Assembly: GCF_016765655.2 (NCBI RefSeq)
Contig: NZ_CP086108.1
Location: forward strand, 282,501-346,500
Direction of reading: 5' to 3'
DNA: 64,000 nt
Source of the DNA: Skermanella mucosa
GTDB taxonomy: Bacteria > Pseudomonadota > Alphaproteobacteria > Azospirillales > Azospirillaceae
Made by a program: the position numbers and the translations under genes. How positions within the stretch are numbered: position 1 is the stretch's first letter; each line of letters opens with the position of its first letter. Positions 1 through 64,000 of the stretch are shown piece by piece. Below the pieces are notes generated by a model that saw only the letters and a program-made list of their open reading frames with translations, had not been told where the DNA came from and ran no database searches.

Positions 1-906
1 ACGGCGATCGCGGGATCGACGCATCGCAACCTGGACTTCTACGGCCGTACTCTCGGGCTGCGGCTGGTCAAGAAGACGGTCAACTTCGACGACCCGGGAA
101 CCTATCACTTCTATTACGGCGACGAGGTCGGCCAACCCGGATCGATACTGACCTTCTTCCCATGGGACCATGCGGCGCCCGGCCGGCTGGGCATCGGGGA
201 AACCCAGGAGACCGTGTTCCGGGTTCCCGAGCAGTCCCTGGGCTTCTGGACCCATAGGCTGATCGAACGCGGCGTGCGCCACGAGGCCCCGGAGAAGCGC
301 TTCGGCGAGACGGTGCTGCCGTTCCGCGATCCCGACGGCATGCGCCTGGCGCTGGCCGCCGTTCCCGGAATCGTCACCGAGGCCGCCTGGGCCGGCGGGG
401 AAGTCCCGGCGGAGCACGCGATCCGCGGCTTCCACGGCGTCAGCCTGCTGCTGAAGGAGGAGGCGCCGACCGGCGCGATCCTGACCGACGTGCTCGGTTT
501 CGACCGGGTCGGGCAGGAAGGATCGGTCGTCCGCTTCAAGGCCGAGGGCACTCCCGTCGGCGGCATCGTGGACATCCGGGTGGCGGGAGGCTTCCTGCCG
601 GCACGGATGGGGGCCGGGTCGGTGCATCACGTCGCTTTCCGGGCCACCGACGATGCGGCGCAGGCCGCGATGGTCTCGCAGCTGGCGGGCAACCACGGCA
701 TCTGCACGACGGAGCAGAAGGACCGCAACTATTTCCGCTCGGTCTATTTCCGCGAGCCGGGCGGCGTGCTGTTCGAGATCGCGACCGACGAGCCGGGCTT
801 CGCCGTCGACGAGCCGGCAACGGAGCTGGGCCGCTCGCTGAAGCTGCCGGACTTCCTGGAGCCGCGCCGGGCCTCGATCGAGGCCGTCCTGCCGGAAGTC
901 GCCTGA
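1..906 (+). CDS. Ring-cleaving dioxygenase, VOC/glyoxalase fold (5' truncated by window)
   Basis: The frame is open from base 1, so the start lies upstream; about 301 C-terminal residues are visible. It reads as two glyoxalase-fold modules of the MhqO/PcpA type. The second module keeps the His of the HHVAF motif and the Glu of LFEIATD, which serve as metal ligands in this family. Known members are Fe(II)-dependent extradiol-type enzymes acting on hydroquinones or catechols; the substrate here is unknown. It is a paralogue of the gene at 1630, with the esterase-like hydrolase at 965 between them, all on one strand, which suggests an operon for quinone or aromatic detoxification. Confidence 0.85.
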   Translation, partial: TAIAGSTHRNLDFYGRTLGLRLVKKTVNFDDPGTYHFYYGDEVGQPGSILTFFPWDHAAPGRLGIGETQETVFRVPEQSLGFWTHRLIERGVRHEAPEKRFGETVLPFRDPDGMRLALAAVPGIVTEAAWAGGEVPAEHAIRGFHGVSLLLKEEAPTGAILTDVLGFDRVGQEGSVVRFKAEGTPVGGIVDIRVAGGFLPARMGAGSVHHVAFRATDDAAQAAMVSQLAGNHGICTTEQKDRNYFRSVYFREPGGVLFEIATDEPGFAVDEPATELGRSLKLPDFLEPRRASIEAVLPEVA

Positions 907-964
907 CGTATTTTCGACCGTCGATGTCACCGGAAGCCGGACCGGCTTCCCGAAGAGGTTCGCC

Positions 965-1597
965 ATGACCACCGCCTTGTCCTTCATCCACCGGTTCGAA
1001 CCCGCCACCGCGCCGGGGAAGCCGCCGATCCTGCTGCTCCACGGCACCGGCGGCGACGAGAACGACCTGATGCCCCTGGGCGGCATGATCGCTCCCGGCT
1101 CGGCCCTGCTGTCCCCGCGCGGCAAGGTGCTGGAGGGCGGCATGCCCCGGTTCTTCCGCCGCCTGGCGGAAGGCGTGTTCGACGAGGCGGACGTCCGGCA
1201 CCGCGCCCATGAGCTTGCCGATTTCGTCGCCGCCGCGCGGGAGGCCCACGGTCTGGCGGCGCCGGTGGCGGTGGGCTTCTCCAACGGGGCGAACATCGCC
1301 GCCGCCATGCTGATGCTGCGGCCGGAGGCATTGGCCGGGGCCGTGCTGCTGCGGGCCATGGTGCCGCTGAGCGACGCACCGGCGGCGGGCGGGCTGGGGG
1401 GCAAACCGGTGCTTCTGCTCTCCGGCGCGATGGACCCGATCGTCCCGGCCGATAACGCCGCGCGTCTCGCGGCGCTGCTGGGCGCTGCCGGCGCCGAAGT
1501 CGAGCAGAAGGTCCTGCCGGCGGGGCACGGGCTGTCGCAGGCGGACGTCAACCTGGCCAGGGACTGGATCGGCCGGCTCGCCCCGGCCTCCGCCTAG
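965..1597 (+). CDS. Alpha/beta hydrolase, phospholipase/carboxylesterase (MhqD-like) family
   Basis: A 210-residue cytoplasmic serine hydrolase. The oxyanion segment [11 protein letters not shown] is at about residues 24-34, the nucleophile elbow GFSNG has Ser106, and the likely triad partners are Asp157 (GAMDP) and His188 (GHGLS). The length matches the small carboxylesterase family. It starts 58 bases after the upstream dioxygenase and is followed 32 bases later by its paralogue. In Bacillus a similar hydrolase and dioxygenase (mhqD, mhqO) respond to quinones; the shared role here is inferred from content only. An AGAGG-type ribosome site precedes the ATG. Confidence 0.85.
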
Positions 1598-1629
1598 TCC
1601 ATCCATTCAAATCGCAAGAGAGAACCACC

Positions 1630-2574
1630 ATGCAGCTCACCGGAATCCATCACCTGACCGCCGTCTCGGCCGACGCGCCGGGCAACCATGCCTTCTATAC
1701 GCGGACTTTGGGCATGCGGTTGGTCAAGAAGACTGTCAACCAGGACGACGTCAGCGCGTACCACCTGTTCTACGCGGACGCCCTCGCCTCCCCCGGCTCT
1801 GACATCACCTTTTTCGACTGGCCGGTCCGGCGCGAGCGGCGCGGCAACCACAGCATCACCCGCACCGGCCTTCGGGTCGCCGGTCAGGACACGCTGGCCT
1901 GGTGGAAGCGGCACTTCGCCGAAACCGGCGTCTCGCATGGGGAGATCACCGAGCGGGACGGCCGCCCGACCCTGGATTTCGAGGATTTCGAAGGACAGCG
2001 GCTGAGCCTGATCGATGACGGCGGAGCCGGTGCCGCCCATCCCTGGGACCGCAGCCCGGTCCCCGCGGAACATCAGATCCGGGGTCTGGGGCCGATCACG
2101 ATGACCGTGCCGGACCTGAAGCCCACCGACCTGGTGCTGACCCGGGTGCTGAACATGGCGCAGGTCCGCGACTATGCGGCACCGGATGCGCCGTCGTCCC
2201 GCGTTCATGTCTATAGCATGGGCGACGGCGGGGCGGCTGCCGAACTCCACGTGGCGGTGCGGCCCGACCTCCCGGCGGCCCAGCCGGGCGCCGGGAGTGT
2301 CCACCACGTGGCGTTCCGCATCCCGGACGCGGATTATGAAGCCTGGGCCGACCGGTTGGACCGGGTGCGGATGCCGTCGAGCGGGCCGGTCGACCGCTTC
2401 TATTTCCGCAGCCTGTATTTCCGGGAGCCCAACGGCGTGCTGTTCGAGATCGCGACCGACGGTCCGGGCTTTGCGACCGACGAGGCGCTGGATGCGCTCG
2501 GCGAGAAGCTCTCCCTGCCTCCCTTCCTGGAAGGCCGGCGCAGGGAGATCGAAGCCAACCTGAAGCCGCTCTGA
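1630..2574 (+). CDS. Ring-cleaving dioxygenase, MhqO-like VOC family
   Basis: A 314-residue protein with two glyoxalase modules. Likely metal ligands are His8 (GIHHLT), His226 (SVHHVAFR) and Glu273 (LFEIATD), the His-His-Glu set of Fe(II) extradiol-type enzymes. The start follows an AGAGAG site eight bases upstream. It is clearly homologous to the truncated gene at the window start (both have a RLVKKTVN segment and the FYFR/LYFREP motif), so the group holds a duplicated dioxygenase around one hydrolase. A hydroquinone-like substrate is an inference from the family. Confidence 0.88.
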
Positions 2575-2595
2575 CGCGGCTTCGGTGAACGAAAG

Positions 2596-2784
2596 CTAAC
2601 GGTCGGACTTCTTGTCCTTCGGGTCCGGCTTGCCGTCGCCGCCGGCAACCGCCCCGCCGGGCATTTCGTCGGCGCCCATCCCGGGTGCGCCCATATCCGG
2701 GAGACCCGCAGGGGGATCCCGAGTATCGGTGACGGCGGCGTCCTTTTCCTTCGCCCGGTCACCCGGCTTGTTGTTCTGGGTCAT
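2596..2784 (-). CDS. Small hydrophilic hypothetical protein (62 aa)
   Basis: It begins MTQNNKPGDR and is rich in Lys, Asp, Gly and Pro, with no hydrophobic segment, so it is probably disordered. I chose the ATG at 2784 because a GGGAG sequence sits seven bases before it; the longer upstream extension has no codon support. No family recognised. In composition it resembles the 65-residue protein at 54675. It converges on the dioxygenase gene with a 21-base gap. Confidence 0.55.
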   Translation of the reverse strand: MTQNNKPGDRAKEKDAAVTDTRDPPAGLPDMGAPGMGADEMPGGAVAGGDGKPDPKDKKSDR

Positions 2785-3275
2785 CGGATCGCTCCCATTG
2801 TTTGATTTCCGAAGATACCAACAGCGGGCCGCGTTACCTGTCTCGCGCCGAAGATGCCGGACCAAAAAGAAGGGCCGCCCAGCTGCGGCGGCCCCAGTCA
2901 CACGGAATGTGAAGCCGATGCAAGCAACTCCACGGCGTCTATTTTTCTGCGAGACATCAAGATTCAAGTGCTTGGATCAACGACTTTCGAAAAACTCGGC
3001 AGCAACTTGATTGCTGCTGAACCTGCGAAGCATAGTCCTCCTCAAGGCAAAGGTGTATCCTCGCCTTTCCCGGACATCCATGAACATGCGCCGGGAGAGC
3101 TTCCCGGCGTGCAGGTGAACTGAGACGCGGATCGGCGGACGCGGATCGGGGGGCACGGCAACCCGCCCTGTGCAATCCAGGGCTACGTATCTGGCATACC
3201 AAATACCATGATCGGATCTTGCGTCGCGGGATACCGCCCTTATCTTGGTTGCAACGCACCAAAGGAGATCGAAAC
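2785..3275. other. Intergenic stretch without a convincing gene
   Basis: About 490 bases between the divergent small genes at 2784 and 3276. Open frames on both strands exist but their translations are low-complexity (Arg or Ser rich) and lack ribosome sites. It presumably carries the promoters of the two small genes; no clear -35/-10 pair stands out. Confidence 0.5.
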
Positions 3276-3473
3276 ATGCTGACCGACGCCCCGATCGAAT
3301 TCGCCCTTCTGGTCGTCGTGGCGACCCTGGCCGCGACCGTCTTCGCCTCCGTGATGAATGCCGTCCTCGTGAAGGCCTCCGCACCCGAGTTCGCGCCGGC
3401 CGCCAACAGCAACAATCCGTCCGGCAAGGCCCCTTACGGCACCCGCCAGCCCAAGCTGAAGGTCGTAGCCTGA
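3276..3473 (+). CDS. Small single-pass membrane protein (65 aa)
   Basis: The ATG at 3276 has a strong AAGGAG site nine bases upstream. Residues 8-28 form one hydrophobic helix (FALLVVVATLAATVFASVM), followed by a polar, probably soluble tail with KAPYGTRQP. No family recognised. It stands alone, ending before a hairpin shared with the convergent transporter gene. Confidence 0.65.
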   Translation: MLTDAPIEFALLVVVATLAATVFASVMNAVLVKASAPEFAPAANSNNPSGKAPYGTRQPKLKVVA

Positions 3474-3478
3474 TCCGT

Positions 3479-3511
3479 CGTACCGACCGGCGGTCCGGGC
3501 CGGCCGGTACG
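3479..3511. terminator. Hairpin between convergent genes, probable bidirectional terminator
   Basis: CGTACCGACCGGC (3479-3491) pairs with GCCGGCCGGTACG (3499-3511), 12 of 13 bases, around a 7-base loop. It lies between the 3' ends of the small membrane protein and the Nramp-like gene. There is no long U-run, so it may act with Rho or only as an mRNA end stabiliser. Confidence 0.6.
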
Positions 3512-3527
3512 ATCGGTCACGGCAGGA

Positions 3528-4934
3528 TCAGGCCAGGAACTGCAGGTAGAGCACGTAGGCGCTGATCATGGCCAGGGCGGCGACGCCGCTCCAGGCCCAT
3601 GCCATCATGGCCTTGTTCGGCAGGTACTCACGCTCCCAACCGGTGAAATCGTTCTTCAGCGACTGGATCGTGAGCCAGAACAGGAGCGGCGAGAACAGCA
3701 GCGCCACGACCGAGGCCACCTGGACGACGAGGATCGGCCGGGGCAAGCCGTAGATGATGGCGGTTCCGGTGACCAGCCACAGGATCTGGAAGCCGCGATA
3801 CAGGATCTGGCGGATCTGCGGCGTATCCCAGCTCCGCCGGAGCCTGACGCAGCTTTCCTCGAAAATGCGCGCCTGGCCGTCGAAATAGGTGAACACGGTC
3901 GAGAACAAGGCCGCCGTGGCACCCGCGATGATGACGGGGAACACCCAGGCGCCGAAGGTCTCCGTATAGATGCGAGCGATGGTCAGCCCCATCTCGGCCC
4001 CCTTCGGCACCAGGCCGATCGGGTTCAGCACGACCGCGCCGATGATCAGGAACGTCATGCCGGTGATCATCGAGATGATGTAGCTGATGTTCATGTCCCG
4101 GTGGAACAGCTTCATGTAGTTCTTCATGTAGTCCGGCGCGAGGATCACTTTGTAGCCCTGCGCCCTCAGGCGCTTGACCTCGACCATGCCGGTCCGCTTG
4201 TCCACGGCCCAGTTGGACTGCATCGGGGCGACCTCGACCGTCGTCGGGAAGTATCCCCACATGGCACCGAACAGGAGCGCCGCCCCCGCCGGTGCCGCGA
4301 CCGGCGCCAGGTTGGACAGGTACTCGCCTGGGGGCGGCATCTGCAACAGGAAGGCGGTCAGGGCGGCGACGGCAAAGATGACGATCGCGATCTTCACGAA
4401 CAACTCGACGGCGGCATATCTGCCCAGCCAGATGATTCCGACCGTCGCCACCAGGATCGCGACAGCCCACATCTCCAGCGGCAGGATCGGGAAAGCCGCC
4501 CAGATCAACGCCGCGCAGCCGAGCGTTCGCCCGGCGATGCCGAACGTGTTCGCCAAGGATTGGAACAGCAGGTACCAGAGCGGCCAGTTCCCCCTGCCCT
4601 TCCCGATCCGCTCATAACCTTCCATGATGCTTTCGCCCCGCACCAGCGTATAGCGGTGGGCGAACTCGAACGCGCAATATTTGAAGAAGTACGCGAACGG
4701 GATGATCCAGAGCAGCGCGTAACCGAACTGCGCGCCGGCGGTCGGGGCATGCATGATGTGGCTGGCGCCGATGCCGGTCATCGCCGCCGCGATGCCCGGA
4801 CCCATGGCGCGCCACGTATCGCGCACACCCGTCCCGGGTGCCTCCAGCCGAATGGTCTTCAGATCGTCGTCCGCTTCCCGGGGCGCTTGCCTGAGGTTGG
4901 TCGCCGGGATTTCCGGCAAAGGACTGGTGGCCAT
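3528..4934 (-). CDS. Nramp-related divalent metal transporter-like membrane protein
   Basis: A 468-residue integral membrane protein with about 11 hydrophobic helices. The ATG at 4934 is preceded by GGGAGG; longer in-frame starts lack a ribosome site. Overall organisation and segments such as GPGIAAAMTGIGASH in the first helix match the Nramp superfamily (metal-proton symport). The canonical DPGN motif of helix 1 is absent, with TGIGASH in its place, and no MPH motif is seen in helix 6 (sequence there reads YFPTTVEVAPMQ). Substrate therefore cannot be called as Mn or Fe. It may be a divergent Nramp-related transporter with another ion. Confidence 0.75.
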   Translation of the reverse strand: MATSPLPEIPATNLRQAPREADDDLKTIRLEAPGTGVRDTWRAMGPGIAAAMTGIGASHIMHAPTAGAQFGYALLWIIPFAYFFKYCAFEFAHRYTLVRGESIMEGYERIGKGRGNWPLWYLLFQSLANTFGIAGRTLGCAALIWAAFPILPLEMWAVAILVATVGIIWLGRYAAVELFVKIAIVIFAVAALTAFLLQMPPPGEYLSNLAPVAAPAGAALLFGAMWGYFPTTVEVAPMQSNWAVDKRTGMVEVKRLRAQGYKVILAPDYMKNYMKLFHRDMNISYIISMITGMTFLIIGAVVLNPIGLVPKGAEMGLTIARIYTETFGAWVFPVIIAGATAALFSTVFTYFDGQARIFEESCVRLRRSWDTPQIRQILYRGFQILWLVTGTAIIYGLPRPILVVQVASVVALLFSPLLFWLTIQSLKNDFTGWEREYLPNKAMMAWAWSGVAALAMISAYVLYLQFLA

Positions 4935-5205
4935 TTTTCCTCCCTTTCTTATCGTGTCCTGGCTCTCCTCCCAGAGCTCTTGCAGGTGCACTTTGGCATA
5001 CCAGATGCAATATACCGAACCCCTCAAGACGCTGGATCACCTCGCTTTCTCGGATTATGGAAAGACAGCCCGCATGACGGGCAAGTGGCTTTTCTTCGGT
5101 CGACAACCCGCGTTACCCTCTGGCGGGAGCCGATTTATGGCCTGCTCCCGCCCACGCCTCCCGATCGCGACACGCTCGACTTCGAACAGGTCCGCATCAT
5201 CCTCA

Positions 5206-5223
5206 GTGTGCGGTTCCGCACAC
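5206..5223. promoter_or_regulatory. Palindromic site 1 upstream of parA (candidate parS/operator)
   Basis: GTGTGCGG-TT-CCGCACAC, 8-base perfect arms, 103 bases before parA. An identical 18-mer lies at 7143-7160 just after parB, and the core recurs in the terminator stem at 7181-7194. Flanking of parAB by identical palindromes is typical of centromere-like ParB sites, but this is not the consensus chromosomal parS. Confidence 0.65.
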
Positions 5224-5261
5224 ACATCGCCGGAAGATGCACGGTGCTCGGTACACCGGCG

Positions 5262-5300
5262 TTGACATTGAGTCCGTGCGGTCCGAAACATCTGCCGCAC
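5262..5300 (+). promoter_or_regulatory. parA: Candidate parA promoter overlapped by a split GTGCGG/CCGCAC site
   Basis: TTGACA at 5262-5267 is a full -35 match; the best -10 (AAACAT, 5286-5291, 18-base spacing) is weak. GTGCGG (5276-5281) and CCGCAC (5295-5300) are the same half-sites as in the palindromes at 5206 and 7143, here 13 bases apart. Binding by ParA or ParB would cover the -10 region, suggesting autoregulation. Confidence 0.4.
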
Positions 5301-5325
5301 AGACCCAATGATATAGAGGCTGGAG

Positions 5326-6222
5326 ATGGCGCGAACCGTCAAGACGACAAGCACAAGTTCCGGAACGCTTGTCGAGGATCGAGGCGCCGCCGTAACGGCG
5401 TCCCCTGTAAGCAAACGCACCTTCCATCTCGCGGTCACCAACCTGAAAGGTGGAGTCGCCAAGACCACCACGGCTGTCAATGTAGCCTGGGGGCTGGTCG
5501 ATGCCGGCATGAGCTGCTTGGTGGTCGATCTGGACATGCAGGCCAACGCCACGTCGGACCTGGGGTTCGATATCAGCGAAGTGCGCGACAACGGGCTGAA
5601 CATGGCATCCGTCCTGCGCGGGCAATGCGATATCGAGAGCATCCTTCTCCAATATGGCGACACGGGGCTCTGGGTGGCGCCGAGTTCCAAAGCCTTGACC
5701 GATGCCGAGCGCATGCTGAGCAGCGAGATCGGCGGGGAGAAGCGGCTGAGCCAGAAGCTGTCGGCGGTCCAGGGCCGGTTCGACGTCATCATCTTCGACT
5801 GCGGCCCCAACCTGAACCTGCTCACGATCAACGCTCTCAGCATCGCCGACTACCTGATCATCCCGGTCCAGACCGAGTATCTGGCGGCTCACGGGACCCT
5901 GAGCCTCCTGGATACCGTCGCCCAGGTCCGGGACAATTACAATCCGGGCCTGACCATACTCCCGATCCTGCCGACCATGTACACGGCGAAGAACAGCCAG
6001 GAACAGGCGACGCTGGGCGAGTTGAACAGGCTGGTGTCGGACTTGGTCCCGATCTTCGAGCCGGTCCCCCGCGCCACCGTCTTCAGCAAGGCTTCGGCAG
6101 CCGGCCACCCTGCCCTTCGCGCCAGCGCGCGGTCGAAGGCGGTCGCGACCTACCGCGACTATGTGAAGCTCATCCTCAAGCACATCAGAGCGGCCCAGGC
6201 GGCTCAAGCAAAGGCTGGTTGA
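5326..6222 (+). CDS. parA: ParA family partition ATPase
   Basis: A 298-residue deviant Walker ATPase: Walker A KGGVAKTT at residues 41-48 with its signature Lys, switch I VVDLD at 66-70, Walker B DVIIFDCG at 153-160. ParA binds DNA non-specifically and segregates replicons with ParB. Residues 1-32 form a short polar leader without a helix-turn-helix, so this is not the long ParA type that represses through its own N-terminal domain. parB starts four bases after the stop, so they are co-transcribed. No replication initiator is adjacent. Presence away from any gidA/gidB context suggests a secondary replicon or an integrated element rather than the main chromosomal locus. Confidence 0.9.
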   Translation: MARTVKTTSTSSGTLVEDRGAAVTASPVSKRTFHLAVTNLKGGVAKTTTAVNVAWGLVDAGMSCLVVDLDMQANATSDLGFDISEVRDNGLNMASVLRGQCDIESILLQYGDTGLWVAPSSKALTDAERMLSSEIGGEKRLSQKLSAVQGRFDVIIFDCGPNLNLLTINALSIADYLIIPVQTEYLAAHGTLSLLDTVAQVRDNYNPGLTILPILPTMYTAKNSQEQATLGELNRLVSDLVPIFEPVPRATVFSKASAAGHPALRASARSKAVATYRDYVKLILKHIRAAQAAQAKAG

Positions 6223-6225
6223 CCC

Positions 6226-7119
6226 ATGGCTAATCTTCTCGCCCGCCGCTCCTCCGACAACATCCAGCGCCAGGTCAAGGAGCTTGCCGCCAAGGGCGGC
6301 GAAGCCGATCCCAACGGCCGTCAGCAGCGCATCCCCGTCTCCAGCGTCAGGCCGAATCCGAACCAGCCCCGCAAGAATGTCGATCCCGGCAAGATAGCGG
6401 CCCTGGCGGAGAATATCCGGAAGGTCGGCCTGATCAATCCCATCACCGTCGTCTGGCTCGCCGAGGGCGAGTACGAGTTGCGCGCCGGACAGCGGCGCCT
6501 GCTCGCCCACGAGCATCTGGGCGAGACGACGATCCTGGCGCGCGTCTTCCTGAAGAGCGATCCCGCCGTCGCGATCGCGGAGAACCTGATGCGCGAGGAT
6601 CTGGACGTGGTCGAGACCGCGCTGGCATTCCGCAGCTTGATGGAGCAGCTCGGCATCACCGACCAGACGGCGGTCGCCGATCTCGTCGGGATGGAGAGGT
6701 CACGCATCAGCCGCTTTCTCGGCGTCCTCCGGATGCCGCAGGATATCCTGGACGAGTATCAGGACATGGCCGACCAAATCTCCGCGGCGCGGCTTTTCGA
6801 AGTCGCCTCGGCCGGGACGGAAGACCGTCAGCGCCAGCTCTGGCACTTGGCCAAGGCGGGCCTGACCGAACGCGAGTTGCGCGACGCCAAGCGCAGCGAC
6901 GCTCCCATCGAGGTCGTCACCAAGCAGCCATCCCGGGAGAGCGTCGCAGGGGACCGGGAAGCCAGACCGATGAAGCCGGGTAAACAGGTTCTCGGCATCA
7001 TCGACCGGCTGTCGGCGACCATGGACGACTGGGAGAGCCGGCAGACGCAGATGGACGAGGATCATCGGACACGGCTCGAAAGCCTGCGGGACCAGATCGA
7101 CCGTCTGCTGAAATCCTGA
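6226..7119 (+). CDS. parB: ParB/RepB/Spo0J family partition protein
   Basis: 297 residues. The N-terminal ParB/Srx-like CTP-binding fold has RPNPNQPRK at 42-50, box II as RAGQRR (86-91), where the usual GERR reads GQRR, and box III as ENLMRED (119-125). A helix-turn-helix follows (QTAVADLVGMERSRISRFLG, 147-166), then a charged C-terminal dimerisation region with coiled-coil character (about 265-297). It would load on a parS-like palindrome and partner ParA. The probable sites are the GTGTGCGGTTCCGCACAC copies flanking the pair. Confidence 0.9.
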   Translation: MANLLARRSSDNIQRQVKELAAKGGEADPNGRQQRIPVSSVRPNPNQPRKNVDPGKIAALAENIRKVGLINPITVVWLAEGEYELRAGQRRLLAHEHLGETTILARVFLKSDPAVAIAENLMREDLDVVETALAFRSLMEQLGITDQTAVADLVGMERSRISRFLGVLRMPQDILDEYQDMADQISAARLFEVASAGTEDRQRQLWHLAKAGLTERELRDAKRSDAPIEVVTKQPSRESVAGDREARPMKPGKQVLGIIDRLSATMDDWESRQTQMDEDHRTRLESLRDQIDRLLKS

Positions 7120-7142
7120 AGGCTTTGAACGGGCGGGCGCTC

Positions 7143-7160
7143 GTGTGCGGTTCCGCACAC
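7143..7160. promoter_or_regulatory. Palindromic site 2 downstream of parB (candidate parS)
   Basis: Exact copy of the 18-mer at 5206-5223, here extended by one further pair (C...G) to 20 bases. It sits 23 bases after the parB stop, between the gene and its terminator, a typical position for a partition site. Confidence 0.65.
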
Positions 7161-7176
7161 GCCTTCTCTCACCAAG

Positions 7177-7203
7177 GCCCGTGCGGAACCGCACGGGCTT
7201 TTT
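7177..7203 (+). terminator. Rho-independent terminator of parAB
   Basis: GCCCGTGCGG-AA-CCGCACGGGC (10-base perfect stem) followed by five T. The stem contains GTGCGGAACCGCAC, the exact reverse complement of the core of the two flanking palindromes, so it may also bind the partition protein. It ends directly at the stop codon of the convergent GMC oxidoreductase gene. Confidence 0.85.
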
Positions 7204-8799
7204 CTATGCCGACGTGGCTGCGCGCTGCTTCAGATGGTCGGCCAACCTCAAGGCGAGCGCCACGATGGTAAGCGTCGGATTGATGTTGCTGCCGGTCGGG
7301 AACACCGAGCTTCCTGTCACATAGAGATTGTCCATGCCATGGACCCTGCATTGGCGGTCGACGACCCCTCGCCGCTCGTCGTCGGCCATGCGCGTCGTTC
7401 CCATATGGTGATAGCCGATCACCACGTCGGGGCTCCAGCTGTTCCCACCCTCAGCAAGCCAGGGCTCCATCCGGAACAGGCCCAGACCCAGCCGGGCCAG
7501 CTCGATCCCCAGCAGCTTGGTCTGGACGTAAAGCGATCGCTTGTCCAGTTCGGACAAGCGCCAATCCAGGACCAACTGCCGGCTGCCCAGGGCATTCCGC
7601 TTGTCGGAAAGCGTGATCCTGCTGTCCGGGTTCGGAGCCTGCTCCGCCTGGAAAGTGAACAGAACTTCCGTGACGCTGGCCGGCTTCGGTACGATGGGCA
7701 GGTCCGCGATGGTGCGGCGATAGAGATTGTAAGCCACGATATCCGCACTCAGCAGGAGTTCGCCGACCGTCTCCATCGGTCGCGACGGGACCTGCCCCGC
7801 CGCCACCGCCCTGCCCACCCGCTGGAGCATCTGGAGCGTATTCTCGGTGGTCGTGAACCGAAGCTGGATCCTGCTGTTCAGGACCCGCTCCTTCTCCATG
7901 GCGGCATCCGACAGCACGATGGCCGGGAAATAGAAATGCTTGCCGCGCCGGCTGGTCCGAAGCGCGTCGATCAGCTTCATGGGATCGTCGGTGACGATGC
8001 TGCCTACGCGATCGAGCGGATGATCCATGAAGTAGCGGCCGACAAGGTCGTGCCGATTGCCGACGCCGTTCGGCTGGAAGCGGTCGAAATCGAGCATCAG
8101 CCGAGCATTCTCCATACCGCCGCAAGCCAGGACTATGAAGCGGCCCCGGGCTTCCATACGCCGTCCCTTCAGCGAGCGGATCTCGACCGAGTTGACCATG
8201 GTGCCGGTCTCGTCGGTCTTCAGCTCGGTGGCGTTGGCGTTGAAGACGACCCGAATGTTGGGAGCGTCGCGCAGTTCCAGCCCATAGGCCTCGCCGAAAC
8301 GGATCGGCGGCCCGGCGACTTCCCAAAAATGATATTTCAGCCGGGAAGCGTCGAAAGCGAGAGGCGGCACCCCCATCCTTTCCTGGATCCACTCGGTCGA
8401 GCGGCGCGGTGGCAGGCCGCAGATCGGGCGTGCGCGGTCGTAATAGGGAAGAAGCTCCTCCAGGCCGAACGGCCACCCGCTGTCGGGAACCCAGGACCGC
8501 TGCCGGAAATCGATTGGCTCGAACTCTCCGCACCAGTTGTCCCAGTGGTTCGATGATCCGCCGAAATAGCGCAGACGGCTCTGGTCCAGCGCGAAGTAGG
8601 GTATCCCGACACTATCGCTGGCGTAGAGCTCCTGGGTGTCCCCGTCGAACTCTATGTCGCCGCTTTCGAGCAGGAGAACCCGCACCGGCGTCCCGATGAA
8701 ATCGCGGGCCATGCTGATGGCGGCCGGGCCGGCACCGATGATGCAGATATCGGCCTCGAGCCCGGTCCGCTCGTCCAGGCTGTTGATGTCGATGAACAT
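7204..8799 (-). CDS. GMC family FAD-dependent oxidoreductase
   Basis: A 531-residue flavoenzyme. The dinucleotide-binding motif IIGAGPAAISMA is at residues 20-31, ESGD follows the second strand, and the C-terminal signature has YHHMGTTRM and the GSNINPTLT loop near the FAD. Such enzymes oxidise alcohol or sugar hydroxyls and pass electrons to oxygen or the respiratory chain. No signal peptide is seen. The small Sec-type protein at 8808-9167 ends eight bases upstream of this start, so the two are probably co-expressed and may form a complex. Substrate unknown. Confidence 0.88.
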   Translation of the reverse strand: MFIDINSLDERTGLEADICIIGAGPAAISMARDFIGTPVRVLLLESGDIEFDGDTQELYASDSVGIPYFALDQSRLRYFGGSSNHWDNWCGEFEPIDFRQRSWVPDSGWPFGLEELLPYYDRARPICGLPPRRSTEWIQERMGVPPLAFDASRLKYHFWEVAGPPIRFGEAYGLELRDAPNIRVVFNANATELKTDETGTMVNSVEIRSLKGRRMEARGRFIVLACGGMENARLMLDFDRFQPNGVGNRHDLVGRYFMDHPLDRVGSIVTDDPMKLIDALRTSRRGKHFYFPAIVLSDAAMEKERVLNSRIQLRFTTTENTLQMLQRVGRAVAAGQVPSRPMETVGELLLSADIVAYNLYRRTIADLPIVPKPASVTEVLFTFQAEQAPNPDSRITLSDKRNALGSRQLVLDWRLSELDKRSLYVQTKLLGIELARLGLGLFRMEPWLAEGGNSWSPDVVIGYHHMGTTRMADDERRGVVDRQCRVHGMDNLYVTGSSVFPTGSNINPTLTIVALALRLADHLKQRAATSA

Positions 8800-8807
8800 T
8801 GCCGTCC

Positions 8808-9167
8808 CTAGGCCAATGACAGGGCTGAACAGGTGAGGGCGATGGAGCGGGGCAGCACCCAGCCGTCCACCACCACGACGTCACCGTCGTTCAGATCCTG
8901 CTGAATTCTCCGCGCGGTGTGGCTGAGCATGTCATCCTGTCCGGTGCCCTTCAGGACCGCCAGCCAGGATCGGGCAGCTGCCGTTTCGTCCGGATGCAGA
9001 TCCAGGAAACGCCGTCCGAGGACGCGCACGGCCTCGACGTTCCCGAAAGCCGACGAGAACGGGTCCGGGAACAACGCGGTCACGGAGTTTGCAGGTGCCA
9101 AGTGCATTCCCGCGGCGCAAAAGGGCAGGGGGAGCAGGTACAGAAGGAAGGACCGGCGGCGCATCAT
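8808..9167 (-). CDS. Small secreted or membrane-anchored partner of the GMC oxidoreductase
   Basis: 119 residues starting MMRRRSFLLYLLPLPFCAAG, a signal-like N terminus with Arg followed by a hydrophobic core. The ATG at 9167 has AGGAG upstream. The rest is soluble, with a FGNVEAVRVLG segment and a C-terminal DGDVVVVDGWVLPRS block. I recall such short proteins beside GMC oxidoreductases (small subunits of membrane sugar or alcohol dehydrogenases), but the exact family is not certain. It overlaps the upstream membrane-protein gene by four bases (ATGA) and precedes the GMC gene by eight. Confidence 0.65.
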   Translation of the reverse strand: MMRRRSFLLYLLPLPFCAAGMHLAPANSVTALFPDPFSSAFGNVEAVRVLGRRFLDLHPDETAAARSWLAVLKGTGQDDMLSHTARRIQQDLNDGDVVVVDGWVLPRSIALTCSALSLA

Positions 9168-9439
9168 ACGGCTCCTGCGCGATGCCGGCGGCCGGCCGGC
9201 TCCGGCAAGGCGGCGCGGCTGCCTGCAGCTTCCTTGGAACAGGTCGACGGCTTGCGGGGGCGCGACAGCACGAACCAGTAGACAGCGACCACGTTGAGGA
9301 CCGGAACGAGCAGCAAAAGGGAAAACCAGCCGGACCGTCCCGTTCTTCGGCACAGTTTCCAGCAGGCAGTCAGAGGCACCGCGATGAGTCCGGAAAGCAC
9401 GACGAGGAGAATAACCTGAAAGGCTTCGAACGACAGCAT
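9164..9439 (-). CDS. Small membrane protein (91 aa), unknown
   Basis: Two hydrophobic helices (about residues 6-28 and 37-58, including SLLLLVPVLNVVAVYWFVL) and a basic C-terminal tail. GGAGG precedes the start; a TTG three bases further upstream could also serve. The stop overlaps the next gene's start by four bases, so it is the first clear member of the operon with the secreted partner and GMC oxidoreductase. It resembles short inner-membrane proteins of the DUF805 kind in pattern only. Confidence 0.6.
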   Translation of the reverse strand: MLSFEAFQVILLVVLSGLIAVPLTACWKLCRRTGRSGWFSLLLLVPVLNVVAVYWFVLSRPRKPSTCSKEAAGSRAALPEPAGRRHRAGAV

Positions 9440-9470
9440 CAAGAACCCCTCCGGGATGACTTTTCTTCGT

Positions 9471-9692
9471 CTAACCCGATCCGGCTGAGCCGGCCGAGGG
9501 ACGAGGGTGCAGGAGGATGACGAGGAGTGCCACGAAGCCGATATAGGGTACGACCAGCCACAGGGACAGTGCCGGCGGATATCCCCAGCGCCGGCAAAGC
9601 AGCCAGCACGGAGGGATGATGAGCGGTGTCATCAGCAGCCATCCGAGAAGGACGACGAGCATCAATGCGATCAGAGCAGACATGCCAAACAT
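9471..9692 (-). CDS. Small membrane protein (73 aa), paralogue-like to the next gene
   Basis: Two hydrophobic helices with WLLCRRWGYPPALSLWLVVPYIG in the middle. The arrangement of helix, C-R-R-x-G turn and helix parallels the 91-residue protein 31 bases downstream (KLCRRTGRSGWFSL), so they are probably an old tandem duplication. The ribosome site is poor at the ATG at 9692; an internal ATG at 9683 is also possible. Function unknown. Confidence 0.5.
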   Translation of the reverse strand: MFGMSALIALMLVVLLGWLLMTPLIIPPCWLLCRRWGYPPALSLWLVVPYIGFVALLVILLHPRPSAGSAGSG

Positions 9693-9915
9693 TCTGGAAC
9701 AAGGATTGGTTTATTTCCATAACTGTCAACACCATAACGCTTTCGCCTCATGCTGCATAGCAGCATCGCGCAGCCGGGCAGGCCGACGATCCGGCAACTG
9801 GATCCCCGCCCCGGAACCGGCGTATCAATGAATTTCGGACCGCTGACTCGGGAACCGCGGAACGCGGCTCCGGGCGCCTGCCGTCCGGAACCATCATTCC
9901 CAGGGGAGGATCGTC

Positions 9916-11004
9916 ATGAACACTTGGCCGGACCGCCGCATCCTTGATCTTTTCAAGATCGACGTACCGATCATCCAGGCTCCCATGGCCGGAGCGACCA
10001 CGCCCGAAATGGTCATCGCGGTCAGCGAGGCCGGCGGGCTGGGCTCTCTGCCCTGCGCACTGTACAGCGCCGCCCAGGCCCGAGACGCGCTGGACACGAT
10101 CCGCGGGGCCACGTCCCGTCCGATCAACCTCAACTTCTTCTGCCACGAACCGCCGACGTTCGACGGCGCGCGCGCCATGGCATGGCGCGCGCGTCTGGCG
10201 CCCTACTATGTCGAGCATGGACTGGACCCGGAAGCGCCGGTTCCGGTTTCCAACCGCGCGCCGTTCGACGGGGAGTTCTGCTCCCTGGTCGAGGAATACA
10301 GGCCCGAAATCGTCAGCTTCCATTTCGGCCTTCCCGAAAGGACGCTGCTGGAGAGGGTCAAGGCGACGGGTGCCCGGATCATCTCCTCCGCGACCACCGT
10401 CGCCGAGGCCCGGTGGCTGGAGACGCGGGGCTGCGACGCCATCATTGCCATGGGCATGGAAGCCGGCGGGCACCGCGGGACCTTCCTTGGAGAGGATGTC
10501 CTGGCAGACATGGAGCGTCAGGTCGGCACCTTCGCTCTGGTGCCGCAGGTCGCCGATGCCGTCCGGGTCCCGGTGATCGCGGCCGGGGGGATCATGGACG
10601 CGCGCGGGATCGTCGCCGCCTTCGCACTGGGCGCCTCCGCCGTGCAGATCGGTACGGCCTACCTGTTCACGCCGGAAGCGAAGATCTCCACCATGCACCG
10701 CGAGGCGCTCAAGACGGCAGCCGCCGACGATACCGTCGTCACCAACGTCTTCACCGGGCGCCCGGCGCGCGGGATCGTCAACCGCATCATCGCCGAGGTC
10801 GGGCCGCTGTCGCCGCACGCCCCGGACTTCCCACTGGCCGGCGGGGCCCTGGTGCCCTTGAGGGGCCTGACCGAGCCGGCGGGCTCGCCGGACTTCACCA
10901 ACATGTGGGCGGGGCAGGGGGCGCCGCTGGGCCGCGAGATGTCGTCCGGCGACCTGACGCGTCATCTCGCGGCGGAAGCCCTGAAGAAAGCGGGCAGGGG
11001 CTGA
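9916..11004 (+). CDS. NAD(P)H-dependent flavin oxidoreductase, nitronate monooxygenase family
   Basis: A 362-residue TIM-barrel FMN enzyme. Diagnostic segments are the N-terminal PIIQAPMAG, the glycine-rich AVSEAGGLGSL and MGMEAGGHRG, whose His corresponds to the catalytic His of nitronate monooxygenases, then AAGGIMDARG and GTAYLFTPEA in the phosphate-binding part. It oxidises alkyl nitronates in characterised relatives; some members are only NADH:quinone reductases. GGGAGG precedes the start. It is monocistronic, between a divergent operon and the peptide importer. Confidence 0.85.
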   Translation: MNTWPDRRILDLFKIDVPIIQAPMAGATTPEMVIAVSEAGGLGSLPCALYSAAQARDALDTIRGATSRPINLNFFCHEPPTFDGARAMAWRARLAPYYVEHGLDPEAPVPVSNRAPFDGEFCSLVEEYRPEIVSFHFGLPERTLLERVKATGARIISSATTVAEARWLETRGCDAIIAMGMEAGGHRGTFLGEDVLADMERQVGTFALVPQVADAVRVPVIAAGGIMDARGIVAAFALGASAVQIGTAYLFTPEAKISTMHREALKTAAADDTVVTNVFTGRPARGIVNRIIAEVGPLSPHAPDFPLAGGALVPLRGLTEPAGSPDFTNMWAGQGAPLGREMSSGDLTRHLAAEALKKAGRG

Positions 11005-11061
11005 CGGCCTCACGAAGGGATTAACTCTCTGGGAGCCTTGCGGTGGAGGCTTAAGCAGTTT

Positions 11062-11082
11062 CAATTGGTTAGAAACCAGTTG
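11062..11082. promoter_or_regulatory. Imperfect palindrome upstream of the peptide ABC operon
   Basis: CAATTGGTT-AGA-AACCAGTTG, one mismatch in nine pairs, 100 bases before the first permease gene in an otherwise gene-free gap. A candidate operator; no regulator gene adjoins it. Confidence 0.35.
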
Positions 11083-11181
11083 CCCGAAGCGAGCGGGTCT
11101 CCACCATGCACGGAACATCCCACAGTGATTGCAGCGCCATCAGGCCGGGCGGCTGTCCGCCTTCAGCACCCCGTATCATGA

Positions 11182-12030
11182 ATGTCTGATGCCCTGAGGC
11201 GTTTCGCCGGCAACCGCATCGCCATGGCGGGGCTGGCCCTGATCACCATTATCGTCGGGGCTGCGCTGACGGCGCCCCTGCTGGCCCCGTTCGATCCCAA
11301 CGAGCAATTCTTCGAAGGCCTGACCCTGGAAGGGGCGCCGCTGCCGCCCAACGGAACCTTCTGGCTGGGGACCGACCAGCTCGGCCGCGACCTGCTGTCC
11401 CGCTTGATCTACGGCGCCCGGACCTCCCTGGTGGTCGGCGTGCTGGCGAACGGCGTTGCCGTCCTGGTCGGGACGGTGCTCGGCGTCATCGCCGGCTATG
11501 CCCGGGGCGTGATCGGTGCCGCGATCATGCGCTTCACCGACCTGATGATGGCGTTCCCCGCGCTCCTCCTGGCGATCGCGCTGGCGGCGATCTTCAGCCC
11601 GTCGCTGCTGATCGTGGCCCTGGTCATCGCCATGGTGAACTGGGTGCAGATCGCCCGCGTCGTCTATACCGAGACGACGGCGCTGGCCGAGCGGGACTAT
11701 ATCGAGGCGTGCCGGGCGCTGGGCGCCGGCTGGCCGAGGATCCTGTTCCGCCACATCGTGCCGCATCTGGTGCCGACCGTGCTGGTCTATGCCACGCTCG
11801 GCATCGCCACGACGGTCCTGCTGGAGGCGACCCTGTCGTTCCTCGGCATCGGCGTCCGGCCGCCCGAGCCGTCCTGGGGCAACATCATCTACGAGAACCA
11901 GACCTATTTCGCCAATGCGCCCTGGCTTGTGTTCATCCCAGGCGCCGCGATCCTGCTGCTGGCGCTGGCCTTCAACCTTGTCGGCGACGGGCTGCGCGAC
12001 GCGCTCGACCCGACCCAGCGGGGCCGGTGA
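11182..12030 (+). CDS. ABC transporter permease, DppC/OppC type
   Basis: A 282-residue inner-membrane permease with an N-terminal helix (IAMAGLALITIIVGAALTAPL), the GTDQLGRDLLSRLIYGARTS block typical of DppC proteins and the EAA-like loop EACRALGAGWPRILFRHIVP, which contacts the ATPase. It imports peptides or opine-like substrates with the partners that follow. It is the first gene of a six-gene operon, with DppB starting three bases after its stop. The ribosome site is weak, so expression may need an upstream leader. Confidence 0.88.
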   Translation: MSDALRRFAGNRIAMAGLALITIIVGAALTAPLLAPFDPNEQFFEGLTLEGAPLPPNGTFWLGTDQLGRDLLSRLIYGARTSLVVGVLANGVAVLVGTVLGVIAGYARGVIGAAIMRFTDLMMAFPALLLAIALAAIFSPSLLIVALVIAMVNWVQIARVVYTETTALAERDYIEACRALGAGWPRILFRHIVPHLVPTVLVYATLGIATTVLLEATLSFLGIGVRPPEPSWGNIIYENQTYFANAPWLVFIPGAAILLLALAFNLVGDGLRDALDPTQRGR

Positions 12031-12032
12031 CC

Positions 12033-12953
12033 ATGGCTGGATACCTTGCCCGGCGTGTCGTCCAGGCGGTGCTCATCCTCCTGGGCGTAACCTTCATCAC
12101 CTTCATCCTGCTTTATCTGCTGCCGGCCGACCCGGCGCGCCAGATCGCGGGCCGGTCGGCTACGGCGGCGACGGTGCAGTCGATCCGCCAGCAGCTCGGG
12201 CTCGACCTGCCGCTGTGGCAGCAATATCTGCGCTATCTCGGCAATCTGGCCCAGGGCGACATGGGGCGTTCCTACATCCAGCGGACGGAGGTCGCCTCCC
12301 TGGTCTGGAGCCGGCTGCCCGCGACCCTGCTGCTGATGGCCGGCGCCATCGTCTGCGAACTGGCGATCGGGCTGGGGGCGGGCATCCTGGCGGCGGTCAG
12401 GCGGGGACGGCCGACCGACACGGCGATCATGGTGGCCTCCTTCCTGGGGGTGTCGGCGCCGCAGTTCGTGGTCGGCATCCTGCTGCTCTACGTATTCGCG
12501 GTCCAGCTCGGCTGGTTCCCGATCGGCGGCTACGGCACCTTCGCCCATCTGGTGCTTCCGTCGCTGACCCTGGGCATCCTGGGCGGCGGCTGGTACAGCA
12601 GGATGGCCCGAAGCTCCATGGTGGACGTGCTGCGCCAGGACTATATCCGGACCGCACGCGCCAAGGGGGCGGGCAGCAGCCGCATCGTCCTCATCCATGC
12701 GCTCCGCAACGCCGTGCTGCCGCTGATCGCCATGATCGGCCTCGACATCGGCATCTTCATGAGCGGCGCCGTGGTGGTGGAGTCCGTGTTCGGCTGGCCC
12801 GGCATCGGGCAATTGACCTGGCAGGCAATCCAGCAGGTGGACATCCCCGTGATCATGGGCGTCACGCTGACCGCGGCCGTCTTCATCGTGCTCGGCAACC
12901 TGTTGGCGGACCTGATCGCGCCGCTCGCCGACCCGCGCATCAAGCTGCGCTGA
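12033..12953 (+). CDS. ABC transporter permease, DppB/OppB type
   Basis: 306 residues, about six helices. It opens with the DppB hallmark YLARRVVQAVLILLGVTFITF, has LLPADPAR after helix 1 and the EAA loop YIRTARAKGAGSSRIVLIHALRN around residues 203-225 (quoted in parts). It forms the heterodimeric channel with the upstream DppC protein. The C permease preceding the B permease reverses the usual B-C order. Confidence 0.88.
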   Translation: MAGYLARRVVQAVLILLGVTFITFILLYLLPADPARQIAGRSATAATVQSIRQQLGLDLPLWQQYLRYLGNLAQGDMGRSYIQRTEVASLVWSRLPATLLLMAGAIVCELAIGLGAGILAAVRRGRPTDTAIMVASFLGVSAPQFVVGILLLYVFAVQLGWFPIGGYGTFAHLVLPSLTLGILGGGWYSRMARSSMVDVLRQDYIRTARAKGAGSSRIVLIHALRNAVLPLIAMIGLDIGIFMSGAVVVESVFGWPGIGQLTWQAIQQVDIPVIMGVTLTAAVFIVLGNLLADLIAPLADPRIKLR

Positions 12954-13010
12954 AGCCATGGCTCGAATGAAAAAACCACAAGACGAACAGCTACAGGAGG
13001 CTTTACGGAC

Positions 13011-14639
13011 ATGCGTACCCTGATGCTTGCCGGCGCCCTCGCGTCGGCCCTGCTGTGCGGAACCGCACTCACCGAGGCAGCCGGTGCCGCCGACATAAAG
13101 AACGGCGGCTCCATGATCGTGACCTACAAGGACGACGTCGCCACCCTGGACCCGGCGATCGGCTACGACTGGCAGAACTGGTCGATGATCAAGGCGCTGT
13201 TCGACGGCCTGATGGACTACGAGCCCGGCACCACGACCCTGCGGCCGAACCTGGCCGAGAGCTACGAGATGTCGGCCGACGGCATGACCTACACCTTCAA
13301 GCTCCGGCCGGGGGTCAAGTTCCACAACGGGCGGGCGCTCACCGCCGAGGACATCAAGTATTCGATCGAGCGCACCGTCAACCCCGCGACCCAGAGCCCC
13401 GGCGCCGGCTTCTTCGGCTCGATCAAGGGCTTCGAGGCGGCGACGGCCGGCGACGGCAGCCTGTCCGGCATCACGGTGGTCGATCCGCGGACCGTCAGGA
13501 TCGAGCTGTCGCGCCCCGACGCGACGTTCCTGCACGTGATGGCGATCAACTTCTCCTTCGCCGTCCCCAAGGAGGAGGTCGAGAAGTCCGGCGCCGATTT
13601 CGGCAAGCAGCCGGTCGGCACGGGCGCCTTCAAGCTGGCGGAATGGGTGCTGGGCCAGCGCGTCGTGTTCGAACGCAATCCCGACTACTTCGAACAGGGG
13701 CTGCCGCACCTGGACCAGATCACCTTCGAGATCGGGCAGGAGCCGACCGTGGCCCTGCTCCGGCTGGAGCGGGGAGAGGTCGACGTGCTGGGCGACGGCA
13801 TCCCGCCGGCCCGTTTCCTGGAGGTCCGCGGCAACGCGAAGAACAAGGGCCTGATCGCGGAGGGCGGCCAGCTCCATACCGGCTACGTCACGATGAACGT
13901 GACGATGGAGCCGTTCGACGACGTCCGCGTCCGCCGGGCCGTCAACATGGCGATCAACAAGGACCGCATCGTCCGAATCATCAACGGCCGCGCCGTTCCG
14001 GCGACCCAGCCGCTGCCGCCGACCATGCCGGGCTATGCCAAGGACTACAAGGGCTACGGTTTCGACCAGAACAAGGCCAAGGCGCTGCTGGCCGAGGCCG
14101 GGTTCCCCGACGGCTTCGATACCGAGATCCTGGCCAACAACACCGACCCCAACCCCCGCATCGTCCAGGCGATCCAGCAGGACTTGGCCGCGGTCGGCAT
14201 CCGGGCGGCGGTCAAGACGCTGGCCCAGGCCAACGTGATCGCCGCCGGCGGGGAGCAGCAGGGCGCCCCGATGATCTGGTCCGGCGGCATGGCCTGGATC
14301 GCGGACTTCCCCGACCCGTCCAACTTCTACGGCCCGATCCTGGGCTGCGCCGGCGCGGTGCCGGGCGGCTGGAACTGGTCCTGGTACTGCAACAAGGACC
14401 TGGACGCCAAGGCTGCGGCGGCCGACGCCATGGTCGATCCCGCGAAGAAGGAGGAGCGCACCGCCGCCTGGCGCGACATCTACCTGAGGATCATGGAGGA
14501 CGCCCCCTGGGCTCCCGTGTTCAACGAGCAGCGCTTCACCATGCACAGCGCCCGCATGGGCGGTCCCGACGCGATCTTCGTCGATCCCGTCCATATCCCG
14601 GTCAACTACGAGCAAGTGTACGCAACCGATGTCCAGTAA
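13011..14639 (+). CDS. Periplasmic substrate-binding protein, SBP_bac_5 (peptide/nickel/opine) family
   Basis: 542 residues with a Sec signal peptide cleaved near AGAAD (residues 25-29). The family signature is present as the TLDPAIGYDWQNW start and the RPNLAESYEMSADGMTYTFK block, then VKFHNGRALTAEDIKYSIER. A strong AGGAGG lies nine bases before the ATG. It captures the ligand in the periplasm and hands it to the DppB/DppC pair. The amidase gene overlaps its last 11 bases, which suggests translational coupling and an amide-containing ligand. Confidence 0.9.
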   Translation: MRTLMLAGALASALLCGTALTEAAGAADIKNGGSMIVTYKDDVATLDPAIGYDWQNWSMIKALFDGLMDYEPGTTTLRPNLAESYEMSADGMTYTFKLRPGVKFHNGRALTAEDIKYSIERTVNPATQSPGAGFFGSIKGFEAATAGDGSLSGITVVDPRTVRIELSRPDATFLHVMAINFSFAVPKEEVEKSGADFGKQPVGTGAFKLAEWVLGQRVVFERNPDYFEQGLPHLDQITFEIGQEPTVALLRLERGEVDVLGDGIPPARFLEVRGNAKNKGLIAEGGQLHTGYVTMNVTMEPFDDVRVRRAVNMAINKDRIVRIINGRAVPATQPLPPTMPGYAKDYKGYGFDQNKAKALLAEAGFPDGFDTEILANNTDPNPRIVQAIQQDLAAVGIRAAVKTLAQANVIAAGGEQQGAPMIWSGGMAWIADFPDPSNFYGPILGCAGAVPGGWNWSWYCNKDLDAKAAAADAMVDPAKKEERTAAWRDIYLRIMEDAPWAPVFNEQRFTMHSARMGGPDAIFVDPVHIPVNYEQVYATDVQ

Positions 14640-15597
14640 TCACACCCACGCGCCCGGCCAGGGGCACGGCCACACCATCCACCGCCACTGCCACCACCAT
14701 GGCTGGGACAATTCCAACGCCCCGGTCCTGACCATCGCCCCGGGCGAGACCGTGGAGTTCGAGACGGTGGACAGCTCGGGCGGGCAGCTCGGCCCCGGCA
14801 GCGTGCTGGACGACCTGCTCCGGCTCGATTTCGGCAAGGTCAACCCGGTGACCGGCCCGGTCCATATCGACGGGGCGGAGCCGGGCGACGCGCTGAAGGT
14901 GACCCTGGTCTCCTTCAAGCCGTCGGGCTGGGGCTGGACCGCCAACATTCCCGGGTTCGGGCTGCTGGCCGACCAGTTCACCGAAGCCGCGCTGCACATC
15001 TGGAAGTACGATTCCGCCAGCATGGCGCCGGCCCTCTACGGGCCCGGCGGCCGGGTTCCCCTCAAGCCCTTCACCGGCACGATCGGGCTGGCACCGGCCG
15101 AGCCGGGGCTGCACAGCGTGGTTCCGCCGCGCAGGGTAGGGGGCAACCTGGACGTCCGCGACCTGTGCGCCGGCACCGAGCTGTACCTGCCGGTCGAGGT
15201 GGCGGGAGCCCTGTTCTCCGTCGGCGACACCCACGCGGCCCAGGGCGACGGCGAGGTCTGCGGCACCGCGATCGAGAGCCCGATGGACGTCACGCTGAAG
15301 TTCGAGCTGGTCAAGGGCGCCAACTTGGCCTTCCCGCGCTTTCGCACCCGCGGCCCGGTGACCCGCCACCTGGACGCGGAAGGATACGAGGTGACCACCG
15401 GCGTCGGCCCCGACCTGATGGAAGGGGCGCGGGCTGCCGTGTCGGGCATGATCGACCTGCTGACCGCCCGGCACGGCATGTCGGCGGTGGAGGCCTACAT
15501 GCTGTGCAGCGTCTGCGGCGACCTGCGCGTCAGCGAGATCGTGGACATGCCGAACTGGGTGGTCAGCTTCTACTTCCCGCGGGTGGTGCTGTCCTGA
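14629..15597 (+). CDS. Acetamidase/formamidase family hydrolase with a His-rich N terminus
   Basis: 322 residues of the FmdA/AmdA fold: [20 protein letters not shown] near the start, [15 protein letters not shown], the IPGFGLLAD loop, [12 protein letters not shown] (residues about 204-215, metal and active-site loop) and [18 protein letters not shown] at the end. Family members release ammonia from short amides. Nine His and a Cys lie between residues 5 and 24, unusually dense and possibly metal binding. It sits between the binding protein and the two ATPases, so the imported compound is probably an amide. Confidence 0.85.
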
Positions 15598-15599
15598 CC

Positions 15600-16598
15600 A
15601 TGTCCGAAACCAGGCCGCTGCTGGAGGTCCCGCTGCTGGAAGTTCAGGACCTGACCGTCAGCTTCGGCGGGCGGGACCGGGGCGACGCCCGCGCCACCGT
15701 GCTGGACGGGGTCGGCTTCACCCTGAACGCCGGCTCGGTGGTCGGGCTGGTCGGCGAGTCCGGCTGCGGCAAGAGCGTCACCGCCATGTCGATCCTGCGC
15801 CTGCTGCCGTCTCCGCCGAGCCGGGTGGAGCGGGGCAGCGTGCGGTTCGACGGCACCGACCTGCTGGCCCTGGACGAAGGCGCCATGCGCGACATGCGGG
15901 GCAACCGCATCGGCATGATCTTCCAGGAGCCCATGACCAGCCTGAACCCGACCTTCACGGTCGGCTGGCAGATCGACGAGGCGCTGCGCCTTCACACCGC
16001 CCTGGACCGGGCGGAGCGGCACCGGCGCTGCCTGGAGCTGCTCCGCCTCGTCGGGATCGGGGCGCCGGAGCGGCGGCTCGCGCAGTACCCGCACGAGCTG
16101 TCCGGCGGCCTGCGCCAGCGTATCATGATCGCCATGGCGCTGGCCTGCGAGCCGCGCCTGCTGGTGGCCGACGAGCCGACCACCGCGCTCGACGTGACGA
16201 TCCAGGCGCAGATCCTGGACCTTCTCTCGGGCCTGCGCGAGCGGCTCGGCATGGCGATCCTGCTGATCACCCACGACCTGGGCGTGGTCGCGGAATATTG
16301 CGACGAGGTCGTGGTGATGTATGCCGGCCGGGTGGTCGAGACGGCGCCGGTCCGACCGCTGTTCGCCCATCCGCGCCACCCCTACACCGCGGGGCTGCTC
16401 GCCTCCATGCCCAGGCTCGACGGCGGCCGGGGCGTCCTGCCGACCATCCCCGGCATGGTGCCCAGTCCCGGCAAACGCCCGCCGGGGTGCCCCTTCGCCG
16501 ACCGCTGCCCCAACGTCCTGGACCGCTGCCGGGCCGAGATGCCTCCGCTGGCGGGTGGCCCGGACCGCCATGCCTTCGCCTGCTGGAACCCCGCGTGA
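15600..16598 (+). CDS. ABC transporter ATP-binding protein, DppD/OppD type
   Basis: 332 residues: Walker A GESGCGKS around residue 54, Q-loop in [12 protein letters not shown], signature LSGGLRQR, Walker [13 protein letters not shown] and the C-terminal oligopeptide extension with GCPFADRCP, whose Cys residues in relatives can bind an Fe-S cluster. It powers the importer with the DppF-type partner. Start ATG overlaps the A of the intergenic CCATG right after the amidase stop. Confidence 0.9.
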
Positions 16599-17581
16599 TG
16601 ACTTCGGCCCCTGAAGCGACGGCGCCCGACGACCTGCTGACGGTCGAGAACCTGACCAAGCATTTCCCGATCAAGGGCGGCGGCGTGATCCATGCCGTCA
16701 ACGGCGTCAGCCTGAGCCAGCGCCGCGGCGAGACGATCGGCATCGTCGGCGAGTCCGGCTGCGGCAAGTCCACCCTGGCGCGGCTGTGCCTGCGGCTGGT
16801 CGAGCCGACCTCCGGCGCGATCCGGTTCGATGGCGAGGACATCAGGGCCTTGCCGGCGCGTGCGCTCCGCGCCCGCCGCCGCGACATGCAGATCATCTTC
16901 CAGGACCCCTACGCCTCGCTCGACCCCCGGATGAGCGTCGGCGACATCATCCGGGAGCCGCTGGACATCCATAGCATCGGCAACCGGGCCGAGCGGCGGG
17001 TCCAGGTCGCCCAGCTTCTGGAGAAGGTCGGGCTTCCCGCCGATGCCGCCCGGCGCTATCCGCACGAGTTCTCCGGCGGGCAGCGCCAGCGGATCGGCAT
17101 CGCCCGGGCGATCGCGCTGAAGCCCAAGCTGGTCGTCGCGGACGAGCCGGTCTCCGCCCTGGATCTGTCGATCCAGTCCCAGGTGCTGAACCTGCTGGTG
17201 GCGCTGCGGGTGGAGATGAACCTGTCCTACCTGTTCATCTCCCACGATCTCGCAGTGATCCGCTATATCAGCGACCGGGTCGCGGTGATGTATCTGGGCC
17301 GGATCGTCGAGCTGGCGGACGTGGACACGCTCTACGCCGACCCCGCCCACCCCTACACCCGGGCACTGCTGTCGGCGATCCCGCAGCCCGACCCGGAACG
17401 CCGTCGCGCCCGCACCGTTCTGGCCGGCGATCTGCCCAACCCGGAATCACCGCCGCCCGGCTGCCCCTTCCATCCCCGCTGCCCCGCCGCCATGGACCAT
17501 TGCCGCACCGTCGAACCGGCGGAGCGGAACATCGGCACACCGGACAGGCCGCATCTGGTGAGCTGCCATCTTTACGGTTGA
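16598..17581 (+). CDS. ABC transporter ATP-binding protein, DppF/OppF type
   Basis: 327 residues: Walker [11 protein letters not shown]-loop [13 protein letters not shown], signature FSGGQRQR, Walker [14 protein letters not shown]-loop FISHDL and the oligopeptide C-terminal domain with GCPFHPRCP. Its start shares one base with the DppD stop (TGATG), indicating coupled translation. It is the last gene of the importer operon. Confidence 0.9.
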
Positions 17582-17602
17582 TGCCAAGGGCTTTGAAGGC
17601 GG

Positions 17603-17620
17603 TGCTACCGGGTGGTAGCA
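17603..17620. promoter_or_regulatory. Palindromic operator candidate of the ParD-ParE module
   Basis: TGCTACC-GGGT-GGTAGCA, seven-base perfect arms, 37 bases before the antitoxin start. Ribbon-helix-helix antitoxins usually repress their own operon through such sites. Confidence 0.5.
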
Positions 17621-17657
17621 TATGAACGACACGGACATCGGCTTTCGGGATTTTGAC

Positions 17658-17930
17658 ATGACGGTCAAGACATCGATTTTCTTGACGGATGAGCAGGAAG
17701 CATATGCCCGAAGCCTTGTGACCGCCGGTCGGTATTCCAGTCTCAGCGCGGTGCTTCAGCAGGGACTCGAACTGCTCAGGCGCGACAACGAGGCGCGCGA
17801 TGCGGAAATCACCGGCCTGCGGGCACTGATCGAGCGGCGCCATTCGGAAGGCTTCGTCTCTCTCGAGGATAGCGAGCGGGACATCGACGCGATGCTCGAG
17901 AACAGAAGACAAGATCGTGCGGATTTATGA
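17658..17930 (+). CDS. Type II antitoxin, ParD-like ribbon-helix-helix family
   Basis: 90 residues. The N-terminal MTVKTSIFLTDEQEAYARSL forms the beta strand and first helix of a ribbon-helix-helix domain; RYSSLSAVLQQGLELLRR is the second helix with the usual Ser pair. The C terminus is acidic and helical, the toxin-neutralising part. The ATG at 17658 is chosen over an ATG at 17622 because it gives the standard domain boundary. It overlaps the toxin gene by 14 bases. Its toxin is interrupted, so it may now be an orphan antitoxin. Confidence 0.8.
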   Translation: MTVKTSIFLTDEQEAYARSLVTAGRYSSLSAVLQQGLELLRRDNEARDAEITGLRALIERRHSEGFVSLEDSERDIDAMLENRRQDRADL

Positions 17931-18264
17931 CGTCCGTCCGGCCAGGGGCGTCGTCCGCGACTTGGCGCTGATTGAAAGCTTCCTCTTCAAAACATTCCGG
18001 AACCTGGGGGATAGCCCCGAGGATGCCGGCGACCGTGCCGCCGCCCGCGTCAAAGCTGCCGCCGCCTATATGCGGACATTCGACAGAAACCCGCATCTGG
18101 GTACCGAGCATCCCGGAATATGGCCGGGCCTGCGCACTGTGACCAAAGAATAGTTCATCTTCTACTTCGAGATCGACGAGCTCAGGTTCGAAGTCAGGAT
18201 TCTCGCCGTCTTCTTCGGAGGAGAAGATCACACGCAGAGGATCATGGACCGGCTCCAATACTGA
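17917..18264 (+). pseudogene. ParE-family toxin interrupted by an in-frame amber codon
   Basis: GTG start overlapping the antitoxin. The first 78 codons give a ParE-type sequence ending GLRTVTKE, then TAG at 18151-18153. Reading straight through gives FIFYFEIDELRFEVRILAVF and more, ending at TGA 18262-18264. That is the canonical C-terminal half of ParE proteins in the same frame, 115 codons in all. A single point mutation of a sense codon explains it. The truncated form lacks the final strands and is probably inactive; suppression of the amber would restore it. Confidence 0.85.
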
Positions 18265-18280
18265 AGCGATGCGCCTTCGT

Positions 18281-19360
18281 CTATCGCCGTTCCTGCGGCG
18301 GCCGGACCAGCTTGGTCAGGGAGTCAAGGTTGCTGACCAGATGGTCCATGGCGAGCGACAGGGCGAACACCCGTTCCGCCTCGTCCGCCGGGAGGCTGCG
18401 GGTGGCGCCCTGCCGGCGGACCTCGGCCAGGGCGATTTCCAGCGCATGCCTCGCGTCCCGGACGGCGTCGATCCGGGGCAGGGGATCGCCCGACCGGATC
18501 GCTTGGGAGAGCTCCAGGAGATGGGCGCGGGCGGCTTCGGATAAACGGTACAGGGGGTCCGCCAGCGGTTCGCGCGGCCCGGAAGCCAGCGGCCCTCCAC
18601 TGGTCCGCTGCGCAAAGACGATGGTATGCCACAGATGCTGGGCGCACCTCACGATCGTGACAGGATCGATGATCCGGTCGTGACTCCGTCGGCGGCGCTC
18701 GATCGGCCGGCGCGACTGCGACGCCGAACTCTCGGCCGCCTGCAAGGCTCCCAGGATTTGGTCGTCCAGTTCCGCGATCCTCGACGGCTCCTTTTGCCGG
18801 CCGAGAAGCTCGTCGGTCACCTCCGCCAGCAGGTCGGCGCACAGGTCGAGGGCGCGCGAGACCTGCCGCGCCGACTGGCGATGGGCCGAGATTGGAAACA
18901 GCAGGCGCGACGTAACGGTCGCGATCAAGGCTCCCAGCACGATCTGGGCAGCCCGCCCCGCCGCGGTCGCCAGCACGTCGGCCTCGTCGGGAGGCGGCGC
19001 CAGGATCAGGATCGCCGCGGCGATCGCGCCGAACCTCAGCCCGGGCCAGATCCCGGCGATGAAGACCAGCGCCGTCCCGACGACGAAGAGCGCCGCGGCC
19101 TGGGGAAGGGGGGTGGCCGGGACGATCAGCACGGCCGCGATCCCGGCCCCCGTGCCCAGCGCGGTCCCGATGATCCTGTTGATCGCCGTTCCGATGGTGC
19201 CGCCGACGCTCAGCTGGATCACGAACAGGGCGGAGATCACGCCCCAGGTGAGCTGCTGAAAGCCCAACAGCCGGCACAGTTCCAAGGTGACCACGGCCGC
19301 GACGCCGGTCTGGATCGCCATCCGCGTTGGGTCCCGGTAGCGCCCCAGCTTCTCCCGCAT
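18281..19360 (-). CDS. FUSC-family membrane protein (aromatic acid exporter-like)
   Basis: 359 residues. Five to six hydrophobic helices fill residues 14-155 (for example LTWGVISALFVIQLSVGGTI and GLRFGAIAAAILILAP), followed by a long cytoplasmic helical region rich in Arg and Glu. This half-length FUSC layout is seen in AaeB/YccS-like and YgaH-like exporters. It converges on the ParE remnant with 16 bases between them. Substrate not predictable. Confidence 0.75.
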   Translation of the reverse strand: MREKLGRYRDPTRMAIQTGVAAVVTLELCRLLGFQQLTWGVISALFVIQLSVGGTIGTAINRIIGTALGTGAGIAAVLIVPATPLPQAAALFVVGTALVFIAGIWPGLRFGAIAAAILILAPPPDEADVLATAAGRAAQIVLGALIATVTSRLLFPISAHRQSARQVSRALDLCADLLAEVTDELLGRQKEPSRIAELDDQILGALQAAESSASQSRRPIERRRRSHDRIIDPVTIVRCAQHLWHTIVFAQRTSGGPLASGPREPLADPLYRLSEAARAHLLELSQAIRSGDPLPRIDAVRDARHALEIALAEVRRQGATRSLPADEAERVFALSLAMDHLVSNLDSLTKLVRPPQERR

Positions 19361-19511
19361 CGTCCGTCCGGTCTTGGTCCGAGTGTCGGGCGGATCAACC
19401 CGAAAGTCGTGGAATCGTTGCGGGACGGAAGGGGAGAAACGTCTTCAAGGCGGGGCTGGGGCACTGCATACTGAAGGCTCGGACAACGGCAGTAATCGAA
19501 GAGGCACGGCG

Positions 19512-20279
19512 ATGACCCTCCAGGCGATCATCTTCGACGTCGACGGCACCCTCGCGGAAACCGAGGAGGAGCATCGCCGGGCTTTCAACGAGACCTTCGG
19601 CAGCTTCGGCCTGGACTGGCACTGGGACCGCCGGCTCTATGCCGAGCTGCTCAGGGTGACCGGTGGCAAGGAGCGCATCCGCGATTATGTCAGCCGCCAC
19701 CGCCCGGCGGAGGCGGGCAGGGTGGAGCCGATCGTCGGCGAGATCCACAGGGCCAAGACGGACCGCTACGTCTCGAACCTTGCGGAGGGCGGCGTAGCAC
19801 TCCGCCCCGGCGTGGCGCGGCTGATCCGGGAAGCAGGGGACGCCGGCCTGCGGCTCGCCATCGCGACCACCACCAGCCTGCCCAACGTGAAGATCCTGCT
19901 GAAGCAGGCGCTGGGGCCGGACGCCCTGGGCCTGTTCGAGGTAATCGCCGCCGGCGACATGGTCGAGGCCAAGAAGCCGGCGCCGGACGTCTACCTGCTG
20001 GCGCTCGACCGATTAGGGCTTCCGGGCCAAGCCTGCGTCGCGATCGAGGATTCCTACAACGGCGTCATGGCGGCGCGGCGCGCCGGCATCCCGACGCTCG
20101 CCACCACCAGCGACTATACCCGCTTCGAGGACCTGCGCTACGCCATGGGCGTGCTGTCGGACCTGGGCGAGCCCGACGCGCCGTTCCTGCATCTGGGCGG
20201 CATCGGCGCGGGCGAGCGCTGCGTCACCGTCGAGATGCTGAGACGCTACGGCCGAAGCACCACCTTGAGCGCCGGGTAG
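19512..20279 (+). CDS. HAD superfamily phosphatase, CbbY/beta-phosphoglucomutase-like
   Basis: 255 residues. Motif I is FDVDGTLAETE at residues 8-18 with the nucleophile Asp and the acid Asp two later, motif II TTTS, motif III Lys in KKPAPDVYL, motif IV EDSYNG. The helical cap follows motif I. It probably dephosphorylates or isomerises a sugar phosphate. The ATG at 19512 follows GGCGA only weakly. Its last 34 bases overlap the 3' end of the convergent FGGY kinase. It lies next to the polyol locus and may serve it. Confidence 0.83.
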   Translation: MTLQAIIFDVDGTLAETEEEHRRAFNETFGSFGLDWHWDRRLYAELLRVTGGKERIRDYVSRHRPAEAGRVEPIVGEIHRAKTDRYVSNLAEGGVALRPGVARLIREAGDAGLRLAIATTTSLPNVKILLKQALGPDALGLFEVIAAGDMVEAKKPAPDVYLLALDRLGLPGQACVAIEDSYNGVMAARRAGIPTLATTSDYTRFEDLRYAMGVLSDLGEPDAPFLHLGGIGAGERCVTVEMLRRYGRSTTLSAG

Positions 20280-21742
20280 AGCGCCTTGTAGGAATCATAG
20301 ACCGGCCGGTACGCCTCGTAGCGCTTCATGTCGGGCTCGACCGTCCGGACCACCTGGACCATGCGGCCCGCCGCCGTCGCGATGTCGTTGTAGTGGCCGG
20401 CGCCGACCGCGGCCAGCACGGCGCTGCCCAGCATGGGCGCGTTGGCGATGCGGGTCAGCTTGAGCGGCAGGCCGGACACGTCGGCATGGATCTGGATCCA
20501 CAGGTCCGAGTTGGTCGCCCCGCCGCAGACTACCACGTCCTCCGGCTTGAAGCCGGCGGCGCCCATGGTCTCCAGGATCAGCTCGGTGCCGAAGGCGACG
20601 CTCTCCATCATGGCGCGGAAGATGTGCGCCGGCCCGTGGCGCAGGGTCAGGCCGGTGATCGCCCCGCGCGAGGCGGAGTCCGTGTAGGGCGTCCGGTTGC
20701 CCTGGAAATGGTCGAGCACGACCAGCCCCTCCGAGCCGGGCGGCAACTCGGCCGCCTCGGCGTTCAGTCGCTCGTAGGTGATGCCGGAATCGATCAGCCG
20801 CTTGAACCAGGCGATCACCGACCCGGTGGAGGTCTGGCCGCCCTCGATCGCGTGCAGGCCGGGGATCACCGCGTCGGGGTAGGTGCCCCAGAAGCCGGCG
20901 CCATGGACCTCCTCTCCCACGAATCCCAGGTGGTTGTGGGACGAGCCGGTGATCATGGCGAGCCGGTTCGGCTGCACCACGCCCAGCCCGATCATCCCGA
21001 TGAAGGCGTCCGATCCGCCCTGGGCGACCGGAAGGCCGGCGGGAAGTCCCAGATGCTCGGCGGCGGCGGAGGTCAGGCCGCCGATCACCTCGCCCAGCGG
21101 CAGCACCTCGCGCGGCCAGCGGTCGAGCAGGGCGGTCAGGTCCAGTTTCGAGAGCAGGCCGGCGGCGTAGCCGGTCCGGCTGTCATAGTGCCAGCGGGTG
21201 GACGCGCTGGTGATGTTGGCGACCATGCGGCCGGTCAGGTGAAAATTGATGTAGTCCTGGCAGTCGCAGACATAGTCGGCCCGCTCGAACAGGTCCGGCT
21301 GGTTCTCCGCCATCCAGAGGGACTTGGGAATCATCCACTCGGCCGAGACGGGGCCGCGGCCGGCGTTGTTCACCTTCAGCGCCGGGTCGTCCAGCGCCGC
21401 GATGCGGGCGGCCTGGGGGGCTGCCCGCATGTCCATCCAGATGATCGCGGGACGGAGCGACCGGCCCTGGTCGTCCATCGCCACCACGGTGCAGCAGGTG
21501 GTGTCGGCGGCGAGGCCGACGATCTGGTCGGGACGGATGCCGGCCTTGCCGACCGCCTGGCGGACCGAGGCGCCGAGCGCCCGCCACCACTCCTCCGGGC
21601 TCTGCTCGGCCCATCCGGCCTGGGGGAACCGGGTCTCGATCGGCGTCACGCCCTCGGCGACCAGGCCGCCGTCCAGGTCGAAGACGCCCGCCCGCATGCT
21701 CTCGGTGCCTGCGTCGATGCCGATCACGTAGATGTCTGCCAT
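20246..21742 (-). CDS. FGGY-family carbohydrate kinase (pentulose kinase-like)
   Basis: 498 residues, full family length. The N-terminal ATPase fold begins IGIDAGTESMRAGVFDLDG; AWAEQ-type QAGWAEQSPEEWW follows; the second domain carries GGSDAFIG and the C-terminal GGATNSDLWIQIHADV. It phosphorylates a ketose or polyol with ATP in the cytoplasm. It lies 43 bases downstream of the ABC ATPase gene on the same strand, so the two are one transcript divergent from the dehydrogenase and transporter genes. Xylulose, ribulose or a polyol are possible substrates. Confidence 0.85.
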   Translation of the reverse strand: MADIYVIGIDAGTESMRAGVFDLDGGLVAEGVTPIETRFPQAGWAEQSPEEWWRALGASVRQAVGKAGIRPDQIVGLAADTTCCTVVAMDDQGRSLRPAIIWMDMRAAPQAARIAALDDPALKVNNAGRGPVSAEWMIPKSLWMAENQPDLFERADYVCDCQDYINFHLTGRMVANITSASTRWHYDSRTGYAAGLLSKLDLTALLDRWPREVLPLGEVIGGLTSAAAEHLGLPAGLPVAQGGSDAFIGMIGLGVVQPNRLAMITGSSHNHLGFVGEEVHGAGFWGTYPDAVIPGLHAIEGGQTSTGSVIAWFKRLIDSGITYERLNAEAAELPPGSEGLVVLDHFQGNRTPYTDSASRGAITGLTLRHGPAHIFRAMMESVAFGTELILETMGAAGFKPEDVVVCGGATNSDLWIQIHADVSGLPLKLTRIANAPMLGSAVLAAVGAGHYNDIATAAGRMVQVVRTVEPDMKRYEAYRPVYDSYKALYPALKVVLRP

Positions 21743-21785
21743 CACGCACCTGATCTCGGGAAAAGGGGAGGGGAGACGGGAAGCC

Positions 21786-22898
<1,113 letters not shown>

Positions 22899-22990
22899 TT
22901 GCTCTCCCCTTCCCAAGTTTCTCGTTCTCGCACCGGTGCTTACTCAACCCTCGTTACGCCGAATAAATGTATTGTCCGAATTACAAAAGC

Positions 22991-23020
22991 TTGACACCCT
23001 TAGTTTCCTGACAATACGAT
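22991..23020 (+). promoter_or_regulatory. Sigma-70 type promoter for the polyol operon
   Basis: TTGACA (22991-22996), 18-base spacer, TACGAT (23015-23020), 43 bases before the dehydrogenase ATG, in an AT-rich 165-base gap between divergent operons. The -35 is a full match and the -10 matches four of six. Confidence 0.6.
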
Positions 23021-23021
23021 A

Positions 23022-23043
23022 TTTGTAAATTCATTCTTACAAA
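23022..23043. promoter_or_regulatory. Candidate operator of the polyol locus
   Basis: TTTGTAA and TTACAAA, perfect seven-base arms around eight bases, just after the -10 element. TTACAAAAG also occurs at 22981-22989, before the -35. The pair could bind the SorC-type regulator encoded in the same locus and control both divergent units. Confidence 0.5.
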
Positions 23044-23063
23044 AGTCAAGGAGGAGACCCAGC

Positions 23064-24095
23064 ATGCGCGCCGCGTACATCCACGGGATCCGGGATATCC
23101 GGGTGGGCGACAAGCCGACCCCCCAGCCCGCGGCCAACGAGGTTCTCCTGAGCGTCAGCGCCGTCGGCGTATGCGGCAGCGACCTGCATTACTACAAGGA
23201 AGGGGCGATCGGCTCCGCCCGGATCAGCCAACCCTTCGTGCCGGGGCACGAGTTCGCCGCTCATGTGATCGAAGACCGGCCCGAGCTGGGCCTGAAGGCC
23301 GGCCAGCTGGTCGCGGTCGATCCGGCGAAGCCCTGCGGCCATTGCGAATGGTGCGAGCGCGGCCACGTCAACCTGTGCCCGAACGTGGAGTTCATGGGCG
23401 CGCCGCCGACGACCCACGGCGCCATGACCGAGCTGATCTCCGCCGCCCCCAGCCAGATCTTCCCGGTGCCGGACAATTTCACCGACATCCAGGCGGTCAT
23501 GCTGGAGCCGCTGGGCGTCGCGATCCACGCCATGGACCTGGCCAAGATGAAGCGGGTGCTGGAGACGGTCGCGATCATCGGCAGCGGCCCGATCGGCCTG
23601 TGCCTGCTCCAGCTCGCCAAGCTGATGTGCAAGGACAAGGTCTACGCGATCGACCCCGTGGGCTACCGCGCCAGCCTGGCGAAGAAGCTGGGCGCCGACG
23701 AAGTCGCCGACAGCCATACCGCCATCGCGGACTGGACCGGCGGCCGGGGCGTGGATCTGGTGCTGGAGGCGACCAATTCGCCCATGGGCTTCCAGATCGC
23801 GGCGGAATCCGCCCGGATCGGCGGCCGGGTCGTGCTGGTCGGCATCCCCGACGGCGACCAGTATGTCCCGCTCAGCGCGTCGCTGCTGCGGCGCAAGGGT
23901 CTGGACATCAAGATGTCGCGGCGCATGGGCCATGTCTACGAACGCGCCATCAAGCTGGTCGCCGGTGGCAGGGTGGACGTGGATACCATGGTGACCCATC
24001 GCTTCGCGCTCGACAAGGCCGACGACGCCTTCAGCTACCCGGCTGAATTCCACGACGGCGCGGTGAAGACCATCATCCTGCCGAACCAGGCCTGA
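23064..24095 (+). CDS. Zinc-dependent polyol dehydrogenase, MDR family (sorbitol/xylitol dehydrogenase-like)
   Basis: 343 residues. Catalytic zinc ligands are Cys37 (GVCGSD) and His62-Glu63 (PGHEF); the structural zinc loop has Cys91, 94, 97 and 105. The Rossmann motif IGSGPIGL lies near residue 173. An Asp (IDPVGYR) at the end of the second strand favours NAD over NADP. It oxidises a polyol to a ketose that the FGGY kinase could phosphorylate. A GGAGGAG sequence precedes the ATG. First gene of the transporter operon. Confidence 0.87.
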   Translation: MRAAYIHGIRDIRVGDKPTPQPAANEVLLSVSAVGVCGSDLHYYKEGAIGSARISQPFVPGHEFAAHVIEDRPELGLKAGQLVAVDPAKPCGHCEWCERGHVNLCPNVEFMGAPPTTHGAMTELISAAPSQIFPVPDNFTDIQAVMLEPLGVAIHAMDLAKMKRVLETVAIIGSGPIGLCLLQLAKLMCKDKVYAIDPVGYRASLAKKLGADEVADSHTAIADWTGGRGVDLVLEATNSPMGFQIAAESARIGGRVVLVGIPDGDQYVPLSASLLRRKGLDIKMSRRMGHVYERAIKLVAGGRVDVDTMVTHRFALDKADDAFSYPAEFHDGAVKTIILPNQA

Positions 24096-24143
24096 CCTGC
24101 AGATCAAACAGCATTTCATCAAAAACATCCTGGAGGGAACGTG

Positions 24144-25481
24144 ATGAGGAAAAAGCTTGCGTGCGCCATCGCCTTCGCGGCGGCGCTCGTATCTTCCACC
24201 AGCGCCATGGCCTGGACGCTGGAACAGGCGGCGGAGCCCTACAAGGGCACCAGCATCAAGGCGATCTTCCTTGACCGGCCCGGCTACGCCGCCGCGATCA
24301 AGCTGCTGCCGGAGTTCGAGAAGAAGACCGGCATCAAGGTTGATTACGAGATCGTTCCCTACGAGAACAGCCGCGAGCGGCAGGTGCTCGACTTCACCGC
24401 GGGCGGCGAGATCGACGTGGTGCTGACCGACGTGGTCTGGATCGGCGAGTTCGCCGGCAACGGCTGGCTGGAGCCGATCAAGACCTTCACCGACGACGAG
24501 GACCTGGCCGACCCGAACCTGAAGCTGGACGGCTTTTTCCCGATCCTGCTGGAGTCCTTCGGCACCTGGGGCGACGAGGTCTACGGCCTGCCGTTCGACA
24601 ATTACTCCGGCCTGCTCTACTACAACAGGTGCATGCTCCAGGAGGCCGGCTTCGACAAGCCGCCCGCCACCTGGGACGAGCTGCTTAACGTCTACGGTCC
24701 CAAGCTGACCGACCAGGCGAACCGGAAATACGCCTTCGCGCTCCAGTCGCGCCGGGGCGAGACCCAGTCGGCCGACAGCTTCATGCGCGTGCTGTGGCCG
24801 TTCGGCGGCTCGCTGCTGGACGACAAGTTCAAGTCGAACCTGAACTCCCAGGAATCCCAGGCCGGCCTGAAGTTCCGCCAGGACTTGATGAAGATCATGC
24901 CGCCGGGCATCGTCGACTATGACCACGCCGAGGCGGTCAACGCCCTGGCGCAGGGCAACGTCGCGATGATCACGGAATGGTCGGCCTTCTACAGCACGCT
25001 GGCCGACCCGTCCAAGTCGCGGATCACCGACTGCCTCGCGGTCGCGACCGAGCCCGAAGGACCGGCCGGACTGAAGCCGGCGCTGGGCGGCTTCTCGCTG
25101 GGCGTCAACGCGCAGTCGTCGGACGACAAGAAGGCCGCCGCCTGGCTGTTCATCCAGTGGGTGACGTCCGAGGAGATGGCGAAGCCCTATGTGGAGGCCG
25201 GTGGCGTCAGCGGACGCACCTCGGTCTACAAGGATGCCGACATCCAGAAGCGCTATCCCTTCGTCCAGCCCATGGTCGCGTCCTGGGACGGCGGCGTTCC
25301 CGACTTCCGCCCCCGCTTCGCCGAGTGGCCGGAAATCTCCGAGGTGGTAGCCGAGTGGGGCACCCGGATGATGCTGGGCAATGTCAGCGTCGAGGAAGGT
25401 GCCCGGTCGATCGGCACCCGGGTCGAGGAGATCCTGGGCCAGGCCGGCTACTATGACGGCAGCAAGCCGCTCCGGAAGTAA
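24144..25481 (+). CDS. Sugar/polyol ABC transporter substrate-binding protein, family 1
   Basis: 445 residues. A Sec signal ([21 protein letters not shown]) with cleavage near residue 25, then a bacterial extracellular solute-binding family 1 fold with [11 protein letters not shown] and [13 protein letters not shown] segments. TGGAGGG lies upstream; GTG at 24141 is an alternative start. It delivers a sugar or polyol to the MalF/MalG-type permeases. A stable hairpin follows the stop at 25487. Confidence 0.88.
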
Positions 25482-25486
25482 CAGGG

Positions 25487-25509
25487 TGGGGCGGCGGACC
25501 GCCGCCCCA
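25487..25509 (+). terminator. GC-rich hairpin after the binding-protein gene (attenuator or mRNA stabiliser)
   Basis: TGGGGCGGCGG and CCGCCGCCCCA form an 11-base palindrome with a single central base, five bases after the stop codon, no U-run. In binding-protein operons such a hairpin commonly protects the upstream message and reduces read-through to the permeases. Confidence 0.55.
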
Positions 25510-25538
25510 TCACCACGTAGCAGGGGAGATCCGCGTCC

Positions 25539-26447
25539 ATGCCCAGCGGAACCAAGCCGGCCGTGTTTCCCACGCTCTGGAACAACGGGCGGGCGGCCTT
25601 CGCCTTCCTGGCACCGGCGGTGGTGGCGCTGGCGCTGATCGGGATCTTCCCGACGGTGTTCGCGCTGGTCAACTCGTTCCGGCGCTACAACCTGGCCCGT
25701 CCGCGCGACCCCATCTCCTTCGTCGGGTTCGAGAACTACCTGACGGTGCTCTACGACCCGTCCTTCTGGGGCGCGCTGGGAAGGACCTTCACCTTCCTGA
25801 TCACCGTCGTGCCGATCCAGATCGCCCTGGGCCTGGCGATCGCCCTGCTGCTGCACAAGCCGGGGCTGTCCGGCTTCAAGCTGCTGGCGCGGCTGAGCCT
25901 GGTGATCCCGCTGGCGACCGCGCCGGCCGTGGTCGGGCTGATCGGAAGGCTGATCTTCAACCGCGACTTCGGCGTCGCCAACGCCATCCTGACCCTGGTC
26001 GGGAGCGGCCCGATCGAGTGGCTGGGCGACACGACCAACGCCTTCATCGCGGTGGCGCTGATGGACATCTGGCAGTGGACGCCGTTCTGCGCCCTTGTCC
26101 TGCTGGCCGGCCTGACCATGGTCCCGACCGAGATAGAGGAGGCGGCGAGGCTGGAGACCCGCAGCCGCTGGCAGATCGTCCGCTATGTGCAGCTGCCTTT
26201 CCTGCTGCCCAGCATCACGGTGATCCTGATCCTGCGGACGGCCGACATCCTGAAGATGTTCGACACCGTCTTCACCATGACGCGCGGCGGCCCGGGGGCC
26301 GCGACCGAGCTGGTCAGCGTCTATATCCAGCGCGTGGGCTTCCGGGTGTTCGACCAGGGGGTGGCCTCGGCCCAGGCGATCCTGCTGCTGATCCTTACCA
26401 TCATCCTCGCCCGCCTGTACATCAAGTTCGTCTACCGGGAGATCTGA
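25539..26447 (+). CDS. Sugar ABC transporter permease, MalF/UgpA type
   Basis: 302 residues with six helices. The N-terminal AAFAFLAPAVVALALIGIFP helix and the EAA loop IEEAARLETRSRWQIVRYVQ around residue 198 mark a type I importer permease. It pairs with the protein encoded three bases downstream. Confidence 0.87.
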   Translation: MPSGTKPAVFPTLWNNGRAAFAFLAPAVVALALIGIFPTVFALVNSFRRYNLARPRDPISFVGFENYLTVLYDPSFWGALGRTFTFLITVVPIQIALGLAIALLLHKPGLSGFKLLARLSLVIPLATAPAVVGLIGRLIFNRDFGVANAILTLVGSGPIEWLGDTTNAFIAVALMDIWQWTPFCALVLLAGLTMVPTEIEEAARLETRSRWQIVRYVQLPFLLPSITVILILRTADILKMFDTVFTMTRGGPGAATELVSVYIQRVGFRVFDQGVASAQAILLLILTIILARLYIKFVYREI

Positions 26448-26450
26448 CCC

Positions 26451-27320
26451 ATGGCCGTGGCAACCGCCGACAGCGCCGTCCCGGCGACATCCCGCCAGAC
26501 CAGGCCGAAGCGGCTGGTGACCGCCTGGCATCTGGTCGGGCTGCTCGCGATCTTCCTGTTCGCCGTGTTCCCGTTCTACTGGATGGTCGCGACCAGCCTG
26601 AAGACCCAGGCGGAGGCGCTGGCGTCGCCGCCGATCTGGGTCTTCACGCCCCGGCTGGACAATTACTTCGAGGTGCTGTTCAACCGCGACGTCCTGTCCA
26701 GCCTGATCAACTCGATCATAATAGCGGTCTCCACGACGGTGCTGGCGGTGGGGCTGGGCACGCCGGCGGCCTATGCGCTGGCCCGGTTCGAGTTCAAGGC
26801 GAAGGAGGAGCTGTGGTTCTGGTTCATCACCAACCGCATGCTCAGCCCGATCGTCGTGGCGCTGCCGATCTTCCTGATGGCCCGGACCTTCGGCCTGATC
26901 GACACCCATATCGTGCTGATCCTGGTCTACCTGACCTTCAACCTGCCGATCGTGGTGTGGATCTGCACCGACCAGTTCCGCGGCGTTCCGAAGGACCTGG
27001 ACGAGGCGGCGCGGCTGGCGGGCGCCTCGCGCTTCACGATCTTCTGGCGGATCGCCCTGCCGCTCGCCATGCCCGGCGTCGCGGTGTCGGCGATCTTCTC
27101 CTTCATCTTCTCGTGGAACGAACTGCTCTATGCCCTGGTCCTGACGCGCAACGCGGCGCGGACGGCCCCGGTGGCGGCGACCAGCTTCATGAGCGGCTAC
27201 GACCTGCCATGGGGCGAGATCATGGCGACCGGCACGCTGATCGTCCTGCCGGTGATCATTTTCGCCCTGATGGTGTCCAAGCACCTCGTCCAGGGATTGA
27301 CCATGGGAGCGGTGAAATAG
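26451..27320 (+). CDS. Sugar ABC transporter permease, MalG/UgpE type
   Basis: 289 residues. The MalG-like opening helix ends FPFYWMVATSLKTQAEAL; the EAA loop LDEAARLAGASRFTIFWRIA lies near residue 185. Six helices. The stop codon is immediately followed by a short hairpin (27320-27340, GGACTG/CAGTCC). Confidence 0.87.
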   Translation: MAVATADSAVPATSRQTRPKRLVTAWHLVGLLAIFLFAVFPFYWMVATSLKTQAEALASPPIWVFTPRLDNYFEVLFNRDVLSSLINSIIIAVSTTVLAVGLGTPAAYALARFEFKAKEELWFWFITNRMLSPIVVALPIFLMARTFGLIDTHIVLILVYLTFNLPIVVWICTDQFRGVPKDLDEAARLAGASRFTIFWRIALPLAMPGVAVSAIFSFIFSWNELLYALVLTRNAARTAPVAATSFMSGYDLPWGEIMATGTLIVLPVIIFALMVSKHLVQGLTMGAVK

Positions 27321-27362
27321 GACTGTTGCAGTTGCAGTCCGACGATGCGGGAAGGAAAAGCC

Positions 27363-28340
27363 GTGCAGACCAGGAGCCTGGACGACGATGTGGCCACCAG
27401 CTCGGACGAGCAGCTGAACATCCGCATCGCGTGGTATTACTATATCACCGACATGACCCAGCAGCAGATCGCCGACCGCTTCGGTATCACGCGGGTGCGG
27501 GTCAACAAGGCCCTGGCGACCAGCCGGGAGACCGGCGTCGTCCAGATCCGGATCAATTCCAAGCTGGCCTCCTGCATCAAGCTGGAATACGAGCTGGAAC
27601 AGCTCTACGGCCTGTCGCGGGTGACGGTCGTCCCGACGCCGGAGGACGACCGCTTCATCTTCCGCGTCCTGGGCGTCGGCGTGGCGCCCTATATCCACGA
27701 CCAGGTGTTCGACGGCTGCACCCTGGCGGTCGGCTGGGGGCGGACGCTGCGGCAGGCGGTGCGCGAGACGCGGGGCCGGTCGCTGCCCAACATGACGGTG
27801 CTGTCGCTGCTGGGCGGCCTGCATTACGGCTCGGCCAACAACACGGCGGAGATCGCGTCGAGCTTCGCCAGCCTGTTCGGCGGCTCGTATTATTACCTGG
27901 CGGCCCCGGTCTATGCGAGCTCGGACGAGTACCGCGACATGATCCTGGCCGAAGCCTCGGTCCAGGACGTGCTGGGCAAGGCCCGCACCGCCGACATCGC
28001 CCTGGTCACGGTCGGCGACCTGACCAAGCGGTCGCTGATGATCGAGCTGGGGCTGGTCAGCCCGGAGGACGCCAAGACCCTGAAGGCCGCGGGTGCTGTC
28101 GGCGACCTGTTGGGCCACTACCTGAACAAGGACGGCGAGGAGGTCGACCACCCGCTGAACCGCCGGGTGATCGCGCTGGACCTGGAGGACCTGAAGCGGG
28201 TCAGGAAGGTCGTCCTGGTGTCCGGCGGGCCGTACAAGGCCGACATCATCCGCGCCGTCCTGCTGCGCAACTTCGTCCACGAGCTCGTGATCGACGAGGC
28301 GACCGCCGAACGGCTGGTCAGCCGCCAACCCAGGAAATGA
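27363..28340 (+). CDS. SorC/DeoR-like sugar-binding transcriptional regulator
   Basis: 325 residues from GTG 27363, chosen because GGAAGGA lies just upstream; an ATG at 27345 lacks one. The N-terminal helix-turn-helix is MTQQQIADRFGITRVRVNKAL, then a sugar-phosphate-isomerase-like effector domain with GVGVAPYIHDQVFDG and SLLGGLHYGSANNTAEIA. SorC members bind phosphorylated sugars and control the operon they sit in, as activators or repressors. The candidate operator is at 23022-23043. Confidence 0.85.
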   Translation: MQTRSLDDDVATSSDEQLNIRIAWYYYITDMTQQQIADRFGITRVRVNKALATSRETGVVQIRINSKLASCIKLEYELEQLYGLSRVTVVPTPEDDRFIFRVLGVGVAPYIHDQVFDGCTLAVGWGRTLRQAVRETRGRSLPNMTVLSLLGGLHYGSANNTAEIASSFASLFGGSYYYLAAPVYASSDEYRDMILAEASVQDVLGKARTADIALVTVGDLTKRSLMIELGLVSPEDAKTLKAAGAVGDLLGHYLNKDGEEVDHPLNRRVIALDLEDLKRVRKVVLVSGGPYKADIIRAVLLRNFVHELVIDEATAERLVSRQPRK

Positions 28341-28377
28341 CCCCGGAATTGGCCCAGGAATTGACCCAGGAAACGAC
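28330..28377 (+). repeat. Four tandem 12-bp imperfect repeats across a stop/start junction
   Basis: Units CCAGGAAATGAC, CCCGGAATTGGC, CCAGGAATTGAC and CCAGGAAACGAC run without gaps from the last codons of the SorC gene to the base before the next ATG. Three of the four contain AGGA, so the array supplies multiple Shine-Dalgarno-like sites; the last one is placed correctly for the isomerase start. Confidence 0.8.
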
Positions 28378-28944
28378 ATGACCGAGAGCGTTGCAGCGCT
28401 GGCATCCCAAGCCTGCGCCGAGATCGCCGCGACCTTCCGGACGATCGACGAAACGGCGGTGGCGGAACTGGTCGAGGCGATCGCCGCCGCCCGGCGGGTC
28501 GTCCTGCACGGCGTCGGCCGGGAAGGGCTGATGATGCGGGCGCTGACCATGCGCCTGTTCCACATGGGCCTGGACGCCCATCCCGTGGGCGACATGACGA
28601 CGCCGGCGGTCGGCCCCGGCGACCTGCTGGTGGTCAGCGCCGGACCGGGGGAGTTCGCTACGGTCAATGCCCTGATGGGCGTGGCGAAGGCCGCGGGCGC
28701 CCGGGTCGCCGTCGTCACCGCCCAGCCCGGAGGCGGTGCCGCCCGCGCCGCCGACCTGGTGATGTGCCTGCCGGCCCAGACCATGGCGAGTGATTCCGGC
28801 CCCGCGGCCAGCGCGGTCCTGTCCATGGGAAGCGCCTTCGAGGGCGCGCAATACGTCTTCTTCGAGGTGCTGGTCCTGCTGCTGCGCCAAAGGCTGGGCA
28901 TCGGCGCGGAGGACATGCGCGCCCGGCACACCAACTTGGAGTGA
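28378..28944 (+). CDS. SIS-domain sugar isomerase, 6-phospho-3-hexuloisomerase-like
   Basis: 188 residues, the usual length of PHI-type single SIS-domain proteins. VVLHGVGREGLMMRALTMRL (residues 41-60) is the phosphosugar-binding start; GDLLVVSAGPGEFATV and ARVAVVTAQ follow; a C-terminal FEVLVLLLRQRL helix ends the fold. It would interconvert a ketohexose phosphate within the locus. PHI is usually paired with hexulose-phosphate synthase, which is not seen here. Confidence 0.78.
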   Translation: MTESVAALASQACAEIAATFRTIDETAVAELVEAIAAARRVVLHGVGREGLMMRALTMRLFHMGLDAHPVGDMTTPAVGPGDLLVVSAGPGEFATVNALMGVAKAAGARVAVVTAQPGGGAARAADLVMCLPAQTMASDSGPAASAVLSMGSAFEGAQYVFFEVLVLLLRQRLGIGAEDMRARHTNLE

Positions 28945-28983
28945 CGGGATTGGTATAGGCGGGGCGGAGTGGCTTGTCCGGGT

Positions 28984-29216
28984 CCACGGCTGTCCGGCAC
29001 GATACCGGCTGATCAACCATCGAGAACATGCCTGGCGACTGTTTTCTCCTTCGGTTCGTCATCCGCGGGCTTGACCCGCGGATCTCAAGGCACGGAGGCT
29101 TCGATGCTTCCTGCGAACGATGGCCGGATCAAGTCCGGCCATGACGAAAACGGAGTGCTTCTCCCCGCGATCAACCCTTTCGCGGAATAGGCAATCACCG
29201 TGCCGGACAGCCGTGG
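28984..29216. mobile_element. MITE-like palindromic repeat element, copy 1 (233 bp)
   Basis: Bounded by perfect 18-base inverted ends CCACGGCTGTCCGGCACG (28984-29001) and its complement (29199-29216). Inside are two short palindromes in opposite orientation: ATCCGCGGG/CCCGCGGAT (29061-29083) and ATGGCCGGA/TCCGGCCAT (29120-29142). No open frame. A related element with the same ends lies at 55046-55285. Confidence 0.75.
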
Positions 29217-29222
29217 GCCAGG

Positions 29223-29855
29223 TCAGCCCATCGCGGCGAGCGCCCCCGCCTTGAAGACGGGCAGGGCGTTTGCCGGAAGCGGCTGGGTCAACGAGGTCGA
29301 GGTCATCAAGGCGGGTGCCCGGCGCGGGGCGAAGGGCGCCGGCTTAGGGGCCGGCCTGCCGGCCGTCTTCGATCGCGGCCCCGGGTCACTATCCGAGGTC
29401 ACTATTTCAACGCTGGCACCGGCGAGGCGGCCGTCGTTCTCCTCGGCCGGGTCGGGGTCGTGCGTCTCCAGGTCGGCATCGGGGTGCGGAGCGGCCGTGA
29501 AGAGATGGGGGATGCGCTTGTCCAACATGATGCCGCACAGCTTCAGGCGCAGCTCGACGGCGCGCAGCGCCAGGGCGCATTGCTTCTTCTCCATCGCGTC
29601 GGCGATGATCGCCTTGACCGTCTCCGCCGCCTCCTTCAGCTCGGCCTCGATCCCGGCGGAGCGGGCCGCCCGAAGCTGATCGACGCGGATGCGGGTTTCC
29701 GGCCGGGCCATCAGGTACACCCCGCGCTGCTTGGCGCCCTTGGGCGAATAGCCGGCCCGGCGCGCGGCCTCGGCCCCGCCGACATTGGCGGCCATGGCTT
29801 GGCAGAAAGCCTCGTGCCGAGCGGTGAGGCGGATCACGGGAGTTGCATCGGACAT
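29223..29855 (-). CDS. Terminase small subunit-like protein, orphan
   Basis: 210 residues. Residues 10-60 match the phage terminase small-subunit pattern: RHEAFCQAMAANVGGAEAARRAGYS, quoted in part, then GAKQRGVYLMARPETRIRVDQL. A helical region to about residue 110 follows, then a Pro/Ala-rich tail. No other phage genes are near, so it is a remnant or a domesticated DNA-binding protein. Its 3' end abuts the MITE-like repeat (stop seven bases from the repeat end). Confidence 0.65.
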   Translation of the reverse strand: MSDATPVIRLTARHEAFCQAMAANVGGAEAARRAGYSPKGAKQRGVYLMARPETRIRVDQLRAARSAGIEAELKEAAETVKAIIADAMEKKQCALALRAVELRLKLCGIMLDKRIPHLFTAAPHPDADLETHDPDPAEENDGRLAGASVEIVTSDSDPGPRSKTAGRPAPKPAPFAPRRAPALMTSTSLTQPLPANALPVFKAGALAAMG

Positions 29856-30082
29856 GGCGGTGGCCCTCGGCGGTAGATGGTGCCGGGGAGTTTACAGGAG
29901 ATGTGAGAACAAATAAAGAACAATGCGTGTTTCCTGTTTGTTGGAGGGGAGCTGACGGGCCGAGCCCTTGCTGCGCCATATCGATTTCGTGGCCGCTTAT
30001 CTGATTGCGAAGGGTGAGAAGCCGCAATGATTCTCCCGCTCCATGTTTTGCGATGCGTTGGCCCGGGGTCCGGAAGATCGGT

Positions 30083-31054
30083 CTACTTCGAGGCGTCACG
30101 GCTCACCCCGCGATTGATGGAGAACAGACCGATCAGCGAAAGGCACATGCCGACGGCCATCATGATCGACAGGGGCTCGTCGAAGACGGCATAAGCCCAG
30201 ATCATCGTCACGGGCGGGCTGAGATACAGGGCGCCGCTCGCACTCTCGGCCGAACCGAGGCGGAGGCAAATCCAATACAGCCCATATCCCCCCAACGTCG
30301 GGACCAGCACGAGCCACAGGAGGCTCAATCCGAATTCCGGACTCATCACGGGGGCGATGCCGCCTTCGAGCAGAGCCAGGACACCGAAGACAGGCACGCT
30401 GACGCAGACCTGGATGAAGAGTGTCGCCATGATCGGCAGCGACAGGTCGGTACCGCCGGTCTTCTCCTGGATCAGCGTCGCGACGGCCAGGGACAGCATG
30501 CCGATCACCGGCAAGCCGTAAGCCCAAGCCGGCGCGGAGCCCAACCGGAAGCTTTCGCCCGCCACGAGCAGGGCGCCGACAGCGCCGATGCCGACGCCGA
30601 ACCATCGCAGCCCACCCATCCGCCGCCCGGGCAGGATCACCGACACTCCCGCGACCGCCAGGGGCAGGAGGTCGGCGGCCAAGGCGGCCAGACCCGCCGG
30701 AACTCCGTACTCGATCGACTTCGCGATCGGCGCCAGATAGCCGCAGATGGCGAAGACGCCGATCAGCGCCTGGCGCCCCATTGCCGCCGACGGTGCCGCG
30801 CGGAGAGCCGGCAAGGCGAAGGGCAGCAGGAGCGGGGCCGCCAGCGCGAAACGCCAGAACGAGATCAGGAACGTCGGCGCATGCTCGGCCGCATAGCGGT
30901 AGCCGACGAAACCCGCGCTCCAGGCCACGACCATGGCCGCCTGAAGCGCGAAGAGCATGAGTGCCGAGGGAGCGGCGCGACCCGCGCCGCCTCTCCCGCG
31001 CTTCGCGGTCCCAGCGGTCCCGCATGCGGTCGCCTTTTCCATCACCTTGTCCAT
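30083..31054 (-). CDS. DMT superfamily transporter (EamA family)
   Basis: 323 residues with ten helices in two EamA repeats; ATG at 31054 has GGAAGGAAT upstream. Features include WSAGFVGYRYAAEHAPTFLISFWR in the first repeat (quoted partly) and EPLSIMMAVGMCLSLIGL in the last. Such proteins export amino acids or metabolites. It is divergent from the LysR regulator at 31151, which probably controls it. Confidence 0.82.
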   Translation of the reverse strand: MDKVMEKATACGTAGTAKRGRGGAGRAAPSALMLFALQAAMVVAWSAGFVGYRYAAEHAPTFLISFWRFALAAPLLLPFALPALRAAPSAAMGRQALIGVFAICGYLAPIAKSIEYGVPAGLAALAADLLPLAVAGVSVILPGRRMGGLRWFGVGIGAVGALLVAGESFRLGSAPAWAYGLPVIGMLSLAVATLIQEKTGGTDLSLPIMATLFIQVCVSVPVFGVLALLEGGIAPVMSPEFGLSLLWLVLVPTLGGYGLYWICLRLGSAESASGALYLSPPVTMIWAYAVFDEPLSIMMAVGMCLSLIGLFSINRGVSRDASK

Positions 31055-31063
31055 GGCCGTATT

Positions 31064-31099
31064 CCTTCCGTCGATGTGCTTGACAATCGAGCGGGAAGG
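31064..31099. promoter_or_regulatory. Inverted repeat in the EamA-LysR intergenic region
   Basis: CCTTCC (31064-31069) with GGAAGG (31094-31099) and, inside, TCGAT (31071-31075) with ATCGA (31086-31090). The interrupted dyad fits a LysR-type recognition site and overlaps the ribosome site of the transporter gene. Confidence 0.45.
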
Positions 31100-31150
31100 A
31101 CGTGCAATCAAACGAAACTATCAGCACCAGTAATGCGGAATTCGTGAACC

Positions 31151-32014
31151 ATGGCGCCGCCTCTCGATATCGAGCTTCTTCGCACTTTCCACGCCATCGC
31201 CCGCTTCGGTCAGTTCCGCGCGGCGTCGCTGCATCTCAACCGCAGCCCTTCGGCGGTCAGCACCCATGTCCGCCGCCTTGAGGAGCTTTCCGGCCGGCGC
31301 CTGTTCGACCGCGACAACCAGGGCGTGACGCTGACTCCCGCCGGACGGAGCCTGCTGATCCAGACCAACGATTTCCTTCAGGCGCATGACCGGATCGTCG
31401 CGAGCTTCGACACATCCGCAGCGACGGGGCGCGTGCGGTTCGGCGTCTCCGAGGAATATACCCGCAGGCTGCTGCGCGATGCCTTGCCCCTCTTCTCGGC
31501 GGAACACCCCGGCGTCGAGCTCGAAGTGGAGACGGGGTCGAGCGGCGATCTGGCGAGCCGGCTGGAGCGCGGCAGCCTCGACCTCGCCCTTGTCGTGCAG
31601 CCCACGGGCCAGCCACGCGAACCCGGCCGCCGGCACTTCGGCACGACGCAACCGGTGTGGGTCGCGGGTTTCGGATTCGTCCTCCCCGCGGACATGCCGG
31701 TGCCGCTCGCCCTGCACGGGTCCGGCTGCCCTTACCGGAGTGCCGCGGTCGATGCCCTGGCGGCGATCGGCCGATCCTGGCGGACGGTCGTGACAAGCTC
31801 GGGGTCGGCCGCCATCGAGGCGGCGATCGAGGGTGGTTTCGCGGTCGGCATCCTTGACCGTGCCCGTGTCACCGATGCCATGAGGATCCTCGGCCAGGAC
31901 GAAGGACTGCCGGCCTTGCCCGCCTATGATCTGGTCATCGCCCAGGCTGCCGGGTCCGCCAGCAAGGCGCAGGATCTCCTCGCCCAGACGATCATCCGCC
32001 ACTTTCGCCTTTAG
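31151..32014 (+). CDS. LysR-family transcriptional regulator
   Basis: 287 residues. The N-terminal winged helix spans about residues 6-64 (LLRTFHAIARFGQFRAASLH, then SAVSTHVRRLEELSGRRLFDR), followed by the co-inducer domain with VRFGVSEEYTRRLL. It is divergent from the EamA exporter by 96 bases, the standard arrangement in which a LysR protein regulates its neighbour and itself. Confidence 0.85.
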   Translation: MAPPLDIELLRTFHAIARFGQFRAASLHLNRSPSAVSTHVRRLEELSGRRLFDRDNQGVTLTPAGRSLLIQTNDFLQAHDRIVASFDTSAATGRVRFGVSEEYTRRLLRDALPLFSAEHPGVELEVETGSSGDLASRLERGSLDLALVVQPTGQPREPGRRHFGTTQPVWVAGFGFVLPADMPVPLALHGSGCPYRSAAVDALAAIGRSWRTVVTSSGSAAIEAAIEGGFAVGILDRARVTDAMRILGQDEGLPALPAYDLVIAQAAGSASKAQDLLAQTIIRHFRL

Positions 32015-32049
32015 GGAAACCACCGTTGGACCAAGGCGCCGACTTATGC

Positions 32050-32097
32050 GGAGGGGCGGCGTCCCGCCGCCCAAGGTGCGCGGGACGCGCACCCTCC
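32050..32097. repeat. 48-bp double-hairpin repeat, copy 1
   Basis: Two adjacent palindromes: GGGCGGCGTCCCGCCGCCC and GGTGCGCGGGACGCGCACC, framed by GGAGG and CCTCC. The same 48 bases, with one substitution, occur at 39696-39743 in the same orientation. A REP-like dispersed element. Confidence 0.8.
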
Positions 32098-32290
32098 CAG
32101 GTAGCATCGTTCAGGATCGGCCTGCTCAAGGGAAGGCTCGGCACTGGCCATGACCCTTTCGGACCGATGGACGAGAGCGATCTTGATCTCTGGGAAGGAG
32201 GAGGTTGACGGTGACGCAGGGTGAACTGCATTTCCTGGATTCCGATATGACCGCTCCTCTTCCGGGAAAGTCCGAGCACGGGAGCGATCC

Positions 32291-32692
32291 ATGCAGAAGA
32301 GGGACAACATGACCGATCCCGTGCAGAATAAGGCGAACGTGATCGCCTTCTATGAGCTGATGTTCAATGACTGCCAGCCGCGCGAGGCAATCGAGCGCTA
32401 TGCTGGCGACGAGTACATCCAGCACAACCCGCATGTCGCGACCGGCAAGGATGGCTTCGTCGCTTATTTCGAGCGCATGGCACGGGAGTGGCCGGGGAAG
32501 CGGGTCGAGGTGAAGCGGGCGATCGCCGAGGGCGATCTCGTGGTGCTGCATTGTTTGCAGCACTGGCCGGGCGACCACGACTATGCGTGCATGGACATCT
32601 TCCGGCTCGACGGCAGCGGCAAGATCGTCGAGCACTGGGACGTGCAGCAGATCCTGCCCGAAACTTCCGCCAATCCGAACGGGATGTTCTAA
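32291..32692 (+). CDS. NTF2-like/SnoaL-like fold protein
   Basis: 133 residues. Segments [42 protein letters not shown] and [19 protein letters not shown] (each quoted in part) are typical of the SnoaL-like polyketide cyclase/NTF2 superfamily. Conserved His (QHNPH) and Asp (EHWDVQ) line the pocket in relatives. GGGAG precedes the ATG. Activity unknown. Alternative start at 32309. Confidence 0.75.
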
Positions 32693-32877
32693 GGGCCTGT
32701 CCTGGTGGCGCAGCCCTCCCCGCAGCCGTGATGGCACATGCGACCTGGAGCATGGCGGGACGGTTTTCCGGCAAAGGTTCAGCGCCGGGTTAAGGGAGCA
32801 ACTTCCAGCGCCCGACCGGTACGATGTCGAGCGTTGCCTCAGGTATTGTATGGTTGGACATGTTGGCGCCCGCAGCG

Positions 32878-33315
32878 CTACGTCGTACGCGGCACGAGTC
32901 TGGCACGGCGGGCCTTGAGGAGGGCGAGGAACTTCTGCCGGATCTCCTCCATGAGCCCGTAGGGCAGGAGACCGTAAACCATGCTCGCCGTGTCGCCCGC
33001 GCGCGCCGGTCGAAGGTCCGGCCCCGGCCAAAGAAAGCGGTTGGCCTCGGTGAGGACGACCCAGGAGCGCGCTGAGTCAAGGCCGAGACGCGCCTTGGTC
33101 GCGGCCGGGATCTCGACTGCCGCCGAGGTCTCGACCGGCAGTGTATGGGTGACGGGCAGGACGGTGACGACCGACTCACCGGCGGCGGTCGTTGTGACCA
33201 GCACTACGGCACAGGGACGGTCCTTGACCCCTTCTTCCCGACCCTGCCGCTGCTCGGCCTGCCAAAGATAGCTGTACCGCACTACCAAGCCCGGCACCGG
33301 TTCGGGAAACGGCAT
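32878..33315 (-). CDS. PemK/MazF-like toxin of a type II toxin-antitoxin pair
   Basis: 145 residues. The start PGLVVRYSYLW and KDRPCAVVLVTT follow the PemK/MazF pattern (a short barrel with a conserved R-P), then VLPVTHTLP and GLDSARSWVVLTEANRF. Known family members are mRNA interferases. It begins one base after the stop of a Phd/YefM-type antitoxin, confirming the pairing. The match is moderate, and an inactive relative is possible. Confidence 0.68.
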   Translation of the reverse strand: MPFPEPVPGLVVRYSYLWQAEQRQGREEGVKDRPCAVVLVTTTAAGESVVTVLPVTHTLPVETSAAVEIPAATKARLGLDSARSWVVLTEANRFLWPGPDLRPARAGDTASMVYGLLPYGLMEEIRQKFLALLKARRARLVPRTT

Positions 33316-33316
33316 C

Positions 33317-33580
33317 TCAAGCCTTCAACTCGGCATCGAAGGCGCGGGCCTCTGCTGGCGGTCGCGCCTCCTCAAGGGCGGCAATGTCTGCTTCGGTGAA
33401 GTCGTCAAGGCCCAGCACCTGCCGATCGCGACGCTTGAGGCGTTCGTACTCCTCGCTTGAAATCAGAACTGTGCTTTCCCGGCCGTTGCGGGTGACCGCA
33501 ACCGGTCGGGAAAGCGCTAAATCCTGATAACGGCCGATGTTGCGCTGGAATTCCGCAGCCGAGACTTTGAGCGTGTCCAT
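33317..33580 (-). CDS. Phd/YefM-family antitoxin
   Basis: 87 residues from ATG 33580. MDTLKVSAAEFQRNIGRYQD and the strand RPVAVTRNGRESTVLISSEEY give the Phd fold; the acidic C terminus (DFTEADIAALEEA) would wrap the toxin. Two direct 9-bp repeats, ATGCAAGTC and ATGCAAGCC (33594-33611), lie directly upstream and may be its operator. Confidence 0.8.
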   Translation of the reverse strand: MDTLKVSAAEFQRNIGRYQDLALSRPVAVTRNGRESTVLISSEEYERLKRRDRQVLGLDDFTEADIAALEEARPPAEARAFDAELKA

Positions 33581-33640
33581 AGGCCGAATCCTTATGCAAG
33601 TCATGCAAGCCATGTAAATTTAATCGGGTTGTGCTTTTTT

Positions 33641-33829
33641 TCAAGCATATTTCCTTACGTGTAGGTGCGCCAAGCTCGTGGGCGGTCCTACTCCTTTGGT
33701 TCTCGGGCTCTTCTTCCGGCGAAGGAGCAGTCGTCGGAAGCCGTTGATCCAGGAGTGTCCGAGTTCGACCGCCCAACGCCACGATCTGGGGTTGGGATTT
33801 GCAGGCGCCGTCTTTCTTCGCTGCGGCAC
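33641..33829 (-). pseudogene. IS5-type transposase C-terminal remnant
   Basis: The 62-codon frame reads WRWAVELGHSWINGFRRLLL, close to the WVVERTHSWINRFRRLL block that ends IS5-family DDE transposases and contains the catalytic Glu region. Here the Glu is followed by Leu and Gly (ELGHSW for ERTHSW). No upstream DDE residues are in frame and no terminal repeats were found. It is a decayed fragment beside the toxin-antitoxin pair. Confidence 0.6.
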
Positions 33830-33981
33830 GCTCGATCAGATCTCGGCTCCGGACAAGCCGATCCTCAGGAGCAAGGCTCCCAATAGCTTCACCGTGGAGC
33901 GCTCGATCGCCGGGCTTGCTCCGCGGCAGGAATAGGGTGAGCGTGCCGTTACCTGCGATCATCGCTTTGGAGACCGGACAC

Positions 33982-34425
33982 ATGCCGAGCCGCACGCTTT
34001 ACGAGATCGACTTCGCGGCCTGGACCGAACAGCAGGTAGCGCTGCTCCGCGCCGGACAGCTCGACGCAGCGGACATAGACCACATCGCCGAAGAGATCGA
34101 GAGCTTGGGGCGGAGGGAACTGCGGGCGATGGAAGACGCCGTGATGCGGATCCTCGGGCACCTGCTCAAGCTTGCCTGTGCGCCCGCATCCGATTTCCGT
34201 GACCGCTGGCGAGAGTCTGTGACGATCCAGCGCCTCGCATTCGAGGCTCTTGCCGACGACAATCCCGGCTTGGTCGGGCGGGTGCGCCTGCCGACCGTCT
34301 ATGATCGCGCCCGGCGACTGGCCGGTGTCAGTTTGGCGCAGCATGATGGCCTGCCCATGTCGATCCTGCCGGCCACCTGTCCCTGGACCCTGGCCGAGAT
34401 TGCCGATACGGGTTTCTGGCCTTGA
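33982..34425 (+). CDS. DUF29 family protein
   Basis: 147 residues: LYEIDFAAWTEQQVALLRAG, then DIDHIAEEIESLGRRELRAM and a C-terminal YDRARRLAG block, the classic DUF29 layout. It is a helical cytoplasmic family of unknown function, common and multicopy in cyanobacteria and alphaproteobacteria, often in accessory DNA. Confidence 0.85.
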   Translation: MPSRTLYEIDFAAWTEQQVALLRAGQLDAADIDHIAEEIESLGRRELRAMEDAVMRILGHLLKLACAPASDFRDRWRESVTIQRLAFEALADDNPGLVGRVRLPTVYDRARRLAGVSLAQHDGLPMSILPATCPWTLAEIADTGFWP

Positions 34426-34588
34426 GCCGTGCAGTCACTCGAGCCCTTTGGAGCGGATGCAAGGAGCGTCCGCGAGGAAATCATCCGTCTCGGCTTCGTC
34501 AGGCAACGGGTTGGCTTGGCCGGTTCTCCCATTTACCACGCCCTGACATGACCCGCCCCGGCGGGAAATCCACCAAGCGGTGACATGC

Positions 34589-34822
34589 CTACCGCCTTCC
34601 GGCCCAACCGATGGCGTTGATGGACAGCCCGATGCCGACGATGATCAGCCCGGCGACGATCACGGAGTCGTAATCCACCTCCTCGCCGAACATGTAGGCT
34701 TGGTAGTCGAGCCGGAGATTCAGGACCGCGACCTTCTGGCTGATCCTGTCGGCGGTGGTGGGCAGGATCAGGAGCGGCAACAGCGCGCCCCAGATAACCA
34801 GCAGCTTCCCGAGAGTGCGCAT
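34589..34822 (-). CDS. Small two-helix membrane protein (77 aa)
   Basis: Hydrophobic helices at about residues 5-23 (GKLLVIWGALLPLLILP) and 54-73 (VIVAGLIIVGIGLSINAIGW), with a polar acidic loop between. GGAGG lies upstream of ATG 34822. No family recognised. Confidence 0.6.
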   Translation of the reverse strand: MRTLGKLLVIWGALLPLLILPTTADRISQKVAVLNLRLDYQAYMFGEEVDYDSVIVAGLIIVGIGLSINAIGWAGRR

Positions 34823-35176
34823 TCATCGCCTCCGTTCAGGCCGGGGCAACCGGGCGGGAGCGACGTTCGAGCAATGCCGAGCTTTTTCAATGCATGGGCT
34901 TTCCAGACATGGGAGATCGCTCCGCGCATCCGGCCGCAGGGGCGGGGAGGGCGCAGTGCTGAAAGGAGCGAGTTGCAGGACGGCACCGAGCCATCCCGGG
35001 CGGGATCAGGTCAGGGCCGAGCGGGTCGGCGTCGCGACGGCGGACGCGGTGGTCAGGTGGCGGGGCGCAACCGACGACGTGACGTTCCGCCTATCAGGAC
35101 GCCGCGGAAAACCGCGACGCCCCCCTTCAACCCAGCCGCGGCAGTGGGAACCACCGCGGCCCATGACGGGAAATTT

Positions 35177-35348
35177 CGGCGCGGCAACGCGCCGGGCGTT
35201 GTGCTATGGAGTGCATTAGCCATTGATACTCATCCTTAAGCTGGACTATCGATGGTCAGGCCGGATCGAGAACTTGGACCTTCTCGGTTCGGCCGCCCTG
35301 CGGGTGCATGGGTGTGGCGAGACTGAGGGGATTACCCCGAAATGTCAA
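35177..35348 (+). ncRNA. Conserved structured intergenic element, copy A
   Basis: In order: hairpin CGGCGCG-GCAA-CGCGCCG (35177-35194), TTGTGCTA (35199), TAGCCATTGAT, ATGGTCAGGCCGG (35252), inner hairpin CGAGAA/TTCTCG, TCGGCCGCC, TGTGGCG, hairpin GGGG-ATTA-CCCC (35327-35338), ATGTCAA. The same blocks in the same order and spacing occur at 55914-56086 with different but still pairing hairpins. GGCCGG/CGGCC and GCCAT/ATGGT can also pair, the latter with a G-U pair only on this strand. Whether it is transcribed is not known. It lies 204 bases before the AT-rich gene at 35552. Confidence 0.5.
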
Positions 35349-35551
35349 GAGTGTGTTCTTGCGCCCGATTTGGCCAAGATAGGGTGAGTAGATTCACCGG
35401 ATTGGCTACGCAGAACGTTCATCCGGATTCGTTTTGGATTCATGATACTGTACTTAATGTATACTTAACAGAACTTGATTTGAACGCGCCCGAGATTGAC
35501 TATTGTGAGTGTTCTGCCATCAAGAACACAGGTAGTTAAGGGCGGAGTATC

Positions 35552-36223
35552 ATGATCCAGGCTGTCGATGATTATTTCGATTCTGATGCCTCAGAGTTCT
35601 TAGAGTATTCCTGGCCACGAGGGAAAAATTCCCGCAATTACGACCAGACAATTGTTTGGAAGAATGAGAAATCAGCGGAGTGGAGGCTAGGCGATCGCAA
35701 TAAAAGAATATCCATAGCTCACGATATTGTCGTAAAATGGGGCGGCATACCGGGGAATAAGCCTGAAAATCTCGAACGATACGTTGATCTTGCTGGCTTG
35801 GATGATCCGCCTTTACCAATCGAGAGAGTCACAACCTATTCAAAAATCTTCGCGATTGCCAATCCTGATAAGTATGCGATTTATGACTCTCGCGTCGCGG
35901 CGGCACTTAATGCCATACAAATAATCTTCAGCAAGCCGCACGGACCGGGAGTATTCTTCAATTATCCCGAAGGCCGGAACACAAAAATCTACGGGCAGGG
36001 TGGATTTGCCGAAATATTTAGGAAAAAGTTTCTCGTGGATAAGGGAGGCTGGCAGTCTTTGGAGTGCGACAATACTTATCGAGAGTACCTTAAACTTATT
36101 AACGGTTTAAGCGAGAGGCGGGGTCACCCGCTTGTCCATTTTGAAATGACCCTTTTTGCTAATGCCGAGAAGCTGTGCGGGAAGGCCCTTGAACAATACA
36201 AAGGTGGCCGTTATCAGATTTGA
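35552..36223 (+). CDS. Unrecognised protein in an AT-rich island (223 aa)
   Basis: The start follows GGCGGAG. The protein is soluble and mixed alpha/beta, with NEKSAEWRLGDRNKRISIAH, a YSKIFAIANPDKYAIYDSRV block (residues about 95-114) and GQGGFAEIFRKKFL. The KYAIYDSRVAAALN motif looks like a helical DNA- or RNA-binding or enzyme core, but I cannot assign a family. The base composition is far more AT-rich than the flanks, and codon use differs, which indicates recent transfer. It is preceded by structured element A and may belong to a defence or mobile module. Confidence 0.75.
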   Translation: MIQAVDDYFDSDASEFLEYSWPRGKNSRNYDQTIVWKNEKSAEWRLGDRNKRISIAHDIVVKWGGIPGNKPENLERYVDLAGLDDPPLPIERVTTYSKIFAIANPDKYAIYDSRVAAALNAIQIIFSKPHGPGVFFNYPEGRNTKIYGQGGFAEIFRKKFLVDKGGWQSLECDNTYREYLKLINGLSERRGHPLVHFEMTLFANAEKLCGKALEQYKGGRYQI

Positions 36224-36612
36224 AAAGATACTGCGGCCCGACAGCACTACTCATTATAGGTTTCATGTATTGATAAGAGTTTTATTTGCATTTTGGAGAG
36301 CGTTTACCACAGTATTTCATCATGAATTGAACTGATTCCTGAACGGGCCTTCAATAACCAATCTATTCAGGGATTGACACTGCATCACATAACGGATGTT
36401 TCTTTCTTCGAGTATTGGAAATGCAGACATTCAAGCCGTCCAGTCGATTCGTTTAGTATCACGCCTAAGTATCGCGAACGAGATCAGTGAAAATATTGCT
36501 GATCGGCGTCGCCATTGTTGCGTCGAGCCGTGCCAATACGCTAGAATGCAATAGCCAATGAATATGCATTGGTTTGAGGGGTAAGATTAATTCCGATTTT
36601 TGGCGTAATACG
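36224..36612. other. AT-rich gap with a possible degenerate third copy of the structured element
   Basis: No gene is seen. At 36540-36573 the order GCTA, TAGCCAATGAAT, then CATTGGT recalls GCTA...TAGCCATTGAT...ATGGT of copies A and B, and GCCAATG/CATTGGT can pair. The long middle part is missing. This is weak evidence. It ends 40 bases before the membrane-protein start. Confidence 0.35.
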
Positions 36613-37074
36613 ATGAAAATCAGTGAAAGCAAACGAGAGGCACGAATTACGTTCTATGTTGGCTGTTTATTGGGCCTGCTTCCCCTATTAGCCCATCTAC
36701 TTGTTGCAGCTTCCGTTGCGATTGAGGTCATAAAATTTGAAAATGCGATTGCGTTTGAGAATCAAAACTGGCTCGGCCACTTGATCTTCCTTGCCCTTGC
36801 TCTAGGATCCGGGTCGCTCTTGAACGTTTCCAAGATTGAACGAAAATGGACAACGCACCTTAAGGTGAGCTTCTATCACCTCTTATCAGTAACGATCTTC
36901 CTATGGTTGCTCTTTGGCCTGATGGCGGTGTCTGGCGCTTCACAACACTGGGCTGCATGGTTAGCGGTTTGCACACTTGTTGTCGCGGGAACCATTTTTG
37001 CCTATAATGTTGATATGGCAATCGCCACTTTGAGTTCGGACGTGGACAAGGGAGACGGGAGCAATGGAGCCTGA
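36613..37074 (+). CDS. Four-helix membrane protein in the AT-rich island (153 aa)
   Basis: From ATG 36613: a charged N-terminal helix (MKISESKREARI), then hydrophobic helices near residues 14-38, 54-70, 84-105 and 112-134 (for example VTIFLWLLFGLMAV). A longer start at 36574 is possible; neither has a good ribosome site. No family recognised. Four short-loop helices resemble small effector or stress membrane proteins. The next small gene overlaps its end by 11 bases. Confidence 0.6.
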   Translation: MKISESKREARITFYVGCLLGLLPLLAHLLVAASVAIEVIKFENAIAFENQNWLGHLIFLALALGSGSLLNVSKIERKWTTHLKVSFYHLLSVTIFLWLLFGLMAVSGASQHWAAWLAVCTLVVAGTIFAYNVDMAIATLSSDVDKGDGSNGA

Positions 37075-37225
37075 TGTGTTGCTGGCCCTCGTGCCCGCCT
37101 TCTACTTTCTTGCCATGGCACTGTGGCAGGCTGCCAAGGTCCGGGAGGACATGCAGCGCAGAACCGGCAGTGGCGACAGGCTTCTGGACATAATCAGCTG
37201 GCCCGCCCGGCTTCTGCGTCGCTGA
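37064..37225 (+). CDS. Small single-helix membrane protein (53 aa)
   Basis: ATG 37064 follows GGGAG, inside the last codons of the upstream gene. The protein begins MEPDVLLALVPAFYFLAMAL, one membrane helix, then a basic amphipathic tail (QAAKVREDMQRRTGSGDRLL). The overlap and spacing suggest translational coupling with the four-helix protein. Composition here already returns to GC-rich. Function unknown. Confidence 0.55.
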   Translation: MEPDVLLALVPAFYFLAMALWQAAKVREDMQRRTGSGDRLLDIISWPARLLRR

Positions 37226-37434
37226 AGTCCCGATCCCCGTCTGTTTCAAGTTGCCACAGGCTGGCAGTGCGAAGTAGCAGCAGGCTTCGACGCGCCGGAC
37301 TGTCGGCTGCCGCTTCGCTGTAGCCGACCTACGGGCTGACAGGGCGGATTGGTGGCCGACCCATCCGAAGCCTTGCCATCCCGCCCGCCGCCCCCGACAC
37401 TCGGCGCCCTGTAAACTGAACGGGAGCCAACACC

Positions 37435-38154
37435 ATGGTCCGCTACGACTTCACCGGCAAGCGCGCGCTGGTGACCGGGGCCGGGAAGGGGATCGGGCGG
37501 GAGGTGGCATTGCTGCTCGCCGGGTGCGGGGCGGAGGTCATCGCGCTTGGCCGCACCGCCGCCGACCTGGAAGGGTTGGGCGTGCCGGTCGTGGTCGATC
37601 TGGCCGACGCGGAGGCGACGCGGGCCGCGGTTCGGGCGGTGTTGCCGGTGGACCTGCTGGTCAACTGCGCCGGGATCGTCGAGCTGGAAAGCTTCCTCGA
37701 AACCAGCACCGAGACGTTCGACCGAACCATCGCCGTCAATACCCGCGCGCCGCTGGTCGTGGCGCAGGAGGTCGCGCGCGACCTTGTCCGGCGCGGGGTG
37801 CCGGGGGCGATCGTCAATGTGTCCAGCCTCGCCGCCGATGTCGGCACGCGCGACCACACGGCCTATTGTGCGTCCAAGGCCGCGCTCGACGCGGTCACGC
37901 GGGTGATGGCGCTGGAGCTGGGGCCGCACGGCATCCGGGTGAACAGCCTGAACCCGATCGTGACGCTAACCCCGATGGCGGACAAGGCGTGGAGCGATCC
38001 GGCCAAGTCGGGGCCGATGCTGGCCCGCATCCCGCTGGGGCGGTTCGCCCGGCCGGCGGAGGTGGCGGCCTCCGTCGCTTTCCTGCTGAGCGATGCCGCC
38101 GCCATGATCCACGGCACCTGCCTGACGGTGGATGGCGGGTTCAGCGCCGGTTGA
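37435..38154 (+). CDS. SDR oxidoreductase, L-xylulose reductase-like
   Basis: 239 residues. Cofactor motif TGAGKGIGR at 14-22, NCAG at 76-79 region, catalytic Ser in NVSSLA and YCASK with Tyr and Lys; the C terminus DGGFSAG is standard. An Arg after the second strand (LGRTAADLE) favours NADP. The length and the YCASKAALDAVTRVMALELG stretch resemble dicarbonyl/L-xylulose reductases. It overlaps by 14 bases the 3' end of a convergent FGGY kinase, so the two probably act in one pentose or polyol route. Confidence 0.82.
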   Translation: MVRYDFTGKRALVTGAGKGIGREVALLLAGCGAEVIALGRTAADLEGLGVPVVVDLADAEATRAAVRAVLPVDLLVNCAGIVELESFLETSTETFDRTIAVNTRAPLVVAQEVARDLVRRGVPGAIVNVSSLAADVGTRDHTAYCASKAALDAVTRVMALELGPHGIRVNSLNPIVTLTPMADKAWSDPAKSGPMLARIPLGRFARPAEVAASVAFLLSDAAAMIHGTCLTVDGGFSAG

Positions 38155-39661
38155 GCCGGGCGAGGCGCGGGTAGAGGTCGCGCAGCCTCGGGTACAGGTC
38201 GGCGTAGAGGCCGAGCAGGTCGGCGTGGAAGCCGGCCTCGGCGGGGTCGGGATGGAACGCCGCGCCGGTGCGGGTCATGGCGGCGGCGGCTTCCTCGAAG
38301 CCGGGGTACCAGCCGGCCCCGACGGCGGCGGCGATGCCGGCGCCCAGGCTCGACGCCTCCGCCGTCTCGGCGCGGACGACGGGGCGGCCGGTGATGTCGG
38401 CGATGATCCGGCACCAGGGATCGCTGGCGGAGCCGCCGCCGATCGCGACGAAGCTGTCCACCGGCTGGCCGGTCGCGGCCACGACGCGGTCGGTGGCGAA
38501 GGCCTGTTCCAGGGCGATGCCTTCCAGCAGCGCGCGGTAGATCTCCGCCCGGCCGTGGTCGGGGGAGAGGCCCAGCAGGCAGCCCCGGGCGTCCTGGTCC
38601 CAATAGGGGTTCATCACGCCGTTCCAGTAGGGCAGCAGCAGCAGGCCGCGGCTGCCGGGGGGGACGGAGGCGGCCTCGGCCTCCAGCCGGCGGAAGATGC
38701 CGGGATCGGCGTCGGGGTCGAGGCCGAACATCTGCCGGATCAGGGAGTTCACCAGCAGCGTGCCGGAGCGGAGCGAGGTCTCCAGGATATAACCCTGGCG
38801 GTCGATCGCGCACAGCGTCCGGAACGCGGGGTCGATCCGCGGCTCCCGGTCGTAGACGCCGGACACGATCGCCGTGCCGAGGTTGAGATAGGCCGTGCCG
38901 GCCCCGGCCACTCCCGTGCCGAGCCCTCCGGCCTGGCCGTCGCCGCCGCCGGCGACGACCGGGGTGCCGGCGAGCAGGCCGGTCAGGGCGGCGGCCTCCG
39001 GGGTGATCCGGCCGATGACGGTGCCGGGGGCCGCAGCCTGCGGGAAACGGCCGGGGTCGAGGGCGATCGGCAGGGCGCCGATCACCTCGTCCGCCCAGAC
39101 GTGGGAGGATATGTCGAAGGCGCCGAGCGGGTCGGCGCTGGCCCAGCTCGTCGCGAACTCGCCGGTCAGGCGGCGGACCAGCCAAGCATGGGGATCGTAG
39201 ACGTGGCGGACGCGGGCGAACAGGCCGGGCTCGGCCCGCGCCATCCAGGCGAGGCTGTAGACCGCCGGGGCGAAGTCCAGCGGCTTGCCGGTCAGGGCGT
39301 GCATCCGCTCGACGCCGACGCGGGTGGACAGGGCGGAGACCTCCGCCTTGCGGCGCTCGTCCAGCCACAGGATCGCGGGGCGGAGCGGCACGTCGTCGGT
39401 GCCGGTGACCGCGACCGTCTCCCGCTGGTTGACCACGGCGACGGCGGCGACCGACGCAGCGGGGACGGTGGCGAGGGCCTGACGGAGGGCGGTTTGCGCT
39501 GCCCGCCACCAGGCGTCGGGGTGCTGCTCGTAGGCGTTGGGTTCCGGGCGCTCCAGGCTCAGCGGGGCGCGGCCCTCGGCGACCGCGCGGCCGTCGCGGT
39601 CCCAGGCGATCGCCTTGCAGGTGGTGGTGCTGAGGTCTATGCCGATGACGGTGTCTTGCAT
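38141..39661 (-). CDS. FGGY-family carbohydrate kinase, xylulokinase-like
   Basis: 506 residues. It opens VIGIDLSTTTCKAIAWDRDG and has EQHPDAWWRA, WLDERR, GGGDGQAGG (second-domain phosphate loop) and IGGGSASDPWCRIIADITGR near the C terminus. These are hallmarks of xylulokinase-type FGGY enzymes. It phosphorylates a ketopentose or similar sugar. It differs clearly from the kinase at 20246, so the region encodes two distinct kinases. Confidence 0.85.
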   Translation of the reverse strand: MQDTVIGIDLSTTTCKAIAWDRDGRAVAEGRAPLSLERPEPNAYEQHPDAWWRAAQTALRQALATVPAASVAAVAVVNQRETVAVTGTDDVPLRPAILWLDERRKAEVSALSTRVGVERMHALTGKPLDFAPAVYSLAWMARAEPGLFARVRHVYDPHAWLVRRLTGEFATSWASADPLGAFDISSHVWADEVIGALPIALDPGRFPQAAAPGTVIGRITPEAAALTGLLAGTPVVAGGGDGQAGGLGTGVAGAGTAYLNLGTAIVSGVYDREPRIDPAFRTLCAIDRQGYILETSLRSGTLLVNSLIRQMFGLDPDADPGIFRRLEAEAASVPPGSRGLLLLPYWNGVMNPYWDQDARGCLLGLSPDHGRAEIYRALLEGIALEQAFATDRVVAATGQPVDSFVAIGGGSASDPWCRIIADITGRPVVRAETAEASSLGAGIAAAVGAGWYPGFEEAAAAMTRTGAAFHPDPAEAGFHADLLGLYADLYPRLRDLYPRLARLNRR

Positions 39662-39695
39662 GGTGCCTGGATGCCCGGTCGGGGGAGATCATTTC

Positions 39696-39743
39696 GGAGG
39701 GGCGGCGTCCCGCCGCCCGAGGTGCGCGGGACGCGCACCCTCC
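39696..39743. repeat. 48-bp double-hairpin repeat, copy 2
   Basis: Identical to 32050-32097 except for one base between the two palindromes. It ends at the stop codon of the acyl-CoA ligase gene, so it may act as a transcript end. Confidence 0.8.
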
Positions 39744-41345
39744 TCAGCCGTTCGGCATGGGAGCGGATGCCATCCGGCGTTCCAGCTCCTCGCGGATCAG
39801 CTTCTTGGTGATCTTGCCGTAGCCGGACTTCGGCAGTTCCTCCCAGAAGACGACGCGCTTGGGCATCTTGTAGCGGGCGATCCTGCCGTCCAGCCAGCCC
39901 AGCAGCTCCGCCTCGCCGAGGGAGGCGCCGGGGCGGGGGACGCAGACGGCGACGCCGACCTCGCCCCATTGCGGGTCCGGCACGCCCAGCACCGCGACTT
40001 CCGCCAGGTCGGGATGCATCAGGATCTTCTCCTCGATCTCGCGCGGATAGATGTTCGACCCGCCCGAGATGTACATGTCGGACGCCCGGCCCGTGATGTA
40101 GAGGAAGCCCTGCGCGTCCATGTGCCCCAGGTCGCCGGTGCGGAACCAGCCGTCGCGGAAAGCCTTGGCGTTGGCCTCGGGATTGTCGTGGTAGCCGGCG
40201 AAGACGGCGGGGCCGCAGACGCAGATCTCTCCCGTCTCGCCGGGGGCGAGCTCGCGGCCCGCGTCGTCCTGGATGGAGACCTGCATGCCCGTCCGCTCGA
40301 AGCCGCAGGTGCCGATCCGGGCGCCCTCGCCCTCCTCCAGGCTGTGCAGGCGGGGCGGCAGGACGGTGATGTTGCCGGTCACCTCGCCCAGCCCGAAATA
40401 CTGGACCAGCACCGGGCCGAGCCTGTCCAGCGCGTGCTTCTGGTCGGCGCGGTACATCGGAGCGCCGGCATAGATCACGTAGCGCAGGCTGGAATGGTCG
40501 AACCGGTCCACCGACGGGTGCTCGGCCAGCATCTTCAGGATGGTCGGCACCGTGAACATGTTGGTGATCCGCCACCGCTCCACCATCGCCCAGGCCTGCT
40601 CGACGTCCAGCCGTTCGGAGGCCGGCAGCACCGTCTTGGCGGCCCTCGCGACCTGGACGAGCTGGTGGATGCCGGCGCCGTGGGACAGCGGGGCGACCAC
40701 CAGCGAGGCGTCGCGCTCGGTCGTTCCCGGCATCAGGTCGCACAGGTGGTTGGTCACCACGAAGGCCATCTGGCCGTGGGTCAGCACGGCGGCCTTGGGC
40801 CGCCCGGTGGTGCCGGAGGTGAAGAAGAACCAGCAGGGGTCGTCGCGGTCCACGGCGGCCACGGCGGGCTTCTCGCCGTCGTGGCGGGCTACCAGCGCGT
40901 CGTAGTCGTCGCCGAAGTCGGACGGGCCGATCGAGACGACGCTCCGCAGGCCCGGCTGGGCCGCCCGGCAGGCCGCCGCGTGCTCCGGGAACGCGGCGTG
41001 GCAGATCATCGCGGCCGCGCCGCCCGCCTTGGCCAGCCAGGCGACCTCGTCCGGGGTCTGGCGGTAGTTGGCCGGGACCCAGACGGCGCCGATCCGGAAG
41101 CAGGCGAACATGGACTCGAACATCTGGTTGCAGTTCTTCGACTGCACCAGCACCCGGTCGCCCTTGGCGACGCCCCGGTGGAGCAGGGCGGAGGCCATGG
41201 CGTCGACCCGCCGCTCCATCTCGCTCCAGGTCCAGGTGCGCTCGCCCCAGACGAAGCCCACTTCCGCCCCGTGGCGGCGCGCCGCCTGGGTCAGGAAGTG
41301 GGCGAGGTTCATCACCCGCGTGGTGACGGGTTTGGTCTCCGTCAC
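39744..41345 (-). CDS. Acyl-CoA synthetase (AMP-binding, acyl-activating enzyme)
   Basis: 533 residues. P-loop FFFTSGTTGRPKAAV, the GYHDNPEANAKAFRDGW-FRTGD stretch (adenylate and hinge region), SGGSNIYPREIEEKI and the C-terminal YGKITKKLIREEL with the catalytic Lys. It couples a carboxylic acid to CoA through an acyl-adenylate. The start ATG overlaps the thiolase stop by four bases, so both act in one pathway, degradation of a fatty or aromatic acid. The divergent TRAP importer could bring in the substrate. Confidence 0.87.
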   Translation of the reverse strand: MTETKPVTTRVMNLAHFLTQAARRHGAEVGFVWGERTWTWSEMERRVDAMASALLHRGVAKGDRVLVQSKNCNQMFESMFACFRIGAVWVPANYRQTPDEVAWLAKAGGAAAMICHAAFPEHAAACRAAQPGLRSVVSIGPSDFGDDYDALVARHDGEKPAVAAVDRDDPCWFFFTSGTTGRPKAAVLTHGQMAFVVTNHLCDLMPGTTERDASLVVAPLSHGAGIHQLVQVARAAKTVLPASERLDVEQAWAMVERWRITNMFTVPTILKMLAEHPSVDRFDHSSLRYVIYAGAPMYRADQKHALDRLGPVLVQYFGLGEVTGNITVLPPRLHSLEEGEGARIGTCGFERTGMQVSIQDDAGRELAPGETGEICVCGPAVFAGYHDNPEANAKAFRDGWFRTGDLGHMDAQGFLYITGRASDMYISGGSNIYPREIEEKILMHPDLAEVAVLGVPDPQWGEVGVAVCVPRPGASLGEAELLGWLDGRIARYKMPKRVVFWEELPKSGYGKITKKLIREELERRMASAPMPNG

Positions 41346-42514
41346 TTCACCCGCTCCAGGATCGACACGTAGTTGGCGACGGCGGCGCCGCCCATGTTGA
41401 ACACGCCGGCCAGGTCGGTGCCGGGGATCTGCATGCCTTCGGCCTCCCCCATGACCTGGAGGGCGGCCATCACGTGCATGGAGACGCCGGTGGCGCCGAT
41501 CGGGTGGCCCTTGGCCTTCAGCCCGCCCGAGGGGTTGACCGGCAGCCTGCCGCCCTTGGCCGTGGTGCCGTCGCGGACCACGCGGTAGCCCTGGCCCGGC
41601 TCGGCGAGGCCCATGGCCTCGTACTCGATCATCTCGGCGATGGTGAAGCAGTCGTGGGTCTCGACCAGGCTGAGGTCGGACAGGGTCAGGCCGGCGTCCT
41701 CCAGCGCGCCGCGCCAGGCCCGGCGGGCGCCTTCGAAGGCGGTCGGGTCGCGGCGGCTGAGCGGCAGCATGTCGTTGACGTGGCGGCGCGCCCGGAAGGC
41801 GATCGCGCGCTCCAGCGTCTCGGCCGTCTCCGCGTCGGCGATCACCAGGGCGGCGGCGCCATCGGACACCAGGGAGCAGTCGGTCCGGCGCAGCGGTGCG
41901 GCCACATAGGGGTTCTTCTCCGACACGGCGTTGCAGAACTCGAACCCGAAATCCTTCCGCATGTGGGCGTAGGGGTTGGCCATGCCGTTGGAATGGTTCT
42001 TGGCCGCGATGCGGGCCAGCTCCTCCGACCGGTCGCCGTAGCGCTGGAAATAACCCTGGGTGATCCGGCCGAAGATCCCGGCGAAGCCGCCTTCGATGTC
42101 GGCTTCCTCCTTGTGGTAGCTGGCGCCCAGCAGGATGTCGCCGATCTTAGTGCCGGGGGTGGCGGTCATCTTCTCCGCGCCGACCACCAATGCTACGCGG
42201 CCCCGGCCGGACTCCACGAAATCCAGGGCGGCGTAGAGGGCGGCGGAGCCGGTGGCGCAGGCGTTCTCCAGCCGGGTCGCCGGCACGTGGGCCAGCCGCT
42301 CGTCGGAGAGGGCGACCAGCGAGGCCTGGAAGTCCTGCTTGGAGAAGCCGTTGTTCATCACGCCGACATAGATGCCGTCCACGGACTCGGCCGGGACGCC
42401 GGCATGGTCGAGCGCCGCCCCCGCGACCTGGGCCATCAGCGCCTCGGTGTCCGGGGCTTCCGCCTTGCCGAACACGGTGTGCGCCCAGCCTACGATCCTG
42501 CCGTTTCCTGCCAT
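41342..42514 (-). CDS. Thiolase-like acetyl-CoA acetyltransferase (SCP-x type)
   Basis: 390 residues. The nucleophile Cys86 is in ENACATGS; LVETHDCFTIAEMIEYEAMG and NPSGGLKAKGHPIGATG carry the His residues of this group. The N terminus VGWAHTVFGKAEAPDTEAL fits the SCP-x/acetyl-CoA acetyltransferase-like proteins rather than classical FadA. First gene of the two-gene operon with the CoA ligase. Confidence 0.85.
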   Translation of the reverse strand: MAGNGRIVGWAHTVFGKAEAPDTEALMAQVAGAALDHAGVPAESVDGIYVGVMNNGFSKQDFQASLVALSDERLAHVPATRLENACATGSAALYAALDFVESGRGRVALVVGAEKMTATPGTKIGDILLGASYHKEEADIEGGFAGIFGRITQGYFQRYGDRSEELARIAAKNHSNGMANPYAHMRKDFGFEFCNAVSEKNPYVAAPLRRTDCSLVSDGAAALVIADAETAETLERAIAFRARRHVNDMLPLSRRDPTAFEGARRAWRGALEDAGLTLSDLSLVETHDCFTIAEMIEYEAMGLAEPGQGYRVVRDGTTAKGGRLPVNPSGGLKAKGHPIGATGVSMHVMAALQVMGEAEGMQIPGTDLAGVFNMGGAAVANYVSILERVK

Positions 42515-42685
42515 TGTCCCGTTTCCTCATTCCTGCGGCGCCTGGGTTATCGGGGCGCCGGTGCCGAAGCTTATTGAATTCAATACGCACTTCAATATTC
42601 TTCGCGCCGGTAATGCAAATGGAAATCAGATCCGGCGCGGGCCCGAGGGCTTCGGGCGACTGGGGGGAGAATCCTAAGGAATGAC

Positions 42686-43180
42686 ATGCGCGCGGTGATC
42701 GACTATTTCGAGGAAGGGCTGTGCGCCCTGATCTTCCTGGCCATGACCGGCCTGGGATTCGCCAACATCCTGGTCCGTTACCTGAGCAGCCGGTCGCTGG
42801 CCTCGACCGAGGAGCTGCTGATCAACGGCTTCCTGCTGCTGACCGTCCTGGGGGCGGCGATCGCCGCCAAGCGGGGCGACCATCTGGCGGTGACGGTCGT
42901 CCACGACTTGCTGCCGCGCGGCGGCAAGGTCGCGCTGACCATCCTGGCGACCGCGCTGGGCTGCGTGCTGCTGGCGGCGGCGGCCTGGTTCACGGCGGAG
43001 CTGGTGGCGAACCAGATGGCCACCGGCGTGCTGTCCTACGCGCTCCAGATCCCGGCCTGGTACTACACCGCCGCCGTCCCGGCCGCCTTCCTGCTGGTGA
43101 TGGCGCGCTTCGTGCAGCAAGCGGCCAGGGCGGTGCGGGACCTGCGGTCGGAGGGTGCCCCGAGGGGTGGTCATGGGTGA
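42686..43180 (+). CDS. dctQ: TRAP transporter small permease, DctQ type
   Basis: 164 residues, four helices. EEGLCALIFLAMTGLGFANILVRY (partly) and the STEELLINGFLLLTVLGAAI segment with the conserved EE pair are typical. AAGGAAT precedes the ATG. It forms the membrane subunit with DctM, whose gene overlaps its end by eight bases. Confidence 0.87.
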   Translation: MRAVIDYFEEGLCALIFLAMTGLGFANILVRYLSSRSLASTEELLINGFLLLTVLGAAIAAKRGDHLAVTVVHDLLPRGGKVALTILATALGCVLLAAAAWFTAELVANQMATGVLSYALQIPAWYYTAAVPAAFLLVMARFVQQAARAVRDLRSEGAPRGGHG

Positions 43181-44504
43181 GTTCCTTGGACTGGGCGTCG
43201 GCACGCAGATGGTGATCGTCTTCTTCGTGCTGCTGTTCCTGAGGCTGCCGGTCGCCTTCGCGCTGGGCCTTTCCGCCATGTTCGCCATGTGGCAGCTGGG
43301 CTTCGGCCTGGACCTGGCGGGCGACCTGATCACCACAGGCATCACGAAATACTCGCTGCTGGCGGTGCCGTTCTTCATCCTGGCCGGCTCGCTGATGGGC
43401 GTGGTCGGCATCGCGGAGCGGATGATCCGGTTCTTCCGCGTGCTGATCGGCGGGCTGCCGGGCGGCATGGGGGTGGTCGGGACGGTGGTCTGCCTGTTCT
43501 GGGGGGCGGTCAGCGGATCGGGGCCGGCCTCGGTCGCGGCGATCGGCCCGCTGATCATCAAGAGCATGGCGGAGGACGGCTATCCCCGGCCCTTCGCCGC
43601 CGCCCTGGTCTGCACCGGCGCCGCCCTGTCGATCGTGATCCCGCCGTCGATCGGGCTGGTGATCTACGGAGTGATCGCCGAGACCTCGATCTCCGACCTG
43701 TTCCTGGCCGCCATCGTCCCGGGCCTGCTGATGGGCGTGCTGATGCTGGCCGCCCTGCCGTTCGCGTCGCGCGGGCGGCCCCAGGACGGTCCGGGGCGGG
43801 AGGGCGGCACCGTGGCGCTGCTGGAGCAGCCCTATGCCGGCCTGCCTTACTTCACGCGGCTGGGGCGGGCCTTCGTGGACGCCTTCTGGGGGCTGCTGAC
43901 GCCGGTGGTGATCCTGGGCGGCATCTATGGCGGCGTCTTCACGCCGACCGAGGCGGCGATCGTCGCGACCGTCTACGCCATGTTCGTGGGCGTCGCGATC
44001 TATCGCACGCTGACGCCCCGGGTGCTGTTCTCGGCCCTGGCGGAGGCCAGCGCCTCCTCCGCGGTGGTGATGCTGGTGGTGGCCTTCGCCAGCCTGTTCG
44101 GCTGGGTGGTCACGGTGGACGACATGGTCGGCCAGTATTCCTCCGTGCTGCTCGGGCTCAGCCATAATGAATGGGTGATCCTGTTCGTCATCGCGGTGAT
44201 CCTGCTGATCGCCGGGATGTTCATGGACGCGATCACGATCATGTTCATCACCCTGCCGATATTCCTGCCGGTGGTGAGGGAGCTGGGCTGGGACCCGGTC
44301 TGGTTCGGCGTGATCCTGATGGTCAACCTGTCGATCGGCCTGTTCACCCCGCCGGTCGGAATCAACCTGTTCGTCGCCGCCAACATCACCCGCCTGTCGC
44401 TGGAGCGCATCGCGATCGGCGCCATCCCGTTCCTGATCACCAGCCTGATCGGGCTGGCGATCCTGTCGATGTTCCCGTGGATCTCGCTGTTCGCCCTGCG
44501 GTGA
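43173..44504 (+). CDS. dctM: TRAP transporter large permease, DctM type
   Basis: 443 residues, about 12 helices. LRLPVAFALGLSAMFAMWQ, GLPGGMGVVGTVVCLFWGAVSGSGPASVAAIG (first repeat, quoted in parts) and GMFMDAITIMFITLPIFLPV (second repeat) are family hallmarks. It catalyses sodium-coupled uptake of an organic acid delivered by DctP. The ATG at 43173 is preferred over 43155 because it gives the standard MGEFLG start. Confidence 0.9.
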   Translation: MGEFLGLGVGTQMVIVFFVLLFLRLPVAFALGLSAMFAMWQLGFGLDLAGDLITTGITKYSLLAVPFFILAGSLMGVVGIAERMIRFFRVLIGGLPGGMGVVGTVVCLFWGAVSGSGPASVAAIGPLIIKSMAEDGYPRPFAAALVCTGAALSIVIPPSIGLVIYGVIAETSISDLFLAAIVPGLLMGVLMLAALPFASRGRPQDGPGREGGTVALLEQPYAGLPYFTRLGRAFVDAFWGLLTPVVILGGIYGGVFTPTEAAIVATVYAMFVGVAIYRTLTPRVLFSALAEASASSAVVMLVVAFASLFGWVVTVDDMVGQYSSVLLGLSHNEWVILFVIAVILLIAGMFMDAITIMFITLPIFLPVVRELGWDPVWFGVILMVNLSIGLFTPPVGINLFVAANITRLSLERIAIGAIPFLITSLIGLAILSMFPWISLFALR

Positions 44505-44533
44505 CCAAACCTATTCTAAGGAGGAAACACACC

Positions 44534-45538
44534 ATGAAGATCGCAACCGCCCTGAAGGGCATCGCCGTCGCCGCGGCCCTGGGGCTCGCCGCGATCGGGA
44601 GCGCGGAAGCCGACACCTTCCGCCTGTCGCACAACACGTCGGACGCCACCACCTGGCACAAGGGCGGCGAGCGCTTCGCCGAGCTTCTGAAGGACAAGAC
44701 CGGCGGCAAGCACACGGTCCGGCTGTTCGCCAACGCGACGCTGACCGGCGGCGACCAGATGAAGCAGGCCGAGATGGTCGGGCGCGGCGCCATCGACTTC
44801 GTCATGACCTCGGCGATCAACGTGACGCCGCTGGTGCCCGAGATGGCGGCCTTCTCGCTGCCCTACCTGTTCACCTCCTACGATCAGGTGGACGCGGCCA
44901 CCAGCGGCGAGCCGGGCGAGCGAATGACCGAGATCCTGGACAAGCACGGCATCGTCGTCCTGGCCTGGGGCGAGAACGGCTTCCGCGAGGTGACCAACAA
45001 CGTCCGCCCGATCAAGTCGCCCGACGACATGAAGGGGCTGAAGATGCGGGTCGCCGGCCCGATGTACATCGACGTGATGAACGCGCTGGGCGCCAACCCC
45101 CAGCAGATGCAGTGGGTCGAGACCTTCTCCGCCCTCCAGCAGGGCGTGGTGGACGGGCAGGAGAACCCGATCGGCGCGGTGATCATCCCGCAGCGGGTGT
45201 ACGAGGTGCAGAAGTACCTGACCACCTGGCACTATTCCTACGACCCGATCTTCCTGGGCGTGTCGCGCAAGCGCTGGGATTCGTGGGATGCCGACACCAA
45301 GGCGAGCGTGAAGGCCGCCGCCGAGGAGGCCATGGCGTTCCAGCGGAACCTGACGCGCGAGCAGACCGCCCAGGGCATCGAGATGCTGCGCCAGAAGGGG
45401 ATGGAGGTCTACGAGCCGACCGAGGCTGAGCTGGCGGCCTTCAAGGCGGCGACTCGCCCGGCCTTCGAGACCTGGGCTGCCAAGGTCGGCCCCGACCTCG
45501 CCAAGCTGTTCGAGACGACGGCGGCGAGTGCCAACTGA
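44534..45538 (+). CDS. dctP: TRAP transporter substrate-binding protein, DctP type
   Basis: 334 residues. A Sec signal ends near EADTF (residue 25-29). The central GMKMRV-type GLKMRVAGPMYIDVMNALGANP carries the conserved Arg that binds the substrate carboxylate, and VDGQENPIGAVI is typical. AGGAGGAAA precedes the ATG. Gene order Q-M-P differs from the common P-Q-M. The divergent CoA ligase and thiolase suggest a monocarboxylate ligand. Confidence 0.9.
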   Translation: MKIATALKGIAVAAALGLAAIGSAEADTFRLSHNTSDATTWHKGGERFAELLKDKTGGKHTVRLFANATLTGGDQMKQAEMVGRGAIDFVMTSAINVTPLVPEMAAFSLPYLFTSYDQVDAATSGEPGERMTEILDKHGIVVLAWGENGFREVTNNVRPIKSPDDMKGLKMRVAGPMYIDVMNALGANPQQMQWVETFSALQQGVVDGQENPIGAVIIPQRVYEVQKYLTTWHYSYDPIFLGVSRKRWDSWDADTKASVKAAAEEAMAFQRNLTREQTAQGIEMLRQKGMEVYEPTEAELAAFKAATRPAFETWAAKVGPDLAKLFETTAASAN

Positions 45539-45540
45539 CC

Positions 45541-45574
45541 CCGCTCCCTGGAAATCCGGGATAATCCGGAGCGG
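45541..45574 (+). terminator. Hairpin after dctP
   Basis: CCGCTCC (45541-45547) pairs with GGAGCGG (45568-45574), directly after the stop codon. A second hairpin, GCTGAGGCGC/GCGCTTCAGC, follows at 45617-45640. No U-run; Rho-independent termination is uncertain. Confidence 0.45.
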
Positions 45575-45692
45575 AAACCCGAAAAATCCGCACAATCATC
45601 GGGGCGGGTCACGTAAGCTGAGGCGCGAAGGCGCTTCAGCCGACGCGAGAGCCGCTCCGATGAAACTCGGGACCCTGGAGTGAGATAGCCGG

Positions 45693-47318
45693 ATGCCCGC
45701 GGACCGACCCCGAACCGACCAGGACGCGGCGGCGGCGCCGAGGCAGCGGGCAAGCCGGTCGGTCACCGCGGCGCTCGCCCTGACGGCGTTGCTGCTGGTC
45801 CTGGTGCTGTCGCTGGCGGCCCAGTTCATCTGGCGCAGCCAGAGCGACGCGAGGGCGGCGGCGGAAGCGCGGGCCGCCAGCGCCGCCTACGTCGCGTCCA
45901 CCCATGCAAGATGGCTGATCGAGGCCAACCTCCAGGCGCTGCGGCGGATCGACGAGTCGCTGGGGGACCGGCCGGACCTGCACGGCACCGACAGGGCGCG
46001 CGACCTGGACACGGCGGTCGCGGCCCTGCCGGGAGCGGTCCATGTCTGGGTGTTCGACGCCGACGGCAATTCGGTGCTGACCGACGAGCCGGAGCTGGGA
46101 CCGGCGCGCATCGGCGACCGGGACTATTTCCTGGCTCTCAAGACCGGCACCGAATGGCACATCGGCGCCCTGGTCAACGGCCGCCGCACCACCCGGAAGG
46201 TGTTCCCGATCGGGCGCAGGATCGAGCGCGGCGGGGAATTCCTGGGGGCGGCCGTCATCTACGTCCCGGCCGATTTGCTGGCGCAGTTCTGGCGATCGAT
46301 GGATCTCGGCCCCGGCTCCACGGTCGGGCTGCTGCGCGACGACGGCTGGCTGGTGGCGCGCTTCCCGGTGCCGGAGAGTTCCCTGAACCTGGCCAACTAC
46401 GTCCTGTTCACCGAGCATCTGCCCAAGGCTCCGGAAGGGTCCTACGAGGCCGAGGCGTCCCCCGCGGACGGGCGGGCGCGGATCGTCGGATACCGCAGGG
46501 TCGACGGGCTGCCGCTGGTCACGGTGGTCGGCATTCCGTCCAGCGCCCTGGCCGAGGGCTTCCGGGGCCGGCTGGGCGAGATAGCGCTGGTGGCGGCACC
46601 CATCGGAGCGGCGCTGCTGCTGGTCTCGCTGTGGGTGGTGAGGCTGCTGCGGCAGGAGGAACGCGCGCGCGACGCGCTGGCGGCCGCGCTGGAGGACAAC
46701 CGCATGCTGCTGCGCGAGGTCCATCACCGCGTGAAGAACAATCTCCAGACCGTCTCGTCCCTGATCCAGCTCCAGCCCGGCGACCGGGAGGGCAAGGACG
46801 ACCTGATGCGCCGGATCGCGGCCATGTCGGCCGTCCACGAGCATATCTACGGGTCGGACCAGTTCGGCCATCTCGACATCGCCGACTATATCCGCAGGCT
46901 GGTCGGGGGCCTGCGCGACGGCTACGGGTCGGCGGTCAGGGTCCAGTGCGACCTGGAGCCGGTGAAGGTAAGCCCCGACCAGGCGCTGCCGCTGGGGCTG
47001 ATCGTCAACGAGGTGGTCTCCAACGCCTTCAAGCATGCCTTTCCCGACGGGCGGCCGGGCCTGATCACGGTGACCCTCAAGGCGGAGGACGACGGCCGTG
47101 CCCTCCTCCGGGTCCGGGACGACGGCGTCGGCTACCAGCCCGGCCGGGCGACCGGCATGGGAAGCCGCCTGATCCGGGGGCTGGTGCATCAGATCGAGGG
47201 GAACTGCGAGTTCCAGGACGACCACGGCACGGTATTCGTCCTGGACTTCCCTCTGGCCGACCTGCAGGCCGGCCGCGCCGGCCGGCGGGTCCCGGGCGCC
47301 GCCGAACGGGCGGCCTGA
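45693..47318 (+). CDS. Membrane sensor histidine kinase, Cache-type sensor plus HisKA_2/HWE-type core
   Basis: 541 residues. Helix 1 at about 24-44, a periplasmic Cache-like sensor (residues 50-295, with GDRDYFLALKTG), helix 2 at about 296-316, then EVHHRVKNNLQTVSSLIQL with phosphoacceptor His345 and an ATPase domain with NEVVSNAFKHAF (N-box) and RDDGVGY (G1). HRVKNNLQ defines the HisKA_2/HWE group common in alphaproteobacteria. No response regulator lies alongside, so it is an orphan. The periplasmic ligand may relate to the TRAP substrate. Confidence 0.86.
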   Translation: MPADRPRTDQDAAAAPRQRASRSVTAALALTALLLVLVLSLAAQFIWRSQSDARAAAEARAASAAYVASTHARWLIEANLQALRRIDESLGDRPDLHGTDRARDLDTAVAALPGAVHVWVFDADGNSVLTDEPELGPARIGDRDYFLALKTGTEWHIGALVNGRRTTRKVFPIGRRIERGGEFLGAAVIYVPADLLAQFWRSMDLGPGSTVGLLRDDGWLVARFPVPESSLNLANYVLFTEHLPKAPEGSYEAEASPADGRARIVGYRRVDGLPLVTVVGIPSSALAEGFRGRLGEIALVAAPIGAALLLVSLWVVRLLRQEERARDALAAALEDNRMLLREVHHRVKNNLQTVSSLIQLQPGDREGKDDLMRRIAAMSAVHEHIYGSDQFGHLDIADYIRRLVGGLRDGYGSAVRVQCDLEPVKVSPDQALPLGLIVNEVVSNAFKHAFPDGRPGLITVTLKAEDDGRALLRVRDDGVGYQPGRATGMGSRLIRGLVHQIEGNCEFQDDHGTVFVLDFPLADLQAGRAGRRVPGAAERAA

Positions 47319-47490
47319 TCGGGGCGAGCCGGACGGTGTGATCCCGACGGGGCACCACCGAAGAGAGCGGCGGCCGGGGGCTGAGCGGCGTTTTTCACGA
47401 TCGATTCACGCTCCCCGTGACGGGGCGATGACAGGCGGCGGGTAGCGTCGGTCCAGGAATACGGACCGACCACCACATGGATGCCCCATC

Positions 47491-48870
47491 ATGAGCCTCA
47501 AGGACCTGCGCGGCGAGCCCGTGTCCGCTTCGGACCGCCGCTCGCTCGACCGTTTCGAACATGCCCTCGGGCTGCTGAACGGCTATTTCGCCGACCCGCT
47601 GGCCGCCATCGACGAGGCGCTGGAGGAGAACCCCGGCTTCGTCATGGGCCACTGCCTGCGCGGAGCCCTGATGCTGATGGCGGCGGAGAAGTCGGCCGAA
47701 CCGGAACTCCGCCGCAGCGTCGAGGCGGCCGAGGCGCTGGCCGGCTCTGCCAACGGCCGGGAGCGCGGCCATGTCGCGGCGCTGCGGTCCTGGCTGGACG
47801 GGGATTTCCACCGGGCGGGCGAGCTGTACGGCGAGGTGCTGCTGGAGCATCCTCGCGACCTGCTGGCGCTCCAGGTCGCCCATCAGGTGGATTTCTTCGT
47901 CGGCAACACCGCCCTGCTGCGCGACCGGCCGGCCCGCGTGCTGCCGCAGTGGGACGCCGCCACGCCGGGCTACGGCTACGTGCTCGGCATGCACGCCTTC
48001 GGGCTGGAGGAGAACAACATGTTCCGCCGGGCGGAGGAGGCGGGCCGCCACGCGGTGGAGCTGACGCCGCGCGACCCCTGGGCGATCCATGCCGTGGCCC
48101 ACGTAATGGAGATGGAGGGCCGGCTGGGCGACGGCATCCGCTGGATGACCAAGCGGGTGGACGACTGGGCGCCCGACAACATGCTGGCGGTCCACAACTG
48201 GTGGCACCTGGCGCTCTACCACCTGGACCACGGGCAGCCGGACAGGACCCTGGCAATCTATGACGAGCATATCCGGCCCCGGCCGGGCGGCGCCGCGATC
48301 GAGCTGGTGGACGCCACGTCCATGCTGTGGCGCATGCACCTGCGCGGGATCGACGTGGGCGATCGCTGGGAGCCGGTGGCCGACGCCTGGGAGCCGATGG
48401 CGGAAGACGGCTACTACGCCTTCAACGACATGCACGCCATGATGGCCTTCGTCGGCGCCGGCCGCGACCATGTCGCCCGCCGCCTGCTGGTGGTGCTGAA
48501 CCGGCGCGCCGCCGGGACCGGCAGCAACGCCGCCATGACCCGCGAGGTCGGGCTGAAGGTGTGCTCGGCGATCCGGGCCTTCGCCGACGGCTTCCACGAC
48601 ATCGCGATCGATCTGCTGACCCAGGCGCGCGCGGTGTCCCACCGGTTCGGCGGCAGCAACGCCCAGCGCGACGTGATCACGCTGACCCTGATCGAGGCGG
48701 CGCTGCGCGGCGGCAGGTCGAAGCTCGCCCGGGCGCTGGCGGCCGAGCGGACCGACCTGAAGCCGTCGAGCCCGTTCAACTGGGCGCTCGCCGCCCGCGC
48801 CCTGGACGGGGCCGGCGACGCCGCGGCGGCCGGACGCGCCCGCCAGCGCATGGTCCGGCTGCATTCCTGA
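47491..48870 (+). CDS. Tetratricopeptide repeat protein, TTC38-like
   Basis: 459 residues, helical throughout, with degenerate TPR-like pairs. Segments LLNGYFADPLAAIDEALEENPGF, LLALQVAHQVDFFVGNT, YVLGMHAFGLEENN and HVMEMEGRLGDGIRWMT (quoted in part) match the TTC38-like family found in bacteria and eukaryotes. Function in bacteria is not established. No signal peptide. It is followed 34 bases later by a secreted TPR protein, so the two probably share a transcript. Confidence 0.8.
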   Translation: MSLKDLRGEPVSASDRRSLDRFEHALGLLNGYFADPLAAIDEALEENPGFVMGHCLRGALMLMAAEKSAEPELRRSVEAAEALAGSANGRERGHVAALRSWLDGDFHRAGELYGEVLLEHPRDLLALQVAHQVDFFVGNTALLRDRPARVLPQWDAATPGYGYVLGMHAFGLEENNMFRRAEEAGRHAVELTPRDPWAIHAVAHVMEMEGRLGDGIRWMTKRVDDWAPDNMLAVHNWWHLALYHLDHGQPDRTLAIYDEHIRPRPGGAAIELVDATSMLWRMHLRGIDVGDRWEPVADAWEPMAEDGYYAFNDMHAMMAFVGAGRDHVARRLLVVLNRRAAGTGSNAAMTREVGLKVCSAIRAFADGFHDIAIDLLTQARAVSHRFGGSNAQRDVITLTLIEAALRGGRSKLARALAAERTDLKPSSPFNWALAARALDGAGDAAAAGRARQRMVRLHS

Positions 48871-48904
48871 GAATGATCGCGACGTTTGGAAACGGAGAGG
48901 AAAC

Positions 48905-50656
48905 ATGACCCGTTCGACCCTGCGGACCTCGCTCCATGCCGGCCTGGTGACGGCCGCGATGCTGGCTTTGGTCCACCCCGCCGGAGCCCAGACGGGCACC
49001 CAGCACCAGGGCATGCACCACCAGCCTATGAAGGTGGAGACTAAGCCCTTCGTCCCGCCCGCGGGCGGCATGTCGCCGGAGGTCTATGACGACCTTTCCG
49101 ACGTGCCGCTGTGGCAGAACCTGGGCACGGTCACCTATCCGGTCACGACGGCGTCGCCCCTGGCGCAGCGCTATTTCGACCAGGGGCTCCGGCTGGCCTA
49201 CGGCTTCAACCATGCCGAGGCGCGGCGCGCCTTCCGCAAGGCCCAGCAGATCGACCCGACCTGCGCCCTGTGCTTCTGGGGCGAGGCGCTGGTGCTGGGG
49301 CCGAACATCAACGCGCCGATGGATGCCGGCGCCATGGCACCCGCCCTGGCCGCCCTGGCCCGGGCGGAGCGGCTCGCCGCCAACGCCCGGCCCCATGAAC
49401 AGGCGCTGATCCAGGCGCTGTCACGGCGCTATGCCGCCGGGGGCACGACCGACAGGGCCGCCCTCGACAAGGCCTATGCCGACGCCATGACGGAGGTCGC
49501 CCTGCGCTACCCCGAGGACACCGAGATCGCCGTCCTGACCGCCGAGGCGCTGATGAACCTGTCGCCGTGGGACTATTGGCAGGCCGGCGGCGCGCAGCCC
49601 AAGGGCCGCACGGCCGAGATCATCGGGATGCTGGAATCCGTGATGGCGCGGAACCCCGACCATATCGGGGCGATCCACTTTTACATCCACATGGTGGAGG
49701 CGTCGGACCGGCCGGAGCGGGCGGTGCCGGGGGCGGACCGGCTGGCGTCGTTCGACCTGGGCGCGGGGCACCTGGTGCATATGCCGTCGCACATCTATTA
49801 CCGCATCGGCCGCTACCGGGACTCGCTGGAGGCGAACCGGCGCGCCGTCGCCGCCGACGAGGCTTATCTGGAAAGCATCGGCACCGCCGGCATCTACCCC
49901 TCGGCCTATTATCCGCACAACATCCATTTCCTGCTGGTCTCCGCCCAGATGGCCGGCGACGGCCCGACGGCGGTGAGCGCCGCCGAGAAGCTTCGGGCGA
50001 CCGTGACGGACGAGGCGGCGCGCACGATCCCGTGGGTCCAGCCGATCATGGCCGCGCCGTACTTCGCCCATGCCCAGTTCAGCACCCCGGAAACGGTGAT
50101 GGCGGTGCCGGCGCCCACGGACGAGTTCCCGTTCGTCAAGGCCATGTGGCACTACGCCCGCGGCGTGGCCCTGGCGGCATCCGGCGACGCGGCGGGTGCG
50201 GCGGGCGAGGCCGACGCCATAGCCGCGCTGGAGAAGACGGCCGGGATCGCCGGGCTGGCATCCGCCGGGATTCCGGCATCCACCGTCCTGGAAATCTCGC
50301 GCCACGTGGTGCGGGCGCGGATCGCCCAGGCCCGCGGCGACCTGGACGGCGCGATCGCCGAGTTCGGCAGCGCGGCGGCGCTGGAGGGGCAGCTTCCCTA
50401 TATGGAACCGCCGTTCTGGTACTATCCGGTCCAGCAGTCCCTGGGGGCCGCCCTGCTCCGGGCCGGCCGCGTCGACGAGGCCGAGCAGGCCTTCGCGGCG
50501 AGCCTGACGCGGTCGCGCAACAACGGCTGGGCCCTGTACGGCATGATGAAGGTCCACGAGGCGCGCGGCGACCAGGAGGCCGCGAAGCAGTCCGCCGAGG
50601 TCCTCGGGCACGCCTGGGCGGGCGACCGCGCGCTCCTGGACCTGGAGCGGATGTAG
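48905..50656 (+). CDS. Secreted TPR-repeat protein (583 aa)
   Basis: A Sec signal peptide (SLHAGLVTAAMLALVHPAGA) is followed by a His- and Met-rich stretch (residues 31-43: GTQHQGMHHQPMK). TPR units start with QRYFDQGLRLAYGFNHAEAR and CALCFWGEALVLG, whose Cys pair is conserved in relatives. DHIGAIHFYIHMVEAS and HMPSHIYYRIGRY are family motifs. GGAGAGG precedes the start. Probable periplasmic scaffold; the His/Met-rich tail suggests metal, perhaps copper. The stop codon lies inside an inverted repeat. Confidence 0.75.
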   Translation: MTRSTLRTSLHAGLVTAAMLALVHPAGAQTGTQHQGMHHQPMKVETKPFVPPAGGMSPEVYDDLSDVPLWQNLGTVTYPVTTASPLAQRYFDQGLRLAYGFNHAEARRAFRKAQQIDPTCALCFWGEALVLGPNINAPMDAGAMAPALAALARAERLAANARPHEQALIQALSRRYAAGGTTDRAALDKAYADAMTEVALRYPEDTEIAVLTAEALMNLSPWDYWQAGGAQPKGRTAEIIGMLESVMARNPDHIGAIHFYIHMVEASDRPERAVPGADRLASFDLGAGHLVHMPSHIYYRIGRYRDSLEANRRAVAADEAYLESIGTAGIYPSAYYPHNIHFLLVSAQMAGDGPTAVSAAEKLRATVTDEAARTIPWVQPIMAAPYFAHAQFSTPETVMAVPAPTDEFPFVKAMWHYARGVALAASGDAAGAAGEADAIAALEKTAGIAGLASAGIPASTVLEISRHVVRARIAQARGDLDGAIAEFGSAAALEGQLPYMEPPFWYYPVQQSLGAALLRAGRVDEAEQAFAASLTRSRNNGWALYGMMKVHEARGDQEAAKQSAEVLGHAWAGDRALLDLERM

Positions 50657-50747
50657 GTCGGCCTCGGCCGAAGGCCGACGCCGACGCCATGGCCGGAGCG
50701 TCGGCATGTGGTGTCGGCGTTGGCCCTGCGGGCCAAGGCCGACCTAC
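50653..50747. repeat. Inverted repeat overlapping the stop codons of two convergent genes
   Basis: GTAGGTCGGCCT (50653-50664) and AGGCCGACCTAC (50736-50747) are perfect 12-base arms about 70 bases apart; inner copies of GGCCGACGCCGAC and GTCGGCGTTGGCC add pairing. The TAG stop at 50654 and the CTA (TAG on the minus strand) at 50744 lie within the arms, so both flanking genes end in the element. It may act as a bidirectional terminator. Confidence 0.7.
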
Positions 50748-53700
50748 GAAAATTGGAATTTTTTCAATGCCTTCTCGATGCGGGGGGTGTGGCGGTCGAG
50801 GGCGGCGGCGCGGCAGGTTTTCAGGACGCGGGTGAGGTCCTGGCGCAGGTCGCAGCCGCGCTCGCCCCGGCCGAAACGGGCGAGCAGGCGGCCGCGGGTG
50901 GTGAACAGGCTGCTCCAGGGCAGCGGTTCGGGGCTGGCATAGTCCTCCAGCCCGTCGGCGTAGCGCTCGGCTGCCTCCCAGTCACCCATGTCGAGCGCCG
51001 TCTCGATCGCCTCGCGGTGGAAATAGAGGTGGTTGTGGCTGACGCTGCCCCGCGCCAGCATGGCCGCACCCTCGTCCAGCAGGCGGCGGCGCTCGTCCGG
51101 GTCGTCGCCGGCCAGGGCCATCAGCGCCAGGATGCTGGGACCGAGATATCCCTCCCCCGTGCGCAGCGCGATCTCCAGGGCCTGCCGCAGCAGGTCGAGG
51201 CTCTCCTCCCGCCGGCCGGCATGGAGCGCCATCCGGCCGAGGCCCAGCAGGTTCTCGGCCTCGAACCGCCAGGCGCCGAGCTGGGCGGCCAGGGCCTGGG
51301 CGCGGGCGAAGTGGGGGCGGCCGGCCTCCTCGTCGCCCAGCTCTCCCAGCATCTCGTTGGCGACGATATGGCTGAGCAGTTCGGCCCGCCGGTGGCCGAT
51401 CCGGACGGCGACATCGATCGACTCCCGCGCCGTGGCGAGGGCGGCGCCCGGGTCGTTCATGAAGAACCGGGTGACCGCGTCCATGTAGAGGTTTTCCGCC
51501 TCGATCCGGGGCAGCGACCGCTCGCGCGCCCGGCGGACGCAGCGGGAGAAATAGCCGTGGGCGGTGATCATCCGGCCGCGCAGGTAATAGGCGTCGCCGA
51601 GCCCGCTCATGGCATGAAGCTCAAGGTCGGGCTCGTTCGACCGCCGCGCCCAGTCCAGGGCGGCCTCGTGCTCGCGCAGGCAGCCGTCGAGGTCGCCGCG
51701 GGGGAAGCACAGGTTGCCGCGCAGGTGGTGGATGCGGAACCGCTCCGCCGCGAGGCCGGCGCGCATGGCCGCCGCCTCGGCATGCTCCAGCGCGTCCATC
51801 GCGCCGGAGAGGTCGTCCACCACGCGCATGCCCGACGCCAGCCCGAGCCAGGCGCGGCAGCGTTCCGCGTCGGTCTCCGCCAGGTCGCGGGCCTGCCCGT
51901 AGGACCGGATCGACGGGGCGACGGACCCCAGCGCGTCCAGCACCTCGCCGTGCAGGCAGGCCAGCTCGAACCGGTCGGCGCGTCCGCAGTCCAGCGCCAG
52001 GCCGCGCTCCACCAGCGACAGCGCGCGCTCGAACCTGAAGCCGGCGGCGTGGAACCGGGCGGCTTCCAGGAAGGCCGCGGCGGCCCCCGGGTCCTCCGCC
52101 TGGGCCAGGTGCTCGGCATGCAAGGCCGGGTCGCGCCCGGCGTACCACGCGGCGGCGCGGCGGTGCAGCTCGCACCGGCGGGAGCGGAGCAGGCCGGAAT
52201 GGACCGCTTCCTGGACCAGGGCATGGGCGAACAGGTAGCCGCCGCCATTTCCGCCATCGGGGGCCGCCGGGCGGACCAGCGCCTGGTCGAGCAGCGCCGC
52301 CATTCCATAGTCCGGGTCGTCCAGCAGCGTGCGCAGGGCGTCCAGGTCGAAGCGCTGGCCCAGCACCGAGGCGGCCTGGAGCGCCCGGCGGTCGGCAGCG
52401 GGCAGCGCGTCGGTGCGCGCCAGCACGATGGCGTGGATGGTATCCGGCACGGTGCCGCCGGTGCCCCGGCTGCGCAGGAGCTGTTCCAGGAACAGGGGAT
52501 TGCCGCCGGACCGGGTGACGCAGCTTTCGGCGAAGGACCGGTCGTCCGCCGCCACCGCGTGCGTCAAGGTCTGGGCCAGGCTCTGGGCCTCCGCCGGGCG
52601 GAGGGGGCCGAGGTCGATGGTCATGATCGGCACCCCGCCGGCGGCGGCCCGCCAGGCGGCGTCGAGCGGGTCGCCCTGGACCCGGGTCGTCAGCACCAGG
52701 ATCAGCGGGCAGTCGGCCACCAGCCCGGCGAGCATCGCGACGTAGGGTTGGACCTGGGCATCGGCCCAGTGGACGTCCTCGATCGTGAGGACCAGCGGCC
52801 GGTCGCCGGCCACCGCCCGGACCAGCGCCGAGATGACGGCGCGGCGGCCCAGGTCGCGGGTGCCGTGGTCCAGCGCGTCGTAGACGGAGCGCTGGTCGGG
52901 CGGCAGGGGCCGGTCGAGCAGGGGGGCGAGGTGGATCCCATGCTCCGGGCCGAGCGTGCCGGCGGCCGGCAGGTCCGCAAGCGCCCGGACAACCGCCTTG
53001 ATCGCGTCCTGGCCCCGGCCGACGCCGAAATCGAGCACGCAGCCGGTGACGCAGCGCAGTCCCTGGGCGCCGGCCAGGGCCTGGAACTCCTCCACCAGCC
53101 GGGTCTTGCCGATGCCGGGTTCGCCCCGGATATGGATCACGGTGCCGCTGCCGGTCTCGCGGCAGGCGGCGAGCAGGCCGTTGAACTGGTGCAGCTCCGC
53201 CCGCCGCCCCACGAAGGGGCGGGAGGCCGCCGCCTTGCCGGTGCCGGCCGTGCGAAGCCCCCGCAATCGCCAGGGCGGCCCGCCGCCACCCTCCAGGTCG
53301 AGGAACCCGTCCATCGCCTCCCGCACCCCGGGGGAGATCAGGATGTCGCCGGGGCCGGCCAGGGTGGCGAGCCGGTTCCCCTCCTGCATGGCGGTGCCGG
53401 TCAGCACGAAGTCCGGCCCGCCGTCCACGACGACCAGCCCGCAGGAAACGCCGATGCCGGGAGGCTCCGCGGTGCCGTCCACCCCGGCGCGCAGGTCGAG
53501 CGCCGCGCGCAGCGCCCGCTCCGGATCGTTGCCGTGGGACCGGCGCGCGCCGAACGCCGCGATCACCGTGTTGCCGGCGTGGCGGTAGAGGTCGCCGCCA
53601 TAGCTCCGGGCGATGCGCTCCACATGGCCGACCGCGTCGGCGGTCTGCCTGTGCATGTCCTCCGGATCGGCGGTATCGGACCCGGACAGGGCCGCGCAGA

Positions 53701-54526
53701 GGATGGCGGCGACGCGCAGCTCGGGGGCGGAGGGGAAGGGGCGGGGCGGCGCCTCGCCGGCTTCCGGGAGGGGTGCCGCGGCGGGGTCGGGCGGGTCGGC
53801 CCGGCTGTTGCGGCGGCGCTCCCGGATCTCCCGCAGGAGCGCTTCGGTCTCCGGTTCGGGCCGCACGCCCAGCTCGCGCTCCAGGACGGAGCGGCAGGTC
53901 TGGTACTGCTTCAGGGCGGCGGCGTGGCGGCCCTGGCGGGCATAGAGCCTCATCAGGGCGCGGTGGGCCGGTTCGCGCAGGGGATCGAGCGCCAGCAGCC
54001 GCAGCGCGTGGCGGACCCCGGCCTCGGCGTCGCCGGTTTCCAGGGCGTGGTCGAGCAGCCGGCCCAGCACGCCCTGGATCTGCTCGCGCAGGTGCCGGCG
54101 CTCGACCTGGAGCCAGTCCTCGAAGGCAGGCGACCGGGACGGGGCGCCGTCGAACAGGTCGCCGCGATAGAGCTCCGCCGCCCGCGCGAGGTGCGCGGGG
54201 GAGCCGTCGGCGACGGCCGCCCGGAATTCCGCGACGTCGGTGGCGAGGGTCCCGGCCGGGACGGCGACGCCGTCGCCCTCCGCGCTCAGGACGGGCAGGC
54301 AGCGGCGGAGCAGGGCCAGCGCCTGGCGGAGGCTGCTGCGGGCGAGGGCGTCGGGGCTGTCCTCCCACAGCAGCGTCGCGAGCTTCTCGCGCGGGTGGGA
54401 CTGGCCGGGGCGCAGGGCCAGGTACGCCAGCAGGGCCATCGGCTTGCGGGCGGTCAGGGGGATCGACGATCCGGCTGGCGATAGAAGGTCGAACCCGCCG
54501 AGAAGATTGAGGCGATGGGTGCCCAC
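50744..54526 (-). CDS. SARP-like regulator with BTAD, degenerate cyclase, AAA ATPase and TPR tail
   Basis: 1,260 residues from GTG 54526, chosen because GAGGAGG lies six bases upstream; ATG 54550 lacks one. Residues 3-100 look like a winged-helix domain and 100-240 the BTAD helical repeat (AELYRGDLFDG, VRPEPETEALL). About 270-420 resembles a class III cyclase, but the metal Asp positions read Ala279 (ILCAALSG) and Asn319 (HAGNTVIAAFG), so it is probably non-catalytic. The ATPase has Walker A GEPGIGKT at 468-475 and LTIEDVHWAD. The C-terminal half is helical repeats with EALDLARRTGE-like units. Such STAND-type regulators control secondary metabolism or stress genes. Confidence 0.83.
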   Translation of the reverse strand: MGTHRLNLLGGFDLLSPAGSSIPLTARKPMALLAYLALRPGQSHPREKLATLLWEDSPDALARSSLRQALALLRRCLPVLSAEGDGVAVPAGTLATDVAEFRAAVADGSPAHLARAAELYRGDLFDGAPSRSPAFEDWLQVERRHLREQIQGVLGRLLDHALETGDAEAGVRHALRLLALDPLREPAHRALMRLYARQGRHAAALKQYQTCRSVLERELGVRPEPETEALLREIRERRRNSRADPPDPAAAPLPEAGEAPPRPFPSAPELRVAAILCAALSGSDTADPEDMHRQTADAVGHVERIARSYGGDLYRHAGNTVIAAFGARRSHGNDPERALRAALDLRAGVDGTAEPPGIGVSCGLVVVDGGPDFVLTGTAMQEGNRLATLAGPGDILISPGVREAMDGFLDLEGGGGPPWRLRGLRTAGTGKAAASRPFVGRRAELHQFNGLLAACRETGSGTVIHIRGEPGIGKTRLVEEFQALAGAQGLRCVTGCVLDFGVGRGQDAIKAVVRALADLPAAGTLGPEHGIHLAPLLDRPLPPDQRSVYDALDHGTRDLGRRAVISALVRAVAGDRPLVLTIEDVHWADAQVQPYVAMLAGLVADCPLILVLTTRVQGDPLDAAWRAAAGGVPIMTIDLGPLRPAEAQSLAQTLTHAVAADDRSFAESCVTRSGGNPLFLEQLLRSRGTGGTVPDTIHAIVLARTDALPAADRRALQAASVLGQRFDLDALRTLLDDPDYGMAALLDQALVRPAAPDGGNGGGYLFAHALVQEAVHSGLLRSRRCELHRRAAAWYAGRDPALHAEHLAQAEDPGAAAAFLEAARFHAAGFRFERALSLVERGLALDCGRADRFELACLHGEVLDALGSVAPSIRSYGQARDLAETDAERCRAWLGLASGMRVVDDLSGAMDALEHAEAAAMRAGLAAERFRIHHLRGNLCFPRGDLDGCLREHEAALDWARRSNEPDLELHAMSGLGDAYYLRGRMITAHGYFSRCVRRARERSLPRIEAENLYMDAVTRFFMNDPGAALATARESIDVAVRIGHRRAELLSHIVANEMLGELGDEEAGRPHFARAQALAAQLGAWRFEAENLLGLGRMALHAGRREESLDLLRQALEIALRTGEGYLGPSILALMALAGDDPDERRRLLDEGAAMLARGSVSHNHLYFHREAIETALDMGDWEAAERYADGLEDYASPEPLPWSSLFTTRGRLLARFGRGERGCDLRQDLTRVLKTCRAAALDRHTPRIEKALKKFQFS

Positions 54527-54674
54527 GGGCTCCTCCTCGCGCACGATCATGAGGGACGACGATGAACGATCTTGCCACCCCGGCCCGGCGGCGACCAGGA
54601 AAAACGCCATCGGGAACCGCCCCGGCGCCCTCCTGTTGAGGTCGGTCCGAGCATCTGAACCAAGGAGTGGCCCC

Positions 54675-54872
54675 ATGGCCGAGCAGCAAGACAAGTTCCA
54701 CCGGGTCGGCGGCAACACGGACCCCAAGGCCAACCCGCCGAGCCCCGACGGCCCCGACGCCGTCCACAACCCGCCCGAGACCAACCGCGGCAACAAGCCG
54801 GGCCAGGTCTCCCAGGAAGCCGGCAAAACCGAGAAGCCCGAGCCCAGCACCGAGTCCGGCGCGCCGGGCTGA
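54675..54872 (+). CDS. Small hydrophilic, probably disordered protein (65 aa)
   Basis: ATG 54675 has AAGGAG eight bases upstream. MAEQQDKFHRVGGNTDPKAN begins a Pro/Asn/Gly-rich chain without hydrophobic segments. It is divergent from the SARP-like regulator. In size, charge and composition it recalls the 62-residue protein at 2596-2784, suggesting a family of small stress-type proteins. Unknown function. Confidence 0.6.
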   Translation: MAEQQDKFHRVGGNTDPKANPPSPDGPDAVHNPPETNRGNKPGQVSQEAGKTEKPEPSTESGAPG

Positions 54873-54897
54873 GGGGTCGCCATGGCCGGGCGTGATC

Positions 54898-55063
54898 CAT
54901 GGCCGTCCGGCACGGCAGTTCCGCCCCGCTCAAACGGTCTGCATGGCGACGGCAGCACCCTCCTTTTCGTCATACCCGGACTTGATCCGGGTATCTCCCC
55001 GCACGGCGTCGCTGATGGAGTCTGCAAGCGATGACCGGGTCAAGCCCACGGCTATCCGGCACG
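54898..55063. mobile_element. MITE-like repeat, truncated left-half copy
   Basis: Begins CCATGGCCGTCCGGCACG, a variant of the left end of the element at 55046, and includes a palindrome TACCCGGACTTGATCCGGGTA (about 54975-54995). It lacks the inverted right end and runs into the left end of the next copy, which suggests nested or tandem insertion. Confidence 0.55.
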
Positions 55064-55285
55064 GTACTTGCGGTTTTCTCAAAAGAGTTGATCAGGGGAA
55101 AAAGCACCCCCTTGTCGTCATGCCCGGACTTGATCCGGGCATCTCCGGCCACGGAGCCGTGGTGAGACCTGCGATACGATGGCCGGATCAAGTCCGGCCA
55201 TGACGAAAAGGGAATATTTCTGCCTACGGCTAATACTTTTCCTCTTTGAGCAAATACCGTGCCGGACAGCCGTGGGTCAAGCCCG
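55046..55285. mobile_element. MITE-like palindromic repeat element, copy 2 (240 bp)
   Basis: Ends CCACGGCTATCCGGCACG (55046-55063) and its complement with one mismatch (55268-55285). It contains palindromes GCCCGGACTTGATCCGGGC (about 55125-55143) and GGCCGGATCAAGTCCGGCC (about 55182-55200) in opposite orientation, as in the copy at 28984-29216. No open frame. Confidence 0.72.
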
Positions 55286-55395
55286 GTCATGACGGCAAAG
55301 GGAGGAACGCTCTGCCGAAATCCGACCATCCCCTTGCAGACCTAATCAAGCAGCCGACAAAGCCGGCGCGGACGGGGCTGAAAGAAAGGGATTTG

Positions 55396-55468
55396 GCCAC
55401 AGATGCACGCAGATGGACGCAGATAAGAAATCGATAAGTATCTGCGTCCATCTGCGTGCATCTGTGGC
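55396..55468. repeat. Perfect 30-bp inverted repeat (hairpin element 1)
   Basis: The left arm 55396-55425 starts GCCACAGATGCACGCAGATG and is perfectly complementary to 55439-55468, with a 13-base loop. The unusually long perfect stem makes a strong hairpin in DNA or RNA. The leading GGGATTTGGCCACAGAT is repeated before element 2 at 55512. Confidence 0.9.
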
Positions 55469-55519
55469 TAAGTAATGATCCCTGCCTTGGACGGTGCTGG
55501 GCCGGGAGGAAGGGATTTG

Positions 55520-55587
55520 GCCACAGATTACGGCGATATCCTCAGATGATCCGGGCCGTATCTTTGTCCATCGCCGTAATCTGTGGC
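55520..55587. repeat. Perfect 18-bp inverted repeat (hairpin element 2)
   Basis: GCCACAGATTACGGCGAT (55520-55537) and its complement (55570-55587) around 32 bases. It starts with the same GGGATTTGGCCACAGAT as element 1, so it belongs to the same family. It ends 12 bases before the stop codon of the small gene at 55599 (read on the minus strand). Confidence 0.88.
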
Positions 55588-55598
55588 AAGAGCCTGGA

Positions 55599-55826
55599 TT
55601 ACGTTTGCGCCCCTCCCGCTATCCCGGACGGCGCCCGGCGGTCGATGGTGAAACGGGCGGTTTCCGGGTCGAAGCCTCGGCGGTCCATCTCGTCCACCGC
55701 TTCGCCCAGCATGTTGACGAGGTAGACCGCATCGTCGTCGGCCAGCGGCGCGCCGTCCGCGTCGAACACGCGCATGTCCTTCAGCCCGGCGTCGAACCGG
55801 GCTTCGTACCTTCCTGCTTGTGGCAT
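55599..55826 (-). CDS. Small conserved-looking hypothetical protein (75 aa)
   Basis: Begins MPQAGRYEARFDAGLKDMRV, then FDADGAPLADDDAVYLVNML and DEMDRRGFDPETARFTIDRR. Alternating strands and one helix suggest a compact fold; Pro and Arg placements look like a genuine protein. A family is not recognised. It is transcribed away from the TIR-NB-ARC gene and shares the gap with structured element B. Confidence 0.55.
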   Translation of the reverse strand: MPQAGRYEARFDAGLKDMRVFDADGAPLADDDAVYLVNMLGEAVDEMDRRGFDPETARFTIDRRAPSGIAGGAQT

Positions 55827-55913
55827 GATGCTTACCCCCGCGCCGCCGGACTGACGACGGTGGGAGCCCCCCGCCGCGGCGAACGAGGTCGCCGCGGCGG
55901 GGGTAACAATGAC

Positions 55914-56086
55914 CGGAGCGCGAACACTCCGTTTGTGCTAATCAATTGGGTAGCCATGGATGTGGTTCCTTGATCAAGAGGCATCTATGGTCAGGCCGGG
56001 CCTAGGAGTCCCCACTCTTTGGCTCGGCCGCCACGTCCGGGTGGTGTGGCGCGCGAATTTTGATCCGAATTCGCGCGCATGTCAAA
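55914..56086 (+). ncRNA. Conserved structured intergenic element, copy B
   Basis: Order of blocks as in copy A: hairpin CGGAG/CTCCG (55914-55931), TTGTGCTA (55933), TAGCCATGGAT (55951), ATGGTCAGGCCGG (55987), inner hairpin AGGAGT-CCCC-ACTCTT, TCGGCCGCC, GTGTGGCG (56044-56051), an 11-base perfect hairpin GCGCGCGAATT/AATTCGCGCGC (56049-56078), then ATGTCAA. TTGTGCTA to ATGGTCAGG is 54 bases against 53 in copy A. Different sequence but preserved pairing in the hairpins suggests a selected RNA structure. It lies 134 bases before the TIR-NB-ARC-TPR gene. Confidence 0.5.
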
Positions 56087-56219
56087 TTATGCGCATATTT
56101 CAGAATGTTTTCGCGCAATAATGCTCCCGACGCGGTTCCGCTGCTGCTATAATGCCCGCATCGGTTGATCTTGAAGGCTTGGCATCGTCGCTGCCGGCCG
56201 GTACCGGGCGGGGCGGGCG

Positions 56220-58808
56220 ATGGAATACGATATCTTCTTCAGCTACGCCTTCGCCGACCGCGACGCGGCTCTGCCGGTGATCCAGGCGCTGCGGGCGCGA
56301 AAACTCCGCGTTTTCAGCTTCGAAACGGAGATTCAAGAAGGCGAATCCATCCAGCGCCGGATCGTGGAGGATCTTGGCCGCGCCCGGATGATGGTGGCGT
56401 GGTATTCGGCGACTTACCCGACCAGCCGCGCCTGCCAATGGGAGCTGACTTCCGCCCTCATCGCCGCCCGGCACGAGTCACCCGACGGCCAGATGGTGGA
56501 GCGCCGAATCCTGGCGCTGAACCCGGAGGAAGATGTCGGCCATCTCCAGCCGGCCGACATTCTCGTGAAGAGGTTCGTCAATGCGCGGGGTGTCCGAGCG
56601 GACGAACTGGCCGGCCGGGTCGCTGACCGGCTGGCGGGGCTGACCGGCAACTTCGGGAGAATCAAAGCCTTCAGCGGCACGCACTGGCACGGCGGCAACC
56701 CGCGTGCCGGGTCCAACCGGTTCGTCGGCCGCTTTCCGGACATGTGGCGGATCGACAGTCACCTGTCGAAGAACAGGATCGCGCTGATCGCTGGCGCCAG
56801 TCCCAGCCTGATCCAGGTGCAGGGCATGGGCGGCATCGGCAAGACCCTGCTGGCGGAGGAATACGCCCGGCGCTTCGGCGCAGCCTATCCCGGCGGCATC
56901 TTCTGGCTCAATGCCGTCAAGGGGCAGGACCTGGGCGCGCAGCGGCAGGGCATTGCCGGAAACCTCGGCATCGCGGTCGCCGGCCTGGGGCCGCACGAGG
57001 TCGAGGGTGCGCTGAAGATCAAGCTTGCTGACCTGGACAGCTACCTGTGGATCGTGGACGACTTGCCGCCGGACGCTGGCATGGCCGACCTGAACGCCTG
57101 GAGAGCACCCACCGACAACGGCGCCACCCTGGTCACCACCCGCGGCACCGGGCTGGACGGGGCGGGCTTCGTCCACCGGCTGGGGCTGCTGTCGGGTACC
57201 GAAGCCCATGAGCTTCTGACCAGCCGCCGATCTGCGCGTAGCGATGACGAGCGGGCGGCGGCGCGGGAGATCCTGGCCCTGCTGGGCAACCATGCTCTGG
57301 CGGTCGATGTGGCGGGTGCCGCCGTCGCGATGCTGGGCTATGCGGCCTTCCGCGACCGGCTGCGCGATCCGGCGAAGGACGCGACGGAACTTGCCGCCGA
57401 ACTGGCCGGCGACCTGCCGACCGGCCATGCCCGGCAGATCGCGGCCACCCTGCTGGACAGCATCGACCGGCTGGACGCGGCGGGCCTGCGCTTCCTGCAC
57501 CTCGCCGCCCTGCTGGCCCCGGCGCCCATCCCCCTGTCCCTGGCCGCCGATGTCTTCGCCCGGCAGCCCGGCGGCGACGACGGCTTGGCCGAGGCCGCCC
57601 GCGCCGTCAAGGCGGCCGCGCGCGAAGCCCTGGCCGAACACATCCCGGGTGGGGAGGAGGATGCCGGCGACGCCGTGTCGGTCCATGTGCTGGTCAGCCG
57701 CACCCTGCGCTTCCACAGGGGCGATCCGCCGCCCGCGATGCGCGACGCCGCCGTGGCGGCGTTGAACGAGTCGATGGAGGAGGCCGGCGACATCCGCAAC
57801 CATGCCGCCTTACTGCCCCTGGTCCCCCACGCCCGCGCCCTGACCGGGGACCTGCCGGACGTCCCTACAGCCACGCTCCTGTCGTGGCTTGGACGGCTCA
57901 ATAATGAGCGGGGAGCCTACGCCGACGCGGAGGCGGACTACCGCCGAACAGTCGAGGCCAGGAAACGCCTGCTGGGCGCCGAGCATCCCGACACCCTGAC
58001 CAGCATGAACAATCTGGCCGAAACGCTCCGGGCACAGGGCGACCACGGCGGCGCCCGGACGTTCCAGGAGCAGGTGCTGGCGCTCCGCCGCCGGGTGCAG
58101 GGCGACGAGCATCCCCACACCCTGACCAGCATGAACAATCTGGCCGTAACGCTCGATGCACAGGGCGACCACGGCGGCGCCCGGGCGCTCCACGAGCAAG
58201 AACTGGCCATCTGCCGCCGGGTGCAGGGTGACGAGCATCCCGACACCCTGGCCAGCATGAACAATCTGGCCCTGACGCTCCAGGCACAGGGTGATCACGG
58301 CGGCGCCCGGGCGCTCCACGAGCAGGAATTGGCGCTCAGCCGCCGGGTGCTGGGCGAAGAGCATCCCGACACCCTGGCCAGCATGAACAATCTGGCCACA
58401 ACGCTCCGGGTACAGGGCGACCACGGCGGCGCCCGGGCGCTCCAGGAACAGGTGCTGGCGCTCTGCCGTCGGGTGCTGGGCGACGAGCATCCCAACACCC
58501 TGACCAGCATGAACAATCTGGCCCATACGCTCTGGGCACAGGGCGACCACGGCGGCGCCCGGGCGCTCGAAGAGCAGGTGCTGGCGCTCCGCCGCCGGGT
58601 GCTGGGCGACGAGCATCCCGACACATTGCTCAGCATGAACAATCTGGCCGAAACGCTCCGGACACAGGGCGAAGCTGACCGAGCAATGGCGCTGGTGGCC
58701 GAGGCATTGCCCATCGCACTGCGGAAATATGGTCCCGAGCCCGAAGTTTCGCAGTGTTTGATCGCCAGGGCCAAGCATCTCGGCCTGCCGATCCCGCCCC
58801 TGCCGTAG
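56220..58808 (+). CDS. TIR-NB-ARC-TPR STAND protein (bacterial NLR-like)
   Basis: 862 residues. The TIR domain (1-140) starts YDIFFSYAFADRDAAL; ATYPTSRACQWEL carries Glu75 at the position of the NADase catalytic Glu. The NB-ARC ATPase (about 165-400) has Walker A GMGGIGKT (202-209), Walker B YLWIVDD (275-281), ATLVTTR sensor (302-308) and LGNHALAVDVAGA as the GLPL-like motif. A winged-helix-like region follows (about 410-580), then six TPR units of 42 residues (about 585-820). Such proteins sense invaders through repeats and kill or arrest cells by cleaving NAD. A TATAAT lies at 56148-56153. No neighbouring defence gene, but accessory repeats surround it. Confidence 0.9.
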   Translation: MEYDIFFSYAFADRDAALPVIQALRARKLRVFSFETEIQEGESIQRRIVEDLGRARMMVAWYSATYPTSRACQWELTSALIAARHESPDGQMVERRILALNPEEDVGHLQPADILVKRFVNARGVRADELAGRVADRLAGLTGNFGRIKAFSGTHWHGGNPRAGSNRFVGRFPDMWRIDSHLSKNRIALIAGASPSLIQVQGMGGIGKTLLAEEYARRFGAAYPGGIFWLNAVKGQDLGAQRQGIAGNLGIAVAGLGPHEVEGALKIKLADLDSYLWIVDDLPPDAGMADLNAWRAPTDNGATLVTTRGTGLDGAGFVHRLGLLSGTEAHELLTSRRSARSDDERAAAREILALLGNHALAVDVAGAAVAMLGYAAFRDRLRDPAKDATELAAELAGDLPTGHARQIAATLLDSIDRLDAAGLRFLHLAALLAPAPIPLSLAADVFARQPGGDDGLAEAARAVKAAAREALAEHIPGGEEDAGDAVSVHVLVSRTLRFHRGDPPPAMRDAAVAALNESMEEAGDIRNHAALLPLVPHARALTGDLPDVPTATLLSWLGRLNNERGAYADAEADYRRTVEARKRLLGAEHPDTLTSMNNLAETLRAQGDHGGARTFQEQVLALRRRVQGDEHPHTLTSMNNLAVTLDAQGDHGGARALHEQELAICRRVQGDEHPDTLASMNNLALTLQAQGDHGGARALHEQELALSRRVLGEEHPDTLASMNNLATTLRVQGDHGGARALQEQVLALCRRVLGDEHPNTLTSMNNLAHTLWAQGDHGGARALEEQVLALRRRVLGDEHPDTLLSMNNLAETLRTQGEADRAMALVAEALPIALRKYGPEPEVSQCLIARAKHLGLPIPPLP
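57981..58680 (+). repeat. 126-bp tandem coding repeats (TPR array)
   Basis: The string ATGAACAATCTGG recurs exactly every 126 bases at 58005, 58131, 58257, 58383, 58509 and 58635. Each unit encodes EHPDTLTSMNNLAETL-like and GDHGGARALQEQVLALRRRV-like halves of a kinesin-light-chain type TPR. Sequence identity between units is very high, so the array is a recent expansion. Confidence 0.93.
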
Positions 58809-58870
58809 TCTACGTCGTCGCCTTGATCCTCCGATGGGATCAGCTATGCCAGCGTTCGGCATCGGCGATC

Positions 58871-58951
58871 CCGCCGCTTCGCCGCGCCGGGGTGAAGCGG
58901 CAGGCCGTCTGGACGCCGCCGCCGCCTCACCCCGGCGCGGCGAAGCGGCGG
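58871..58951. repeat. Perfect 25-bp inverted repeat between convergent genes
   Basis: CCGCCGCTTCGCCGCGCCGG and five more bases (58871-58895) are perfectly complementary to 58927-58951 with a 31-base spacer. The right arm starts with the stop codon of the GT32 gene (minus strand) and codes for its last eight residues. Likely bidirectional terminator for the TIR gene and GT32 operon. Confidence 0.85.
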
Positions 58952-59670
58952 GCGAGCGCCATCACCGGCTTGAGGGCGGCGTCGAGGGCGCGGCGCCAGG
59001 GGGACATCCAGGTCTGGCTCATGTGGTGGATGCCGTAGGAGCGGGAGGTGTCGGGGTCGATGGTGATGCGGCCGTTCACTTCCGCCGGGGTGCCGGGCTC
59101 GAAGTACCAGGAGGGGCAGACCAGGGTGTCGGCGTCGGCCTCCACGCCGCTGCGCCGGACGCAGTCGGTGAACAGGCGGGGTCCCGTGCTGTGCGCCATG
59201 AACAGGGCGTCGGCATCGACCAGGAGGTTCAGCGGCGAGCGCTTCGGGCGCTGGTGGTTGGACTTCAGCGCCTCGAACACCGTCTCCCAGAAGCGGTGGC
59301 CGGGCACGCTGCCGACGATGGCGTTGTTGTACCCCACGGTCCGCGACAGCAGCAGGCTTGGCCGTTCCACCAGCGTATCGATCGGCTTCAGGCTCTCGAT
59401 GTCGCTGTCCACATAGAGGCCGCCCAGCGTGTGCAGGATGAAGTAGCGCACCGCGTCGATGCGCTGGATGTTCAGCGGATAGCCGTCGTAGATCGGCAGG
59501 AACCAGGCGTGGTTTTCCGCCATGAAGGCGCGCATGGTGGTCTCGTTCCACAGGTGGAACGACCAGTCCGGGTGGTTGCGGCGCCAGCCGTCGCCGAAGG
59601 CGCGGAACTTGGCGGGCATCTGGTCCTCGCCCTGGTACCAGATCTGGTGGATGATGCGCGGGATGCTCAT
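58927..59670 (-). CDS. Glycosyltransferase family 32 (GT-A fold, DxD)
   Basis: 247 residues. IPRIIHQIWYQGEDQMPAKF at the start is the GT32 hallmark; DAVRYFILHTLGGLYVDSDI contains the DxD (DSD, 88-90) that binds the metal and sugar nucleotide. GIHHMSQTWM near the end is typical. It transfers a sugar to a polysaccharide or lipid head group. Its start overlaps the SDR stop by four bases (ATGA), so it is the second gene of that operon. Confidence 0.87.
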   Translation of the reverse strand: MSIPRIIHQIWYQGEDQMPAKFRAFGDGWRRNHPDWSFHLWNETTMRAFMAENHAWFLPIYDGYPLNIQRIDAVRYFILHTLGGLYVDSDIESLKPIDTLVERPSLLLSRTVGYNNAIVGSVPGHRFWETVFEALKSNHQRPKRSPLNLLVDADALFMAHSTGPRLFTDCVRRSGVEADADTLVCPSWYFEPGTPAEVNGRITIDPDTSRSYGIHHMSQTWMSPWRRALDAALKPVMALARRFAAPG

Positions 59671-60434
59671 GAATAGCTCGCCCCGCCGTCCACCTGGATG
59701 ACCCGGCCGGTGAAGAAGTCGCATTCCACGATGAAGCGCAGCGCCGCCCAGATCTCCTCCGGCCTGCCCATGCGGCCGAGGGGCACGTCGGCCACCATGC
59801 CGGCGCGCTCGTCGGGGTCCAGGGCCTGCGCCATGGGCGTGTCGATCAGCCCCGGCGCTATGCCGCCGACGCGGATGCCGTATTGCGCCAGTTCCAGCGC
59901 CCAGGTCCGCGTCGCGGCGTCCAGGCCGGCCTTGGCGGCGGCGTAGTTGCCCTGGCCCGGGTTGCCGGCCCCGGTGATCGAGGAGATGTTGACCACGAGG
60001 CCGGGGCTGACGCCGTTCTCCAGCATCTGCGAGACCACCTCCCGCGCCATCACGTAGCAGCCGGTCAGGTTGGTCTCGATCACCGACTTCCACTGGACGC
60101 TGGGCATCTTGCGGACGAAGCCGTCCTCCTCGCGCAGCGCCAGGACGCCGTCGCGCAGGATGCCGGCATTGTTGACCAGCAGGTTCGGCGTGCCGAGCCG
60201 GGCCGCCGTCTCGCCCAGGAAGCCGCGCACCGAGGCCTCCTGGGTCACGTCGAGCGCCATGGTCTCGACCCGGCCGGCGAGTCCCCGGGCCTCCTCCGCG
60301 AGGGTGCCCAGGCCGTCGGCCTGGATGTCGCCGGCCATCACCCGGGCGCCGGCGCGGGCCAGCTCCAGGGTGAAGCAGCGCCCCAGCCCCTGGGCGGCCC
60401 CGGTGACGACCGCGGTGACTGTGTCTATGCGCAT
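59667..60434 (-). CDS. SDR oxidoreductase, FabG-like
   Basis: 255 residues. TGAAQGLGR at 11-19, NNAGIL, catalytic Ser in NISSITG, YAAAK with Tyr and Lys, and the C-terminal VDGGASYS. Asp of AGDIQADG after the second strand favours NAD. It may act on the sugar nucleotide or lipid handled by the glycosyltransferase, or be a 3-oxoacyl-ACP reductase serving the adjacent NRPS region. A long in-frame upstream extension has no family support. Confidence 0.83.
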   Translation of the reverse strand: MRIDTVTAVVTGAAQGLGRCFTLELARAGARVMAGDIQADGLGTLAEEARGLAGRVETMALDVTQEASVRGFLGETAARLGTPNLLVNNAGILRDGVLALREEDGFVRKMPSVQWKSVIETNLTGCYVMAREVVSQMLENGVSPGLVVNISSITGAGNPGQGNYAAAKAGLDAATRTWALELAQYGIRVGGIAPGLIDTPMAQALDPDERAGMVADVPLGRMGRPEEIWAALRFIVECDFFTGRVIQVDGGASYS

Positions 60435-60523
60435 GACCTGTTCTTTCGTCTCGGGGGCTTTGGCGATGCGGAGGCGGCGGCGTACCGCCTCCGCAATCTC
60501 GACGGGGCGAAGTGAAAACCGAA

Positions 60524-61309
60524 TTAAGACGGCAAGGGCTGCCTGTAGGCTGCGTCGAAGCGGTCGCCGTTCCGTAGGCGTTCGATCAGCGCCAGGAGGC
60601 CGGCACGTCCATTCCGCGCCAGCCATCCGCGAACCTCATGGCCGACCATCGGGTAAACGACCATCGGATGATCCGGATTGCCTTCGATGGCGGCTTGAAC
60701 GTCGCCGTACCGGACGACGGCACGACTCCAGTCGCCGTTCGACATCAACTCGGTCAACTCAGGCCGTGGCAACGCGCGTCGCTCCACCGTCCGCCAAACT
60801 TCTTCGGAATGCATCGGCTCGCCGCTTACGGCCACGGCCAGTCCTTCATCGAACCATGATGGCAGATCTCCCAGAACCCAGCGCGTGAGCCAGCCCAGCC
60901 GGGCACTCAGTTCGGTATGCGACCACTCGTGACTGACCATGTGAACCGTGGAGCCACGGGGGGAAAGCAACATCCGATCTCCGAAGGCCAGCGCCCGCTG
61001 TCGGCCGCCGCCGAAGCTTTCGAAACAGCTCTGCGTCGAGCAGGCCACTATGTCCGGCGTGGAAACAGCAGCTCCATAGACTTCGGCGATCCGGCTTCTT
61101 GCTTCGGCGACATTGGTGACGAGTGCGCGTCGCACTTCGTCCGACATGGAGCTGTCGACGTAGATGCCCTCGGCGATTCGTTCCATGCCGAACAGCTCGG
61201 GGTTGAGAGCCTTGGCATAGCCTACCGCCGAGCATCCGCCGAGCCCGCCGATGAACAGCATCAGGAGAGACGACAGCCGCAGAAAGCCTCGGAGCCGGTT
61301 GTGCCTCAT
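60524..61309 (-). CDS. Lipoprotein with a gluzincin-type metalloprotease motif
   Basis: 261 residues. A lipobox LGGC places Cys26 as the lipidated residue, so it is an outer- or inner-membrane-anchored periplasmic protein. HEWSH (127-131) is an HExxH zinc site and the DEGLAV segment supplies Glu155 as third ligand, as in peptidase MA-like proteins. Two Cys residues at 90 and 95 (VACSTQSCF) may form a disulfide. It precedes an NRPS end and could be unrelated or a tailoring or maturation peptidase. Confidence 0.75.
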   Translation of the reverse strand: MRHNRLRGFLRLSSLLMLFIGGLGGCSAVGYAKALNPELFGMERIAEGIYVDSSMSDEVRRALVTNVAEARSRIAEVYGAAVSTPDIVACSTQSCFESFGGGRQRALAFGDRMLLSPRGSTVHMVSHEWSHTELSARLGWLTRWVLGDLPSWFDEGLAVAVSGEPMHSEEVWRTVERRALPRPELTELMSNGDWSRAVVRYGDVQAAIEGNPDHPMVVYPMVGHEVRGWLARNGRAGLLALIERLRNGDRFDAAYRQPLPS

Positions 61310-61438
61310 TCATTCCCGCCATATCTCGATCGGCTCGGTAGGCCAAGTTAATCGCCATGATCACGTTCCGGGTAGCGTTGCGATGCCGCAGCACGGGTAT
61401 TCGATGGGAGACTTTCGCTTGACGGATGATCGGCCGGC

Positions 61439-64000
61439 TCATTGAACGATTTGGGCTTTGCCGGCGGAGCGGGCCTGCCGCAGGGCTTCCTTCTGCTCCG
61501 GCGTCATGGCGAGCAGGCGGAGATAGGCCTGGGCCACCTTCAGCGCGCGGCCGGGCGATGCCTCCCGCGACCGCAGCAAGGCGGCCTGGGCGGCGACGGT
61601 CGGCGCCTCCAGGAACTCGCGCAGGCGCAGCTCGGTCTGGAACACCCGGCCAAGCTTGGCGTGGATCCGCATGGCGACCAGGGAATGGCCGCCGAGGTCG
61701 AAGAAATCTTCCTCGACGCCGATCTCCCCGCCGCCGAACGCCTCGGCCCACAGGCGGGCGACGGCGTCCTCCACCGGGTCGCGGGGCGCCAGCCGGGTGG
61801 CGGTCACCTCGACGGGGGCCTGGGCCAGGGCCTTGCGGTCGATCTTGCGGTTGGGCGTCAGCGGCAGCTCGGGCAGGATGCGCCAGACCGTCGGCACCAT
61901 GTAGCCGGGCAGGCGGGCGAGCGACCGCTCGCGCAGGTCGGCGACGGCCAGTTCGGGGGCGGGTTCGGGCGCGCCGTCCTGCGGGACGAGGTTGGCGACG
62001 AGGCGCGGTTCGCCCTGGCCGTCGCGGCCGATCACGACCACCGCCTCGGCGATGCCGGGCAGGGTGCGCAGGACGCTCTCGATCTCGCCCAGCTCGATGC
62101 GGAACCCGCGGATCTTGGCCTGGGTGTCGAGCCGGCCGAGGATGTCGAAATCGCCGTCCGGCCGCCGCACCGCCCGGTCGCCGGTCAGGTAGCAGCGGGC
62201 GCCGGGCAATCCGGGGAAGCGGTTGGGCGCGAAGCGGTCGGCCGTCAGGTCGGGGCGTTCCCAATAGCCCTCGGCGAGGCCGTCGCCGCCGATCGCCAGC
62301 TCACCCGGCGCATCGACCGGGGCGGGGCGGCCGAAGGCGTCGACCACGCCGATCCAGGTGTTGCGCACCGGCGCGCCGACCACGCCGGCCTGAGCCGCGT
62401 CGTCGATCCGGCGGGCGGCCGACCAGATCGTCGTCTCGGTCGGGCCATAGACGTTCCACAGCGCGACGCCGCGGTCCAGCAGGGCCGCCGCCAGGTCGGC
62501 GGGAACCGCCTCCCCCCCGACCCAGCCGGCGAAGCCCTGCGGCGGGCGCCAGTCGGCGGCGAGCAGCAGGCGCCAGGTGGCGGGTGTGGCCTGGAGCACG
62601 GTGGCGCCCCGGGACGCGATCAGCTCCGCGAGCGCTGCGCCGTCCACGGCGGTGGCGCCGCCGCACAGCACCAGCGTGGCGCCGGCGGCCAGCGGCAGGA
62701 ACAGTTCCAGCGCCGCGATGTCGAACGACAGGGTGGTGACCGCCGCCAGCCGGTCGTCGCGGCCGAAGCCGGGCCGGTCCGCGAAGCTGTCCACCACGTT
62801 GGCGAGCGCGCGGCGGCCGACCGCGACGCCCTTGGGCCGCCCGGTCGAGCCGGAGGTGAAGATGACATAGGCCAGCCGGTCGCCCTCGCGCGGGTCGGGG
62901 GGGACGGGCGCGTCGGGGCCGGCCAGCAGGTCCTCCACCGTCAGCACGGGGGCGGCGGTGGGCGGGGCGTCGGCGCGCAGGGCGCGGGAGGCGACGACGG
63001 CGGCGGGGCGGCCGTCCTCCACCATCATCGCCAGCCGTTCCGCCGGGAACGCGGGGTCGAGCGGGATATAGGCGGCCCCCGCCAGATGCACGCCCAGGAG
63101 GGCCGGCAGCAGGTCGGCGCCCCGGTCCAGGAAGATGCCGACGCGGTCGTCCGGGCGGATGCCCGCCGCGGCGAGGCCGGACGCCACGCGCCGGGCACGC
63201 TCGGCCAGCTCGCCATAGGTCAGGGTCGCGTCCTCGGCGATCACGGCGAAGCGGCCGGGTTCGGCCTCGGCATGGTCCAGGATGCGGCGGTGGACGGGGA
63301 GCCCGACCGGGCCGGCGGTGCCGGTGGCGGCGGGGCTCGGTGCTGCCGGCAGCAGGTCGGCGATCCGCTCCCGCGCGGGGTCGCCAAGGGCTTCGAGCAG
63401 GGCCGCCAGCTCGGCCAGGAGCGCGCCGGCGGCGCCCTCGTCCAGCCGGGCGCGGTCCCACATCAGTTCCAGCCTCAGGCCGTCGCCGGGGAGGGTCCCG
63501 GGAAGGACGTAGAGGCTGAGCGGGAAATTGTTCTGTTCCCGCGCCGTGACCGCGCCGACCGCGAGGCCGGCGGAGGCGCGGACCTCGGACGCGACGGGGT
63601 AGTTCTCATAGACCAGGATCGCCTCGAACAGCGGCTGCTGGCGGGGGCGCCCGCTCCAAGACTGGATATCCACCAGCCGGCTGTCCTGGTGGGCCGCCAG
63701 ATCGCCGAAGCCGGCCTGGAACGCCGGCAGCCAGTCGGCGAGATTCGCCGCCGGGTCGAGCACGGCCCGCACCGGCAGCGTGTTGATGAACATGCCGACC
63801 ATGCCGTCGGAACCGTCGAGGTCCTGCGGCCGGCCCGACACCGTGACGCCGTAGAGCACGTCGAGCGTGCCGCCGTAGCGGCCGAGCAGCACCGCCCAGG
63901 CGGCGTTGACCAGCGTGCTCTGGGTGACGCCGTGGCGCCGGGCTGATTCGGCGAGGCGGGCGGCCGGGGCCGGGGGCAGGTCGAGGCTGCGCATCGCCAT
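61439..64000 (-). CDS. Non-ribosomal peptide synthetase, C-terminal module (C-A-PCP), 5' part outside window
   Basis: 853 codons in the window. The frame continues past the window edge, and the N-terminal part of the condensation domain with HHxxxDG is missing. VNAAWAVLLGRY and VSGRPQDLDG are C-domain motifs. The adenylation domain has FTSGSTGRPKGV (A3), YGPTETT (A5) and RIELGEIESVL (A8); the PCP has GGHSLVAM with the phosphopantetheine Ser. After it, only about 60 residues follow and no thioesterase. Pocket residues read D-I-L-Q-W-G-V-I-W (by alignment to GrsA, with A10 Lys), close to the published glycine pattern; tentative. Confidence 0.88.
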   Translation of the reverse strand: MAMRSLDLPPAPAARLAESARRHGVTQSTLVNAAWAVLLGRYGGTLDVLYGVTVSGRPQDLDGSDGMVGMFINTLPVRAVLDPAANLADWLPAFQAGFGDLAAHQDSRLVDIQSWSGRPRQQPLFEAILVYENYPVASEVRASAGLAVGAVTAREQNNFPLSLYVLPGTLPGDGLRLELMWDRARLDEGAAGALLAELAALLEALGDPARERIADLLPAAPSPAATGTAGPVGLPVHRRILDHAEAEPGRFAVIAEDATLTYGELAERARRVASGLAAAGIRPDDRVGIFLDRGADLLPALLGVHLAGAAYIPLDPAFPAERLAMMVEDGRPAAVVASRALRADAPPTAAPVLTVEDLLAGPDAPVPPDPREGDRLAYVIFTSGSTGRPKGVAVGRRALANVVDSFADRPGFGRDDRLAAVTTLSFDIAALELFLPLAAGATLVLCGGATAVDGAALAELIASRGATVLQATPATWRLLLAADWRPPQGFAGWVGGEAVPADLAAALLDRGVALWNVYGPTETTIWSAARRIDDAAQAGVVGAPVRNTWIGVVDAFGRPAPVDAPGELAIGGDGLAEGYWERPDLTADRFAPNRFPGLPGARCYLTGDRAVRRPDGDFDILGRLDTQAKIRGFRIELGEIESVLRTLPGIAEAVVVIGRDGQGEPRLVANLVPQDGAPEPAPELAVADLRERSLARLPGYMVPTVWRILPELPLTPNRKIDRKALAQAPVEVTATRLAPRDPVEDAVARLWAEAFGGGEIGVEEDFFDLGGHSLVAMRIHAKLGRVFQTELRLREFLEAPTVAAQAALLRSREASPGRALKVAQAYLRLLAMTPEQKEALRQARSAGKAQIVQ

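Follow-up and report, generated by a model that had tools for sequence, protein, structure and literature searches.

The genome of Skermanella mucosa measures 7.84 Mb over 5 contigs, and the stretch of DNA analysed here (the window, 64,000 nucleotides) lies on a contig of 434,629 bp. On this window, a single ORF was found to join a TIR domain, an NB-ARC ATPase and a TPR array in one protein and in that order, with two small ORFs and a conserved intergenic element situated upstream of it (Table 1). The strong profile matches of this ORF and its homologues in several genomes rule out a chance or artefactual reading frame.

Table 1. Features of the TIR-NB-ARC-TPR locus and its neighbours (positions are those of the window).
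Feature	Position	Strand	Basis or remark
1427-aa ORF, BTAD + AAA_16 + TPR_12, STAND-type regulator-like	50744-55027	-	beside the TIR-NLR gene
75-aa ORF, divergently oriented, conserved next to several members of the family	55599..55826	-	
41-aa leader-like ORF (..STNGVxALRSLLPPPRRP..), just upstream of the 75-aa ORF	55832..55957	-	
Conserved element bearing GC-rich hairpins, in the intergenic DNA from small ORF to TIR gene	55840..56085	+	
TIR-NB-ARC-TPR gene	56220..58808	+	one ORF, 862 aa; Pfam matches
TIR domain, predicted NADase effector, residues 1-140	56220..56639	+	
Glu75 codon GAG, predicted catalytic Glu (..ACQWELT..)	56442..56444	+	invariant; aligned with Roq1 residue 86
NB-ARC ATPase, residues 189-364	56784..57311	+	Pfam NB-ARC in 15/15 members; profile match to Roq1, AfsR, Apaf-1, NRC1
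Walker A GMGGIGKT, residues 202-209	56823..56846	+	G202, G204, G205, G207, K208 invariant
Walker B LWIVDD, residues 276-281	57045..57062	+	D280, D281 invariant
TTR motif, residues 306-308	57135..57143	+	T306-T307-R308 invariant
MHD-like position (VHV, His489)	57681..57689	+	H489 invariant; motif presumed from its position
Six 42-aa TPR units, residues 588-839	57981..58736	+	five canonical and a last, diverged capping unit; variable positions 4, 7, 14, 17, 29, 36
NRPS, condensation + adenylation + carrier domains	61439-64000	-	passes window edge; 2151 aa in L044

The initial annotation had described a TIR domain with Glu75, a full NB-ARC with Walker A, Walker B and TTR motifs, and a TPR array, and had proposed an HMM search for TIR and NB-ARC as a check. 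Pfam analysis of the 862-aa protein bore out the TIR domain (TIR_2, E 3.4e-12, residues 5-87) and the array, which is of the kinesin-light-chain type (TPR_10, E 2.6e-87; TPR_12, E 2.2e-78). NB-ARC was also recovered, close to its cut-off, scoring 23.3 bits on the full protein (E 4.3e-5; cut-off 23.5) and 24.3 bits, just above the cut-off, on the 585-residue core. By these scores the NB-ARC of this protein is a divergent match near threshold, which corrects the initial annotation, while the motifs that it named are present and invariant. Both TIR_2 and NB-ARC were matched in all 15 family cores scanned. The features of an NB-ARC/AP-ATPase STAND protein were thus found (Walker A, Walker B, the TTR motif and a histidine at the MHD position), as were the fold and the glutamate of a TIR NADase domain, with E75 as the predicted catalytic residue; W74-E75 was invariant in the 15-member core alignment and Glu75 in 16 of 16 members of another alignment. 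In the structure model, confidence was low around residues 160-220 and high over the TPR array (pLDDT 85-95 as 10-residue means).

Comparison of a profile of the 15 cores to solved structures identified Roq1 as the best match (E 5e-16), with both TIR and NB-ARC aligned, followed by AfsR, Cat1, bacterial TIRs including AbTir, and Apaf-1. In this profile alignment Glu75 was paired with Roq1 Glu86, which we take to be the catalytic glutamate of Roq1. Alignments of the full structure model (VIA-align) covered mainly the TPR region, which was also matched by 4y6c/4y6w in the structure search; they carry no information on the core, which was folded and searched separately. Searched with Foldseek, the core model matched RPP1 first, and its whole-chain TM-scores to RPP1 and Apaf-1 were only about 0.25. 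The protein shares with the plant TNLs Roq1 and RPP1 the order of TIR then NB-ARC and the aligned glutamate, but it is bacterial and carries a TPR array where these carry an LRR; no LRR was present among the 17 Pfam families listed for the 862-aa protein.

No adjacent defence genes had been seen by the initial annotation, which took the gene to be possibly stand-alone and its placement in repeat-rich accessory DNA to fit a mobile defence gene. The first of these points stood for the scanned neighbours, but the 75-aa ORF and the leader ORF, both conserved, lie directly upstream. The 75-aa ORF was found upstream of the family member at the window and at L042, L046, L048, L049 and L050, with an in-frame stop in L041. 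Its standing as an obligate partner is weakened by its occurrence with no TIR gene at L095 and L096, and by tblastn finding no copy beside L040, L047, L045 and the broken L043. A related leader ORF was identified at 9 of the 11 loci scanned (truncated in L050, diverged in L045). Together with the GC-rich hairpins, the two small ORFs make up a unit (window positions 55599-56085) that recurs at several loci of the genus, whether or not a TIR gene adjoins it. For the intergenic element, one strand was found to fold better than 200 shuffles (z -5.3). A structured RNA is nevertheless not established, because only 5 of the 61 pairs of the consensus folding change on both sides and the minus strand carries the conserved leader ORF. 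Nor was the element recognised as a known RNA, as Rfam (E up to 1) gave no match on it, the five hits listed falling on upstream palindromic repeats. Such repeats are dense in the intergenic DNA at window positions 54959-55594 and are of two types, CATGCCCGGACTTGATCCGGGCAT and CACAGATGCACGCAGATGGACGCAGAT, the latter also being found upstream of copies L040 and L047. As for the remaining called neighbours in the window, no clear relative was identified among the genes called beside the other copies, where two matches of 24-27% were the only ones. An SDR and a sugar transferase are situated near the NRPS of the window.

Of five family copies identified in the genome of S. mucosa, the one at C3:423k is broken, whereas the window gene and the copies at C1:1257k, C1:6280k and C1:489k are intact. 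Over matched segments, these last three are 77-80% identical to the window gene. Neither this copy number nor the diversifying TPR array or the conserved upstream unit had been reported by the initial annotation. With the core as query (threshold 1e-20), at least 9 of the 82 genomes searched in the order gave a match, namely four of the five of the own genus and five of the 45 of genus g11; at most 17 candidates were scored per genome here, so members may be missed. We equate g11 with Azospirillum, given that a homologue of 46.5% identity resides on an A. lipoferum 4B plasmid whose type is conjugative. Across the phylum, 398 sampled genomes yielded at least one match, the own genome being the only one found, in a search that scored up to three candidates per genome, found three own copies and may likewise have missed members. 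The full-length query matched 20 of 59 relatives, and in most of those outside the own genus the match was confined to TPR units. Two distant relatives (42-43% identity) were found in Candidatus Brocadia and Methanosarcinales assemblies. No family homologue was found in 50,697 phage records, nor by a conserved-peptide scan of viral contigs. The gene is therefore patchily distributed and, as had been proposed, accessory; it is not a core gene.

While the window gene stands alone, one further copy of the own genome (L041:2965-11245) and one of a relative, genome G004 (L049:7216-15367), lead an operon of three overlapping genes with TIR-NB-TPR first. The downstream proteins are of 815/808 aa and 971/953 aa (L041/L049), and those of L041 match SIR2_2 and AAA_23/SMC_N (Pfam), which marks them as a SIR2-like protein and an SMC/AAA-like ATPase, so that the operon possibly pairs two NAD-consuming enzymes, TIR and SIR2-like. 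The GC3 of the operon (0.68-0.76) is below that of most neighbours. At L096 of genome G001, the flanks continue with 55 bp in place of 8.4 kb (L041 positions 2919 and 11350 against L096 positions 8096 and 8152), and judging from this alignment the 8.4-kb operon block is a clean presence/absence difference. This block and the conjugative Azospirillum plasmid argue for mobility of the family. Mobility of the window copy itself is unsupported, because its left flank gave no alignment with the relative compared (L103, genome G003).

Two further arrangements were seen in genus g11. At L070:6442-10512, a relative in the form of a 1356-aa ORF carries a MinD/ParA-like stretch (KGGTGRS) before TIR-NB-TPR, with a patatin-like gene nearby. 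At L069:4908-7181, a patatin phospholipase bearing a TPR-S sensor domain lies beside TIR-NB-TPR, with other genes in its place in L066 and L068, and this site looks like a variable defence spot.

The TPR arrays of the family consist of 42-aa units with a near-identical scaffold, of which one (L050) to six were found per intact own-genus gene and as many as seven in Azospirillum. The own-genus set comprised 30 of the 37 units of seven intact genes, the others having been excluded as diverged capping units (six) or as a match in a false register (one). Over these 30 units, entropy was found to be 1.8-2.3 bits at unit positions 4, 7, 14, 17, 29 and 36, with position 42 next (1.5). The same six positions were also more variable in the Azospirillum set Azo_A (p 0.00015; 2 of 16 units dropped), in L049 (0.004) and in Azo_B (0.037), and not significantly so in Azo_C (0.08). 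Units were placed on what we take to be the canonical TPR numbering with an offset of 5, by means of the QGD..A motif, which makes unit positions 7, 14 and 17 canonical positions 2, 9 and 12. These three would face the groove, because canonical positions 2, 5, 9, 12, 13, 33 and 34 are given as the most variable and concave positions of TPRs in the accessible part of PMC1261162; positions 4, 29 and 36 fall outside that list.

Selection was examined on the same seven genes, with the two genes of G004 and two broken copies left out and L049 of G004 treated apart. At the six positions pN/pS was 2.49 (bootstrap over units 1.94-3.53; leave-one-gene-out 2.16-3.34), a value that is descriptive because unit pairs are not independent and that rests on 30 units. 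At the other 36 positions it was 0.42 (pN 0.056, pS 0.133), while dN/dS among these genes was 0.40 for TIR and 0.37 for NB-ARC. Picking the six positions on the same data inflates pN, so the test was redone with position sets chosen elsewhere. In own-genus units, the canonical concave positions gave pN/pS 3.14 and the top six positions of the Azospirillum arrays gave 2.94, with 0.57 outside the set in both cases. Three pooled Azospirillum family arrays gave 0.86-0.99; among single Azospirillum arrays, L066 was high (0.46/0.04) and L067, L068 and L069 gave 0.78-1.05. Control TPR arrays (L015, L016, L017 and L018) gave 0.65-1.36 and were more variable at the same positions too; these lie outside the family by sequence but may include an NLR (L034 is the L017 gene). 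The controls thus led us to reject the view that variability at these positions is peculiar to the family. The positions are a general property of TPRs, and it is the excess of amino-acid changes that sets the own-genus genes apart.

Hypermutation driven by a DGR is opposed by the substitution spectrum, which has no adenine bias: a consensus A was replaced in 21 of the 124 changes seen at the six positions, with A making up 22% of bases. A reverse transcriptase lies beside L042, matching RVT_1 and, in PADLOC, many models of RT type; none of the genes called beside the other loci is related to it.

Copies occupying the same site in two species were compared with their units paired in order. Between L040 and L047, 27% of variable residues were shared against 84% for the scaffold, and between L042 and L046 these values were 25% and 80%. 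At the first site, matched flanking proteins are 95-99% identical and the receptors 85-86%; at the second, flanking proteins are 94-97%, the adjoining 75-aa ORF 88% and the receptors 78-79% identical. Three Azospirillum copies at one site likewise shared 30-40% of variable residues versus 75-84% of the scaffold. No identical 126-nt units were found among those compared. Identity was also found to jump along the gene, from 0.74 in TIR to 0.91 in the middle and back to 0.74 in the last part before the TPRs (L041 versus L042), and through 0.74, 0.78 and 0.92 between the window gene and L045. The operon copies L041 and L049 have their downstream genes and one flank in common, yet in its TIR-NB core each groups with the remaining copies of its own lineage (support 100/99; the two G004 genes, and a seven-gene group of G000, G001 and G002). 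Gene conversion among paralogues would be the simplest reading of the identity jumps and of this grouping.

The TIR-NB-TPR layout as such is already known, as the initial annotation had stated, since bacterial proteins of this kind are reported in the available text of PMC9806590. These bacterial and plant TIR-NB-TPR proteins (TNPs) have the same three-part architecture, and the likeness between the plant and bacterial ones is placed in the NB domain in that text (PMC9806590). Repeat diversification, found in the window family, is not described for TNPs in the accessible part of the same source, and no report of it in a bacterial TIR-NB-TPR family was found among the titles and abstract beginnings listed from the open-licence literature. 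What is new is diversification of the fungal type within a family of bacterial TIR-NLRs. In fungal NB-ARC-TPR proteins, near-identical TPRs with positive selection on concave positions are described in the part of PMC4986451 available. The Podospora members are alike in PF13374-type TPRs, in variation of repeat number and in concave hypervariable positions, and differ in having other effector domains and in being compared as alleles of wild isolates, against paralogues and species here (PMC4986451, accessible part). The own genus shows the same marks, namely near-identical units, a varying unit number and an amino-acid excess, with the groove assigned by TPR numbering, pN/pS descriptive and the pooled Azospirillum arrays free of such an excess.

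Further likenesses were found to defence and peptide systems. The FxSxx-COOH TIR-AP-ATPase-TPR proteins (NF040586) also unite a TIR domain, an AP-ATPase and a TPR array in a single chain, but those systems are actinobacterial and accompanied by peptide-processing genes according to the accessible part of PMC7159879, and none of these were among the scanned window neighbours. Membership was rejected on score (291.4 bits, below the curated cut-off of 300). With Avs and the bacterial NACHT antiviral STANDs, a STAND switch, a C-terminal sensor and an N-terminal effector are shared (available parts of PMC10907252 and PMC9806590), while the window protein differs in its NB-ARC clade and TIR effector. 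A PADLOC search (E up to 0.1) gave four weak matches, none to Avs and none to an established system, the best being the candidate model PDC-S66 (E 2.1e-6).

Taken together, the protein is probably a bacterial TIR-type NLR (STAND) receptor, in which the TPR groove would sense a fast-changing non-self protein, the NB-ARC would act as a switch and the TIR domain would cleave NAD+. This reading is based on computed domains and motifs, copy number, patchy distribution and an amino-acid excess at a few TPR positions, the scaffold, TIR and NB-ARC being conserved; such fast change at a few sensor residues would suit a receptor engaged in an arms race. Several results count against it: no homologue was found in the phage records and viral contigs searched, PADLOC recognised no established system, pN/pS is about 1 in the three pooled Azospirillum arrays, the NB-ARC match lies near threshold, residues of about 160-220 are poorly modelled and the whole-chain TM-scores to RPP1 and Apaf-1 are low. 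A non-self protein or peptide, which we infer to be of phage origin, would be bound in the groove of the C-terminal kinesin-light-chain-type TPR superhelix. Binding would free the ADP-bound NB-ARC switch, leading to ATP exchange and oligomerisation, and the N-terminal TIR domains thus clustered would cleave NAD+ by means of Glu75, so that the cell would be stopped or killed, presumably as abortive infection.

Kin or self-recognition (allorecognition), comparable to fungal heterokaryon incompatibility, would instead have the groove detect a polymorphic protein made by related strains or by competitors. The closest evolutionary parallel is indeed fungal, with near-identical TPR units and concave positive selection in NB-ARC-TPR proteins (PMC4986451, in the part available), and the absence of receptor homologues from the phage records and viral contigs searched and the several paralogues kept per genome, with differing variable residues, are consistent with it. 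We nevertheless regard it as unlikely, given that the bacterial TPR-sensor STANDs tested sense phage proteins, as the accessible parts of PMC9806590 and PMC10907252 have it. Less likely still is an ATPase of the TIR-STAND type that serves signalling or regulation, responds to an endogenous ligand and has no role in defence, for example one tied to the adjoining secondary-metabolite genes. Its appeal lies in the NRPS, SDR, sugar transferase and BTAD-type regulator of the window, in the match of the core profile to AfsR and in the score of 291.4 bits against 300 for the FxSxx-COOH TPR model; yet these neighbours, the 75-aa ORF aside, have no clear relatives among the genes called beside other copies, and an amino-acid excess at a few sensor positions is unexpected for a fixed ligand.

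That same excess bears on whether TPR positions at the surface vary simply because constraint is relaxed and repeats turn over, instead of through recognition-driven selection. Such positions are the most variable across TPRs in the available text of PMC1261162, they are also the more variable ones in other TPR arrays, where pN/pS is about 1, and pooled Azospirillum arrays lie at 0.86-0.99. Relaxed constraint predicts a value near 1, however, and the own genus gave 2.16-3.34 in the leave-one-gene-out runs and about 3 when the positions were picked from other data, which makes this explanation improbable to a similar degree as that of an endogenous ligand.

Plants are the best-known source of TIR-NLRs, and fungi that of NLRs with diversified repeats. 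A tentative possibility is that the present family is a small multi-copy repertoire of bacterial TIR-NLRs that diversifies as fungal NLRs do, in which exchange between paralogues would keep the TIR-NB core and the scaffold of the TPRs uniform and selection would replace a few ligand-contact residues in each repeat. Each copy would then read a different, fast-changing non-self epitope, and no dedicated mutator (DGR) would be needed. The family is a candidate for defence that PADLOC-DB, the defence library searched, does not recognise as an established system. Its combination of a plant-type TIR-NB core with fungal-type, fast-changing TPR units would make for a tractable system, in which specificity may be readable from a few residues per repeat.
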